DNA of 64,000 nt, from positions 1-64,000 of the forward strand of contig NZ_QYUR01000002.1 in assembly GCF_003596405.1 (NCBI RefSeq), read 5' to 3'. Source of the stretch: Pseudomonas cavernicola. Its GTDB lineage: Bacteria > Pseudomonadota > Gammaproteobacteria > Pseudomonadales > Pseudomonadaceae. The notes beneath the pieces were generated by a model. The model did no database searches, was not told where the DNA came from, and saw nothing but the letters and a program-made list of their open reading frames with translations. Positions 1 through 64,000 of this stretch are shown in pieces; position 1 is the stretch's first letter, and each line of letters starts with the position of its first letter. Made by a program: the position numbers and the translations under genes.

Positions 1-1
1 G

Positions 2-772
2 GGCGGTTCCGAAGCCAACGTCGCCACCGGCTACCACGCCATCGAATTCCTGCTCTGGGGCCAAGACCTGCATGGCACCGGCCCTGGTGCTGGCGAACGC
101 CTTGCGAGCGACTACGCCACCGGCAAAGACTGCACCAATGGCCACTGCGACCGCCGCAGCGCCTACCTGAAAGCCGCCACCGACCTGCTGGTCAAAGATC
201 TGGACGGCATGGTCGAGCAGTGGAAAGCCGGCGTTGCCGACAACTACCGCGCCACGCTGGTAGCCGATACTGCCGAGAATGGTCTGCGTAAAATGCTCTT
301 TGGCATGGGCAGCCTGTCGCTCGGCGAACTGGCTGGCGAGCGCATGAAAGTCGCCCTGGAAGCCAACTCCACGGAAGACGAACATGACTGCTTCAGCGAC
401 AACACGCACAACTCGCACTTCTACAACGGCAAGGGTATCCGCAACGTTTACCTGGGCGAATACAAGCGCATCAACGGCATCGTCCTGAATGGCCCGAGCC
501 TGTCGTCCCTGGTGGCCAAAGTCGACCCGGCCACCGACGCCACCCTGAAAGCCGATCTGACCGCCACCGAAGGCAAGCTGCAAGCCCTGGTGGACAGCGC
601 CAACAACGGCCAGCACTTCGATCAACTGATCGCCGCCGACAACAGCGCCGGCCAGCAGATCGTGCGTGATGCCATCAGCGCCCTGGTCAAACAGACCGCG
701 GCGATCGAACAGGCCGCGAGCAAACTGGGCATCAGCGACCTGAACCCGGACACCGCCGACCACCAGTTCTAA
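2..772 (+). CDS. Imelysin family protein, 3' part only (5' end outside window)
   Basis: Periplasmic or outer-membrane-linked imelysin (IrpA/ICMP-like, Peptidase_M75 family), associated with iron handling. The reading frame is open from base 2, so the start lies upstream; 256 codons are visible. Near the visible N-terminus is GYHAIEFLLWGQD, which contains the family GxHxxE signature. The stop is followed by a strong terminator. It is the first gene of a series with a di-heme lipoprotein, a second imelysin and a DUF1513 protein, an arrangement known from P. aeruginosa PA4370-PA4373. Proteolytic activity of such proteins is disputed; a role in iron acquisition is inferred from family and neighbours. 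Confidence 0.9.
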   Translation, partial: GGSEANVATGYHAIEFLLWGQDLHGTGPGAGERLASDYATGKDCTNGHCDRRSAYLKAATDLLVKDLDGMVEQWKAGVADNYRATLVADTAENGLRKMLFGMGSLSLGELAGERMKVALEANSTEDEHDCFSDNTHNSHFYNGKGIRNVYLGEYKRINGIVLNGPSLSSLVAKVDPATDATLKADLTATEGKLQALVDSANNGQHFDQLIAADNSAGQQIVRDAISALVKQTAAIEQAASKLGISDLNPDTADHQF

Positions 773-786
773 CAGTCGGCAAGACC

Positions 787-822
787 GAAACGGATGTGGC
801 TGTGGCCGCATCCGTTTTTTTT
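787..822 (+). terminator. Rho-independent terminator after imelysin gene
   Basis: The arms CGGATG (791-796) and CATCCG (809-814), extended by flanking A/T pairs, are followed by eight T residues. It sits 15 bases after the imelysin stop, so the di-heme gene downstream is either read through or has its own promoter in 823-937. I saw no convincing Fur box there. Confidence 0.8.
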
Positions 823-937
823 CGCCTGGACTTAATGCGCGACATTTCGCCCACCCAGTAAACGCTAATCCCTCTTATTCGAATTCCCTTAGCCTGATAA
901 GCTTGCGCGCCTGATTCCGTGGTCTGGATCGTTGCCA

Positions 938-2353
938 ATGCCCCGCCTGTTTTCTCTCCTGCCCTTACTGCTACTGGCGCTTGGCCTGGCCTCGTGCGAT
1001 GACGCACCACGTTTCAGCCAAGCCGAACCCGGCGAAGCCCTGTCCGCCGGCAGCACCACCGTGCGCAAAAGCGATCACAACGCCTTCTCCCAGCCCTCCG
1101 CGAATCTCTCGCCGCTGCGCCGGCTGGACTTCAGCGTCGGCAACAGCTTCTTCCGCAACCCGTGGGTCATCGCTCCGTCGACCACTATTGCTCGCGATGG
1201 CCTCGGCCCGCTGTTCAACACCAACTCTTGCCAGGGCTGCCATATCAAGGACGGCCGCGGCCACCCGCCGACCGCCGATGCCGTCAATGCGGTGTCGATG
1301 CTGGTACGCCTGTCGATTCCCGCCAGCGCCGAGCAGGCGCAAATCCTCCAGCGCCACGGTGTAGTGCCCGAGCCGGTCTACGGCGGCCAATTGCAGGACA
1401 TGGCCAACCCCGGCGTGGCCCCGGAAGGCAAGGTGCGGGTGGATTATCAGAGCTTCCCCGTACGCTTCAGCGACGGCAGCAGCGTGGAACTGCGCCAACC
1501 CCGCCTGCAGATAAGCCAACTCGGCTATGGCGAGCTGCATCCGGACACCCAGTTCTCCGCCCGCATCGCCCCGCCGATGATTGGCCTCGGCCTGCTCGAA
1601 GCGATTCCCGAAGCGGCCATCCTCGCCAACGCCGCGGCGCAAAACGCCAAGGCGCAAGGCATTTCCGGGCGGCCCAATTACGTCTGGGACGACGCCCAAG
1701 CGAAAACCGTACTCGGTCGTTTCGGCTGGAAAGCCGGGCAGCCAACGCTGAACCAACAGAACGCCCATGCCTTCGCCGGCGATATGGGACTGACCACCAG
1801 CCTGCAGCCGAAAGATGATTGCAGCCCAACCCAGGCCACCTGCCTGGCCGCAACCAACGGCGGCGTGCCGGAAGTCAGCGACCATATCCTCGCCCAAGTG
1901 TTGTTCTACAGCCGCAACCTCGGCGTGCCGGCCCGCCGTCAAGTCGATGACCCGCAGGTGCTGGACGGCAAGGGGCTGTTTCACCAGGCCGGCTGCCAGC
2001 AATGCCATACCCCGCAGTTCACCACCGCGGCGGACGCCGCCGAACCCGAGTTGGCCAGCCAGTCGATTCGCCCCTACAGCGACCTGCTGCTACATGACAT
2101 GGGCGCCGGTCTGGCTGACAATCGCCCGGAGTTTCAAGCCAGCGGTAGCGAATGGCGTACCCCGCCGCTGTGGGGCATCGGCCTGACCGAGTCGGTCAAC
2201 AGCCATACCCAGTTTCTGCATGACGGCCGCGCCCGCAACCTGTTGGAGGCTATCCTCTGGCACGGCGGCGAGGCCGAAGCGGCCAAGCAACACGTCCTGA
2301 CCTTCGATGCCGAGCAGCGCACCGCGCTCTTGGCCTTCCTGAACTCCCTGTAA
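938..2353 (+). CDS. Di-heme c-type cytochrome lipoprotein (DUF1111 / thiol oxidoreductase-like)
   Basis: Predicted envelope-anchored di-heme oxidoreductase of 471 residues. The N-terminus is a lipoprotein signal with lipobox LASC and Cys at residue 20. Two CxxCH heme motifs are visible: CQGCH near residue 98 and CQQCH near residue 353, spaced as in the MauG/cytochrome c peroxidase-like DUF1111 family. The ATG at 938 is preferred to the in-frame TTG at 932 because it begins the signal peptide directly. The stop is 10 bases before the next imelysin gene, which has a good AAGGAG site, so the two are co-transcribed. The link to iron redox chemistry at the cell surface is inferred from context. 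Confidence 0.88.
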   Translation: MPRLFSLLPLLLLALGLASCDDAPRFSQAEPGEALSAGSTTVRKSDHNAFSQPSANLSPLRRLDFSVGNSFFRNPWVIAPSTTIARDGLGPLFNTNSCQGCHIKDGRGHPPTADAVNAVSMLVRLSIPASAEQAQILQRHGVVPEPVYGGQLQDMANPGVAPEGKVRVDYQSFPVRFSDGSSVELRQPRLQISQLGYGELHPDTQFSARIAPPMIGLGLLEAIPEAAILANAAAQNAKAQGISGRPNYVWDDAQAKTVLGRFGWKAGQPTLNQQNAHAFAGDMGLTTSLQPKDDCSPTQATCLAATNGGVPEVSDHILAQVLFYSRNLGVPARRQVDDPQVLDGKGLFHQAGCQQCHTPQFTTAADAAEPELASQSIRPYSDLLLHDMGAGLADNRPEFQASGSEWRTPPLWGIGLTESVNSHTQFLHDGRARNLLEAILWHGGEAEAAKQHVLTFDAEQRTALLAFLNSL

Positions 2354-2363
2354 GGAGCCGAGC

Positions 2364-3440
2364 ATGCTGCGCACCCACCGACTTACCGCCATCTTCGCCG
2401 CCGTCCTCAGCGGCTTGGCCCTGAGTGCCTGTGCCCCATCCGACCCGCAGAGCAAGACCAGCGCGGCCCTCGCCGATGGCGTGCTGGTGCCGGCGTACAG
2501 CGCTTGGGTGGAGGCCGACCGCCAGCTCGCGGTCAGTGCGAAAGCCTTTTGCGCAGGAAGTCAGGATCTACCCACAGCGCGCCAAGCCTTCTTAACCGCG
2601 CAAAGTGCCTGGGCCGGGCTGCAACCGCTGCTGATCGGCCCGCTGACCGAAGGCAATCGGGCCTGGCAAATCCAGTTCTGGCCGGACAAGAAGAATCTGG
2701 TAGCGCGCCAAGTGGAGACGCTCGTGAAAAGCAAGCCGCAGCTGACGCCGGCTGACTTGGATAAATCCAGCGTGGTGGTCCAAGGCCTGACCGCTTATGA
2801 ATATGTCTTGTTCGATCCGGCGCTCGACCTCAACGACGCCAGCCAGAAGAGTCGCTACTGCCCGTTGCTGGTGGCCATCGGCGACCATCAGCAAACGCTC
2901 TCGACCAACGTGTTGAGCCAATGGCAAAGCCAGGACGGCATCGGCGCACAGTTGAAAAGCTTCCCCAACGCCCGCTATGCCGAAGGGACGGAGGCCATCG
3001 CCGACGTGCTGCGCACCCAAGTCACCGGCATCGACAGCCTGAAGAAGAAACTCGGCACTCCGATGGGTCGGCAGAGCAAAAGCCTGCCGCAGCCGTATCA
3101 AGCGGAAGCCTGGCGCAGCAACTCCAGCCTGAACAACATCGACGCCACGCTGGCCAGCGCCGAGCGCATCTGGCAGGGGGCCACGCAGGATGGCATCCGC
3201 GCCCTGCTCAGCCCGGAACAGGCCGACCTGGGCAAGCGCATCGACGCGGCTTATGCCGATACCCGTCAGCGCCTCGCAGCCCTGCAACAACCGCTGAGTG
3301 TGCTGCTCGCTGACGAGGCCGGGCGCAACCAGTTGAATGCGCTGTACGACAGCCTGGATAAACTGCACCGCTTGCACAGCGGCGAACTGGCGAAAACCCT
3401 CGGCATCCAGCTGGGCTTTAACGCCAACGACGGCGACTGA
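2364..3440 (+). CDS. Imelysin-like lipoprotein with altered signature
   Basis: Second imelysin-domain protein (358 residues), a lipoprotein with lipobox LSAC and Cys at residue 23. The ribosome binding site AAGGAG lies 6 bases before the ATG. The place of the GxHxxE signature seems to be taken by GLTAYE (residues 141-146), so the histidine is missing. The conserved block WQIQFWPDKKN starts at residue 101. It follows the di-heme gene by 10 bases and precedes the DUF1513 gene by 16 bases, so it belongs to the same operon. Given the altered motif, a binding or scaffolding role is more likely than a metal-dependent one; this is inference. Confidence 0.85.
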   Translation: MLRTHRLTAIFAAVLSGLALSACAPSDPQSKTSAALADGVLVPAYSAWVEADRQLAVSAKAFCAGSQDLPTARQAFLTAQSAWAGLQPLLIGPLTEGNRAWQIQFWPDKKNLVARQVETLVKSKPQLTPADLDKSSVVVQGLTAYEYVLFDPALDLNDASQKSRYCPLLVAIGDHQQTLSTNVLSQWQSQDGIGAQLKSFPNARYAEGTEAIADVLRTQVTGIDSLKKKLGTPMGRQSKSLPQPYQAEAWRSNSSLNNIDATLASAERIWQGATQDGIRALLSPEQADLGKRIDAAYADTRQRLAALQQPLSVLLADEAGRNQLNALYDSLDKLHRLHSGELAKTLGIQLGFNANDGD

Positions 3441-3456
3441 GCCGGAGGAGTCAGCC

Positions 3457-4551
3457 ATGCAACGCCGTGCTTTTCTCGGCCTCGGCGGCGCCCTGCTCGC
3501 CGCTTCCGCCTTCGGCGGCTGGACCCTCATCCAGCATGCTGCGCAGCCACTGCTGCTCTCCGCGCGGGATGATGCCGACGGCAAACACTATGCCGTCGGC
3601 TACCGCCTGGACGGGAGCAAAGTGTTTGCCACCGCGGTCAACGAACGCTGTCACGATGTGGTGCCGCACCCCAGCCTGCCACTCGCGGTGTTCGTCGGCC
3701 GCCGGCCGAGCACCGAGAGTTATCTGCTCGACCTACGCGACGGGCGCCTGCTGCAAACCCTGAACTCGCCGGCACAACGGCATTTCTACGGGCACGGCAT
3801 CTTCCACAAGAGCGGGGAATGGTTCTACACCACCGAAAACGACACCGCCGAACCCGGTCGTGGCGTACTCGGCGTCTATCGCCTGGACGGTCAGCAGCTG
3901 CTGCGTAGCAGCGAACTGTCGAGCCATGGCGTCGGCCCGCACCAGTTGCTGTGGATGCCCGACGGCGAAACCATCGTCGTCGCCAATGGCGGCATCCGCT
4001 CCGAGGCGGACAGCCGCGCGGCAATGAACCTGGACGCCATGGAGCCCAGCCTGGTACTGCTCAAACGTGACGGCACACTGCTGAGCAAGGAGCAACTGCC
4101 CGAGCGGATGAACAGCGTGCGCCATCTGGCGGTGGCCAGCGACGGCACTATCGTCTCCGGCCAGCAATACGAAGGTGACCCTGGCGATTCCGCCCCCATG
4201 CTCGCGATCAAGCGCCCGGGCCAGGCGTTCCAACCCTTCCCGATTGCGGACGCGCAACGCCAGGTGATGAACCAGTACACCGCCAGCCTGGCCATTCATA
4301 ACGAGCTGCGTCTGCTGGCACTGACTGCGCCGCGGGGCAATCGCTTCCTGGTCTGGGATCTGGACAGCGCCCAGTTGCGTCTCGACGTTCCGCTGCCGGA
4401 CTGTGCCGGTGTCGGTGCGGTGGCCGATGGCTTTGTCGTCAGTTCCGGCCAGGGCCGTTGCCGGCTGTACGACTGCCGCGGCGAACACATCGTCGCGCAG
4501 CCGCTCGAATTGCCCGCCGGGCTCTGGGACAATCACCTGCGCTTGGCTTGA
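3457..4551 (+). CDS. DUF1513 family Tat-exported protein
   Basis: A 364-residue protein starting MQRRAFLGLGG, a twin-arginine (Tat) signal with Arg at residues 3 and 4, so probably exported folded. The remainder has repeated short beta-type segments compatible with the beta-propeller predicted for DUF1513. The ATG at 3457 is chosen over the upstream in-frame start at 3337, because 3337 lies inside the imelysin gene and the site GGAGGAG is 7 bases before 3457. It is the last gene of the imelysin operon. Its molecular function is unknown; conserved linkage suggests it supports the iron-related system. Confidence 0.85.
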   Translation: MQRRAFLGLGGALLAASAFGGWTLIQHAAQPLLLSARDDADGKHYAVGYRLDGSKVFATAVNERCHDVVPHPSLPLAVFVGRRPSTESYLLDLRDGRLLQTLNSPAQRHFYGHGIFHKSGEWFYTTENDTAEPGRGVLGVYRLDGQQLLRSSELSSHGVGPHQLLWMPDGETIVVANGGIRSEADSRAAMNLDAMEPSLVLLKRDGTLLSKEQLPERMNSVRHLAVASDGTIVSGQQYEGDPGDSAPMLAIKRPGQAFQPFPIADAQRQVMNQYTASLAIHNELRLLALTAPRGNRFLVWDLDSAQLRLDVPLPDCAGVGAVADGFVVSSGQGRCRLYDCRGEHIVAQPLELPAGLWDNHLRLA

Positions 4552-4576
4552 TGGCGCTCGCGGCCGGTTCTCGACC

Positions 4577-4606
4577 GTAGGCTGGGTAGCGCAGCGAAAC
4601 CCAGCG
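4577..4606. repeat. Single arm of dispersed intergenic repeat (GTAGGCTGGGTAG type)
   Basis: The stretch begins GTAGGCTGGGTAG and ends GAAACCCAGCG. It closely matches the left arm of the full palindrome at 34508-34585. Only one arm is present here, next to the truncated chemoreceptor gene, so it may mark an old deletion or insertion boundary. Confidence 0.6.
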
Positions 4607-4719
4607 ATCAACCACTGCTGCCGAGCCGTTGCCGATGAACGGCTCGCTAGCTTCTCCAGAACGCCTCAAGAACAGACTCCCGCAGCCGTTTTATAGCCAC
4701 ACCACCCGCGTGCTCACCA

Positions 4720-5826
4720 GGCCAGAAAGCCCAGGCCATCAGCGCCAGCGCCGACCGCACCGTCCTCTACGGCACTCTGGTACTGCTCGGCTCCAGCGTG
4801 CTGATTGCGCTGTTCAGCCTGTGGCTGGTCAATCGCAACCTGATCGCGCCAATCCAAAGCCTGATCGAACATATCGCCCAACTCAGCCAAGGCAATTTTG
4901 GCCAGCGTGTCGATACCAGCCGCCGCGACGAACTCGGCAAGCTGGCTGTCGCCGCGAACACCTTGCGCGACTTCCTCGCCGACACCTTCGCCCGTCTGCA
5001 ACGCAGCACCACCGACCTGGACAGCGCCAGCGGTGAGCTGCAGGCCATCGCCAGCCTGATGGCGCAAGGCACCGGCGAGCAGTTCTCACGCACCGATCAG
5101 GTCGCCACGGCGATGCACGAGATGTCCGCGACCGCCCAGGAAGTCGCCCGCCATGCCGCTGAAGCCGCACGCGCCGCCGACGATGCCGACCACTCCGCCC
5201 AGCAGGGCGATAAGGTAATGCAGGCGACGATCAGTACCATCACCCACATGCGCGGCGAAATCGCCAACACCGCCGAGGTGATTCGCCGTCTGGAAGGCGA
5301 TAGCGGGCGCATCGGTAAAGTGCTGGAAGTGATTCGCGGGATTGCCGAACAAACCAACCTGTTGGCGCTTAACGCCGCCATCGAGGCCGCCCGCGCCGGG
5401 GATACCGGCCGTGGTTTCGCCGTGGTCGCCGATGAGGTCCGCACCCTGGCCCAGCGCACCGCCCAGTCCACCGCCGAGATCCACCAGATCATCGACACCG
5501 TGCAGACCGGCGCGCTCAACGCCGTGCGCGCCATTGAGAGCGGGCAGAGTCGCAGCGAGGAAGGGGTCGAGCAAGTCACCGAGGCCGGCGTCATGCTGCA
5601 ACGCATCACCAGCGCGGTCGAGGCGATTCGCGACATGAACCGGCAAATCGCCACCGCCGCCGAAGAGCAGACCTCGGTGGCCGAGGACATCTCGCGCAAC
5701 CTCACCGAAATCACCGCCATCGCCACCACCAACCAGGAAAATGTGCAGCGCACCGAGGCCGCCAGCCACAAGCTGCACGACCTCTCCGGCCAGCTCAGCG
5801 AAGTCACCCAACGCTTGAGCGCTTAA
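4720..5826 (+). pseudogene. 5'-truncated methyl-accepting chemotaxis protein
   Basis: The reading frame is open from 4651 (TAG at 4648-4650) but has no ATG until well inside the protein. Recognisable chemoreceptor sequence begins near 4720 with [16 protein letters not shown], just before the second transmembrane helix. It continues with a HAMP segment ([14 protein letters not shown]) and a full cytoplasmic signalling domain, including the hairpin tip [20 protein letters not shown]. The first transmembrane helix and the ligand-binding periplasmic domain are absent. GTG 4798 is the first plausible internal start and would give a 342-residue protein starting inside the transmembrane helix. It is either a decayed gene or a sensorless signalling fragment. 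I do not recall a receptor at this site in P. aeruginosa. Confidence 0.8.
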
Positions 5827-6014
5827 GCCCTGCCCGGCACACGGATGTGCCGCCTTGTCTCGTCCTTCTCCGCCCCCTTTGTCCGCTTGCTGCAAAACCT
5901 CTATAGCGGCACAACGCCATCCTAAAAATGCCGGCATCTGCGGGTTACGTTCGTAACTTGCGCGACATTTAGTGGCTTACATGCCGCGCCGCAACCTTTT
6001 GCAAACGCCCGGTT

Positions 6015-6044
6015 TTGACTTGCCCGGAGCAGTGGGACTAAGGT
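6015..6044 (+). promoter_or_regulatory. Possible sigma70 promoter for the efflux genes
   Basis: TTGACT at 6015-6020 and TAAGGT at 6039-6044 are separated by 18 bases, 52 bases before the MexV-type start codon. The -35 match is good and the -10 match is weak. The rest of the gap 5827-6096 shows only a small hairpin (CGGCACA/TGTGCCG near 5834-5851) without a T-run. Confidence 0.35.
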
Positions 6045-6096
6045 ACTGACCTTGCCTATTCCCAGGCCCCCATATGTCCTGCCAAGGAACCGGAAT

Positions 6097-7248
6097 ATGT
6101 TGCTCCGCCGCATGCTGATCATGCTGGGCGGTGTCGCCCTCGTGGTGCTCGCCCTCGCCGCTTTCAAGTTCAATTCGTTCATTCAGATGGGCAAGGCTTT
6201 TTCCGTCCCGCCTCCGCCGATCAGCGTATCCGCCGCCCAGGCCGTGGAAATACCGTGGCAGAGCCGACTGCCGGCCATCGGTACGCTCAAGGCGTTCCAA
6301 GGCGTGGATCTGACCGTGGAAGCCAGCGGCACGGTGAAAGATGTGCTGTTTCTCTCCGGCGAAAAAGTCACCCTGCATCAGCCCATCGTGCAACTGGACA
6401 GCGATGTCGAGCAGGCAACCCTGGCCACCTCCGAGGCAGAGCTGGGCTTGGCGCGGGTCGAGTTCGAGCGTGCGCGTAGCCTGCTCAGCCGCCAGGCGCT
6501 CTCAAAAAGCGAGTTCGATCGCCTCTCCGCCGAGCTGCAAAAGGCCATCACCCGAGTCGCGCAATTGAAGGCCATTCTGGCGAAGAAGCGCATCCTTGCG
6601 CCGTTTGCCGGCACTATCGGCATCCGTCAGGTCGATGTCGGTGACTTCGTCTCCAGCGGCACCATGATCGCCACCCTGCAAGACGTCAGCACCTTGTTCG
6701 TCGACTTCTTTCTGCCCGAACAGTCCGTACCACAGCTGAGCGTTGGCCAGCGGGTGCGCTTCAGTGTCGCCGCCTATCCAGGTGAAGTTTTCGAAGGTGA
6801 CATCGGCGCGATCAACCCGAAGGTGGAAGACACCACGCGCAATGTGCAAGTACGTGCCATGTTGAACAACCCGGACGGCAAGCTGCTGCCGGGGATGTTC
6901 GCCAACCTGGAGGTGCTGCTGCCGGGCGAAAAAGTACGAGTGGTAGTGCCGGAAACCGCCCTCACCTACACCCTCTATGGCAACTCGGTGTACGTGATTG
7001 GTGAGCAGAAAGCGGAGGACGGCCAGTTGCAGAAAGACGCCAAGGATCAAACCCCGCTGGTGGTCGAGCGGCGCTTCGTGGAAACCGGCGAACGCCGTGA
7101 TGGCCTGGTAGTGATCCTCAAGGGGCTCTCGCGCGGCGAACAGGTGGTAACCGCCGGCCAGCTCAAACTGGATAACGGTTCACACGTGAGCATCGCCGCC
7201 GACCAGACCCAACCCGCGACTTCGAACAGTCAGCCCAGTAGCAACTGA
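6097..7248 (+). CDS. mexV: RND efflux periplasmic adaptor (membrane fusion protein), MexV type
   Basis: Periplasmic adaptor subunit of a tripartite drug-efflux pump, bridging the inner-membrane RND pump and an outer-membrane channel. The 383-residue protein has an N-terminal hydrophobic anchor (residues about 3-25), then the usual lipoyl half, alpha-hairpin, second lipoyl half and beta-barrel order; ILAPFAGTIGIRQVDVGDFV is the typical lipoyl segment. The start at ATG 6097 has AAGGAA 7 bases upstream; the in-frame 6052 start lacks support. The RND gene follows after 28 bases. The gene name rests on position after the DUF1513 gene, as PA4374 in P. aeruginosa; substrates cannot be read from the sequence. 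Confidence 0.88.
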   Translation: MLLRRMLIMLGGVALVVLALAAFKFNSFIQMGKAFSVPPPPISVSAAQAVEIPWQSRLPAIGTLKAFQGVDLTVEASGTVKDVLFLSGEKVTLHQPIVQLDSDVEQATLATSEAELGLARVEFERARSLLSRQALSKSEFDRLSAELQKAITRVAQLKAILAKKRILAPFAGTIGIRQVDVGDFVSSGTMIATLQDVSTLFVDFFLPEQSVPQLSVGQRVRFSVAAYPGEVFEGDIGAINPKVEDTTRNVQVRAMLNNPDGKLLPGMFANLEVLLPGEKVRVVVPETALTYTLYGNSVYVIGEQKAEDGQLQKDAKDQTPLVVERRFVETGERRDGLVVILKGLSRGEQVVTAGQLKLDNGSHVSIAADQTQPATSNSQPSSN

Positions 7249-7276
7249 GCCGCCGCTGGCGCCAAGGAAACACCTC

Positions 7277-10200
7277 ATGGCTTTTACCGATCCGTTTATC
7301 CGTCGCCCGGTGCTGGCTACCGTGGTCAGCCTGCTGATTATCCTGCTCGGTTTTCAGGCCTTCAGCAAATTGACCATCCGCCAATACCCGCAGATGGAGA
7401 ACGCCCTGATCACGGTGACCACCGCTTATCCCGGGGCCAACGCCGAGACCATCCAGGGCTACATCACCCAGCCGCTGCAACAAAGCCTGGCGAGTGCCGA
7501 AGGCATCGACTACATGACCTCGCTGAGCCGGCAGAATGTCTCGGTGGTCTCGATCTACGCGCGGATCGGCTCCGACAGCGACCGCCTATTCACCGAACTC
7601 CTGGCCAAGGCCAATGAGGTAAAGAATCAGCTGCCGCAGGACGCCGAAGACCCGGTGCTGAGCAAGGAAGCGGCCGACGCCTCGGCGCTGATGTACATCA
7701 GTTTCTACAGCGATGAGCTGAGCAACCCGCAGATCACCGACTACCTGTCACGGGTGATCCAGCCCAAGTTGGCGACGCTGCCGGGGATGGCCGAGGCGGA
7801 AATTCTCGGCAACCAAGTCTTCGCCATGCGTCTCTGGCTGGACCCGGTGAAGCTCGCGGCCTATGGCATCACCGCCAGTGACGTCAACGACGCGGTGCGC
7901 AAAAACAACTTCCTCTCCGCCGCTGGCGAGATGAAGGGGCAGTACGTGGTCACCAGCATCAATGCCAGCACCGACCTGAAGTCCGCCGAAGCCTTTGCCG
8001 CTATTCCGGTGAAAACCGTCGGCGATAGCCGGGTGCTGATCGGCGACGTGGCGCGGGTGGAGATGGGCGCCGAGAACTACGACTCGATCAGTTCCTTCGA
8101 CGGCATCCCCTCCGTCTATATCGCCATCAAGGGCACACCCAGCGCCAACCCGCTGGATGTGATCAAGGAAGTGCGCAAACTCTTGCCGGAGCTGGAGGCG
8201 CAGCTGCCGCCGAACCTGAAAGTCTCCATCGCCTACGACGCCACGCTGTTTATCCAGGCCTCCATCGACGAGGTGGTGAAAACCCTGTTCGAAGCGGTAC
8301 TGATCGTCATCGTCGTCGTCTTCCTGTTCCTCGGAGCGTTCCGCTCGGTGTTGATCCCGGTCATCACCATTCCCTTGTCGATGATCGGCGTGATGTTCTT
8401 CATGCAGCTGATGGGCTACTCGATCAACCTGCTGACGCTGCTCGCCATGGTGTTGGCGATCGGTCTGGTGGTGGACGATGCCATCGTGGTGGTGGAGAAC
8501 ATCCACCGGCATATCGAGGAAGGTAAAACCCCCTTCGATGCGGCCATCGAGGGCGCCCGCGAGATCGCCGTGCCGGTGGTGTCGATGACCATCACCCTGG
8601 CGGCGGTATATGCCCCTATCGGTTTCCTCGAAGGTCTTACCGGTGCCTTGTTCAAGGAGTTCGCCCTGACCCTGGCCGGCGCGGTGATCATCTCCGGCAT
8701 CGTCGCGCTGACCCTGTCGCCGATGATGTGCGCCAAGTTGCTGCGCCACGATGAAAACCCCACGGGCCTGGCGCACAAGCTGGATGTGTTGTTCGAGCGG
8801 CTCAAGCAGCGCTATCAGCGCGCGCTGCACGGCACCCTGAACACTCGCCCGGTGGTGGTGGTGTTCGCGGTGATCGTCATGTGCCTGATCCCCGCCCTCC
8901 TGTACTTCACCAAGAGCGAGCTGGCACCGGACGAAGACCAGGGCATTGTCTTCTTGATGGCCACGGCGCCGCAGCCGACCAACCTCAATTACCTGAATGC
9001 CTATACCGCCGAGTTCGTGAAGATCTTCAAGGAGTTCCCGGAGTACTACTCGTCCTTCCAGATCAACGGTTTCAACGGCGTGCAGGCGGGGATCGGCGGC
9101 TTCCTGCTCAAGCCCTGGAGCGAACGGGAACGCACGCAAATGGAGCTGCTCCAGGAGGTGCAAGGCAAGCTCAGCGAGATCCCCGGCTTGCAGATCTTCG
9201 GCTTCAACCTGCCGTCACTCCCCGGTACCGGTGAGGGCCTGCCGTTCCAGTTCGTGGTCAACACGCCGAACGACTACGAGTCGCTGCTGCAGGTGACCGA
9301 GAAGATCAAGCAACGCGCCGAGGCGTCCGGCAAGTTCGCCTTCCTCGACGTCGACCTGGCCTTCGACAAGCCCGAGGTGGTGGTCGACATCGACCGCGCC
9401 AAAGCCGCACAGATGGGCGTATCCATGGAGGATCTGGGGTTGACCCTGGCCACCCTGCTCGGCGAAGGCGAAATCAACCGCTTCACCATCGACGGCCGCA
9501 GCTACAAGGTGATCGCCCAAGTCGAGCGCGCCTACCGCGACAACCCGGGCTGGCTAAGCAATTACTACGTGAAGAACGCCAGCGGCGAGATGCTGCCACT
9601 GTCGACCCTGATCAAGGTCCATGACCAGGCGCGGCCCACCCAGTTGAACCAGTTCCAGCAGCTCAACTCGGCGATCATCCAGGGCGTCCCGATGGTCAGC
9701 ATGGGTGAGGCCATCGAGACCGTCCGGCAGATCGCCGAAGAAGAAGCGCCGCGTGGCTTTGCCTTCGATTACGCCGGCGCTTCGCGGCAATACGTGCAGG
9801 AAGGCAGCGCGCTGTACGTCACCTTCGGCCTGGCGTTGGCGCTGATCTTCCTGGTACTGGCCGCGCAGTTCGAGAGCTTCCGTGATCCACTGGTGATTCT
9901 GGTGACGGTGCCGCTGTCGATCTGCGGGGCACTGATCCCGCTGTTCCTCGGCTTCTCCAGCATGAACATCTACACCCAGGTGGGCCTGGTGACCTTGATC
10001 GGCTTGATCACCAAGCACGGGATTCTGATCGTCGAGTTCGCCAATCAGTTGCGGCGCGAGAAGGGCCTGTCACCCCGCGCAGCGGTGGAGGAAGCGGCCT
10101 CGATCCGCCTGCGACCGGTGCTGATGACGACCGCGGCAATGGTCTTTGGCATGGTGCCGCTGATCCTCGCCAGCGGTGCGGGGGCGGTTAGCCGTTTCGA

Positions 10201-10342
10201 TATTGGCCTGGTGATCGCCACCGGTATGTCGGTCGGCACCCTGTTCACCCTGTTCGTTCTGCCCTGCGTCTACAGCTTGCTGGCCAAGCCGGATGCGCCG
10301 GCAACAGTAGAACAGCAACCCAAACCGGTATCGACCCACTAA
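7277..10342 (+). CDS. mexW: RND multidrug efflux inner-membrane transporter, MexW type
   Basis: Proton-driven inner-membrane pump of the HAE1/AcrB superfamily, 1021 residues, a normal length. The first segment DPFIRRPVLATVVSLLIILLG is the first transmembrane helix. Two large periplasmic domains separate helix groups, and the proton-relay pair D400-D401 lies in GLVVDDAIVVVEN in the fourth helix. Further helices follow near residues 850-1000 (YVTFGLALALIFLVLAAQFE and onward). It pairs with the adaptor gene 28 bases upstream. No outer-membrane channel gene follows; MexVW of P. aeruginosa is known to use OprM from another locus, and the same is inferred here. A terminator follows the stop. Confidence 0.92.
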   Translation: MAFTDPFIRRPVLATVVSLLIILLGFQAFSKLTIRQYPQMENALITVTTAYPGANAETIQGYITQPLQQSLASAEGIDYMTSLSRQNVSVVSIYARIGSDSDRLFTELLAKANEVKNQLPQDAEDPVLSKEAADASALMYISFYSDELSNPQITDYLSRVIQPKLATLPGMAEAEILGNQVFAMRLWLDPVKLAAYGITASDVNDAVRKNNFLSAAGEMKGQYVVTSINASTDLKSAEAFAAIPVKTVGDSRVLIGDVARVEMGAENYDSISSFDGIPSVYIAIKGTPSANPLDVIKEVRKLLPELEAQLPPNLKVSIAYDATLFIQASIDEVVKTLFEAVLIVIVVVFLFLGAFRSVLIPVITIPLSMIGVMFFMQLMGYSINLLTLLAMVLAIGLVVDDAIVVVENIHRHIEEGKTPFDAAIEGAREIAVPVVSMTITLAAVYAPIGFLEGLTGALFKEFALTLAGAVIISGIVALTLSPMMCAKLLRHDENPTGLAHKLDVLFERLKQRYQRALHGTLNTRPVVVVFAVIVMCLIPALLYFTKSELAPDEDQGIVFLMATAPQPTNLNYLNAYTAEFVKIFKEFPEYYSSFQINGFNGVQAGIGGFLLKPWSERERTQMELLQEVQGKLSEIPGLQIFGFNLPSLPGTGEGLPFQFVVNTPNDYESLLQVTEKIKQRAEASGKFAFLDVDLAFDKPEVVVDIDRAKAAQMGVSMEDLGLTLATLLGEGEINRFTIDGRSYKVIAQVERAYRDNPGWLSNYYVKNASGEMLPLSTLIKVHDQARPTQLNQFQQLNSAIIQGVPMVSMGEAIETVRQIAEEEAPRGFAFDYAGASRQYVQEGSALYVTFGLALALIFLVLAAQFESFRDPLVILVTVPLSICGALIPLFLGFSSMNIYTQVGLVTLIGLITKHGILIVEFANQLRREKGLSPRAAVEEAASIRLRPVLMTTAAMVFGMVPLILASGAGAVSRFDIGLVIATGMSVGTLFTLFVLPCVYSLLAKPDAPATVEQQPKPVSTH

Positions 10343-10356
10343 TCGAGCCCAACAAA

Positions 10357-10382
10357 AGCCCCGCACATGCGGGGCTGTTTGT
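10357..10382. terminator. Terminator between mexW and the convergent small gene
   Basis: AGCCCCGC (10358-10365) pairs with GCGGGGCT (10370-10377) around an ACAT loop. T-rich sequence follows on the plus strand and TTTTG on the minus strand, so it can stop both convergent operons. Confidence 0.8.
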
Positions 10383-10422
10383 TTAAGCACGAATTGTTTC
10401 CGCGCGAAAGAACAGCTCAGTT

Positions 10423-10644
10423 CTACCGCGTCCCACCTTGGGACAGGCCAAACATCAGCAACAGCAGATCTTGATCCGGGCGCAGCTGCACTTTGGCTTT
10501 GACGTTAGCCGGCACAGGACAAAGACCGAGTCCGTTCTGTGCACTCAGCACCTCCGGGCCAGGCTCATGCCAGGCCGCGACGGCAAGGGAAGCCACACCT
10601 AAGGCTCCTACGAGGAACAAACCTCGTGCGATTTCTAGCTTCAT
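10423..10644 (-). CDS. Small exported or membrane-anchored hypothetical protein
   Basis: A 73-residue protein starting MKLEIARGLFLVGALGVASL, an N-terminal hydrophobic helix ending AVAAWHEPG, so secreted or anchored. The mature part has one Cys (GLCPVPANVKAKV) and no recognised domain. The ATG at 10644 is chosen over the longer frame to 10722 because it gives a clean signal peptide and overlaps the InaA stop as ATGA, a sign of translational coupling. A small gene sits at the same place beside inaA in P. aeruginosa (PA4377 region, from memory). Function unknown; the context suggests a role in the cell envelope. Confidence 0.65.
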   Translation of the reverse strand: MKLEIARGLFLVGALGVASLAVAAWHEPGPEVLSAQNGLGLCPVPANVKAKVQLRPDQDLLLLMFGLSQGGTR

Positions 10645-11360
10645 GATTGCAACCCCTTGATAGCGCTGCCAAACGCTGTCTGGTAACCGTAGATCAGTTG
10701 TTGCCAATCCGCTGAATTCCACGACGAATGGCGCCTTAGCTGCCGCAAATCGTGGCGAGCCGCACGCTGTTTGCTCAAGCGACGTCGAGCCTTCTCCAGA
10801 TCCAGTAGCGCCACGTCCACCTGAGCCGTGGCGCCCTCACCCGTGACCCGCACGAATATATGCTTGGCATACAGGCAACTATGCTGCCAATGGCCAAGGT
10901 GCAAGCGCGCAAGCATGGCACCCAACGCCTGCAACAATTTTTGATGCAGTTGCTCGCCATAGTGCTCACGGCCACCGTTGGCGTACCAGTTGTCGACCTC
11001 CTGAAAGCCGTCCAACGCCGCCGTTACCAGCAGTCCGCGCCAGCTTTTATCCGCACTGCGCAATGCACCGCAATACATCACCTCGGGGACCTGTACCCCG
11101 AGCCGGCGAAAACCTTCCAGGGCGTCACGCTCACGCAGCACCGTCGGCCGTCCAAAAGGATGCCGCAGGCTGCGATAGAGATGTCCTACTTGGCGCTTGG
11201 CATACAACAATTTCCCGTCCGCGCCGTGGACTCGCTGTACGCCACTCTCGCCGCCACGCCGCTGATTCGGCTCCTCAACCCATTCGCCGTGCTGTTGCCA
11301 CCACTGTTCGAACTGCTCCGGTGGGGCAAATGTCGGAGTCGAATACAGCGCTTCGGTCAT
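10641..11360 (-). CDS. inaA: InaA family LPS kinase-like protein
   Basis: A 239-residue protein of the InaA / WaaP-Kdo kinase-like group, cytoplasmic, thought to act on lipopolysaccharide core or related envelope sugars. A kinase-like catalytic region is visible in LHLGHWQHSCLYAKHIFVR, followed by VDVALLDLEKARRR, where the usual Mg-binding DFG-type motif is replaced by DLEK. It lies 6 bases after the methyltransferase gene and overlaps the small exported gene by 4 bases, so the three form one operon downstream of colS. In P. putida the equivalent genes near colRS are reported to belong to the ColR regulon (from memory). The substrate is unknown. Confidence 0.85.
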   Translation of the reverse strand: MTEALYSTPTFAPPEQFEQWWQQHGEWVEEPNQRRGGESGVQRVHGADGKLLYAKRQVGHLYRSLRHPFGRPTVLRERDALEGFRRLGVQVPEVMYCGALRSADKSWRGLLVTAALDGFQEVDNWYANGGREHYGEQLHQKLLQALGAMLARLHLGHWQHSCLYAKHIFVRVTGEGATAQVDVALLDLEKARRRLSKQRAARHDLRQLRRHSSWNSADWQQLIYGYQTAFGSAIKGLQS

Positions 11361-11366
11361 GCTCCA

Positions 11367-12047
11367 TTACCTTTTACGCAATACATAAACCCGCCACATG
11401 GCGTACAGCGGTATGAAGTCCAAATGCTCCTGAACCTGGAAGCCCGCCTGGCGGAACTCTGCCTCAACGGTCGCTGCCGGGATCACGAAACGATTTTGGT
11501 AACCTGCCTCGCCACGCTCAGCCTGCCGCCGTTTTTCCATACGTTTGCGCTTCCAGGCCTTGTAGTTGCCATCGACCCACAGCGAAACGATCAAGCTATC
11601 GCGCGTTACCCGTTTGCATTCGCGCAGCAGCGTGAGGCGGTGCTCGGCATCACCCACATGGTGCAGCAAGCGCATACAGAAAATGCTGTCCACCGAGTTG
11701 TCTGGTAGATCAATGGCGAATGCCGAGGTCTGCAAAGGCCGCACCCGCTTGACCACTTCGGCTGGTTGAGCCGCACAGGCGATTTTCAGCATGTCCGCCG
11801 AATTGTCAGCGCCGATGATCACGCGGTTGGGCTTTTCCGCCAGCGTCGGCCAGAAACGTCCTGCGCCACACGGCAGATCCAGCACCAGACCTGGTTCACT
11901 CGCCAGAGTCAGAGCACGGCGCGCCAAGTTCTGATCACGCCAGTTCGATAACTTGCGCCAGCCGCCGTCCTGATGCTTGCGCAGATACTCTTGAGCATGT
12001 CCCTGGTCGTACTTGCTGGAAAACTCGAGATCAATCTGGCTCTTCAT
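11367..12047 (-). CDS. Class I SAM-dependent methyltransferase
   Basis: A 226-residue methyltransferase. The SAM-binding motif I is LVLDLPCGAGRFWPTL, followed by the acidic strand IIGADNSADML and a motif-IV-like region (DNSVDSIFCMRLLHHV). The ATG at 12047 is chosen because AGGAA lies 9 bases upstream. The in-frame ATG at 12056 abuts that site too closely, and the longer frame to 12200 would run into the promoter region. It leads the operon with inaA and the small exported gene. A candidate ColR box lies 69 bases upstream. The substrate cannot be told; an LPS-related role is inferred from the neighbours. Confidence 0.85.
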   Translation of the reverse strand: MKSQIDLEFSSKYDQGHAQEYLRKHQDGGWRKLSNWRDQNLARRALTLASEPGLVLDLPCGAGRFWPTLAEKPNRVIIGADNSADMLKIACAAQPAEVVKRVRPLQTSAFAIDLPDNSVDSIFCMRLLHHVGDAEHRLTLLRECKRVTRDSLIVSLWVDGNYKAWKRKRMEKRRQAERGEAGYQNRFVIPAATVEAEFRQAGFQVQEHLDFIPLYAMWRVYVLRKR

Positions 12048-12115
12048 GGGGGCCATTTCCTGAGGATGATGGACCGACCATAAACAACTCGCCGTCAACA
12101 CCAGGTCAACGCCAT

Positions 12116-12131
12116 GTGAAAATTCCGTCAA
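12116..12131 (-). promoter_or_regulatory. Candidate ColR binding site upstream of methyltransferase-inaA operon
   Basis: On the minus strand the sequence is TTGACGGAATTTTCAC. Compared with the published ColR consensus as I recall it, YYNASNNYTTTTTSAC, 14 of 16 positions agree; the two mismatches are at positions 8 and 9. It lies 69 bases before the methyltransferase start. Confidence 0.5.
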
Positions 12132-12247
12132 ATGCTTCGCGCGACTAGCGGCGCAGGCCTTCGACTGACGCAAAGAAAATAAGTTGCGGAACTCAATCAA
12201 TCACCCGCAACACTCGCACTCAGACCAAGGTTACAGGTAGATGAAAT

Positions 12248-13528
12248 CTAAACCGGTTCAGCGCCCAACTTGACCAGGAACCGGCATCCGCGCGGCTCTA
12301 CCGCTGCGAGGCTGACTACCCAGCCTTGGCTTTCGCAGATTCGCTGCACCAGCGATAAGCCCAGGCCTAAGCCATCACCACGCTGGCTACCGCCGCGCAC
12401 AAAGGGTTGGAACATGGCTTCGCGCTCGCTCTCGGGAATGCCAACGCCGCTGTCTTCGACGATAAAGCCGTCGCTCCGCAGGCTCAGGCTGATCCGCCCG
12501 GTGTCGGTGTAATGCAGGGCATTGCGCAGTAAATTCCCCATCACCGCACGCAAAAAGGTCGCGTTAAAGCGGCCATTCGACATCTCGCCAGGCTGGTAGT
12601 CGAACTGCAACCCCTTGCTCTCGATCGGCACACGCCACTGCTCCGCCAGCTCATCCGCCACCGCGTTCAAGCTGAGCGCAGGTGCCGTGCTGGCATCTTC
12701 ATGCTGAGCACGCGCGAGCAGGAAGAAGGTTTGCACCAGGTCTCGCATTTCTTCGCAGGCCCGTGCAATGCGCTGCACTTGTGCGCGGGCACGTGGATCC
12801 AATTCGGTATTCACCAGCAGCAACTCGCAGGAACTGGCCAGCACCATCAAGGGCGTACGCAACTCATGGCTGACATCGCTGGTAAACAAGCGCTCGCGGG
12901 TCAGCGCATGGCGCAGCAGACCGAGCGTGGCATCGAAGGCGGCGGCTAACTGCCCGACCTCATCGGCGGCATAATCCTGCTCCAAGGGTGGCGCCATGGC
13001 CAACAGCTGATCCCGATGACGAACCTGGCGGGAGAGGCGTACCACCGGTTCGATCACCTTGCGCGCCAGCAGCCAGCCCAGCACTATCGCCAAGCCAATG
13101 CTCAGCAGAAAGCCGATCAGCACCACGGCGAAGAGCACCCGCTCACGCTCCTCAAACCCGCTCTGATCCTGTAGCAACACATAGCGGCGGCCGTCCACCT
13201 CGCGCACAAACGCGTGATACGACAACTCATCGCGAAATACCTCATGAAAGCCCGGCGCCAGCTCTTTGAGATCTTCCGGCAAGGTGAACTCTTCACGGCC
13301 GCCCGAGAAGTAGAACAGCTGCTCCGGCTCTGGGCGCAAACGCCATTCGTCCATGCTCTCCATCTGCAGTAAGCGATCCAGATCACCACCCAGTTCGCTG
13401 GAGAGCAGCTTTTCTTCGACGATATGCACGGTTTCGACGATCCCCAAGGCAAAGGCGCCCGCCACTAGCGAGGTCATCAGCACAAAGGCAATCACGATCC
13501 GTCGTGACAGGCTTTGCTTAAACTCCAT
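12248..13528 (-). CDS. colS: Sensor histidine kinase ColS
   Basis: Inner-membrane sensor kinase of the ColRS system, 426 residues. Two membrane helices (about 11-33 and 132-153) flank a periplasmic loop holding H35, E38, H95, E96 and the ExxE pair E126/E129. ColS of P. putida is reported to sense Fe3+ and Zn2+ through an ExxE motif, and these residues match that arrangement. HAMP and HisKA follow, with the phosphorylated His in DVSHELRTPL (H221), then the ATPase motifs (VEDSGVGIPE, GDGLGLGLSLVQRI). The ATG at 13528 overlaps the colR stop, so the two are translationally coupled. The system is known to protect the outer membrane from metal and other stress. Confidence 0.93.
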   Translation of the reverse strand: MEFKQSLSRRIVIAFVLMTSLVAGAFALGIVETVHIVEEKLLSSELGGDLDRLLQMESMDEWRLRPEPEQLFYFSGGREEFTLPEDLKELAPGFHEVFRDELSYHAFVREVDGRRYVLLQDQSGFEERERVLFAVVLIGFLLSIGLAIVLGWLLARKVIEPVVRLSRQVRHRDQLLAMAPPLEQDYAADEVGQLAAAFDATLGLLRHALTRERLFTSDVSHELRTPLMVLASSCELLLVNTELDPRARAQVQRIARACEEMRDLVQTFFLLARAQHEDASTAPALSLNAVADELAEQWRVPIESKGLQFDYQPGEMSNGRFNATFLRAVMGNLLRNALHYTDTGRISLSLRSDGFIVEDSGVGIPESEREAMFQPFVRGGSQRGDGLGLGLSLVQRICESQGWVVSLAAVEPRGCRFLVKLGAEPV

Positions 13529-14201
13529 CGTTCGCCTCCGCCAGGCGATAACCCACACCATGCACGGTCTGCAGCAGCGGTGTGGCGAAGGGTTTGTCGA
13601 TCACCTGACGCAGTTGGTGGACGTGGCTGCGCAGGCTGTCGCTGTCCGGGCAGTCATCCCCCCACAATGCCTCTTCTAACACCTCCCGGCGCAACACATG
13701 AGGACTTTTCTGCATCAGCGTGGCGAGCAGTTTGAGACCGATCGGGTTGAGTTTGAGCGTCCGCCCACCCCGGCTGACCTGCAGCGTATCGAGGTCGTAG
13801 GTCAGATCCCCCACCTGCAGGCTGCGCCGCCCGCCGCCTTGGGCGCGGCGCAAAACCGCCTCGATGCGCGCCGCCAATTCGGAGAGGGCAAAGGGCTTCA
13901 GCAGGTAATCGTCGGCACCGGAGCGAAAGCCCTGCAGACGGTCATCCAGCTGATCACGCGCGGTGAGCATAATCACCGGAGTATCGCGCCGCGCCTCCTC
14001 GCGCAGACGTTTGCAGAGGGTGTAACCGTCCATCCCGGGCAACATGATATCGAGCACAATCAGATCGTAATGCTCGGTCGCCGCCAGGTGCAGACCGGAC
14101 AAGCCATCCTGCGCACAGTCCACGGTATAACCTTTCATGCCCAGGTAGTCGGCCAGGTTGGCCAGAATGTCGCGATTATCTTCGACTAACAAAATTCGCA
14201 T
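13518..14201 (-). CDS. colR: Response regulator ColR (OmpR/PhoB family)
   Basis: DNA-binding response regulator of 227 residues. The receiver domain has the acidic pocket at E7/D8, phosphoacceptor D51 (LIVLDIMLPGMDG) and the lysine in YLLKPF. The winged-helix domain ends HQLRQVIDKPF...TVHGVGYRL. It begins at ATG 14201 and overlaps colS by 11 bases. The strong likeness to ColR of P. putida and P. aeruginosa, plus its partner, makes the assignment secure. It is divergent from the PAP2 gene, and the 336-base gap between them holds a good ColR box, which suggests it controls that neighbour. Confidence 0.94.
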   Translation of the reverse strand: MRILLVEDNRDILANLADYLGMKGYTVDCAQDGLSGLHLAATEHYDLIVLDIMLPGMDGYTLCKRLREEARRDTPVIMLTARDQLDDRLQGFRSGADDYLLKPFALSELAARIEAVLRRAQGGGRRSLQVGDLTYDLDTLQVSRGGRTLKLNPIGLKLLATLMQKSPHVLRREVLEEALWGDDCPDSDSLRSHVHQLRQVIDKPFATPLLQTVHGVGYRLAEANDGV

Positions 14202-14279
14202 CAGCGCTCCTCATTGTGCGCTGACTTCCCGCGCAGCATGGACCGACTTTAACTCGAAGCCCCTTCGAACCAAGCCGGT

Positions 14280-14295
14280 TTGACACTTTTTTCAC
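14280..14295 (+). promoter_or_regulatory. Candidate ColR binding site upstream of PAP2 gene
   Basis: TTGACACTTTTTTCAC agrees at all 16 positions with the ColR consensus as I recall it (YYNASNNYTTTTTSAC). It lies in the divergent gap between colR and the PAP2 gene (14202-14537), 242 bases before the PAP2 start. I see no other clear signal in that gap. Confidence 0.65.
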
Positions 14296-14537
14296 ACTTG
14301 ATTCACGTCGGGACGACAGGCCTCTCCGCAGACTGCCGCCCCATCGTGCTCTGACTTCGCTGACTGTCGCCGCTGCGCACCACCGCGCTACGCGAACTGT
14401 GGCTGCTGTTAGCGGCGTGACTGGCCGGCGTCCTTCGCATCGACTGGTTGCAGCTACTCGCTGAAAAGCATAACCCGCTATACCCACACCGCCCCGACAC
14501 GGCGTCGGGCCTCTTCGCTCACAGTCTGGACTCAACC

Positions 14538-15284
14538 ATGCCGTCGACTCCTGCTCGCAGTGACTCACCACCCCTGAATCTTTGGCTCTGCCTGGGCCTG
14601 CCACTGGCCATCATGGCCCTGCTGCTAATCGTAGAACCCACAGGCCTGGACTTCGCCATCGCCAATCTGGCCTATGAGCCTGGCGCGGGCTTTATCGGGC
14701 GGCATAGTGCCTTCCTCGAAGATGTCCTGCACGACCGCGCCAAACAGGCGGTGATCGCGTTCGCCGTACTGTCGATCCTCGCTCTACTGGCAAGTCTGTT
14801 CCTTGAGCGCCTCAAGCCTATGCGCCGACAGCTCGGCTATGTGGTACTGGCCATGGCGCTGTCCACCAGCTTCGTTACGCCGATGAAAGCCGTGACGGCC
14901 GTGCAGTGCCCATGGAGCCTTAGCCAGTTTGGCGGAAAGGAAACCTACAGCTCACTGCTCAGCCCGCGCCCGCCCACCGATAAGCCAGGCTGCTGCTGGC
15001 CGGGCGGCCACGCCGCGGCAGGTTTCACGCTGTTCGTGTTGTTCTTTGTCTGGCGTGACCGCCGGCCGCGCCTGGCACGAGCTGGGCTGGTCTTCGCGCT
15101 GACCCTGGGCAGCGTGTTCTCCATCGGCCGGATGCTGCAAGGCGCGCACTTTTTCTCGCATAACCTGTGGACTGCGCTGTTCTGCTGGCTGATCTGCCTG
15201 GGCTCGTACTACGCCGTACTCTACCGCCCCGCTCGGCAAGAGCACGCCGTTCAAGCCTTGAGTGAACCCAGCCAGCCAGCCTGA
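14538..15284 (+). CDS. PAP2 superfamily membrane phosphatase
   Basis: A 248-residue integral membrane protein with about five hydrophobic helices. The PAP2/lipid phosphatase motifs are recognisable: CCWPGGHAAAGF (residues 152-163, in place of PSGH) and GRMLQGAHFFSHNLW (197-211) with the catalytic-type His 204 and 208. Such enzymes remove phosphate from lipid A, undecaprenyl diphosphate or phospholipids in the outer leaflet of the inner membrane. The ATG at 14538 is preferred to the in-frame start at 14448 because it directly precedes the first helix. It is divergent from colR with a ColR box between them, so regulation by ColR and an envelope role are inferred. Confidence 0.85.
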   Translation: MPSTPARSDSPPLNLWLCLGLPLAIMALLLIVEPTGLDFAIANLAYEPGAGFIGRHSAFLEDVLHDRAKQAVIAFAVLSILALLASLFLERLKPMRRQLGYVVLAMALSTSFVTPMKAVTAVQCPWSLSQFGGKETYSSLLSPRPPTDKPGCCWPGGHAAAGFTLFVLFFVWRDRRPRLARAGLVFALTLGSVFSIGRMLQGAHFFSHNLWTALFCWLICLGSYYAVLYRPARQEHAVQALSEPSQPA

Positions 15285-15549
15285 ATCGGACGCTCCAACA
15301 CCCTTCCTTTCAGTCGGCACGCGGATGACCTTTGTAGCGTCCCCGCGTGTTGACTCGACCCTTGCCCGCCCTGGTTTCGCCGTGGCTGCCGCTGGCGAAA
15401 CTCCCCCGCACGAGTGCACAACCCCGCCTTGGCCCAGCGCGGTCAGCAGTGCTGTCCGCCGACTTAGCCAGCCCTCTCAGTTCTCCAACCCACGATAAAT
15501 CCAGTTTCCCCCACTGAGTTCGCCAGCCCAGCCGCGATTCGCGCCCATA
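15285..15549. other. Intergenic stretch with one hairpin
   Basis: No credible gene is visible between the PAP2 gene and the groEL terminator. There is one perfect 8-bp inverted repeat, GTTTCGCC (15374-15381) with GGCGAAAC (15394-15401), not followed by a T-run. Short frames here lack initiation signals and recognisable sequence. Confidence 0.4.
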
Positions 15550-15578
15550 AAAAAGCCCCGCACTAGGCGGGGCTTTTT
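15550..15578 (-). terminator. Terminator of groES-groEL
   Basis: AAAAAGCCCCGC and GGCGGGGCTTTTT form a strong stem around ACTA. It lies 36 bases beyond the groEL stop. The A-run and T-run on both sides mean it can also work for the PAP2 transcript. Confidence 0.85.
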
Positions 15579-15613
15579 CTACCACTTGGATCAGACCATA
15601 AGGGCTGGTCGGC

Positions 15614-17269
<1,656 letters not shown>

Positions 17270-17316
17270 TCAATTCGTTTCGGTGGAACGGAATTCGTAG
17301 CGACGATGCGCTGAAA

Positions 17317-17610
17317 TCAGTCTTCAACAACGGCCAGGATTTCGTTCTCGCTCATTACCAGCAGGTCTTCGCCGTCAACCTTGATGGTGTTGCTGCCGGA
17401 GTAAGGACCGAATACCACCTTGTCACCCACTTTCACGGCCAGCGGACGCACTTCACCGCTGTCCAGCACGCGGCCGGTACCCACAGCGAGGATCTCGCCA
17501 CGGTTCGGCTTTTCAGCAGCGGAACCCGGCAGAACGATGCCACCAGCGGTTTTCGATTCTTCTTCACTGCGACGGATAACGACGCGGTCATGCAGAGGAC
17601 GAAGCTTCAT
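17317..17610 (-). CDS. groES: Co-chaperonin GroES (10 kDa)
   Basis: Heptameric lid of the GroEL chamber. The 97-residue protein starts [14 protein letters not shown] and carries the mobile-loop region [13 protein letters not shown], all typical. The ATG at 17610 is chosen because the upstream extension to 17754 is not GroES-like and lies in the promoter leader. It is first in the groES-groEL operon. A sigma32-like promoter lies about 147 bases upstream, which fits heat-shock control. Confidence 0.97.
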
Positions 17611-17756
17611 TGTCGATCTCTCCCAAGTAAGGTGGTTTAAAGCCGCCGGTTTATACACCAGCTGGTTAACACATCCGGCGTTGCCGGTTGCGGCCCGCAG
17701 GGCGGACCGCAGAAGACTGACTGTCGTAACCGACAGCGGACCTTGCGGTGACAACT

Positions 17757-17784
17757 ACATAAGGGCGGACAAGGGCATTTCAAG
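17757..17784 (-). promoter_or_regulatory. Sigma32-like heat-shock promoter of groES-groEL
   Basis: On the minus strand a perfect CTTGAAA (17784-17778) is followed after 13 bases by CCTTATGT (17764-17757). The sigma32 consensus is CTTGAAA, 13-15 bases, CCCCATNT, so the -35 is exact and the -10 matches at 6 of 8. The distance to the groES start leaves a leader of roughly 140 bases. Confidence 0.65.
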
Positions 17785-17802
17785 GGTGGTCGCGAAAAAT
17801 CT

Positions 17803-18255
17803 TTAGGAGTCGCGGTGCTCAAACTCGCCTTCAATGACGTTCGGCCGAGTCTGACCGGAGCGCGCTTGCAGGTCATCGGCAAAGGCCCGTTGGCGCATGG
17901 CCTGATCGACCGCACGCTGGCGCAATTTATTCACCAGCAGACGACGGGTAAACGGCAGCAGGCAGAGCAAGCCGAAGATGTCGCTGATAAACCCCGGCAA
18001 CAGGAGCAGACCGCCACCGACCGCAATCAGCAGACCTTCGAGCATTTCCTGCTCGGGCAACTCGCCCCGCGCCAGACGCTCACGGGCGCGCCAGGCAGTA
18101 GCGACCCCAGCCACCCGCAGCAGCACACTGCCAAGCACGGCACTACCGATAATCAACAGCAAGGTCGGCAACACGCCGATGACACTGCCGACTTTGATCA
18201 GCACGGCCAGTTCGATCAGCGGAAACAGAAGAAGAAGGAACAGAAAAGCGCGCAT
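17803..18255 (-). CDS. fxsA: FxsA family membrane protein
   Basis: A 150-residue inner-membrane protein. Hydrophobic segments at residues about 3-20, 24-48 and 75-98 (LLIAVGGGLLLLPGFISDIFGLL) fit the FxsA family, whose E. coli member relieves exclusion of phage T7 when overproduced. The charged C-terminus is cytoplasmic. The ATG at 18255 has AGGA 9 bases upstream; the in-frame TTG at 18258 is less likely. It lies just upstream of groES in the same orientation, as in P. aeruginosa; the groES promoter overlaps the end of this region. Physiological role unknown. Confidence 0.88.
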   Translation of the reverse strand: MRAFLFLLLLFPLIELAVLIKVGSVIGVLPTLLLIIGSAVLGSVLLRVAGVATAWRARERLARGELPEQEMLEGLLIAVGGGLLLLPGFISDIFGLLCLLPFTRRLLVNKLRQRAVDQAMRQRAFADDLQARSGQTRPNVIEGEFEHRDS

Positions 18256-18321
18256 CAAAACAATCCTTGGGCGGAAGAAGGACTTCCAATACTGGTTAAG
18301 TAATGGCGTAACAGGGCAAAT

Positions 18322-19053
18322 TCAAGCCTGCACCGCCCCGCCGGTCGGCCAAACTTCGGCTCGCGCCAGTGCTACCAAGGCCTGGCGCACGGCACCGGGA
18401 TTACCGCAAACCTCGGGAAATGCCAGCCAATACAGCGCCTGACCGATGCGCAGGTGAAAGCCTTCGCTGTCGATCCCGGCCAGTTGCGCCGCCGGTTCAC
18501 GCGGCAAACCAGCCAGTTCGACGTAATGGGCGATGGCATTGGCATGATCACTGTTCATGTGCTCGACCATGCTCAGCTCCGTCGCACCGGCGAAAGGGTT
18601 GGCCAAGGTGACGCTATTAATCCAGTGGATGGCGCCGAAACCGCCGATATAGCGAGCGCGCACCGGCTCCAGGACCCAGAAATCGAAGTCATGCGCCTGG
18701 TGGTAGCCCTGCGAGTTGGGGAAATAGCGGTAATAGCGCTCAGCCGCCGCGGCGATAGCCACGTCATCGGTCAACTGGCGAGCTTGCGCCAGCAAGGTCA
18801 GGCGGCCAACGGCCTGCACATCTTCCGCGCCACGCTCGCCGACCAACAGCGAACATTTGGGCTCGAGTTGCAGATTGTGGGTGTGCTGAGCGATGCGGCT
18901 GATCAGGATCAACGGCTGGCCCTGCTCGTCCAGACAGTACGGCACCACCGATCCGAAAGGGTAGCCAGGCATGGCTTTGGACTGGGTAGAGAGCACTCCC
19001 CGGTATTCCTTGAGTAGCAATTCTCGGGCATGCTTGCCGGCTTTCACGCTCAC
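18322..19053 (-). CDS. HugZ family protein (pyridoxamine-phosphate-oxidase fold, heme-related)
   Basis: A 243-residue cytoplasmic protein with an N-terminal PNPOx-like split barrel (LISRIAQHTHNL, CSLLVGERG) and a C-terminal DUF2470-type domain with VEHMNSDHANAIAHYVE, the HMNxDH region typical of HugZ-like proteins. Family members bind or degrade heme. The start is GTG at 19053, giving VSVKAGKHARELLLKEYRG; GAGGGG lies 8 bases upstream. The longer frame to 19272 is rejected because it overlaps the divergent SDR gene. The 106-base gap to that gene must hold both promoters. Confidence 0.82.
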   Translation of the reverse strand: MSVKAGKHARELLLKEYRGVLSTQSKAMPGYPFGSVVPYCLDEQGQPLILISRIAQHTHNLQLEPKCSLLVGERGAEDVQAVGRLTLLAQARQLTDDVAIAAAAERYYRYFPNSQGYHQAHDFDFWVLEPVRARYIGGFGAIHWINSVTLANPFAGATELSMVEHMNSDHANAIAHYVELAGLPREPAAQLAGIDSEGFHLRIGQALYWLAFPEVCGNPGAVRQALVALARAEVWPTGGAVQA

Positions 19054-19159
19054 CTTATGACCCCTCGCAAAGAATTCGTCGAAAACGGACAGGCGCTCAG
19101 CATAACGATTCGTAGCGCCAGCGGGGGTAACAACCGACACACCTTTGAGGGGATTTGGC

Positions 19160-19918
19160 ATGCAACTGAAAGACAAAGTCATCATCATCACTGGCGGTTG
19201 CCAGGGGCTGGGCCGCGCGATGGGCGAGTACCTGGCGGCTAAGGGCGCCAAGCTGGCATTGGTCGACCTCAATCAGGAAAAGCTCGACGAAGCCGTGGCC
19301 GCCTGTAAGGACGCCGGTGGTGACGCCCGGGCTTACCTGTGCAACGTCGCCAATGAAGAGCAAGTGACCCACACCGTCGCTCGGATCGCCGAAGACTTCG
19401 GCGCCATCAATGGCCTGGTCAACAACGCCGGCATCCTGCGCGACGGTCTGACCATCAAGATCAAAGACGGCGAAATGACCAAGATGAGCCTGGCGCAGTG
19501 GCAGTCGGTGATCGACGTCAACCTGACCGGCGTATTCCTCTGCACCCGCGAAGTGGCGGCGAAGATGATCGAGCTGGGGAACGAAGGCGCGATCATCAAC
19601 ATCTCCTCGATCTCCCGCGCGGGCAACATGGGCCAGGCCAACTACTCCGCCGCCAAGGCCGGTGTAGCCGCCGACACCGTGGTCTGGGCCAAGGAGCTGG
19701 CGCGCTACGGCATCCGTGTCGCCGGCGTCGCACCGGGCTTTATCGAGACCGAGATGGTCGCCAGCATGAAGCCGGAAGCGTTGGAGAAGATGACATCCGG
19801 CATCCCGCTCAAGCGCATGGGCAAACCGGCGGAGATCGCCCACTCGGTCGCCTACATCCTGGAAAACGACTACTACACCGGTCGCATCCTGGAGTTGGAC
19901 GGTGGTCTGCGTCTCTGA
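19160..19918 (+). CDS. Short-chain dehydrogenase/reductase (FabG-like)
   Basis: NAD(P)-dependent oxidoreductase of 252 residues with the classical SDR features: cofactor motif [12 protein letters not shown] near the N-terminus, VNNAG, the catalytic Ser in ISSISRAG and the YxxxK pair in NYSAAKAG. The end LELDGGLRL is typical of FabG-like members. The ATG at 19160 has GAGGGG 8 bases upstream; the frame extends to a TTG at 19145 that overlaps this site. It is a lone gene without fatty-acid genes nearby, so the substrate is open; 3-oxoacyl reduction is the default guess. Confidence 0.88.
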
Positions 19919-19919
19919 T

Positions 19920-20051
19920 GTAGGTTGGCGCTGAACGGAGTGATGCCCAACAAGGAGTCGCCTAGCGACTCCCTTTGTTCGGTCTCGAGATCACAAGCCC
20001 GGCCTTGCAGGCCGGTTGTTGGGCATCGCCTTCGGCTCAGCACCAACCTAC
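19920..20051. repeat. Large imperfect palindrome (GTAGGTTGG / CCAACCTAC repeat)
   Basis: The left arm starts GTAGGTTGG at 19920 and runs through GATGCCCAACAA. The right arm ends CCAACCTAC at 20051 and is nearly its reverse complement over about 34 bases. Inside are GGAGTCGC/GCGACTCC and GCCGG-type hairpins. A half copy sharing GATGCCCAACAAGGAGTCGC lies at 24403-24455. It fills the gap between convergent genes and probably folds into a long RNA stem that could end transcription. Confidence 0.75.
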
Positions 20052-20123
20052 CCTGCGCTCTCCTGATGGATTTACAGAGTACCTACCCAGGTGTCCGACG
20101 CTTAACTAATTAACCAAGAGCGC

Positions 20124-21146
20124 TTACCAGCCGACCCCGAAACCAACGCTATAGCGCGTTTCGTCCAGCTCGCCGGCCTCGGCACCGCTGACCAAATTCT
20201 TTTCCGCCTTCACATTCAATGAGGCCCAGTCCGTCACCTTGTAGCGCAGCCCGGCCTCGGCATCCAACTCGTAGTCCGTATCACTACCAATCGGCTTGCC
20301 AACCTCGCCGTTGGTGAACAGCTCGACGCTCCTACCCACCAGGTAACGGTTGTAATCCCACTTCAGGCCCAGCGAGTAGAAATCATTGTTCCCGCCATCC
20401 GCGTACTCGTAGTCGTTACGGTTGACCAGCGAGGCCAGGGAGAAGGCGCCCAGCTCATCGTCCCAGAATTGATAGCCGGGACCGGTACCGATGGTGCGCT
20501 GACTCGAGACATCTTCAATCTTGTCGCGTCGATAACCCAGCCGGCCCTGCCAAAACCAATGCTCGTCGAGAAAACGGTCGAGGGCGTATTCGGCGTCCCA
20601 GTTATCCGTGGTGACCACATTGTTTTGCTTTTCACGGTTATAGCCACCCTCGGCGTTGTGCCGCCAGCGGCCGTGGCGCGCCTTGGTCTTGAAGTCGACG
20701 TCGTAGTCGTCGGTGTCCTTCTCCGCCCGCTTGTAATCCAGGCCGAGATCGACGTTGCCCTTCCAGACGAAATCCTCGACCAGTGGCCTAGGCTTCATGA
20801 GTTGCTCGATGCTGGCCAGCTCCACGGTCTTCGGCGCCTCGCCGTTGACCAAGGTGACTTTGCCGGCCTCGGCCGCTTGCAGCGACTTAGCCCGCTCGCC
20901 GGTCACCTCATCCTGCTTGACCAGCAACTCCTGGTCACTTTGCAGGGTGGCAACCTTTTTCCAGTCGAGCGCAATGGTGCCGCCGTAGTCGGTCTCCAAC
21001 ACCAACTTGCCACCATCGAAGAGTTTGATTGTGCCAGACAGCCGATCACCGTTTTTCAACCATACCGTATCGGCAAACAAAGGCCCCGCAACAACAGCAA
21101 GGGCAACGCACAACAGGGCTCTAGACAGCGTGTTTTCAAACAACAT
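20124..21146 (-). CDS. DUF481 outer-membrane-type protein, copy 1
   Basis: A 340-residue exported protein. A signal peptide ends near GPLFADTVWLKNGDRLSG; the mature N-terminus carries the segment NGDRLSGTIKLFDGG, and the C-terminal two-thirds has alternating aromatic and charged strands (DFKTKARHGRWRHNAEG) as in DUF481 beta-barrels of YdiY type. It ends with a final aromatic residue (GFGVGW), typical of outer-membrane barrels. The ATG at 21146 directly opens the signal peptide. It lies 137 bases beyond a paralogue with the same orientation. Function unknown. Confidence 0.82.
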   Translation of the reverse strand: MLFENTLSRALLCVALAVVAGPLFADTVWLKNGDRLSGTIKLFDGGKLVLETDYGGTIALDWKKVATLQSDQELLVKQDEVTGERAKSLQAAEAGKVTLVNGEAPKTVELASIEQLMKPRPLVEDFVWKGNVDLGLDYKRAEKDTDDYDVDFKTKARHGRWRHNAEGGYNREKQNNVVTTDNWDAEYALDRFLDEHWFWQGRLGYRRDKIEDVSSQRTIGTGPGYQFWDDELGAFSLASLVNRNDYEYADGGNNDFYSLGLKWDYNRYLVGRSVELFTNGEVGKPIGSDTDYELDAEAGLRYKVTDWASLNVKAEKNLVSGAEAGELDETRYSVGFGVGW

Positions 21147-21283
21147 AGGGATGGCGACTGCTCCGGTTCGCGAAAGGCCGGGCATTATCCATAGGCCTGA
21201 CGTCAGAATAAGGAGTGACCGACAGTAGCCTTACGAGTTCAACCGGATTGACCAACGCCCCTCATGCTAGAGCGGCCTGCACC

Positions 21284-22300
21284 CTACCAGCCGATCCCGA
21301 CGCCCAGCAGGTAGCGGCGATCCGAGCTGCTCACCGCCGCCACGCCACCGGTCTGGTTCAACTCATAGAGCAACGACAGGCGCGCCCAACTGTTGAGGCG
21401 ATAACGCAAACCGAACTCACTGTCGAGGTCATAGTCGATCTCGCGGATCTGCGGGATCTGCAACTCCGCGTTGCTATAGAACTCAAGCCGGGTGCCCCAG
21501 AGTAAACGCTTGTAATCCCACTCTAGCGAGTAGGTATTGAACACCAGATCACCTTCCGCAGACTCGAAGGTGGCCCGGTTGAACTTGCCGATCAGATCGA
21601 AGCGCCCCAGTTCGTTGTCCCAGAAACGATAGCCGGGGCCGCTGCCGAGAATGCGCTGGCGCTGGATAGTATCGAACTCATCCCGCTGCTGCTCGATGCC
21701 CGCACGCCAGAACCAGTGGTCGGTGAAAAAACGGTCGAGGTCATATTCATACTGCCAATTGTTGTCGGTTTGCTCGCCGTTCTCCTTCTTACGCTCCAAC
21801 TCACCCGTCAGCACATGACGCCAGCGGGCATGCTCGACCCGGGTGTTGCCCTTGAGTTGCCACTCATCGGTTCTGTCTTCATTACGCTGCATGTCCAGCT
21901 TGGCATCCAGGTTGCCTTCCCAGACCCGGTCTTGCAGTAACGGGCGCGGCGGCACCAGGCGGGTGATGCTGGCCAACGGTACGGTCTCGGTGGTCGAGTT
22001 GAGCACCCGTACCATGCCCTTGCCGGCGGCTTCCAGGCGCTTGCTATGCTCGCTGTCGAGGCCAGTTCGACGCAGCAATAAGGGTTTGTCCGAGCGCAGG
22101 GTGTCGATATCCTTCCAATCGATCAGAACACGGCCGGCGTACTTGGTTTTCAGCGCCAGCTTGCCGCCATCCAGCAGTAAGATCTCACCACTCAGGCGAT
22201 CGCCATTATTCAGCCAAACGCTGTCCGCCCAGGCTGACGTGATGGGGCCCAACAGAGCAGTTAAAAACAGAACACTTGAAAGCAGGGTGCGTAGCAGCAT
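21284..22300 (-). CDS. DUF481 outer-membrane-type protein, copy 2
   Basis: A 338-residue paralogue of the downstream protein, with signal peptide MLLRTLLSSVLFLTALLG...AWA, then DSVWLNNGDRLSGEILLLDGG and a C-terminal strand-rich region ending YLLGVGIGW. The two share domain order, length and several blocks (NNGDRLSG, LLQDRVWEGNLD versus LVEDFVWKGNVD), so they arose by tandem duplication. The ATG at 22300 overlaps the start codon of the divergent alkyltransferase-like gene by two bases. Function unknown; the pair may be alternative porin-like or salt-response proteins. Confidence 0.82.
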   Translation of the reverse strand: MLLRTLLSSVLFLTALLGPITSAWADSVWLNNGDRLSGEILLLDGGKLALKTKYAGRVLIDWKDIDTLRSDKPLLLRRTGLDSEHSKRLEAAGKGMVRVLNSTTETVPLASITRLVPPRPLLQDRVWEGNLDAKLDMQRNEDRTDEWQLKGNTRVEHARWRHVLTGELERKKENGEQTDNNWQYEYDLDRFFTDHWFWRAGIEQQRDEFDTIQRQRILGSGPGYRFWDNELGRFDLIGKFNRATFESAEGDLVFNTYSLEWDYKRLLWGTRLEFYSNAELQIPQIREIDYDLDSEFGLRYRLNSWARLSLLYELNQTGGVAAVSSSDRRYLLGVGIGW

Positions 22301-22691
22301 GATCCATCGACAGGCAGAGGGTGAGGACAAAGCGGTAGAGCATGCCTGGGCCGTCGGGCGACCGGCAAGCGCCGAGGCACGGCGGGCGGCGCTGTATCTG
22401 ACCCTGGCGCAGGTGCCAGAAGGCAAGGTGGTGAGCTATGGCCAGTTGGCCGAGCTAGCGGGCCTTGGCCGTGCAGCCCGCTGGGTCGGTCGCACCCTCA
22501 GCCAACTGCCGCAAGGCAGCACGCTGCCCTGGCATCGCGTAGTGGCTGCCGGAGGTCGGCTCAGCTTGATTTCAGGCAGCCCCTCCGGCGAGGAGCAGCG
22601 TGCGCGTTTACGCGCCGAAGGCGTGCGCATCCATAACGAACGGGTGGATATGCAGCGGCATGGCTGGCGCCCAGCGGAGCACAGCGGTTAG
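22299..22691 (+). CDS. atl: Alkyltransferase-like protein (MGMT family without catalytic Cys)
   Basis: A 130-residue protein with the methylguanine-DNA methyltransferase DNA-binding domain. The active-site motif PCHRV is PWHRVV here, the Cys being replaced by Trp, which defines alkyltransferase-like proteins. These bind O6-alkylguanine and hand it to nucleotide excision repair rather than repairing it themselves. The helix-turn-helix region is GKVVSYGQLAELAGLGRAAR. ATG 22299 is the only standard start before the conserved domain, and it overlaps the divergent DUF481 start. The symbol is generic for the family. Confidence 0.85.
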   Translation: MIHRQAEGEDKAVEHAWAVGRPASAEARRAALYLTLAQVPEGKVVSYGQLAELAGLGRAARWVGRTLSQLPQGSTLPWHRVVAAGGRLSLISGSPSGEEQRARLRAEGVRIHNERVDMQRHGWRPAEHSG

Positions 22692-22699
22692 AGTGCGCG

Positions 22700-22741
22700 C
22701 TGTTTTTGTATTCCTGTTTTTGTAATCCTGTTTTTGTAAAC
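22700..22741. repeat. Three-unit 14-bp tandem repeat (CTGTTTTTGTAWWC)
   Basis: Three head-to-tail units start at 22700, 22714 and 22728: CTGTTTTTGTATTC, CTGTTTTTGTAATC and CTGTTTTTGTAAAC. They are markedly T-rich in a GC-rich region and lie 48 bases before ampG. They could alter promoter spacing or bind a regulator. Confidence 0.8.
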
Positions 22742-22788
22742 CAACCTTGTAATCCAAGTTCCGTACTCCCCAGGCAGATCACAGCCCA

Positions 22789-24348
22789 ATGCCCCGTAAA
22801 ACCTGGCGCGCCGCCCTCGCCGCCTACGCTACCCCCGCCAGCTTGGCTCTGCTCCTGCTGGGGTTTGCCGCAGGCTTACCTTACATGCTGGTGTTTTCCA
22901 CCCTCTCGGTCTGGCTGCGCGAGGCCGGAGTGGCGCGTGAAACCATCGGTTTCGCTAGCTTGATCGGCCTCGCGTATGCCTTCAAATGGGTCTGGTCTCC
23001 ACTTCTCGACCAATGGCGCCTTCCGCTGCTGGGCAAGCTGGGGCGGCGCCGTTCCTGGCTGGTGCTAGCCCAACTGCTGGTCGCCATCGGGCTGGCCGGC
23101 ATGGCGCTGTGCGATCCACAGCAAAACCTGTCCTGGCTGATCGCCTTGGCCGTGTTGGTAGCCTTTGCCTCGGCCACCCAAGACATTGCCGTCGATGCCT
23201 ACCGCCTGGAAATCGCCGAAGACAGCCGCCAGGCCGCGCTGGCCGCCAGTTACATGGCCGGCTACCGGGTCGCCGCACTGTTGGCGACCGCCGGTGCGCT
23301 GTATTTCGCCGAATGGTTCGGCTCCACCAAGGAGCTGTACAAGCACTCGGCCTGGGCCGGCACTTACCTGCTGTTCGCGCTGTTGATGTTACCGGGGCTG
23401 CTCACCAGCCTGTGGATGAGCGAACCAGCGGTGCCGCTACGCACCCAACTGTCAGCCGCCCGCTATGGTTTTACTCATCAGATGGTCTCGGTACTGGTGT
23501 TGATTGTGCTGCTGGTCTCGGTGCCGGCGATGTTCACTCAGCTGTACCGGACGGACTTCGAGAGCGTGCTGTTCCACGGCGGCAGTTTCCTTGACCTGCT
23601 ACTGCACGACCGGGCCTTTCTGCGCGCCCTGCTCTACATCATCCTCACTTCGCTGTGCCTGTCGTCCATGGGCCGCCGGGGCTTGGCCCCAGTGCTGACA
23701 CCCATCAACGACTTTATCCTGCGCTACCGCTGGCAAGCCCTGCTGCTGCTCGGCCTGATCGCCACATATCGCCTGTCGGATACGGTGCTGGGCGTGATGG
23801 CCAACGTGTTCTACATTGACCAAGGTTTCACCAAGGAGCAGATCGCCAGCGTCAGCAAGCTGTTCGGCCTGATCATGACCCTGCTCGGTGCGGGCCTTGG
23901 TGGTTTGCTAATCGTGCGCTTCGGGATTTTCCCGATTCTGCTCATCGGCGGCGCCGCGTCGGCGGCGACCAACCTGCTGTTCCTGCTGCTCGCCGACATG
24001 GGCCCGCACCTGCAGATGCTGGTGCTGACCATCTCTTGCGACAACTTCAGCGCCGGGTTGGCCACCGCGGCCTTCGTCGCCTACCTGTCGAGCCTGACCA
24101 ACCTGAAGTTTTCCGCCACCCAATACGCGCTGCTCAGCTCGATCATGCTGTTACTGCCGCGGCTGATCGGTGGCTACTCCGGGGTGATGGTGGAGAAGTT
24201 CGGCTATAGCGACTTTTTCCTGATTACCGCGTTACTCGGCGTGCCGACGCTGATCCTCATCGCCTGGCAGTGGCGCCGCGAAGGTCCGCAGGAAAATGGC
24301 TCGACGCCAACGTCCAGCAGCGAACAGCCCACCGCGAACCAACCATAG
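22789..24348 (+). CDS. ampG: Muropeptide permease AmpG (MFS)
   Basis: Inner-membrane importer of GlcNAc-anhydroMurNAc peptides for peptidoglycan recycling; it feeds the signal that induces AmpC beta-lactamase where that system exists. The 519-residue protein has 12-14 hydrophobic helices, the N-terminal segment LLGFAAGLPYMLVFSTLSVWLREAGV and the ATQDIAVDAYRLE block typical of AmpG. The C-terminal tail is hydrophilic. No strong ribosome binding site precedes ATG 22789. The place next to the MGMT-type gene and before mscS matches PA4393 in P. aeruginosa. Confidence 0.92.
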   Translation: MPRKTWRAALAAYATPASLALLLLGFAAGLPYMLVFSTLSVWLREAGVARETIGFASLIGLAYAFKWVWSPLLDQWRLPLLGKLGRRRSWLVLAQLLVAIGLAGMALCDPQQNLSWLIALAVLVAFASATQDIAVDAYRLEIAEDSRQAALAASYMAGYRVAALLATAGALYFAEWFGSTKELYKHSAWAGTYLLFALLMLPGLLTSLWMSEPAVPLRTQLSAARYGFTHQMVSVLVLIVLLVSVPAMFTQLYRTDFESVLFHGGSFLDLLLHDRAFLRALLYIILTSLCLSSMGRRGLAPVLTPINDFILRYRWQALLLLGLIATYRLSDTVLGVMANVFYIDQGFTKEQIASVSKLFGLIMTLLGAGLGGLLIVRFGIFPILLIGGAASAATNLLFLLLADMGPHLQMLVLTISCDNFSAGLATAAFVAYLSSLTNLKFSATQYALLSSIMLLLPRLIGGYSGVMVEKFGYSDFFLITALLGVPTLILIAWQWRREGPQENGSTPTSSSEQPTANQP

Positions 24349-24352
24349 AAAG

Positions 24353-24398
24353 ACGGTCTCTTGCCTAGTTAAGGGCAGCACGTTGGCAAGAGACAGTC
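24353..24398. repeat. Inverted repeat just after ampG
   Basis: GACGGTCTCTTGCC (24353-24366) and GGCAAGAGACAGTC (24385-24398) pair at 13 of 14 positions. There is no T-run, so it is a weak terminator candidate; it may instead be a palindromic element or protect the ampG mRNA end. Confidence 0.6.
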
Positions 24399-24402
24399 TC
24401 GT

Positions 24403-24455
24403 CGGTTGGAGCTAAGCGCAGCGATGCCCAACAAGGAGTCGCCCCGCGACTCCCG
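24403..24455. repeat. Partial copy of the GTAGGTTGG-type repeat
   Basis: GGTTGG followed by GCGATGCCCAACAAGGAGTCGC and CGCGACTCC matches one arm plus the inner hairpin of the palindrome at 19920-20051. Further GC-rich hairpins fill 24460-24550 before the intron-like element. Confidence 0.65.
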
Positions 24456-24583
24456 GCGCCCGGAATCCTGCTTGGCCGCCCGGCCTGGCACAGACTGGCG
24501 GGGGGCTTCAGCCCGCCGATACAGAGCGCGTGGCGGGGCTTGCCCACGCCACTCTATCGAGTAAACAACCCTCCCGGATCAAC

Positions 24584-25263
24584 ATCGGGTAGGAGGCGGG
24601 GTCACCCCCGCCGTCCTCCCACACCACCGTACGTACGGTTCCGTATACGGCGGTTCCTGCCTACTGACAAACTGCATCAGCGAGCTTGGTTTCGTTCGAT
24701 GTGTCGCCCGCGTAGTCTAAGCACCCGGACAGGCTCTCGGGACTTCCGGCCCCTACCTCCTGATTGTCCAGGCCTCCGTATAAGGGAGCTTGTGCCTGCG
24801 ACCCGCTCAGAGAGCACACCTGACTATCCGCTCATGGCAGGTTCAGCCCTTCATTGCTCCGGTTCCGAGCAACTACTACGGCCTCGGCTGACTTCTGCTC
24901 GCCCATCCCGTCACCTCACGATGCCGGTAGCACATGGCAGGCGAACAGATCTCCCAGGGTAATTCGCGCGACCTTCCTGCTTATGCCTGTCGGATATACG
25001 TCGTAGCGTTCCGTGCAAGTATCGGGCTTTGGCAATTATGGCTACCTCACCCTGCTACGCCGCCTAATCCGCTTCCTGTTCGTCAGGCCAGCAGTTTGCC
25101 TTCGGCTTCCTTCAGATTCGCAGTCGCCCGCGACACCCTTGCCTTCAGCTAACACTTCCCCTTGCCGGGTGTGTAGAGGACTTCCACCTCCAAGTCATCC
25201 AGCTCACCACCACAGTGAGCCAGACAGCGCCAGTCACGGCGCTACGCGCCATGCCTGGCGCAC
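24584..25263 (-). mobile_element. ORF-less group II intron, probably class C
   Basis: Read on the minus strand, the 5' end is GTGCGCC (25263-25257), fitting the group II GUGYG start, and it begins 3 bases after the U-tract of the mscS terminator. Near the 3' end is a 32-base hairpin (24654-24623): outer stem ACCGCCGTA/TACGGTGGT, inner stem TACG/CGTA and a 2-base bulge, as in domain V, with CGC at positions 3-5. A GC-rich domain VI-like hairpin follows and the element ends CTACCCGAT. No reverse transcriptase or maturase frame is present. Insertion behind a terminator is the known habit of class C introns. It may be a deletion form moved in trans or a fossil. Confidence 0.8.
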
Positions 25264-25266
25264 CAT

Positions 25267-25294
25267 AAAAAAGGCCGGCAAATGCCGGCCTTTT
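25267..25294 (-). terminator. Terminator of mscS, target of intron 1
   Basis: GGCCGGC/GCCGGCC stem at 25273-25290 with six U residues at 25272-25267 on the minus strand. It lies 14 bases beyond the mscS stop. The intron-like element begins directly after it. Confidence 0.88.
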
Positions 25295-25307
25295 ACTCTG
25301 CGCAGAC

Positions 25308-26135
25308 TCAGTTGCTCTGCAGCAGATGCACCACCCTATGCGGGAAAGGGATATTGATCCCCGCGGCCGTCAGGCGCTCTTTGGCCTGCTCGATAAAGTC
25401 GAACGTCACCGGCCAGTAATCCCCCGTCGCCACCCAAACCCGCAACGACAGGCTGATCGCACTGTCGCCCAGCGCAGTGACGAACACCACCGGCGGCGTG
25501 TCCTGGAGCACCCGCGCGTCGGCAGCAACCTCCAACAGCACCGCGCGAGCCAACTTGATATCGCTGCTGTAATCGATCCCCAAATTGATATCGACGCGAC
25601 GCTTTTCCTCACGCGAGTAGTTGGTGATATTGCCGTTGGAGAGGCTGCCGTTGGGCACGATCACCACCTTGTTGTCGGCGGTTTTCAGGGTGGTGTGGAA
25701 GATATGGATGCTATCCACACTGCCGCTGACACCCTGCGCCTCGATCCAGTCACCGGCACGGAACGGGCGGAACAGCAGAATCAGCACCCCGCCAGCAAAA
25801 TTCGCCAGGCTGCCTTGCAGCGCCAGGCCAATAGCCAGACCGGCGGCACCGATAGCGGCAATAAAGGACGTGGTTTCCACCCCCACCATCGAGGCCACAC
25901 TGACCAGCAGCAGCACCTTGAGGACGATGTTGGCCAGGCTGCCAATAAAAGCGTGCAAGGCGCGGTCGACATTGCGCAGCTCCAGCAGGCCTGCGACCTT
26001 ATGGGTCAGCTTGTTGATCAGCCACCAACCAATCAGCAAGGTAAGCAAGGCCAGAGTCAGCTTGCCGCCGTACTCCAGCACCACCGGTAACCAGGTCTCC
26101 GACATTTTCACCAATTGCTCGACATTCATATCCAT
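25308..26135 (-). CDS. mscS: Small mechanosensitive channel MscS
   Basis: Inner-membrane channel that opens under membrane tension and releases solutes after osmotic downshock. The 275-residue size fits the compact E. coli MscS type. Three hydrophobic helices lie in the first 120 residues; the pore helix is GAAGLAIGLALQGSLANFAGG, with the Gly/Ala packing pattern. The beta domain follows (FRPFRAGDWIEAQGVSG). The ATG at 26135 has AGGAG 7 bases upstream; the longer frame to 26447 reaches back into yajQ and is rejected. It is followed by its own terminator and then the intron. Confidence 0.93.
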   Translation of the reverse strand: MDMNVEQLVKMSETWLPVVLEYGGKLTLALLTLLIGWWLINKLTHKVAGLLELRNVDRALHAFIGSLANIVLKVLLLVSVASMVGVETTSFIAAIGAAGLAIGLALQGSLANFAGGVLILLFRPFRAGDWIEAQGVSGSVDSIHIFHTTLKTADNKVVIVPNGSLSNGNITNYSREEKRRVDINLGIDYSSDIKLARAVLLEVAADARVLQDTPPVVFVTALGDSAISLSLRVWVATGDYWPVTFDFIEQAKERLTAAGINIPFPHRVVHLLQSN

Positions 26136-26166
26136 AGGAGCGCTCCTTACAGCGACTTGAAATGAA

Positions 26167-26190
26167 ACCGCCATGGCAAGCCATGGCGGT
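26167..26190. repeat. Perfect 11-bp palindrome upstream of mscS
   Basis: ACCGCCATGGC (26167-26177) and GCCATGGCGGT (26180-26190) are separated by AA. It lies 31 bases before the mscS start and next to the yajQ terminator, so it could be an operator or a leader hairpin for mscS. Confidence 0.5.
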
Positions 26191-26240
26191 AAAAAACTTA
26201 GCGGAACCTCTGCGACGCCACTGCGGCGCGGAGGTTCCGT
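26191..26240 (-). terminator. Probable terminator of yajQ
   Basis: On the minus strand CGGAACCTC pairs with GAGGTTCC at the two ends of 26202-26239, with an inner GC-rich hairpin. A run of T residues (26196-26191) follows about 5 bases later. The spacing of the T-run is slightly long, so strength is uncertain. Confidence 0.5.
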
Positions 26241-26250
26241 TGACTGCGAG

Positions 26251-26730
26251 TTAATCGCGGAAGTTGTTGTACTGCAGCGGCATGCCGAAGTCTTTGGCGC
26301 GCAGGGCGGCGATGGCCTCCTGCAGGTCGTCACGCTTCTTGCCGGTGATGCGTACCTGCTCGCCCTGGATAGCGGCCTGCACCTTGAGTTTGCTGTCTTT
26401 GATATGCGCGACGATCTTCTTCGCCAGCTCTTTATCGATACCTTCACGCAGCACGGCTTCCTGCTTCACGCTTTTGCCCGAAGGGTAGGCCTCTTTCAAT
26501 TCCAGGCATTGCACATCGATCTTGCGCTTAACCAGGCTGAGCTTGAGAATCTCTACCATCTGCTCCAGCTGGAAATCCGCATCAGCGGTCAGGTTGATGG
26601 TCAGTTCCTTGAACTCGAAAGTGCCTTTGCCGCGTAGATCGTAGCGACGCTCCAGCTCTTTCATCGCGTTATCGACGGCGTTGGTGACTTCATGTTTGTC
26701 CAGTTCGGACACCACGTCGAACGAGGGCAT
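26251..26730 (-). CDS. yajQ: YajQ family nucleotide-binding protein
   Basis: Cytoplasmic protein of 159 residues, normal for YajQ (DUF520). It starts [20 protein letters not shown] and includes [21 protein letters not shown] and [16 protein letters not shown], all strongly family-like. Members bind nucleotides, and in Xanthomonas a member was reported to bind cyclic di-GMP and act as a transcriptional partner. The ATG at 26730 has GGAG 8 bases upstream; the extension to 26922 overlaps the divergent response-regulator promoter. The gene beside it encodes a degenerate GGDEF response regulator, a suggestive but unproven link. Confidence 0.92.
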
Positions 26731-26878
26731 GGGATTTCTCCAGATAGACGGCGCGATCCACATCACGGACAGGATGCGCCAAGCTTGACGGTTAAAATGC
26801 CGGGTCATTATATAACTGCAGAGACAATCACTGCCCGGCCATGTACCGGCACCTTCACCACTTCCTTCGAGTCTGCCA

Positions 26879-28758
<1,880 letters not shown>

Positions 28759-28807
28759 CGCCCGCGCTACCCTGCCAGTTCATCCGTCAGCCGCGATCAA
28801 TCTGCTC

Positions 28808-30841
28808 ATGACCCTGCGCAAGCGCCTTGAAAACCTCCCGGTTGGCCGCAAACTCCTGGTCGCGCTGCTGGCTTTGTTGACCACTGTCCTGTTGGTGGCC
28901 AACCTGGCCTTTATCAGCGCCGCCTACTGGATCTCCCAAGAAAACATGGCGCCGCAAGCCCTGCAGACCCTTGGCCGCTTGATTGCCAGCCCATCCCTTA
29001 GCAATGAAGCGCTCAGCTCGCCAGCCGCTGCCGATGCCCTGCTGCAACGGCTGAACAGCTACGCGCCGCTACGCGCGGCCGTACTCTACGACAGCCACGG
29101 GCAGAGCCTGGCCCAGCTGGAACTCGGCGAGGACCTGCAGTTGCCGCAGCGCCTCGAACAGCTGGACAGCTGGCGCTACGGTGAGTTTCGCGCCAACCAA
29201 CTGATCGAACTGCCACAAACCGGCAAAGCCCCTGGCCATCTGCTGCTGGTCGCCTCCAGCGAGCTTCCCGGCGCCTTCTACACCGGCACCTTGACCGCCA
29301 GCCTGGTGATTCTCGCCTTCAGCGTGTTGCTCTGGAGCGTGGTGGCCCGACAGATCCGCCGCATGGTGACTCGGCCGATCCGCAAACTGGAAGAGTTATC
29401 GCGCCAGGTCACCCGCGAAGAGAACTATGCCCTGCGCGCCGCCCGCGGCAATCAGGACGAAATTGGCAGCCTGGCGGAGGCCTTCAACACCATGCTGTCA
29501 CGCATCGAGGCGCGCGAGCAGCAGCTCAAGCGCGCCCGCGACGATGCGCAAATGGCCTTCGACCAGGCGCAAAGCCTGGCCGAGGAAACCCGCCACTCCA
29601 ACCGCAAGCTGGAGCTGGAAGTGCAGGTACGCAGCAAGATCGAAAAGAAGCTCACCGGCTTCCAGAACTACCTGAACAGCATCATCGACTCGATGCCCTC
29701 GGCACTGATCGCCCTCGACGAACAGCTCTACGTCACCCAATGGAACCAGGAAGCCAGCGCCCTTTCCGGCACCCGGCTGGACGAGGCCCTGAACCAGCCG
29801 GTATTCCTGGCTTTTCCACCCCTCAAGCCGTTCCTGCAGCAGCTCAAACACACCGCCGAACGGCACAAGGTGGAGAAAATCGAACGCGTGACCTGGTTCA
29901 AGGATGAAGCGCCGCGACATTACGCCCTGACTTTTTATCCACTGATGGGCGGCGCCGGCCGCGGCGCGGTAATCCGTATCGACGACATCACCCAGCGCCT
30001 GTCGCTGGAAGAGATGATGGTGCAGTCCGAGAAGATGCTCTCGGTAGGCGGTTTGGCCGCCGGCATGGCCCACGAGATCAACAACCCGCTGGGCGCCATC
30101 CTGCACAACGTGCAAAACATTCGCCGGCGCTTGTCTGCCGAGCTACCGAAGAATCTCGAACAAGCCGAGGCCGTGGGCGTCTCACTGGAGACGGTCAATC
30201 GCTACCTGCACGGCCGTGAAGTCCCGCAACTACTGGATGGTATCCAGCAAGCCGGTTCGCGAGCGGCGAAAATCGTCACACACATGCTCAGTTTCAGCCG
30301 CATGAGCAATCGTCAGCTCGCTCCCTGCCAGTTGCCGGCGCTGCTCGACCAGGCCGTGGACATTGCCGGCAATGACTTCGACCTGACCGAAGGCTTCGAC
30401 TTCAAGGGCCTGAGCATCCTGCGCGAGTTCGATCCGCAGATCGGCCCGGTGCCTGGCATCGCCAATGAACTGGAACAAGTACTGCTCAACCTGCTGAAAA
30501 ATGCCGCCCAAGCGATTCATCAACGCGAAGCCGAGCCGGGCGCTGAGCCGCTGGAGCCCGGACGCATCACCTTGCGCACGCGCCTGACTCCCCCCTGGGT
30601 GGAGATTCAGGTCGAAGACAACGGTGTCGGCATGCCTGAACCGGTGCGCAAGCGCATCTTCGAGCCGTTCTTCACCACCAAGGAGATCGGCCAGGGTACC
30701 GGGCTGGGGCTATCGGTCTCCTACTTCATCATCACCAACAACCACAAAGGGCAGATGGAAGTGCAATCCACGCTCGGCCAGGGCACCTGCTTCACTCTGC
30801 GCCTGCCGCTGGCACCTGCCCAGGACACCTCAGGACTATAG
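28808..30841 (+). CDS. Membrane sensor histidine kinase with PAS domain
   Basis: A 677-residue kinase. A first helix (residues about 18-42), a periplasmic sensor region and a second helix near 160-180 are followed by HAMP, a coiled coil, a PAS domain ([19 protein letters not shown]), HisKA with the His in [13 protein letters not shown], and an ATPase domain ([35 protein letters not shown]). The ATG at 28808 directly precedes the first helix; an upstream in-frame start lies in panE. It matches PA4398 by position. A likely partner is the response regulator two genes upstream, but its output domain is degenerate, so the pathway is unclear. Confidence 0.9.
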
Positions 30842-30853
30842 GACTACCTAAGC

Positions 30854-31438
30854 ATGGGTCACAGACTTTCGAAGATTTACACCCGCACCGGCGACGCCGG
30901 CGAAACCGGCCTAGCCGACGGCCGCCGGGTACCGAAGGATCACCCGCGGGTGGAGGCCATGGGCGAGGTGGATACACTGAATAGCCAACTGGGCCTGCTA
31001 CTCGCAGGCTTGGCCGAGCAGGAGGGCATGTGGCCGGGGCTCAGCGAACTGATCGAAGTATTGGCACCCTGCCAGCACCGCCTATTCGACCTCGGCGGCG
31101 AACTGGCGATGCCGGTCTATCAGGCCCTGAACTTGGCCGAGGTGCAGCGCCTGGAAGCCGCCATCGATCGCTGGAACGAAGAGTTGGGGCCGCTGGAAAA
31201 CTTCATCCTCCCGGGTGGCTCGCAATTGGTCGCGCAGGCCCATGTCTGCCGCAGCCTGGCGCGCAGCGCCGAGCGCCGCTGCCAGCAGCTCAACGCGGTG
31301 GAACCCCTGACGGGAGTTGGGCTGGCTTACATCAACCGCCTGTCCGACCTGCTGTTCGTCGCCGCCCGGCTGATTGCCAAGCGCATGCAGATCAATGAAG
31401 TCCTCTGGAAAGCCGCCCCGAAGCCGGAAAACTACTAA
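30854..31438 (+). CDS. Cob(I)alamin adenosyltransferase (PduO type)
   Basis: Transfers the adenosyl group of ATP to cob(I)alamin to make coenzyme B12. The 194-residue protein shows the ATP-binding N-terminus YTRTGDAGETGLADGRRVPKD and the conserved SLARSAERR and YINRLSDLLFVAAR segments of the PduO/MMAB family, not the CobA (P-loop) family. It starts 12 bases after the kinase stop, so it is read from the same transcript. No cobalamin riboswitch is apparent upstream. The convergent Nudix-ThiE gene follows. Confidence 0.9.
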   Translation: MGHRLSKIYTRTGDAGETGLADGRRVPKDHPRVEAMGEVDTLNSQLGLLLAGLAEQEGMWPGLSELIEVLAPCQHRLFDLGGELAMPVYQALNLAEVQRLEAAIDRWNEELGPLENFILPGGSQLVAQAHVCRSLARSAERRCQQLNAVEPLTGVGLAYINRLSDLLFVAARLIAKRMQINEVLWKAAPKPENY

Positions 31439-31446
31439 GGCAAATA

Positions 31447-31476
31447 GCCCGCAGGATTATCCGACGCGGGCTTGTC
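31447..31476. terminator. Weak bidirectional hairpin between convergent genes
   Basis: GCCCGC (31447-31452) pairs with GCGGGC (31466-31471) around a 13-base loop, with TTGT after it on the plus strand and TATTTG on the minus strand. The T-runs are poor, so function as a terminator is only possible. Confidence 0.35.
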
Positions 31477-31490
31477 GACCAAGGGCCGGC

Positions 31491-32438
31491 CTATTCGGCC
31501 TGCGGCCAGAACGCGCGGATGCCCGCCACCCCTTGCGCGCCAATCTGCCAGGCACGCTCGGTCTCGGTCGCACCGACACCACCGAGCAGATAGACCGGCT
31601 GATTGAAACCGGCGATCAGCTCAGCGGCCTTGTCCCACCCCAAAGGTTGCGCCTCGGGATGGGTCTGAGTGGCCTGCACCGGTGACAGGGTGACGAAATC
31701 CACGCCCATCTGCGCCGCCAGCGTCAACTCCTCGGCGTTGTGGCAGGACGCCGCGAGCCAGCGCGCCGACGGGAACGGCCGACCGCCGCTGACCAGCTTG
31801 CGCAGTTGGGTCGAGGTCAGGTGCCAGCCGGCCGCAGGGAAATCCCCCAACCACTCCAGCGGGCCTTTCAGCATCAGCTGTGCGCGCCCGGCACACAACC
31901 CCACGGCGTCCACCGCCAGATCGCGGTACTGCGGGTCGTACATAGTCGGCGCGCGCAGTTGCACCAGCCGAACCCCACTGTCCAGGGCGGCTTTCAGCCC
32001 CCGCAGCAGTGCCTGCGGCTCCAGGTTCTCCGGAGTGATCAGGTAGTGCGCCGGCAGGCGCGCGGCGGCCACTATCGGCCGGTTGGCGGCCGGAAACTCA
32101 TAATCCGCCAACTGTTTCGCGCTAGCCCAGGCCAGCGGCTGGCCCTCGGCGCCATGCGGCTCACCGCTGAAGGCCGACACCTCCCAGACGTCCAGCAACA
32201 CGTGCTTATCCGCATAGTCGTGCTGCACCTGGATCAGCGGCCGCGCGGCGCTCACCTGAATCCCCAGCTCTTCGGCCAATTCACGGTGCAGCGCCGCCGG
32301 CACTGACTCGCCCTCTTCCACTTTGCCGCCCGGAAACTCCCACAGACCGCCCTGGTGCTTATCCTCCAGGCGGCGGGCAAGCAGCACCCGCCCATCCACA
32401 CCGCGGATCACTGCCGCCGCTACATGCACTCGTTTCAC
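31491..32438 (-). CDS. mutT: Nudix (MutT-like) hydrolase fused to a ThiE/TenI-like domain
   Basis: A 315-residue two-domain protein. Residues about 1-130 form a Nudix hydrolase with a complete Nudix box (GGKVEEGESVPAALHRELAEELG), as in MutT, which hydrolyses 8-oxo-dGTP. Residues about 140-315 resemble thiamine phosphate synthase (LRAPTMYDPQYRDLAVDAV, ASCHNAEELTLAAQMGVDFVTLSPVQAT). This fusion is common in Pseudomonas (PA4400 type), with the second domain of uncertain activity. The start is GTG 32438, with GAGGAA 8 bases upstream; it overlaps the GST stop as GTGA, so the two are coupled. Confidence 0.88.
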   Translation of the reverse strand: MKRVHVAAAVIRGVDGRVLLARRLEDKHQGGLWEFPGGKVEEGESVPAALHRELAEELGIQVSAARPLIQVQHDYADKHVLLDVWEVSAFSGEPHGAEGQPLAWASAKQLADYEFPAANRPIVAAARLPAHYLITPENLEPQALLRGLKAALDSGVRLVQLRAPTMYDPQYRDLAVDAVGLCAGRAQLMLKGPLEWLGDFPAAGWHLTSTQLRKLVSGGRPFPSARWLAASCHNAEELTLAAQMGVDFVTLSPVQATQTHPEAQPLGWDKAAELIAGFNQPVYLLGGVGATETERAWQIGAQGVAGIRAFWPQAE

Positions 32439-33067
32439 GCCACGCTTTCCTCAAGTGCTGCCTGGTACCAGCCCTGGAAGGCCGACCACTGGTAAATGGT
32501 TTCAACATAAGCCGCCGCCGCAGCCGGCAGGACAACCTGATAACTACGCAAGCGCGTAGCCACCGGCGCGAAGAAGGCATCCGCCAAGCTGGCGTGGCCG
32601 AACAGGAAAGGCCCGTCCTGACCGAACTCGGCACGGCACTCGGCCCACAACCTACAGACCCGCTCGATATCCGCTTGCACTTCGGCCGGCAGCGGCTCCA
32701 GCGGCCGAGCGCGCTTGAGGTCCATCGGCATGTGCGTGCGCAGGGCGACGAAGCCACTGTGCATCTCCGCACAAACGGCCCGCGCCACCGCGCGCGCGTA
32801 CTGCCCGCGCGGCCACAGATGGGCTTCGGGAAAGCGCTCCGCGAGGTATTCACCGATCGCCATGGAGTCCCAGACCGGGCCTTCTTCGGTCTTCAGCACC
32901 GGTACCTTGCCGGTGGGCGAATGCTCGAGAATCCGCGCATGGGTATCCGCGCGGTTGAGGTGCACCAGCACCTCGTCATAGGGCGCGCCGGTCAGCTCCA
33001 GCGCCAGGGCGGCGCGCAGCGACCAAGAGGAATAGGTTTTGTCGCCAATTACCAGAGTCAAAGACAT
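32435..33067 (-). CDS. Glutathione S-transferase family protein
   Basis: A 210-residue soluble protein with an N-terminal thioredoxin-like domain (IGDKTYSSWSLRAALALELTG, then SPTGKVPVLKTEEGPVWDSMAIGEYLAERFP, with the cis-Pro in KVPVL) and an alpha-helical C-terminal domain. The serine cluster at residues 12-15 is the likely glutathione-activating position. The ATG at 33067 starts the domain directly. It overlaps the Nudix-ThiE gene by 4 bases. The substrate is unknown. Confidence 0.88.
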   Translation of the reverse strand: MSLTLVIGDKTYSSWSLRAALALELTGAPYDEVLVHLNRADTHARILEHSPTGKVPVLKTEEGPVWDSMAIGEYLAERFPEAHLWPRGQYARAVARAVCAEMHSGFVALRTHMPMDLKRARPLEPLPAEVQADIERVCRLWAECRAEFGQDGPFLFGHASLADAFFAPVATRLRSYQVVLPAAAAAYVETIYQWSAFQGWYQAALEESVA

Positions 33068-33184
33068 ACGCCTCTCCTTAGTTCGTCAGATTCCAAACAA
33101 CCTGGAGGGAACCATAAGAGGCGCCGAAGGCAAAAGGCAAATTCCCATTTTTTATCCTGGGATGAAAAGCGGGAATAGGCGGTG

Positions 33185-34402
33185 TCAGGAGCGGTACTCC
33201 GCGTTGATTCTCACATATTCGTGGGACAAGTCGGTGGTCCAGATCGTTTCGCTGCAAGTGCCACGGCCCAGCTCGATGCGGATACCAATTTCCGCCTCGG
33301 CCATCACCGCGGCGCCCTGCTCTTCGGTGTAGCTGGCGGCGCGGCAACCACGGCTGGCGATACAGACGTCGCCGAGAAACACGTCGATCTTGCTCACATC
33401 CAGCTGCGCCACACCGGCGCGGCCGACAGCCGCGAGGATCCGGCCCCAGTTCGGGTCGGAGGCAAACAACGCGGTCTTGATCAACGGCGAGTGGGCCACG
33501 GCATAGGCGACGTCCAGGCACTCTTGATGGGTCGCGCCGCCATTCGCCTGTACGGTGACGAACTTGGTCGCGCCTTCACCATCACGCACGATGGCCTGGG
33601 CCAGCTCCATGGACACCTCCAGCACCGCTTGCTTCAGTTCGGCGAACAACGCGCCGCTGGCTTGCGTCACTTCCGGCAGCTCGGATTGGCCGGTAGCAAC
33701 CAGGATGCAGCAATCGTTGGTCGAGGTATCGCCGTCGATAGTGATGCGGTTGAAGGATTTATTCGCCGCATCGCGCAGCAGATCCTGCAGCACGCCCTGG
33801 GCGACCTTGGCGTCGGTGGCGATGTAGCCGAGCATGGTCGCCATGTTCGGTTTGATCATCCCGGCGCCTTTGCTGATGCCGGTCACGGTCACGGTCACGC
33901 CATCGTGCACGAACCGGCGGCTGGCGCCTTTGGGCAGGGTGTCGGTGGTCATGATGCCACTGGCGGCAGCCGCCCAGTTGTCCGCAGACAGGTCGGCCAA
34001 GGCCTCCGCCAGCGCGCCCTCGATCTTCTCCACCGGCAGCGGCTCGCCGATAACCCCTGTCGAGAACGGCAGTACCGCGCTCTCCACCACGCCCGCCAGC
34101 GCCGCCAGCTTGGCGCAGGTACGCGTCGCGGCGAGCAGGCCTGGCTCGCCCGTGCCGGCATTGGCGTTGCCGGTGTTGGTCAGCAGGTAACGGACCGGGC
34201 CGAGCACGCGCTTCTTGGCCAGAATGACCGGCGCTGCACAAAACGCGTTAAGGGTGAACACTCCAGCCACGCTAGAGCCTTCGGCACACCGCATGACCAC
34301 CACATCCTTGCGCCCAGCGCGCTTGATGCCGGCAGAGGCGATGCCGAGTTCAAAACCGGGAACCGGGTGCAGGGTAGGCAGAGGGCCAAGACCAACAGGC
34401 AT
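33185..34402 (-). CDS. argJ: Glutamate N-acetyltransferase / ornithine acetyltransferase ArgJ
   Basis: Arginine biosynthesis enzyme that moves the acetyl group from N-acetylornithine to glutamate, making the acetyl cycle. The 405-residue precursor cleaves itself at the Ala-Thr bond in [15 protein letters not shown], where the Thr is the catalytic nucleophile. Start ([16 protein letters not shown]) and end ([10 protein letters not shown]) match the family. It lies downstream of secA and has its own leader region after the secA terminator. No other arg genes are nearby, normal for Pseudomonas. Confidence 0.95.
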
Positions 34403-34470
34403 GGAGTGAGCTCCTTGTCATAAGCAGTAGAGTTAAAACCGCACCGAAGCGGTACGGCGCAAATTTAGCC

Positions 34471-34506
34471 AAAAACGCCGCGAGCGGCTAAGCCGGTCGC
34501 GGCGTC
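34471..34506 (-). terminator. Terminator of secA
   Basis: On the minus strand ACGCCGCGA (34505-34497) pairs with TCGCGGCGT (34483-34475), with an inner GGCTTAGCC-type hairpin, and five U residues follow. It lies beyond the palindromic repeat after the secA stop. Confidence 0.8.
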
Positions 34507-34507
34507 A

Positions 34508-34585
34508 GTAGGCTGGGTAGAGCACCGCGAAACCCAGCGCATTACTAATCACGAGCTGGGTTTCACTACGTTCTACCCAGCCTAC
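34508..34585. repeat. Palindromic intergenic repeat (GTAGGCTGGGTAGA type)
   Basis: Perfect outer arms GTAGGCTGGGTAGA and TCTACCCAGCCTAC enclose inner arms GAAACCCAGC and GCTGGGTTTC. It starts 5 bases from the secA stop, on its downstream side. A one-armed relative lies at 4577-4606. It looks like a REP/BIME-type element. Confidence 0.8.
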
Positions 34586-34590
34586 GCCGA

Positions 34591-37329
34591 CTAGTTGATT
34601 TGCCCATGGCAGTGCTTGTACTTCTTGCCCGAACCGCAGTAGCACAACTCGTTGCGACCAATTTTTTGCTCATTACGCACTGGCGCAAACGTCGCCACGG
34701 CAATTTCGCCTTCAGGTTCAGCCCGCTCCAGCGGCGCCAAGCCTGAGGCTTCGGCATGCTGGAACTGCATACGCTGCGCCAGTTGCTCCGCTTCGTGACG
34801 CAGACGCGCCTCTTCTTCGGCCGGATCTTCGCGCCGCACCTGCACATGGGACAACACGCGAATGGTGTCGCGCTTGATCGAGTCGAGCAGTTGCTGGAAC
34901 AGGGTGAAGGACTCGCGCTTGTACTCCTGTTTCGGGTTCTTCTGCGCATAACCGCGCAGGTGAATACCGTGACGCAAGTGATCCATGGTCGACAGGTGGT
35001 CTTTCCACAGGTCGTCCACTACCCGCAACAGAATCTGCTTCTCGAAGGTGCGCAGCGCTTCGGCGCTGGCCAAGTCTTCCTTCTCGTTGTACGCCGCGAG
35101 CAGGGCGGCGAGGATCTTCTCGCGCAGCGGCTCTTCGTACAGGTGAGCATCGTCGTCGAGCCACTGCTGAATCGGCAGTTTGATGCTGAAATCGCTGAAC
35201 AGCGCGGCTTCCAGAGCGGCAACGTTCCACTGTTCTGGCAGCGATTGCGGCGGAATGTGCTGACTGATGGTGCCGTCCAGCACCTCCAGACGGAAGTCGG
35301 CGATGGTTTCGCCAATGTCGTCGGCGGCCAGCAAGCTGTTGCGCATGTGATAGATGACTTTACGCTGCTCGTTCGCCACGTCGTCGAATTCGAGCAGTTG
35401 CTTACGCATGTCGAAGTTACGCCCTTCGACTTTGCGCTGCGCCTTCTCGATGGCGTTGCTCACCATGCGATGCTCGATTGCCTCGCCGGACTGCATGCCC
35501 AGGGCCTTCATGAAGTTCTTCACCCGATCCGAGGCGAAGATGCGCATCAAGTTGTCTTCCAGCGACAAGTAGAAGCGACTGGAACCCGGGTCGCCTTGGC
35601 GACCGGAACGACCACGCAACTGGTTGTCGATACGCCGCGACTCATGACGCTCGGACGCGATCACATGCAGGCCACCGGACTCGACTACCATCTGGTGACG
35701 CTTGTGCCAGTCGGCCTTGATCTGCGCGACCTGCTCAGGCATCGGATTGTCCAGGGCCGCCACTTCGACTTCCCAGTTGCCGCCCAGGAGGATGTCGGTA
35801 CCGCGACCGGCCATGTTGGTGGCGATGGTCAGCCCGCCTGGGCGACCGGCCTGGGCGATGATCTCGGCTTCCTTCTCGTGGAATTTGGCGTTGAGCACCT
35901 TGTGCTCGATGCCTTCCTTGGTCAGCAGTTGCGAGACGTACTCCGAGGTTTCGATCGAGGCCGTGCCCACCAGCACCGGACGCCCTATCACTTGGCTCTC
36001 TTTGATATCGGCGATGATCGCTGCGTACTTCTCATCCTGGGTCAGATAGACCAGGTCGTTGAAGTCCTTACGCGCCAACGGCTTGTTCGGCGGAATCACC
36101 ACCACGGGCAGACCGTAGATCTGATGGAACTCGAACGCTTCGGTATCGGCCGTACCGGTCATGCCGGACAGTTTGTTGTAGAGGCGGAAGTAGTTCTGGA
36201 AGGTAGTCGAGGCCAGTGTCTGGCTCTCCGCCTGAATATTCAGACCTTCTTTGGCTTCGATCGCCTGGTGCAGACCTTCGGAGAGACGGCGACCCGGCAT
36301 GGTCCGGCCAGTGTGCTCGTCGACCAGCAAGACCTGATCGTTCTGCACGATGTATTCGACGTTGCGATGGAACAGCTTGTGCGCGCGCAGGCCGGCATAA
36401 ACGTGGGTCAACAGAGCGAGGTTGTGCGCGGAATACAGGCTCTCACCTTCGGCCAGCAACCCCGTCTGGGTCAGCATGTCCTCAATGAACTGGTGACCCT
36501 GCTCGTTCAGCTCGACCTGGCGGGTCTTCTCATCGACCGTGTAATGGCCTTCCTGAGTGACTACACCTTCTTCTTCCTCGATGTGCTGCTTGAGGCGAGG
36601 AATCAGTTGGTTGACCTGCATATACAGCTTGGAGCTGTCCTCGGCCTGGCCGGAGATGATCAGCGGGGTGCGCGCCTCGTCGATCAAGATGGAGTCGACT
36701 TCGTCGACCACGGCGAAGTTCAGTTCGCGCTGGAATTTCTCGTCCAGGCTGAATGCCATGTTGTCGCGCAGGTAGTCGAAACCGTATTCGTTGTTGGTGC
36801 CATAGGTGATATCGGCAGCGTAGGCGGCGCGTTTCTCTTCCGGCGGCTGGAACGGGCTGACAATCCCCACGGAGAGCCCGAGGAATTCATACAGCGGACG
36901 CATCCAGTTGGCGTCGCGGCGGGCCAGGTAGTCGTTCACCGTGACCACGTGCACGCCCTTGCCGGACAGCGCGTTCAGGTAGACCGCCAGTGTCGCCACC
37001 AGGGTCTTACCCTCACCGGTACGCATCTCGGCGATTTTGCCTTCGTGCAAGGTCGCGCCACCAATCAGCTGCACATCGAAGTGACGCATGCCCATCACCC
37101 GCTTACCGGCCTCTCGGGCCACAGCGAAGGCTTCAGGCAGCAGTTGATCAAGGGTTTCGCCTTTGCCCAGACGGGCCTTGAACTCTTCGGTCTTGGCGCG
37201 CAGCTGCTCATCCGAGAGAGCCAACATCTGCTCCTCGAACGCATTGACGGCTTGCACCGTCTTGAGCATGCGCTTCACCTCGCGCTCGTTCTTGCTTCCA
37301 AAGAGCTTTTTCAACAAAGGCGCAAACAT
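34591..37329 (-). CDS. secA: Preprotein translocase ATPase SecA
   Basis: Motor ATPase that drives unfolded preproteins through SecYEG. The 912-residue length is standard. Visible are the Walker A region [14 protein letters not shown], the DEAD-like [15 protein letters not shown], the second nucleotide-binding domain ([29 protein letters not shown] in pieces), and the C-terminal zinc site [13 protein letters not shown] that binds SecB. The ATG at 37329 gives [17 protein letters not shown]; the 6-codon upstream extension is unsupported. It is monocistronic, divergent from dciA, with the palindromic repeat and terminator downstream. Confidence 0.97.
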
Positions 37330-37747
37330 ATCGACAGGATCTTCCACACGTATGGATGGAGGGCGGCCCCGTGAGTCGCCCGCGCAGCCCTCATGGCTGC
37401 TTGCGAAGCGGGCATTCTACCCGGAAACGTTGGCGAGGAAAGTAGCGTTATTTCAGTGTGCCAGCAGCCGTGATATTGCGGCTTTAGACTGACTGCACAG
37501 TCGACTCGCTAACCGCAGAGCAACGCTGCCAAGCGCTAGAGCGCGCATGCCAGCTGGCGCCAGTTTCGGCCTGTAGCGGCAACGACTGAGCTTTCCCCAC
37601 TGCCCTATATGGAGTCCGCACCGCCAAAATCAAGCCCCGACGAGTTACCAAGCAGAATCGGCCACGCCAACAGTCGCCACTCGCAGCGCACTGGAGGCTG
37701 CGACCTTTCTGCTACCATGGCAACTCTGCAACCTCAGGCGTCCCGCC
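37330..37747. other. Divergent intergenic region between secA and dciA
   Basis: No gene is visible in these 418 bases. They must hold the promoters of both divergent genes. I could not identify a confident -10/-35 pair, and short frames here lack start signals. Confidence 0.4.
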
Positions 37748-38203
37748 ATGGCTTTTCGTCCGTTACCGGCCCGAGCTCCCGCTGCGCTGCTGCGTGAGGC
37801 GAAGCCCCTGCAAGCGCTGTTCAACCAGGCCCAACGCCTCGCGCATCTACAGCGCTTGCTAGAAAGCCAGTTGCAACCCGCAGCCCGCGAGCACTGCCAT
37901 GTAGCATCGTGGCGCGAGGGCTGCCTGCTATTAATAGTCACCGATGGTCACTGGGCCACCCGCCTGCGCTATCAGCAGCGGCGCCTGCAACGCCAACTAC
38001 AGGCCTTCGCCGAGTTCACGAACTTAGCGAAAATCCTCTTTAAGGTGCAACCGCCCACCGCCGCAAGGCACGGTAGCGGTCACACTATTGAGTTATCGCA
38101 AAGCGCCGCCGACAGCATCCAGGCTACCGCCGACGGCATCAGCGACCCAAATTTGCGCGCAGCCCTGGAACGCCTGGCCAGCCACGCCAAAGACCGCAAG
38201 TAG
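37748..38203 (+). CDS. dciA: DciA family protein (DUF721)
   Basis: A 151-residue protein of the DUF721/DciA family, whose members help load the DnaB helicase in bacteria lacking DnaC. The N-terminal half holds the domain (ALFNQAQRLAHLQRLLESQL, then CLLLIVTDGHWATRLRYQQRRL); the C-terminal tail (residues about 110-151) is polar and less conserved. It is divergent from secA, the usual place in Pseudomonas. A further gene, an M23 peptidase, is usually found between it and lpxC in relatives, as I recall; here that place holds the second intron-like element. Confidence 0.85.
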   Translation: MAFRPLPARAPAALLREAKPLQALFNQAQRLAHLQRLLESQLQPAAREHCHVASWREGCLLLIVTDGHWATRLRYQQRRLQRQLQAFAEFTNLAKILFKVQPPTAARHGSGHTIELSQSAADSIQATADGISDPNLRAALERLASHAKDRK

Positions 38204-38241
38204 AGCTGCGCTAAACAGCTCTATCGCACAGAAATCACAGA

Positions 38242-38865
38242 ATCGGCATAGGGGGCAGCCATTTGGCTGCTCCCCTGCCACACCACCCGGCATGCGGGTC
38301 CGCACCGGGCGGTTGAAGCGGTTGAGGTCGTCATGCCTGTACCCGAACATGACGCCTGGATTCATCTGACCCCGACCCGGCCGATCAGGTTCTTCGCTGT
38401 CACAAGCACCTCAGGCTTCACCTGCTGCACCTTTCATGACGAGCCCCGTATCCGGGCATCTGAAGAATCACCGTCTCGGATGGTCAGGCAAACTTACCCT
38501 TCCACTCCTTTGGCCCTTCACTCCAAACCGGCAGTTACTACGGCCTCTGCTGACTTCTCGCTCCGGCTTGCACCGTCGCCCTTTCAGGCACAAGGCGAGA
38601 TCTCCCCAGGTAAGAACGCAATCCTTCACCGCACAACCGCCGGATCTACGCTGCCGCCCCTTGACCACGAGAGCTTCGCGGTTTTTGGCCCGCTCGCCCT
38701 GGTCGGCTTCGCCTTCTATCCGGTTCTTGTTCATCGGCTCGCGGCTTCGCTCCACGCTTCCTCCCCACACTCGGTCACCCTCATGCAGTTGCGCTTCACT
38801 TCGTTCGCTGTGGTCAACTCACGGTGGGACTTTCACCCACAAGATTGCGCCCATGCTGGGCGCAC
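38242..38865 (-). mobile_element. Second ORF-less group II intron, probably class C
   Basis: On the minus strand it begins GTGCGCCCAGCATGGGCGC at 38865, one base after the U-tract of the lpxC terminator. It then has GTGGGTGAAAGTCCCAC, a common 5' segment of bacterial group II introns. Near the 3' end is a 32-base domain V-like hairpin (38313-38282): ACCGCCCGG/CCGGGTGGT outer stem, TGCG/CGCA inner stem, 2-base bulge and CGC at positions 3-5. A domain VI-like hairpin follows and the end is CTATGCCGAT. It shares AGAAGTCAGC and GAGGCCGTAGTA with intron 1 but otherwise differs a good deal. No reverse transcriptase frame is present. Confidence 0.82.
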
Positions 38866-38866
38866 C

Positions 38867-38897
38867 AAAAAAAGACCACCCTGGGGTGGCCTCTAAA
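38867..38897 (-). terminator. Terminator of lpxC, target of intron 2
   Basis: On the minus strand GGCCACCC pairs with GGGTGGTC around CA (38891-38874), with seven U residues following (38873-38867). It is 23 bases beyond the lpxC stop and ends the dcw-lpxC transcript. Confidence 0.85.
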
Positions 38898-38920
38898 AAC
38901 AGCAAAAGAGAGAGTCTTGC

Positions 38921-39868
<948 letters not shown>

Positions 39869-39944
39869 TCAACAATGGCCGGCGATGATAGCAGAACCGG
39901 CCTTTGCTGAACACCAATCACCCCAATACTCCTGATACATTTCG

Positions 39945-41126
39945 TTAATCAGCCTGGCGACGCAGGAAGGCCGGGATGTCCAAATAATCCAGGTCGTCAT
40001 GCGGGTTCAGCTTGGCCGCAGTGGCCGCACCGGCGTGAGCCTGATTGCGCATCACGGTTGGGCGATCCAGGTCACGATAGTTAACCGAGGGCTGTTCCTG
40101 ACGCGCTGCAGTCGCCGCGACAGCAGCCGGTTGCAGGGTGTTATCGACAACCTTGACCGGCTTCTCGATTTTCGCACCCAGGCCTGTGGCGACTACGGTC
40201 ACATGCAGCTCATCGCGCATATCCGGATCGATCACGGTGCCCACTTTCACAGTGGCGTGCTCGGAAGCGAACTGCTCGATGATGTTACCGACGTCGGAGT
40301 ACTCACCCAGCGATAGGTCAGGACCGGCAGTGATATTGACCAAGATGCCACGCGCGCCCATCAGATTTACATCTTCCAGCAACGGGTTGCGGATGGCCGC
40401 TTCAGTCGCTTCACGGGCACGGTTCGGGCCACTGGCGCAGCCTGTCCCCATCATCGCCATGCCCATTTCGCTCATCACGGTTTTCACGTCGGCGAAGTCG
40501 ACGTTGATCATGCCCGGACGTTTGATGATGTCGGAGATACCGCGCACGGCACCGGCCAATACATCGTCAGCCTTGGCAAAGGCGGACAGCAGACTGGCAT
40601 CTTTACCTAGGATGGTCAGCAGCTTCTCATTGGGGATGGTGATCAACGAGTCGACGCTCAAGGACAGTGCCCGGATGCCTTCTTCGGCGATCAGCATGCG
40701 CTTGCGGCCTTCGAACGGGAATGGACGGGTCACCACCGCAACGGTGAGGATGCCCATTTCCTTAGCCACTTCAGCGATGATCGGCGCCGCACCGGTACCG
40801 GTACCGCCGCCCATGCCAGTGGTGATGAAGACCATATCGGTGCCTTGCAGCACTTCAGCGATACGTTCGCGGTCTTCCAGCGCAGCCTGACGGCCGACTT
40901 CCGGGTTGGCGCCAGCGCCAAGGCCCTTGGTCACACCGGTGCCGAGTTGCAGCACGGTACGCGCACCGACATTTTTCAATGCCTGTGCATCGGTGTTGGC
41001 GCAGATGAACTCGACGCCTTCGATGTTATTTTTGGCCATGTGGTTGACGGCATTACCACCACCGCCACCCACGCCGATTACTTTGATAACTGCACTCTGC
41101 GGGATGTTGTCTACGAGCTCGAACAT
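39945..41126 (-). CDS. ftsZ: Cell division protein FtsZ
   Basis: Tubulin-like GTPase forming the Z ring. The 393-residue protein has the GTP-binding loop GGGTGTGAAP, the synergy loop region NVDFADVKTVMSEMG, and a conserved C-terminal peptide DYLDIPAFLRRQAD that binds FtsA and ZipA. A variable linker precedes the peptide. ATG 41126 begins MFELVDNIPQSAVIKVIG. The start is 55 bases after the ftsA stop. Confidence 0.98.
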   Translation of the reverse strand: MFELVDNIPQSAVIKVIGVGGGGGNAVNHMAKNNIEGVEFICANTDAQALKNVGARTVLQLGTGVTKGLGAGANPEVGRQAALEDRERIAEVLQGTDMVFITTGMGGGTGTGAAPIIAEVAKEMGILTVAVVTRPFPFEGRKRMLIAEEGIRALSLSVDSLITIPNEKLLTILGKDASLLSAFAKADDVLAGAVRGISDIIKRPGMINVDFADVKTVMSEMGMAMMGTGCASGPNRAREATEAAIRNPLLEDVNLMGARGILVNITAGPDLSLGEYSDVGNIIEQFASEHATVKVGTVIDPDMRDELHVTVVATGLGAKIEKPVKVVDNTLQPAAVAATAARQEQPSVNYRDLDRPTVMRNQAHAGAATAAKLNPHDDLDYLDIPAFLRRQAD

Positions 41127-41181
41127 GGTCCCCTCTCCTTTGCTTTCTAGTTGTAACGCCTACTGCACACGCGGTTTAACA

Positions 41182-42432
41182 TCAAAAATTGCCCTGGACC
41201 CAGCGTTTCAGCCGCTCCAGTACAGGTGTCTTGGGCTCATCGCTATAGCTGCTGCTAATGCCAGACATGGAGATGCCATCGGACTGCTTTTGCAGCCCGT
41301 ACAGCAGCAGGCCGACGCCTGTGGAATAGATGGGGTTACGAACGACATCGGCCAGTCCCTTGACGCTGTGCGGTACGCCTAAACGCACCGGCATATGAAA
41401 GATCTCTTCGGCCAGCTCGACGGCTCCTTCCATCTTCGCTGTACCGCCGGTAAGAACGATCCCGGCCGGGATCAAGTCCTCGTAGCCACTGCGCCGCAGC
41501 TCGGCTTGCACCAGAGTGAAGAGCTCGTCATAACGTGGCTCCACTACCTCGGCAAGCGACTGGCGGGACAGGTCCCGCGGCGGACGATCGCCGACACTCG
41601 GGACCTTGATGGTCTCGCCTGCACCGGCCAGTTTGGCTAGGGCGCAAGCATAACGAATCTTGATTTCTTCGGCATATTGGGTCGGCGTGCGCAAGGCCAT
41701 GGCGATGTCGTTGGTGACCTGATCACCGGCGATCGGAATCACCGCCGTATGACGGATGGCGCCTTCGGTGAAGATCGCGATGTCGGTGGTCCCGCCGCCG
41801 ATATCCACCAGGCAGACACCCAGCTCCTTCTCGTCATCGGTCAACACCGCATACGCGGATGCCAGTTGTTCAAGAATGATGTCGTCGACTTCCAGGCCAC
41901 AGCGACGCACACACTTCTCGATGTTCTGCGCCGCATTCACCGCACAAGTGACCACGTGCACCTTGGCTTCCAGGCGCACGCCCGACATACCTAGCGGTTC
42001 ACGCACACCTTCCTGATTATCGATCACGTAATCCTGCGCCAGGGTGTGCAGCACCCGCTGATCCGCCGGAATCGCCACGGCTTGAGCGGCGTCCAGCACA
42101 CGCTCAAGGTCCGCCTGGCTGACTTCGCGGTCACGGATGGCGACGATGCCGTGTGAGTTCAGGCTACGAATGTGATTACCGGCCACGCCGACGAAGGCCG
42201 AGTGAATCCGGCAACCCGCCATCATTTGCGCTTCTTCTACCGCGCGCTGAATGGATTGCACGGTGGATTCGATATTCACCACCACGCCCTTCTTCAGGCC
42301 GCGCGAGGGGTGGGTACCGATGCCAACGATTTCCAGCTGGCCGTCAGCCGTAACCTCGCCCACCAGCGCCACCACCTTGGAGGTGCCGATATCGAGGCCG
42401 ACGATCATCTTGCCGCTCTGCACGTTTGCCAT
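41182..42432 (-). CDS. ftsA: Cell division protein FtsA
   Basis: Actin-like protein tethering FtsZ to the membrane, 416 residues. Visible are VGLDIGTSKVVALVGEV (phosphate-1), VCLVDIGGGTTDIAIFTEG (phosphate-2) and GIVLTGGTAKMEGAVELAEE (adenosine). The C-terminal VLERLKRWVQGNF is the amphipathic membrane-targeting helix. It follows ftsQ by 20 bases. Confidence 0.97.
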   Translation of the reverse strand: MANVQSGKMIVGLDIGTSKVVALVGEVTADGQLEIVGIGTHPSRGLKKGVVVNIESTVQSIQRAVEEAQMMAGCRIHSAFVGVAGNHIRSLNSHGIVAIRDREVSQADLERVLDAAQAVAIPADQRVLHTLAQDYVIDNQEGVREPLGMSGVRLEAKVHVVTCAVNAAQNIEKCVRRCGLEVDDIILEQLASAYAVLTDDEKELGVCLVDIGGGTTDIAIFTEGAIRHTAVIPIAGDQVTNDIAMALRTPTQYAEEIKIRYACALAKLAGAGETIKVPSVGDRPPRDLSRQSLAEVVEPRYDELFTLVQAELRRSGYEDLIPAGIVLTGGTAKMEGAVELAEEIFHMPVRLGVPHSVKGLADVVRNPIYSTGVGLLLYGLQKQSDGISMSGISSSYSDEPKTPVLERLKRWVQGNF

Positions 42433-42452
42433 GTTACTTGCCTTCTCCTGAT

Positions 42453-43328
42453 TTACTTCACAGCGACGGTTTTGCCCGTCACCGGCACTATCGGCTCACG
42501 CCACGTCACGGCCAAGCCGTTGGAGTAACGCAGGTCGATGCGCGAAATATTTGCGATCTGTTCTTTCAAATTCTTTTCGTAGATGGCGACGAAACGGCGC
42601 ATTTTCTCGACCAAATGATCACGCCCCAGCAGCAATTCCAGGCTTTGTCCGGTGCTGTTCACGCCGGTGGAAAGGAACCAACTGCCACGCTCACGCAACT
42701 CCAGGCGGGCAACGGAGAAACCCAGCGGCCGCAGCATCTGACTCAGTACTTGGTATTGCTGCATCACCTGTTCCTGGGCACGCTGCGGGCCCACCAGTTG
42801 CGGCAAGTTTTCGTAATTCGCCAGCTCGCGCGGGGTAAACGCTTGGCCCTGATTGTTCAGCAAGGCCTCTTCGCCCCAACGCGCGACCGGCAGCTGTTCT
42901 TCCAGGCGGATGGACACGCGATCCGGCCAGACCCTGCGCACTTCGGCATGGGCGATCCAGGGCATTTGCTCCAGCTCTGCACGCATGCCGGCGAGGTCGA
43001 CGGTAAAGAAACTCGCCGCCACATAAGGAGCGATGCGTTGCTGCACGGCTTGCTGGCTGATGTAGCTGAGCTCGCCACTGACACTGATCTTGGTGATTGG
43101 TCGGTCGGCATAGGGCAGCAAACGCTGCACCAACTCGTAAGTACCAAAGCCCAGTGCCAACAGCAGAAACGGCCAGAGCAAACGTTTGACCAGGCCAAAA
43201 TTCGGCTTCGGCAGGCGCACCGACAGCGGTTCCTTGGCCACCATCCGGCTGGCACCCCGCTGCGCCGGCTTGCGCGGTGAGACGCGGCCGGTAACGGGTT
43301 GCTGATGACGGAGCGTGGCGCTGTGCAT
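42453..43328 (-). CDS. ftsQ: Cell division protein FtsQ
   Basis: Bitopic inner-membrane division protein, 291 residues, with a short cytoplasmic N-terminus, one helix ([19 protein letters not shown]) and a periplasmic part beginning with a POTRA domain ([18 protein letters not shown]). It links FtsB/FtsL to the rest of the divisome. The ATG at 43328 is used, with GAGG 9 bases upstream; it begins 4 bases after the ddlB stop. The extension to 43349 starts at TTG and is rejected. Confidence 0.95.
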
Positions 43329-43332
43329 GGTC

Positions 43333-45744
<2,412 letters not shown>

Positions 45745-45752
<8 letters not shown>

Positions 45753-46815
45753 GGGCCACCTCCAGGCAAATGTCCACCACCGTGCGGGTGGCGTCGGGCT
45801 TAGACAGGCGGCGGGCAGTGCTCGCCATATAGATCAGTCGTTCGGGATGCATCAAAACCTCTGTCAGGCGCTCGGCCAAATCGGCGGCACCGGTCGTAGC
45901 TTGCGGCAGCAGGAAGGCAGCGCCCTCCCGCGCCAGATAGTCGGCATTGCGGGTCTGGTGATCGTCGATGGCGTGCGGCAATGGCACCAACATCGACGGC
46001 AGCCCGGCGGCAGCCAGTTCACTGATGGTCAGCGCGCCAGCGCGGCATACCACCAGGTCGGCCCAGGCATAGGCGCCAGCCATGTCTTGGATAAAGGGGG
46101 CGACGTGAGCCTGCACGCCAGCGGCGCGATAACGGTCTACCGTCACCTCAGCGTGTTGCTTGCCGGCCTGATGGACCACTTCCGGACGCAACTCGGCCGG
46201 CACTTCACCCAAGGCCTCTGGCAGCAGCTTGTTCAGCGGTTCGGCACCGAGGCTGCCGCCGAGAATCAGCAGGCGTGGCTTACGGTTTTGCAAAGCGGGC
46301 CGCGGAGTTTCCAGGAACAGCTCTTCGCGCACCGGGTTGCCGGTGGTACGGCGTTTGGCCGAGGCACTAAACGTATTCGGAAACGCCTCGCAAACGCGGG
46401 TCGCGAAACGCACCAGACTGCGATTGGCCGTCCCGGCCACCGCGTTCTGCTCGTGAATGATCAACGGCACACCGGCCAGTTTCGCGGCCAGCCCACCAGG
46501 GCCAGTGACGTAACCGCCCATCCCAAGCACGCACACCGGGCGCAGCTTACGGACGACTCTGCGCGCCTGGAACAAGGCCCGGACCAGACTGAAGGGTGCT
46601 TTCAGCAGCGCCAACGGGCCTTTGCCACGCAGCCCGCTGACACTGATCAAGTGCAGTGGCATACCAGCCTGCGGCACCAACTCGTTTTCGATACCACGTG
46701 GAGTGCCCAGCCAATGCACGTTGTAGCCACGCGCCTGAAACTCACGCGCGCAGGCCAACGCCGGGAACACGTGCCCACCGGTGCCGCCCGCCATGATCAG
46801 AACGTTAGCGGCCAT
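45745..46815 (-). CDS. murG: Lipid II synthase glycosyltransferase MurG
   Basis: Transfers GlcNAc to lipid I at the inner face of the membrane. The 356-residue protein has the N-terminal glycine-rich loop [15 protein letters not shown], the second loop [18 protein letters not shown] and the donor-site region [20 protein letters not shown]. The start overlaps ftsW by 11 bases. Confidence 0.97.
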
Positions 46816-48043
46816 GGGCTATCTCCTCAGCGCGTTTATCTTCGGCAAAGTCACTCTCGACGAAGTCGACATCCTCGCTCCCCAGCACCGTGCGCCGCTC
46901 CCACTCGATGCGCAGCAGCAAGCCAAGACAGGCACAGCAGATCACCAACGAGCTACCGCCGTAACTGAGGAACGGCAAGGTCAGGCCCTTGGTTGGCAGC
47001 AGGCCGACGTTCACCCCGATATTGATCAGAAACTGACCAATCCAGAGGAACGCCAGACCATAGGCGACATAGGCGGCGAAGAACTGCTTGGCCTTCTCCG
47101 CCCACAGCCCGATATACAAGGCCCGCACACTCACGAAGACGAACAGGCCAACGGTGGCCAACGCCCCGACCAGACCCAGCTCTTCCGCCAGCACCGCGAA
47201 CACGAAGTCGGTGTGGGCTTCCGGCAGGTAGAACTGCTTCTGGATGCTATTGCCCAGCCCCACTCCCAACCATTCGCCGCGACCGAAGGCGATCAGCGCC
47301 TGGGTCAACTGATAGCCGGAGCCAAACTGGTCGGCCCAGGGATCGGTGAAGGTCACCAAACGCGCCATCCGATAAGGTTGCGCCTGCACCAACACGAACA
47401 CTGCGCCAACGGCCAAGGCGACCATCAAGGAGAAGCGGAACAGCCCCACGCCACCGAGGAACAGCATGGCGGCCGCGGCCCCCATCATCACCACGGTGGC
47501 GCCGAAGTCCGGCTCCATCAACAGCAGGCCGGCCATCGGCAGCAGCACGATAAAAGGCTTGAAGAAACCCATCCAGCTCTCGCGAACTTCTTCTTGGCGG
47601 CGTACCAGATAACCGGCGAGGAAGATCACCACGAACACCTTGGCCAGTTCCGACGGCTGCACGTTGAATAGGCCGAAGCCGATCCAGCGCATCGAGCCGT
47701 TCACTTCGCGGCCGATGCCTGGCACCAGCACCAGCACCAGCAAGCCAAAGGCAGCGACCAGCAACATCCAACCCATGCGCTGCCAGGTGGCCAGCGGAAT
47801 GATCATCATCAGGCCTGCCGCGCCAATGCCGATCACGATGTAAACCAGGTGGCGGATCATGTGGTACAGCGGATTGCCCGATTGCACGGCCGCGACTTCC
47901 GAGGACGCCGAGGTGATCATCACCAGCCCTAGGCCGAGCAGCGTCAGGCAGCCCGCCAGCAGCGGGAAGTCCAGGTCGATGCCGCGCCGGCTAAACAGCG
48001 GCGACGGGTAAGGACGGAGGATTCCCAGCAGTGACGTAAGCAT
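46805..48043 (-). CDS. ftsW: Septal peptidoglycan polymerase FtsW
   Basis: SEDS-family glycosyltransferase working with FtsI at the septum. The 412-residue protein has about ten transmembrane helices and the SEDS blocks GRGEWLGVGLGNSIQK, HTDFVFAVLAEELGLVG and LPFLSYGGSSLV. It overlaps murD by 1 base and murG by 11. Confidence 0.96.
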   Translation of the reverse strand: MLTSLLGILRPYPSPLFSRRGIDLDFPLLAGCLTLLGLGLVMITSASSEVAAVQSGNPLYHMIRHLVYIVIGIGAAGLMMIIPLATWQRMGWMLLVAAFGLLVLVLVPGIGREVNGSMRWIGFGLFNVQPSELAKVFVVIFLAGYLVRRQEEVRESWMGFFKPFIVLLPMAGLLLMEPDFGATVVMMGAAAAMLFLGGVGLFRFSLMVALAVGAVFVLVQAQPYRMARLVTFTDPWADQFGSGYQLTQALIAFGRGEWLGVGLGNSIQKQFYLPEAHTDFVFAVLAEELGLVGALATVGLFVFVSVRALYIGLWAEKAKQFFAAYVAYGLAFLWIGQFLINIGVNVGLLPTKGLTLPFLSYGGSSLVICCACLGLLLRIEWERRTVLGSEDVDFVESDFAEDKRAEEIAHGR

Positions 48044-49404
48044 CAGGAGAGCGCCTCCACCGCTTGGGCAAACAGGCGCCCGCGCTCTTCGAAATTCTTG
48101 AACATGTCCAGGCTGGCGCAGGCTGGCGACAACAGCACGGCATCGCCGTCCTGAGCCAGTTCGGCGGCTTTCTGCACTGCCTCGTCGAGGGTTTTCACGC
48201 GAATCAGCGGTACGCCATCGCGCCCGTCTTCACCACCCAACGCCTGTGCGAGCAACTCCGCATCACGCCCGAGGAGCAAGACGGCGCGGCAATGTTTGCC
48301 GACTGGCGCACGCAGAGCCGAGAAGTCAGCACCCTTGCCGTCACCACCGGCCACCAGCAACAGTTTGCCGGCGATATCCGCTCCCAGCCCCTCGATGGCC
48401 GCCAGCGCGGCGCCCACGTTGGTGGCCTTGGAGTCGTCGTAATAGCTCACCCCAGCCCGCTCACGCAGCCATTGGCAGCGATGCGCCAGGCCGGTGAATG
48501 CGCGCAACGCTTGCAGCATCGGCGCGAACGGCAGGCCGACCGCATGGCCGAGCGCCAAGGCGGCCAAAGCGTTGGCCTGGTTATGCGCGCCACGGACTTT
48601 CAGTTCGCGCACCGGCATTAGCGCTTCGAATTGGAAGGCCAGATGCTTCTCGCCCCCCTCCTCGATCAGGCCGAAACCTTTGAAGTCCGGCTTGTTCAAG
48701 CCGAAAGTCCAGCACGGCACCTGCTCACCGATCAACGGGCGCGACAGGCCATCCTGGCGGTTCACCACCACTTGCCGAGCACCGCGGAAGATCCGGTGCT
48801 TGGCCTGGTGATAGGCTGGCAGACCGCTATAGCGGTCCATGTGGTCTTCGCTGATATTCAGCACGGTGGCCACTTCCGCATTCAGTTGCTCGGTGGTTTC
48901 CAGCTGGAAGCTCGACAGCTCGAGCACATACAGCTCAACGTCATCGTTCAGCAGCTCCAGCGCCGGGGTACCGAGGTTGCCGCCGACAGCGACCTTCTTA
49001 CCGGCGGCTGCAGCCATCTCGCCGACCAGAGTGGTCACTGTGCTCTTGGCGTTGGAGCCGGTGATGGCAATGATCGGCGCCTTGGCGTGGCGGGCGAACA
49101 GTTCGATATCGCCCAACAGCTTCACGCCGCGCACGGCCGCCTGCTGCAGCGCCGGAGTGGCCAGTGCCAGACCAGGGCTGACGTAGAGTTCGTCGGCACG
49201 GCAGAGGAAGTCCACATCCAACTCGCCACAACGCACTTCGACCTGCGGAAACTGCTCACGAATGGTGGCCAGCTCCGGCGGGTTCTCGCGCGTGTCAGCG
49301 ACAGCAAAGCGGATGCCCTGGCGCGCGAAAAAGCGCACCAGCGACATGCCGCTCTTGCCGAGGCCGACAACGATGCGGAAGTGGTCAGTAGCGATCAGGC
49401 TCAT
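48043..49404 (-). CDS. murD: UDP-MurNAc-L-Ala--D-glutamate ligase MurD
   Basis: Adds D-Glu to the nucleotide precursor in the cytoplasm. The 453-residue protein has VVGLGKSGMSLVRFFARQG in the N-terminal domain, the ATP loop ITGSNAKSTVTTLVGEM, NISEDHMDRY, and the C-terminal LLLVAGGDGKGADF and VLLSPACASLDMFKNFEERG. It lies 13 bases after the mraY stop. Confidence 0.97.
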   Translation of the reverse strand: MSLIATDHFRIVVGLGKSGMSLVRFFARQGIRFAVADTRENPPELATIREQFPQVEVRCGELDVDFLCRADELYVSPGLALATPALQQAAVRGVKLLGDIELFARHAKAPIIAITGSNAKSTVTTLVGEMAAAAGKKVAVGGNLGTPALELLNDDVELYVLELSSFQLETTEQLNAEVATVLNISEDHMDRYSGLPAYHQAKHRIFRGARQVVVNRQDGLSRPLIGEQVPCWTFGLNKPDFKGFGLIEEGGEKHLAFQFEALMPVRELKVRGAHNQANALAALALGHAVGLPFAPMLQALRAFTGLAHRCQWLRERAGVSYYDDSKATNVGAALAAIEGLGADIAGKLLLVAGGDGKGADFSALRAPVGKHCRAVLLLGRDAELLAQALGGEDGRDGVPLIRVKTLDEAVQKAAELAQDGDAVLLSPACASLDMFKNFEERGRLFAQAVEALS

Positions 49405-49417
49405 GGGTTCCTCGTCC

Positions 49418-50500
49418 TTAACGCAGTTTCAGAGTGGCTAGACCGATCAACACCAGAATCACGGTGATAATCCAGAAGCGCACGATCACGCGCGGCTCCG
49501 GCCAGCCTTTCAGTTCAAAGTGGTGATGAATCGGTGCCATGCGGAACACCCGCTTGCCGGTCAGCTTGAAGGAGGCGACCTGGATCACCACCGACAGGGT
49601 TTCCATGACAAACACCCCGCCCATGATGAACAGCACAATTTCCTGACGGACGATCACCGCGATGGTGCCCAGCGCGGCGCCAAGGGCCAAGGCGCCGACG
49701 TCCCCCATAAAGACTTGGGCCGGATAGGTGTTGAACCAGAGAAAGCCAAGACCAGCACCGACCAGCGCGGCGCAAAACACAATCAGCTCGCCAGAGCCAG
49801 GCACGTACGGAATCAACAGGTATTCGGCGAACTTCACGTTACCCGACAGGTAGCAGAAGATTCCCAGCGCGCCGCCGACCATCACCGTGGGCATGATTGC
49901 CAGGCCGTCGAGACCATCGGTCAGGTTGACCGCGTTACTCGAGCCGACAATGACGAAGTAGGTCAGGATGACGAAGCCGATACCCAGCGGGATGCTGACA
50001 TCCTTCAGGACCGGCAGGATCAAGGTGGTTTCCACCGGGTGGTGCGCGGTCATAAAGAGGAAGAGCGCGGCGCCCAGACCGAACACCGACTGCCAAAAGT
50101 ATTTCCAGCGGCTTGGCAGACCTTTCGAGTTCTTCTCGATCACCTTGCGATAATCGTCGACCCAGCCGATGCCACCGAACAGCAGCGTAACGATCAGGAC
50201 AACCCAGACATACCGATTGGACAAATCCGCCCAGAGCAAAGTGCTGATGGCGATGGCCGAGAGAATCAGCGCGCCACCCATGGTCGGCGTACCGGATTTC
50301 GACAGGTGCGATTGCGGGCCGTCGTTACGAACCGACTGACCAATCTGGCGGATCTGCAGGGTGCGAATCATCCACGGACCCAGCCACAGCGACAGCGCCA
50401 GCGCGGTGAGCACGCCCAAAATCCCACGCAAGGTCAGGTATTGAAAGACCGCGAAGCCCTTGTAGAACTGTTGCAGATACTCCGCCAGCAGCAGCAGCAT
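49418..50500 (-). CDS. mraY: Phospho-MurNAc-pentapeptide transferase MraY
   Basis: Integral membrane enzyme that makes lipid I on undecaprenyl phosphate. The 360-residue protein has about ten helices and the signature loops [30 protein letters not shown] and [18 protein letters not shown] 50500 abuts the murF stop with no gap. Confidence 0.97.
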
Positions 50501-51880
50501 TTAGTGACTCCCCTCGCTGGTACCGCACAAAGCTGCGACGACTTTTTCCATCGCCGCGCTGCGCGACCCCTTAATTAGAATGGTGGTGTCGCCCTGTTCG
50601 GCGCCCAGGGCTACGATCAGGCTGGCCTGGTCGACGAAATGGCGACCGCCAGCGCCGAACGCCGCGACGGCATGCGCCATCAGCGGGCCTACGGCATACA
50701 GAGCGCTAACCTTGCCAGCGGCATAGGCGCCAACGTCGCGATGCCCCTGCTCGGCCCAGTCGCCCAGTTCGCCGATATCTCCGAGGACCAGAACGGTTCG
50801 CCCGGAAAAGCCGGCGAGTATATCAACGGCCGCACACATGGATGTCGGGTTGGCGTTGTAGCTGTCATCGATGACGCGCATGCCGTTCGTCGCCAACTGA
50901 GCTACGGCGCGGCCTTTGACCGGTTGCACGCTTTCCAGCCCAGCCACGATACCGACCAGCGGCACGCCCAGGGCGAACGCGGCGGCGGCGGCGGCCAGTG
51001 CATTGGTGACGTTATGCACACCAAGCAGATTGAGTTGAATCCGCGCGCTACCGGCTGGGCTATGCAGGCTAAAGGCCTGGCAACCGCGGGCGTCACGGCT
51101 CAGTTCGCTGGCGTGGAAATCCGCCTTGAGGTTATCCAGCGCGAAACTCAGCACCTTGCGGGCTTTGGCGCGCAACTGCCAGGTCGCGAACGCTTTATCG
51201 TCCAGATTGAGGACCGCGACCCCTGTTGCAGAGAGCCCATCGAGGATCTCACCCTTGGCCTGGATGATCTTCTCCGGCCCGCCAAACTCGCCAACATGGG
51301 CGGTGCCGGCGTTGGTGATGATGGCCACTTGCGGCCGAGCCAGGTTGACTGTGTAGGCAATCTCGCCAATGCGCGAAGCACCTAGCTCAATCACTGCGCC
51401 GACATGCTCCGGCACCAATTCCAGCAAGGTCAACGGCACGCCAAGGTCGTTATTCAGGTTGCCGCGGGTCGCCAGTACTGGGCCACCGCGCCCAGAGATA
51501 CCCGTGCGGAGGATGCTGGCGAGCATTTCCTTGACCGTGGTTTTGCCGCTGGAGCCGGTGATTGCCGCCAGCGGACCAAGGTAAGCCTGGCGATTCAAGG
51601 CGGCGAGCTGCCCCAGCGCTTGACGGGTGTCATGCACGACCAGTTGCGGTAGCCGCACTCCGGCTACTTCGCGTTCGACCAGAGCTGCCACGGCGCCTTT
51701 TTGCGCCACTTCGTTCAGATACGAGTGGCCGTCGAAACGCGGACCGGTCAGCGCGATGAACAGCTGACCCGGTTGGATCGCACGGCTATCGGTGCTGACC
51801 GCATCAAACTGCGCGTCTTCACCGACCAGACGGCCCCTCAAGGCCGCAACGATTTCACTCAAACACAGGGCTTTAAGCAT
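50501..51880 (-). CDS. murF: UDP-MurNAc-tripeptide--D-Ala-D-Ala ligase MurF
   Basis: Adds the D-Ala-D-Ala made by Ddl. The 459-residue protein has VSTDSRAIQPGQLFIALTG, the ATP loop ITGSSGKTTVKEMLAS, and VIDDSYNANPTSMCAAVD. The ATG at 51880 is used, giving MLKALCLSEIVAALRG and overlapping the murE end by 8 bases; the longer frame to 52012 lies inside murE and is rejected. Confidence 0.96.
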   Translation of the reverse strand: MLKALCLSEIVAALRGRLVGEDAQFDAVSTDSRAIQPGQLFIALTGPRFDGHSYLNEVAQKGAVAALVEREVAGVRLPQLVVHDTRQALGQLAALNRQAYLGPLAAITGSSGKTTVKEMLASILRTGISGRGGPVLATRGNLNNDLGVPLTLLELVPEHVGAVIELGASRIGEIAYTVNLARPQVAIITNAGTAHVGEFGGPEKIIQAKGEILDGLSATGVAVLNLDDKAFATWQLRAKARKVLSFALDNLKADFHASELSRDARGCQAFSLHSPAGSARIQLNLLGVHNVTNALAAAAAAFALGVPLVGIVAGLESVQPVKGRAVAQLATNGMRVIDDSYNANPTSMCAAVDILAGFSGRTVLVLGDIGELGDWAEQGHRDVGAYAAGKVSALYAVGPLMAHAVAAFGAGGRHFVDQASLIVALGAEQGDTTILIKGSRSAAMEKVVAALCGTSEGSH

Positions 51881-53335
51881 GCGCCACCTCCCATGCAGCC
51901 AAGGCTTTGCCGGCCTCGTCCAGATCGGAGAACGGCTGACGCTCCCCCTTGATCTCTTGATAGTCCTCGTGACCCTTGCCGGCCAGAACGACCACGTCCG
52001 CAGCCTCGGCACCAGCGATCAACTGAGCGATGGCCTGACCGCGACCGTAGACGAAGCTGGCCCGTTCAGGCGCCGTCAGGCCCGCACGGATGTCGGCGAA
52101 TATCTGCTGCGGCGCTTCACCGCGCGGGTTGTCATCGGTGACCAACACGCCATCGGCCAAACGTTCGACCACCTCGGCCATCAATGGACGCTTGCCGCGG
52201 TCACGGTCGCCGCCGCAGCCGAACAGGCAGAGCAGACGGCCCTGAGTATGTGGGCGCAAGGCTTCGAGGACTTTTTCCAGCGCATCAGGGGTGTGCGCGT
52301 AATCGACCACGACCAACGGCTGCTTGCCGCCACCCAGGCGCTGCATACGCCCAGCCGGACCTTGCAGCTCTGGCAGGACTTTGAGAATTTCGTCCAGCGG
52401 GTAGTCCATCCCGAGCAAGGCGCCGACCACCGCCAGCAGGTTACTCAAGTTGAAACGCCCGAGCAGCGAGCTGCGCAAACTGCCTTCACCTTTCGGCGTG
52501 ACCAGCTTGGCGCGTACGCCATGATCATCGAAATGCGCATCACTGCAATACAAGTAAGCGCTGGGGTCGTCCAGGCTATAGGTGATCAATCGGGATTCCT
52601 GGACCTCAACAGCCAGCTGGCGGCCAAATGCATCATCCAGATTCAGCACCCGGCAGCGCAGACCCGGCCAGCTGAGCAGTTTGGCTTTGGCCGCACCATA
52701 GGCTTCCATCGAACCGTGGTAATCCAGGTGATCGCGCGACAGGTTGGTGAACACCGCCACATCGAACGCCAGGGCAGCGACACGGCCTTGTTCCAGCCCG
52801 TGGGAGGAAACCTCCATCGCCACCGCTCGTGCACCGGCCTGTTTCAGGTTGGCCAACACCGCCTGCACGCCGATCGGGTCCGGCGTGGTATGGCGACCCA
52901 GTTCCAGAGCATTGTGAAAGCCCGTACCGAGAGTGCCGACAATCCCGCAGCGCTCGCCAAAGTGATCCAGCGCCTGGGCGAGCAACTGGCTGACACTGGT
53001 TTTACCATTAGTACCCGTCACACCAACCAGATGCAGGGCGCGGCTTGGCTCACCGTAGAAACGCCCGGCAATGGCCGACAACTGCCCCGCCAGATTCTTC
53101 AATGGAATTAACTGCGCGCTGCTGGCCGTCATCTCCGCTGCGCCTTCGGCCTCATAGGCCACGGCGGCGGCACCACGAGCGATGGCGTCGGAGATATGCA
53201 CACGACCATCCTGCTGGCCACCCGGCACGGCGAGGAACAGATCACCGGGACGCACCTTGCGGCTATCCAGGGTTAGTTCGCGGATCAGCACCGAGCTTTC
53301 AGCCTCGGGCAACAACTGGTTCAGCGGCATAGGCA

Positions 53336-53336
<1 letters not shown>
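51873..53336 (-). CDS. murE: UDP-MurNAc-L-Ala-D-Glu--meso-diaminopimelate ligase MurE
   Basis: Adds meso-diaminopimelate. The 487-residue protein has LTLDSRKVRPGDLFLAVPGG, the ATP loop TGTNGKTSVSQLLAQ and, near the C-terminus, VTDDNPRGEAP; DNPR is the motif that marks diaminopimelate rather than lysine specificity. It overlaps ftsI by 1 base and murF by 8. Confidence 0.97.
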
Positions 53337-55358
<2,022 letters not shown>

Positions 55359-55362
<4 letters not shown>

Positions 55363-56300
55363 CGCAGCTTCTCCGCCACGCGCATAACCGCGCTGCGCGC
55401 ACGTGGATTGGCCTTCAGTTCGGCCTCCGAAGCGAATTGCGGCTTACCAAGCACCTTGATCCTCGGCTCAAAGGCAGCAAAACGGACCGGCAGATCACGC
55501 GGCAGGTTGTCTGCCTCGCCTTTTACATGGCGCCGCATAAACAGTTTAACGATGCGGTCTTCCAGTGAATGGAAGCTGATCACTACCAGCCGCCCACCGA
55601 TTTCCAGAGCCTCCAACGCGGCGTCCAGACCACGCTCAAGGTCACCCAACTCGTTATTTACATAGATACGCAACCCCTGGAAAGCACGGGTTGCTGGATT
55701 TTTGCCCTTTTCCCAAGCCGGATTAGCGACTTTGAGCACCTCAGCCAGGTCGGCCGTACGCTCGAAAGGCTTCTCTGCACGGCGCAGAACTACCGCGCGC
55801 GCCATACGCTTGGCGAAACGCTCTTCGCCGTATTCTTTAAAGACGCGAGCAATTTCCTCTTCGGCTGCACTGGCGATCCATTCAGCCGCGCTAATACCGC
55901 GAGTCGGATCCATGCGCATATCCAGCGGACCGTCATTGAGGAAGCTAAAGCCGCGCTCAGCATCATCCAACTGCGGCGAAGAGACGCCTAAATCCAGCAA
56001 CACCCCTGCCACCCGGCCAGTCATATTGCGCGCCGCAACTTCCTCGCCCAACTCCGCAAAACTGCGCTGCACAACGACAAAGCGGCCGTCTTCGGCCGCC
56101 AGCGTTTCCCCAGTCGCTATCGCCTGCGGATCTTTATCGAAACCAAGCAAACGCCCATCGGGGCCAAGTTTTTCGAGGATCAGCCGGCTGTGCCCGCCGC
56201 GCCCAAATGTGCCGTCCAGGTAGCAGCCATCCGCGCGCACGGCAAGAGCCTCAACGGCTTCATCAAGCAATACGGTGATGTGGCGAAAGCCGCTAGTCAT
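55359..56300 (-). CDS. rsmH: 16S rRNA m4C1402 methyltransferase RsmH
   Basis: N4-methylates C1402 of 16S rRNA; formerly MraW. The 313-residue protein has the start [19 protein letters not shown], the SAM site [35 protein letters not shown] and [13 protein letters not shown]. It overlaps mraZ and ftsL by 4 bases each. Its partner modifying the same nucleotide, RsmI, is also in this window just upstream. Confidence 0.97.
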
Positions 56301-56752
56301 AGGATCAAATCACGCAGTTCGTCCGGCAGACCGCCGGGTTGTTTAATGGCCGCCAGGTCCGCATCAGCAACAGCGTTCCAGGCGTCCTCATCCCACAGTT
56401 GGAATTTATTCAGTTGACCGACCAGCATCGCGCGCTTGTCCAGCTTGGCGTACTCACGTAGACGCGGCGGCACCAGGAAGCGACCACTACCGTCCAACTC
56501 CAGATCCACGGCATTGCCGATCAGCAAGCGTTGCAGGCGACGGGTTTCTTCACGCAGAGAGGGCAGCTCACGGAGCTTGGCTTCAATCAGCTCCCACTCG
56601 GGCAGCGGATAAACACATAAACAAGGATCGATAGCATCAATTGTGACGATGAGCTGGCCACTCGAACGCGAAACGATCTCGTCCCGATACCGACTTGGCA
56701 TCGCGAGTCGCCCTTTGGCGTCGAGAGATATGGCGTTAGCTCCGCGAAACAA
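56297..56752 (-). CDS. mraZ: Transcriptional regulator MraZ
   Basis: First gene of the dcw cluster, a DNA-binding AbrB-fold protein of 151 residues with two MraZ domains: [23 protein letters not shown] near the start, and [20 protein letters not shown] in the second half. It represses its own promoter in E. coli by binding TGGGN repeats. Phased TGG repeats and a good promoter lie just upstream. Conserved DxxGR motifs occur in both halves. Confidence 0.96.
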
Positions 56753-56785
56753 TGCTGCGCTCTCCCACTTTGATTAGCTGTCCAT

Positions 56786-56820
56786 GCCCAAAAAACCCAC
56801 TTCATGCCACTTCATGCCAC
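56786..56820 (-). promoter_or_regulatory. Candidate MraZ operator (phased TGG repeats)
   Basis: On the minus strand three 10-base units, GTGGCATGAA, GTGGCATGAA and GTGGGTTTTT, are followed by TGGGCATG. The E. coli MraZ box is TGGGN repeated every 10 bases. The units start just after the -10 element and end 34 bases before the mraZ start, as in E. coli. Confidence 0.6.
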
Positions 56821-56828
56821 TTATGCAC

Positions 56829-56858
56829 ACTATAGGAATGCGGCCACCCCACCGTCAA
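56829..56858 (-). promoter_or_regulatory. Sigma70-like promoter of mraZ and the dcw cluster
   Basis: TTGACG (56858-56853) and TATAGT (56834-56829) are 18 bases apart on the minus strand, about 80 bases before the mraZ start. The gap 56753-57060 holds this promoter and the repeats; beyond 56860 it is AT-rich with no gene seen. Confidence 0.65.
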
Positions 56859-57060
56859 GGCGCGCCAAGAGGGAAAAATCCTTATAGGACGGCAATTTAG
56901 CGAGCTCAGGAGGGGTTTCGGCGAGGCTTTTAGAGGTCTTTTCGAGGGCGAAATTCAACCAACTCAGTGAGCTGAAGTTCAAACTTAAAGTAGTTTGTTA
57001 AGAGTAAGATTTTTTCGGTATTAGAAATGCGATGCGGGAGGTGAAGCAGATAGAAGAAAA

Positions 57061-57441
57061 GGTGGAGAGTCGATCTGTAAGCCGGGTTCTGTCGAGGACA
57101 GTCATTCCTCTACGACGGCCATCACTGGACGCCTTTAGCAACCTACCCGGATCCAGCGCGGGCCACGCCAATGGATCCCTATTTGGTCTTGCTCCGAGTG
57201 GGGTTTACCTAGCCACGCACTGTTGCCAGACGTGCGGTGCGCTCTTACCGCACCTTTTCACCCTTACCGGCGCCGAAGCGCTTAGGCGGTTATTTTCTGT
57301 GGCACTTTCCGTAGGCTCACGCCCCCCAGGCGTTACCTGGCACTCAGCCCTATGGAGCCCGGACTTTCCTCCCTTCCACTTCGCGCAGCGCACTATAAAG
57401 AACGCGGAACGAAATGAAACAGCGACTGTCCGATCGACTCT
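57061..57441 (-). ncRNA. rnpB: RNase P RNA (rnpB)
   Basis: Catalytic RNA of RNase P, processing tRNA 5' ends; class A bacterial type. On the minus strand it begins AGAGTCGATCGGACAGTCGC and ends TTACAGATCGACTCTCC, whose ends pair as P1. Conserved core segments are present: GGGAGGAAAGTCCGGGCTCC (CR-I), ACAGAAAATAACCGCC, GGTAAGGGTGAAAAGG and AGAGCGCACCG. Boundaries are approximate to a few bases. It lies between rsmI and mraZ, as in P. aeruginosa. A T-rich run beyond 57061 on the minus strand fits termination after P1. Confidence 0.96.
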
Positions 57442-57450
57442 CCGCCGCCT

Positions 57451-57479
57451 AGGGTAGCGGCAGGCAGGCATGAGAACAA
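57451..57479 (-). promoter_or_regulatory. Promoter of rnpB
   Basis: TTGTTC (57479-57474) and TACCCT (57456-57451) are 17 bases apart on the minus strand, 9 bases before the rnpB 5' end. The upstream edge reaches the end of rsmI. Confidence 0.6.
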
Positions 57480-57481
57480 GC

Positions 57482-58354
57482 TTAAACGTCTTTCTGCCGA
57501 TCAAGCGCCACCTGATAGAGCAAGTTTTTGCGCACCCCGGTAATCTCTGCCGCCAGTGCCGCCGCACGCTTCAGCGGCATCTCCTTGAGCAACAGATCAA
57601 GCACTCGCAAGGATTCCCCACTCAAGGCCTCGTCACCTTCCGGCGCCTGCCAGCCCGCCACCAGCACCACGCACTCGCCGCGTTGGTGATTGCTATCAGC
57701 CGCCACCCACGCGCGCAACTCTGCCAACGGCAAGCCTTTCAAGGTCTCGAAAGTCTTAGTCAGCTCACGCGCCAACACGGCCATGCGCTCACCACCAAAG
57801 ACCGCCTCTAGATCTTCCAGACACTCCAGTATTCGATGCGGCGCCTCATAGAAAATCAGCGTACGCGATTCTTCTTTTACCAACTCAAGCCGGGCACGCC
57901 GCCCCACCGCCTTCGCCGGCAAAAAACCTTCAAAGATGAAACGATCCGATGGCAAACCTGCGGCTGACAGTGCTGCGATGAGCGCACAAGGGCCAGGCAC
58001 CGGCACGACGACAATGCCCGCCGCCCGCACCTGGCGAACCAGATGGTAGCCAGGATCGGAAATCAGTGGAGTACCGGCATCAGAAATCAGCGCGACGTCA
58101 TCCCCTGCCTGCAAGCGGGCCAGGAAACGCCCGCCTTCATCACGCTCGTTATGCTCATGACAAGCCGCCAGTGGCGTGGCAATACCGAAATGCTGCAGCA
58201 AACGGATCGAATGACGCGTGTCCTCTGCGGCAATCAGCGCCACACTCCGCAACACCTTGAGCGCACGCGCACTGATGTCATCCAGATTACCGATGGGCGT
58301 CGCCACCACATAAAGCGTGCCAGTAGCGGAATTCAGAGCACCTGGAGCGGTCAC
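57482..58354 (-). CDS. rsmI: 16S rRNA 2'-O-methyltransferase RsmI
   Basis: Methylates the ribose of C1402 in 16S rRNA; tetrapyrrole-methylase fold. The 290-residue protein has [47 protein letters not shown] and [19 protein letters not shown], all typical. The start is probably GTG at 58354, with GAGGTG 6 bases upstream; other in-frame GTG codons lie at 58363 and 58375. It is divergent from lpoA. Confidence 0.94.
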
Positions 58355-58478
58355 AACGCACACCTCATGGATCACATAAAGCGGGCATTGTAGCCCGATT
58401 CACACCATCAACATCGCGCCCCCGGCGGGGCTTGGGTACAATTCGCCCTTCATTTGATCAAGTATCAGGAACGCTTAC

Positions 58479-60290
58479 ATGATCGCCTGCCTGCGACCGC
58501 TCTCCGCCCTCTGCCTCGCCGGCCTGCTGGCTGCCTGTGCCAGCTCGCCCTCGTCCAGCCTTGGCGAACTGCCACGCACCCCTGAAGCCAGTATTGAGCA
58601 GTTGCTGCAACAAGCCACTGAAAGCCAACCAGAGCAAGCCGCTCTGCTGCGCTTATCCGCTGCCGACCTGGCCTATAACCAGAAGGATCTGGGGCGCGCC
58701 ACCAGCATCCTTGAACAGGTACCACTGGATAGCCTTAAACCTGCCCAGCAGATTTTCGCCAACACCTTGGCCGCCGAGCTGGCACTCGCGCGCAACAAAC
58801 CAAAATCCGCCCTGCAAGCACTTGACCATCCAAGCCTGGGACGCCTGAGCGAACTACCGGTGGAACAGCAGGCGCGCACCCAACTGGTTCGCGCCCGCGC
58901 TCTTGAGGCCGATGGCCAGACGCTGGCGGCAGCTCGCGAACGGATCTTTATCGCGCCACTGCTCAGCAGCGAAGCCGCCAATGCCAACCATGAAGCCATC
59001 TGGGCGCTGGTCGCAGCACTGCCACCCGAGCAACTTCAAGACAGTGGCGATGCCGACCTGACTGGCTGGTTGCAACTGGCGCGGATCTCGAAGAGCGTCG
59101 GCAGCCTGGAACAACAACAGGCCGCCATCGACACCTGGCGCCAACAGAACCCGCAACACCCAGCCGCCCAACAACTGCCGCTCCCACTGAGCAAACTTAA
59201 AGAACTGGCCAGCCAACCGCTGAGCAAGATCGCCCTGCTGTTGCCGCAGGAAGGCCAACTGGCCTCGGTCGCTCGCGCCCTCCGCGACGGATTCCTCGCC
59301 GCCCACTACCAAGCCCAGCAAGCTGGCCAAAACCCTCCCGCCATCGAACTGTACGACAGCTCGCAACTGACTTCGCTGGACGACTTCTACCGCCAAGCTC
59401 AAGCCGCGGGCGTACAACTGGTGGTCGGCCCACTGGAGAAGCCGCTGGTCAAACAGCTCAGTGAACGCGAACAACTGCCAATTACCACCCTTGCCCTTAA
59501 CTACAGCGAAGCCGGTCAGGAAGGCCCAGCGCAATTGTTCCAATTCGGTCTCGCGGCCGAAGATGAGGCTCGCGAAGCAGCCCGTCGGGCCTGGGCCGAT
59601 GGCATGCGCCGCGCCGTGGCACTGGTACCGCGCGGCGAATGGGGCGACCGCGTACTCGGCGCCTTCCGCCAAAGCTGGCAAGCTGCAGGTGGAAGCCTGA
59701 TCGCCGCAGAGCACGTCGATCAGCCCGTCGAGCTAGCCCAGCAAATTGCTGATCTGTTCCAGCTGCGCCAGAGCGAAGCCCGCGCCAAGCGCCTGCAAAG
59801 CACTCTCGGCGTAGCGATTGCCGCGCAGCCAGCGCGCCGTCAAGACGTCGACTTCATCTTCCTAGCCGCCACTCCACAGCAAGCGCAGCAGATCAAACCG
59901 ACCCTAGCCTTCCAGTACGCCGGCGATGTGCCGGTCTATGCCACCTCTCACCTATTTACCGGCAGCAGCAATCCGGCCCAGTATCTCGACCTCAACGGCA
60001 TTCGTTTTTGCGAAACGCCCTGGCTACTCGACGCGAATGACCCACTGCGCCAACAAGTCAGCAGCCAGTGGCCCCAGGCTGCCGGCAGCCTGGGCAGGCT
60101 CTATGCCATGGGCGTCGACGCCTATCGCCTAGCACCCCGCCTGAGCCAGCTCAAAGCTCTGCCAGACAGCCGCGTCGACGGTCTCTCCGGCAGCCTCAGC
60201 CTAAACCCGACGCAACGCATAGAACGCCAGCTACCTTGGGCCGAGTTCCGCGACGGCCAGGTCCAACGCCTTCCCGACAGTATCAATTGA
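58479..60290 (+). CDS. lpoA: Penicillin-binding protein activator LpoA
   Basis: Outer-membrane lipoprotein that reaches through the periplasm to activate PBP1A. The 603-residue protein has a lipoprotein signal with lipobox LAAC and Cys at residue 20, an N-terminal TPR-like helical half (ADLAYNQKDLGRATSILEQV), and a C-terminal periplasmic-binding-protein-like half (KIALLLPQEGQLASVARALRDG). It leads the group lpoA-yraN-gmhA/diaA-dolP, conserved across Gammaproteobacteria. Confidence 0.93.
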   Translation: MIACLRPLSALCLAGLLAACASSPSSSLGELPRTPEASIEQLLQQATESQPEQAALLRLSAADLAYNQKDLGRATSILEQVPLDSLKPAQQIFANTLAAELALARNKPKSALQALDHPSLGRLSELPVEQQARTQLVRARALEADGQTLAAARERIFIAPLLSSEAANANHEAIWALVAALPPEQLQDSGDADLTGWLQLARISKSVGSLEQQQAAIDTWRQQNPQHPAAQQLPLPLSKLKELASQPLSKIALLLPQEGQLASVARALRDGFLAAHYQAQQAGQNPPAIELYDSSQLTSLDDFYRQAQAAGVQLVVGPLEKPLVKQLSEREQLPITTLALNYSEAGQEGPAQLFQFGLAAEDEAREAARRAWADGMRRAVALVPRGEWGDRVLGAFRQSWQAAGGSLIAAEHVDQPVELAQQIADLFQLRQSEARAKRLQSTLGVAIAAQPARRQDVDFIFLAATPQQAQQIKPTLAFQYAGDVPVYATSHLFTGSSNPAQYLDLNGIRFCETPWLLDANDPLRQQVSSQWPQAAGSLGRLYAMGVDAYRLAPRLSQLKALPDSRVDGLSGSLSLNPTQRIERQLPWAEFRDGQVQRLPDSIN

Positions 60291-60661
60291 TCGATAACAA
60301 CAGCCGCCAAACCAGTGGCCGGGCGGCCGAAGCTCTGGCCCGCCAACATCTGGAGCAGCACGGCCTGCGCCTGCTGGCGCAGAACTGGCTGTGCCGACGC
60401 GGCGAGCTCGATCTGGTCATGCTCGACGGCGATACAGTAGTATTCGTCGAAGTACGCTACCGGCGGCATGCCGCCTGGGGCGGTGCCCTGGAGAGTGTCG
60501 ATGCGCGCAAGCGCGGAAAACTCGCCGCCGCCGCAGAACACTTTCTGCAACAAGAGTCGCGCTGGGCTAAACATCCCTGCCGTTTTGATGTCGTAGCCAT
60601 CAGTGCCAACGGCAACTCAACGGCAAAACCGAACTGGATCCAGAACGCCTTTGACACCTGA
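60287..60661 (+). CDS. yraN: YraN family endonuclease-like protein (UPF0102)
   Basis: A 124-residue protein with the restriction-endonuclease-like fold of the YraN family: SGRAAEALARQHLEQHGLRLL, then NWLCRRGELDLVMLDGDTVVFVEVRYR, holding the GExDL and E-V-R residues of the catalytic core. The start is probably TTG at 60287, overlapping the lpoA stop; no ATG lies nearby, and upstream in-frame starts lie within lpoA. Cellular function unknown; a role in DNA processing is inferred from the fold. Confidence 0.85.
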   Translation: MIDNNSRQTSGRAAEALARQHLEQHGLRLLAQNWLCRRGELDLVMLDGDTVVFVEVRYRRHAAWGGALESVDARKRGKLAAAAEHFLQQESRWAKHPCRFDVVAISANGNSTAKPNWIQNAFDT

Positions 60662-60879
60662 GCAAGCCCAGCGCAATTCAGCCTGACACGACAAGAGAAC
60701 TGCAGGCCCGGTCACCACAGGCGCCCCACGCGCCCTGGCCGCCCGATCCGTGCAGAGCAAAACCCGAGCACAGCCTCGGCGAAACCACAGACCCCGGTCT
60801 GCGATTGCCGAGCGATACACCCTTGCAGCAGATGGCCTCCGACATAAGCTTGAAGCCACCTGATCAGCAGCCACACTGA

Positions 60880-62012
<1,133 letters not shown>

Positions 62013-62033
62013 GCCGACGACGTATCTCTGACA

Positions 62034-62063
62034 CAAAAAAGGCGATCCGAGGATCGCCTTTTT
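62034..62063. terminator. Bidirectional terminator between dolP and sspB
   Basis: GGCGATCC/GGATCGCC stem (62041-62058) flanked by A-run and T-run on either side serves both convergent transcripts. Confidence 0.9.
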
Positions 62064-62068
62064 ATCGG

Positions 62069-62482
62069 CTACTTAACCACTTTCAAACTGGGTCGCCCAC
62101 TCGGTCTGGGCGGCTCACCACCGGACGGACCATCATCGTCCGGCCCAGAGTCCGGCTCTTCATCCACCACCGGCGACTCCAAATCGAAGACCATGCCTTG
62201 ACCGTTCTCGCGAGCATAAATCGCCAACACAGCCGTGGAGGGGATATACAAGGTGTGCGCCGCCCCACCGAAACGGCCCTCGAAACTCACCGCCTCGTTA
62301 TCCATATGCAAATGGCGCACAGCGCTCGGCGAGGCGTTCAGCACTATCTGGCCGTCGCTGGCAAAGCCCTGAGGCACCTGCACGCCGGGATACTCGGCGT
62401 TGACCAACAGATGCGGCGTGCAATCGTTATCAACAATCCATTCGTAGAGTGCACGAATCAGATAAGGACGACTGGAGTTCAT
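62069..62482 (-). CDS. sspB: ClpXP specificity adaptor SspB
   Basis: Delivers ssrA-tagged proteins to ClpXP. The 137-residue protein has the ssrA-binding domain (RPYLIRALYEWIVDNDCTPHL, GQIVLNASPSAV, FGGAAHTLYIP), an acidic flexible linker and a C-terminal GRPSLKVVK tail that docks on ClpX. The ATG at 62482 is chosen as the conserved start; the longer frame overlaps sspA. It is 17 bases after sspA. Confidence 0.95.
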   Translation of the reverse strand: MNSSRPYLIRALYEWIVDNDCTPHLLVNAEYPGVQVPQGFASDGQIVLNASPSAVRHLHMDNEAVSFEGRFGGAAHTLYIPSTAVLAIYARENGQGMVFDLESPVVDEEPDSGPDDDGPSGGEPPRPSGRPSLKVVK

Positions 62483-62499
62483 CGAAAGCTCCTTCAGCT

Positions 62500-63117
62500 T
62501 TAGCGCATATCGCGCTCGACGCCAGACAGACTGACCTGGAAGGCCTCGCGGGCAAACTGACGCTCCATGTAATCCAGTAGCGGCTTGGCTGGCTTGGGCA
62601 ACTCGATCCCTAATTTCGGCAAACGCCAGAGGATCGGCAACAGACAACAATCTACCAAACTCAGCTCATCGCTGAGGAAGAATGCCTTATCGGCGAACAG
62701 TGGCGACACACCTGTCAGGCTTTCGCGCAACTCCTTGCGCGCCTGAATTCGGGCCGGTTCCTTGCTGCGCGGATCAAGGATCAGATCCACCAGAACACAC
62801 CAATCACGCTGGATACGATGAATCAGCAGCCGGCTATTCGCCCGCGCCACCGGGTAAACCGGCAACAAGGGTGGGTGCGGATAGCGTTCGTCCAGATATT
62901 CCATCACGACAGTCGATTCATACAACGCCAGATCACGATCGACCAAGGTTGGTACGCTGCCGTAGGGGTTCACTTCTGCCAGCTTGGGTGGTGTGCGACC
63001 CGGTTCGACATTAATGATCTCGGCGCTTACACCCTTCTCGGCGAGCACGATACGTACGCGATGGGAATAGTGGTCGGCGGGGTCGGAGTAACAGGCCAAC
63101 CGGTTGGTCACGCCCAT
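62500..63117 (-). CDS. sspA: Stringent starvation protein SspA
   Basis: RNA-polymerase-associated protein with a GST fold but without GST activity. The 205-residue protein starts [22 protein letters not shown], with the conserved RP(x) and YP(H)PP region ([14 protein letters not shown]), a surface pocket needed for transcription effects. It is followed by sspB in the usual operon and preceded by the petC terminator. Confidence 0.94.
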
Positions 63118-63154
63118 GGCGGTCCTCCTCGCTTGTTAAAGTTATCAGAAGCAG

Positions 63155-63187
63155 AAAAACGTGCGCGCCCAAAGCGGGCGCGCACGT
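63155..63187 (-). terminator. Terminator of the cytochrome bc1 operon
   Basis: A perfect stem, ACGTGCGCGCCC with GGGCGCGCACGT, is followed on the minus strand by TTTTT (63159-63155). It lies 23 bases beyond the petC stop. Confidence 0.88.
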
Positions 63188-63209
63188 CAACAGCGGAAAA
63201 AACAGCTTA

Positions 63210-63986
63210 TTAATGCACGTCCTTCCAGAATTCGCGCTTGAGCAGATAGGCAAACACGAAGAAGAAGGCCAGATAGAGCAGCACATAGGTACCAATGCGC
63301 TGGCTTTGCAGTTTCACCGGATTGGCCGAGTATTCCAGGAAGGTCACCAGATTCTTAACCTTCTCGTCGAACTCCGCCTCATTCAGCTTGCCGGTCTTCG
63401 GCAGCACAGTCAGCTGATCGCAGGCTTCATGAGTAATCGGCGTACCGGTCAGCGGGTCATACTGCTTCTTACCCCCGTCAACCGCTTGCACCTGCTTGCA
63501 GCCAACTACCTGGCGACCTTGCAAGCCAACCAGCACGTTAGGCATACCAACGTTGGGGAACACCTTGTTGTTCACACCCCAGGGCCGCGCCGGATCTTCA
63601 TAGAAGTTACGCAGATAGGTGTACAACCAGTCAGTGCCACGCACACGAGCAACCAGAGTCAGATCCGGCGGTGCAGCACCAAACCAGCTCTTGGCATCAG
63701 CCGGCTGCATGCCGATCTTCATATGATCACCGATTTTCGCACCGGTGAACACCAGGTTTTCCAGCATCAACTCATGTGGAATCCCCAGATCATCAGCGAC
63801 ACGTTCGTAACGCTGGAACTTGGCACTGTGGCAACCCATACAGTAGTTGGCGAATGTCCGCGCGCCATCCTGCAGAGCAGCCTTATCGGTCAGGTCAATA
63901 TCGACCTTGTCCAACTCATGGCCTCCGGACGCAAAAGAGACAGCCGGCAGTACAGCGAGAATCAATGCAGCAAATAGCTTTTTCAT
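63210..63986 (-). CDS. petC: Ubiquinol-cytochrome c reductase, cytochrome c1 subunit
   Basis: Heme-bearing subunit of complex III, passing electrons to soluble cytochrome c. The 258-residue precursor has a signal peptide (MKKLFAALILAVLPAVSFAS), the heme site CMGCH at residues 49-53, a candidate axial Met in NVGMPNVLV and a C-terminal membrane anchor (IGTYVLLYLAFFFVFAYLL). Its ATG overlaps a TGA stop, consistent with cytochrome b directly upstream. Confidence 0.94.
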   Translation of the reverse strand: MKKLFAALILAVLPAVSFASGGHELDKVDIDLTDKAALQDGARTFANYCMGCHSAKFQRYERVADDLGIPHELMLENLVFTGAKIGDHMKIGMQPADAKSWFGAAPPDLTLVARVRGTDWLYTYLRNFYEDPARPWGVNNKVFPNVGMPNVLVGLQGRQVVGCKQVQAVDGGKKQYDPLTGTPITHEACDQLTVLPKTGKLNEAEFDEKVKNLVTFLEYSANPVKLQSQRIGTYVLLYLAFFFVFAYLLKREFWKDVH

Positions 63987-64000
63987 CAGCCAGTCACCCT
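63986..64000 (-). CDS. petB: Probable last codons of the cytochrome b gene (partial)
   Basis: On the minus strand the last codons before petC read RVTG followed by TGA, whose final A is the first base of the petC ATG. This fits the 3' end of a cytochrome b gene by operon convention; too little sequence is present to identify it directly. Confidence 0.4.
   Translation of the reverse strand, partial: RVTG

Follow-up and report, generated by a model that had tools for sequence, protein, structure and literature searches.

The ORF-less group II intron located behind lpxC in Pseudomonas cavernicola (hereafter I2) is, to judge from sequence comparisons, a mosaic made up of a Pseudomonas-type core and a Herminiimonas-type domain IV. 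It lies in a window of 64,000 nucleotides (the whole stretch of DNA analysed, from contig NZ_QYUR01000002.1) and is an intact ORF-less group IIC intron that probably acts, or formerly acted, as a non-autonomous retroelement moved by RTs encoded elsewhere; its splicing, RT binding and mobility are presumed here. The association of a protein-free domain IV with a core of local type suggests a parasite of other introns that would have been rebuilt by recombination.

I2 is 624 nt long and occupies positions 38865-38242 of the window on the minus strand (38242..38865). The upstream gene is lpxC (38921..39832, minus strand; Pfam LpxC, 374.5 bits), and a convergent gene of the DciA family is found at 37748..38203 on the plus strand (Pfam DciA, 51.3 bits). 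The 5' exon consists of the lpxC terminator hairpin and T-tract (38866..38896, minus strand), the hairpin being also present in the 18 related lpxC loci listed. Read on this strand, the terminator closes with TTTTTTTG, and the intron opens at the adjacent base, 38865, with GTGCGCCCAGCATGGGCGC; the junction reads ...GGTCTTTTTTTG followed by GTGCGCCC..., and the 3' end is CTATGCCGAT at 38242. The same two ends delimit relatives of I2 at many unrelated sites. The original prediction of a 624-base element directly behind the lpxC U-tract was exact in both its ends and its coordinates. The 624 nt contain no RT ORF, the feature by which class C would be recognised in the protein, and the assignment of I2 to this class rests on its RNA and on its RT-bearing kin.

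In the Rfam search that the original prediction had called for, domains I-III of I2 matched group-II-D1D4-3 (117.5 bits, E = 1.8e-23) and group-II-D1D4-1 (46.1 bits), with RF02001 and RF01998 above the gathering score, while domain V/VI reached 34.8 bits with RF00029 (E = 4.7e-5), below the gathering score of 40. The minimum free energy of the whole intron is -274.4 kcal/mol, against a mean of -245.4 kcal/mol for 20 shuffled sequences (z = -4.05). A consensus fold derived from 16 ORF-less introns has six domains and 189 RNAalifold pairs, 71 of them changed on both sides in at least one sequence; a recount took in 188 of these pairs, of which I2 keeps 185, including 13/13 in domain V and 15/15 in domain VI. 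In this fold, on the minus strand, the 5' end and domain I correspond to 38605..38865, domain II to 38552..38604 and domain III to 38512..38545. Domain VI (38244..38280) and domain V, which is exactly 32 nt long (38282..38313), are supported by both the fold and Rfam, and domain V also by comparison of its pairs with those of intron 1, another ORF-less intron of the window: 4/13 pairs differ on both sides with the pairing kept. The compensatory changes previously claimed for this domain, including the stems CCGTA/TACGG and CCCGG/CCGGG, are thus correct. Domain IV extends from 38315 to 38508 (minus strand) and, according to trees, covariation and a dedicated model, is of an ORF-less type common to several genera; it includes a putative domain IVa (38358..38499, minus strand), assigned by position, to which an RT might dock.

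EBS1 (CAAAAA, 38682..38687, minus strand), in the loop of the hairpin 38693-38678, pairs at 6/6 positions with IBS1 (TTTTTG, 38866..38871, minus strand) in the lpxC T-tract. A first guess by eye had placed EBS1 at nt 62-66 of the intron and was replaced by nt 179-184 after a scan and a loop test. The position narrowed by the scan was then tested on 60 introns, leaving out six that were unmatched by the loop expression, introns not starting with GTGC and matches that were too short. Pairing of each EBS1 with its own IBS1 averaged 4.35/6, against 3.03 (sd 0.128) in a reshuffling in which relatedness remains, and 0/2000 reshufflings were as high; the corresponding values are 4.16 and 2.94 for the ORF-less subset (n = 32) and 4.35 and 3.28 for the RT-bearing one (n = 20). 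The last 40 nt of the 5' flanks fold with a mean of -19.8 kcal/mol, against -9.0 for random 40-mers of the same loci, in a set of 80 flanks that includes a few misplaced starts (L067 and the second ones of L115 and L149). The six-domain fold and the EBS/IBS pairing to the U-tract exon, on which the original prediction had staked itself, are both found in I2 and, together with the Rfam matches and the position behind the lpxC terminator, support its identification of an ORF-less group II intron of class C type at this site. It mentioned neither the membership of domain IV in an ORF-less family common to several genera nor the mosaic structure.

The evolution of the core and of domain IV was reconstructed separately, with trees that hold part of the ORF-less introns found in the wide genome search described below. 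The core tree (428 columns, 52 rows; L094, L124 and L103 left out) requires six changes for the ORF-less introns, and a single ORF-less clade is rejected (27 vs 25 rows, p-AU = 7.5e-5). I2 branches beside 12 Pseudomonas RT introns (89/96), the Zoogloea ORF-less introns beside Zoogloea RT introns (95/82) and the Burkholderia ambifaria ORF-less intron beside the RT intron of its own genome (100/99). The tree of the 5' part of domain IV (153 columns, 51 rows; L094, L065 and L103 left out; L092, L165, L166 and L141 without anchor) places 26 ORF-less rows on one side of a branch (100/99), and I2 adjoins the Herminiimonas intron L136 (86/74). This tree rejects joining I2 with the Pseudomonas RT introns, as well as the Zoogloea and B. 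ambifaria pairs, the AU p-values near 1e-60 being extrapolations from 10000 resamples. The group of 26 rows was defined post hoc and excludes L089, L107 and L124; all 29 ORF-less rows as one group are rejected (p = 0.0023). When the tree was repeated with L165 and L166, both joined the RT-bearing rows and the split was kept (15 vs 26 rows, 100/98); long-branch warnings were issued for both domain IV trees. As reconstructed here, the ORF-less domain IV forms one clade apart from the RT-bearing introns, and the cores follow the local RT-bearing introns.

The core of I2 is 90-92% identical to the Pseudomonas RT-bearing introns L059 and L069, and its domain IV is 87% identical to that of L136 and 46-49% to those of L059 and L069. 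At positions separating Pseudomonas RT introns from Herminiimonas ORF-less introns (gaps counted as states), I2 follows the former at 11/12 sites in nt 21-245; in nt 337-530 it equals the latter at 66/71, the former at two and neither at three, and the 3' end has four sites, two each way. With gaps omitted, a maximum chi-square test locates the switch in I2 at nt 333-337 (informative sites 28:9 before and 2:44 after; 0/2000 permutations), and those of Zoogloea and B. ambifaria at 378-381 and 231-275 (0/2000 each); none was detected by this test in the ORF-less SB9 (436/2000). One could argue that core and domain IV share one history and that their trees differ through faster evolution or poor alignment of domain IV, since the domain IV trees bring long branches together and their ORF-less group was defined post hoc. 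Yet the switch is clean without gaps, two ORF-less controls have none (472 and 1769 of 2000) and an RT-only control a weak one (65/2000), and I2 and L136 are as alike in domain IV (87%) as in the core (88%), which makes a single history very improbable.

The common ORF-less domain IV is about 195 nt long and behaves as an RNA family. In a 16-row alignment, 94.0% of the cells are paired and 34/55 pairs are changed on both sides; its covariation is 0.491, against 0.249 when shuffled and at most 0.111 when slid, for a structure derived from the same alignment. This strong covariation points to selection on RNA in the family. The possibility that domain IV is a small gene was dropped, as stops break the frames of I2 there and the RNA covaries. 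A model of this domain gives 130-177 bits to the ORF-less members and matches 20 of 22 RT-bearing kin loci, mostly at positions 10-149 and with 15-63 bits (19.6 bits for the RT-bearing intron of L113); L065 and L141 are the two RT-bearing loci without a match to the model. An early comparison of the domain IV of I2 with that of an RT-bearing Marinobacter intron gave z = 12.3, which, with the 15-63-bit matches, indicates that the ORF-less and RT-bearing types are related and not separate inventions. The part matched in RT-bearing kin may be read as domain IVa, a putative RT docking site; PMC2882425 ascribes such a role to it in group IIA introns. Three ORF-less introns with RT-like domain IV, from Sinorhizobium (L089), Azospirillum (L107) and a Xanthobacteraceae MAG (L124), score 33-86 bits and are apparently separate ORF deletions, an illustration that such in-place losses do happen among the kin of I2. 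The model does not match the shortened ORF-less introns L092 and L094.

In scans of large genome sets, run with stricter filters, this model reached at least 150 bits in only 2/398 Pseudomonas genomes; among 398 genomes of the phylum, it did so in the genome of P. cavernicola alone, the other three matches having 40-46 bits. Another genome of the genus (G255) has six equal matches of 60.3 bits, the score of its RT-bearing intron L075. This distribution bears on the notion that I2 is retained to control the 3' end of lpxC rather than as a mobile intron. Selection on the RNA would agree with a service to the host, but the kin of I2 are located behind unrelated terminators, the model finds so few Pseudomonas genomes, and the site is empty in the 18 related lpxC loci listed from the same genus, which have the terminator and show no intron start within about 170 nt past the stop codon. 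A host-serving RNA is hardly credible on these grounds.

Matches to I2 at E = 1e-20 or better are found in 29/298 Pseudomonas genomes, its own included. The 29 loci taken from other genomes of the genus (L059-L087) comprise 16 RT-size introns (1481-1857 nt), which are 84.9-95.2% identical to nt 1-330 of I2, three short ones (565, 711 and 647 nt) and 10 without recognised 3' end. A pattern for a short domain IV, applied to 84,980 species genomes, matched 32 stretches, in Zoogloea, Neorhizobium huautlense, Rhizobium esperanzae, Herminiimonas, B. ambifaria, Paraburkholderia, Polaromonas, Azospirillum, Dechloromonas and other Rhodocyclales, a Chlorobaculum MAG (binning unchecked), Pseudomonas sp. 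2FG and others. Since the pattern requires a bounded domain IV length, the constancy of length among its matches is partly built in; I2, L088, L090, L093 and L079 were found without it. The ORF-less domain IV is common to introns of Rhizobium, Neorhizobium, Zoogloea, Herminiimonas, Burkholderia, Cupriavidus, Polaromonas, Rhodocyclaceae and Pseudomonas sp. 2FG. Several of these genomes carry ORF-less copies in different flanks: five distinct ones in Neorhizobium (99.4-99.8% identical), two in R. esperanzae (99.5%) and four in Zoogloea (94.6-99.1%), along with identical copies. Of 17 host genomes, 13 encode an RT domain and 10 a maturase domain of the GIIM type; no group II maturase (GIIM) domain was found in the other 7/17, which are broken assemblies and include N. 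huautlense. The latter has 26 matches to the intron, six of them full length, and the absence of GIIM from it is unproven because its assembly has contig ends inside introns.

A total of 384 plasmid records match I2, four of which cover at least 80% of it. The domain IV of I2 alone matched no plasmid at E = 1e-5, and that of L088 matched three records, all of them ORF-less ones already known. No match to I2 was found in phages by distant blastn, nor any match to the ORF-less pattern in viral_contigs. An E. coli IncY plasmid carries a 483-nt ORF-less relative with a different, shorter domain IV (L094, 3001-3483), and similar two-piece matches head the list of E. coli plasmids. In a Marinobacter RT-bearing intron (L091, 3001-5316), the RT gene is interrupted by an insertion. 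A Zoogloea MAG has introns arranged head to tail in the order ORF-less, ORF-less, RT-bearing (L113, 2553-5697; L115, a turned locus, 1604-2904 of the minus strand). The inner junctions of these tandem copies have no EBS1-IBS1 match (score 1.0), and retrohoming alone is therefore insufficient to explain them.

The genome of P. cavernicola is marked as that of a Pseudomonas by an Rfam match to the Pseudomon-groES RNA and by a genome of the same genus (G093) whose match agrees in contig number and coordinates with that in Pseudomonas sp. 2FG (G311). It has 17 matches to RF02001 and seven RT domains. L059 is the closest RT-bearing relative of the I2 core; compared with its RT, six of the RTs of P. 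cavernicola show 44.8-47.3% identity and the seventh 30%. At E up to 1, the domain IV model matched nothing in the RT introns L015, L016, L019 and L020 of this genome, nor in intron 1. Given this mismatch in the tested introns and the low identity of the RTs, a local RT partner for I2 is doubtful; moreover, as I2 has one copy in this genome, a recent movement of I2 itself is not demonstrated. The single copy, the lack of a close RT partner and the 90-92% identity of its core to L059 and L069 are what would be expected if a Pseudomonas RT-bearing group IIC intron had lost its ORF in place and left a fossil behind lpxC. Nevertheless, such a dead relic is unlikely, as its domain IV should not be 87% like that of L136 and only 46-49% like those of L059 and L069, and I2 retains 185/188 pairs and a 6/6 EBS1.

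If I2 is instead a non-autonomous retroelement, read-through of the lpxC terminator would yield its RNA, and the RT/maturase of another group IIC intron would bind domain IVa in trans and aid splicing. The resulting particle, directed by EBS1-IBS1 pairing, would reverse-splice into DNA just past terminator hairpins, and the RT would then copy the inserted intron. Its domain IV would derive from an RT-bearing intron after an ORF loss that left domain IVa; the ORF-less form would have passed from host to host, aided in trans, and later exchanged cores with resident RT-bearing introns through homologous recombination between cores or RT template switching. More tentatively, the ORF-less domain IV of about 195 nt could be a portable RT-capture module under selection as RNA. 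It would have reached different proteobacterial classes and combined time and again with the group IIC cores resident there, each time saddling an autonomous local intron with a small parasite fitted to that intron's RT; I2 would be one such chimera.

Several known systems resemble I2. MITE-like elements are small non-autonomous DNA elements moved by the protein of another element; I2 is likewise short, noncoding and presumably moved by a protein from elsewhere, but it is itself a ribozyme and targets its sites via RNA-DNA pairing. I2 shares with the group IIC (bacterial class C) introns behind intrinsic terminators its fold, ends, insertion at terminator hairpins and EBS1-IBS1 pairing, and differs from them by the lack of an RT ORF and its domain IV of ORF-less type. 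According to PMC2882425, the ORF-less TeI3 introns of Thermosynechococcus elongatus, the precedent for such elements inside a single genome, arose by one ORF deletion in domain IV followed by proliferation with good EBS/IBS pairs, and were mobilised in trans by RTs of other introns in assays. As in TeI3, the ORF-less domain IV is common to the copies of the I2 family. However, TeI3 belongs to another class and to one genome, in several copies, whereas the I2 family is of class C, lies at terminator sites in several genera and has exchanged cores, I2 being single copy and other members multicopy.

In the literature, bacterial ORF-less introns are called rare (PMC4424553), class C introns lie behind terminators and ORF-less ones increase in some genomes (PMC8919778), ORF-less phage introns are reported (PMC12350094), and ORF-less work is merely cited in PMC3552965 and PMC5894124. 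Titles and the first lines of abstracts gave no cross-genus ORF-less lineage with exchanged cores, and members may have been mentioned earlier (e.g. Simon et al. 2008, on ORF-less introns). If real, an ORF-less family that crosses genera, with domain IV conserved and cores exchanged, would mean that group II introns can survive and spread without being autonomous. Its naturally occurring variants would allow one to study which features of an intron RNA an RT has to recognise. They would also help to explain the emergence of RNA-only parasites from retroelements, which is often assumed in accounts of how spliceosomal introns began.

Intron 1 (24584..25263, minus strand; 680 nt) belongs to a different ORF-less subfamily, according to Rfam, the copy search and domain V. 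The original prediction listed I2 as a second ORF-less group II intron with the same domain V architecture; intron 1 is, however, no close sister of I2. Counting itself, intron 1 has nine ORF-less copies in this genome that are 99-100% identical, and four RT-bearing introns of the genome are 86-87% like it in their 5' part. Intron 1 and its copies represent another ORF-less family that behaves like that of I2. ORF-less relatives of intron 1 are also found on plasmids of Aeromonas, Pseudomonas and Citrobacter, with 82-89% identity over 99% of the query.
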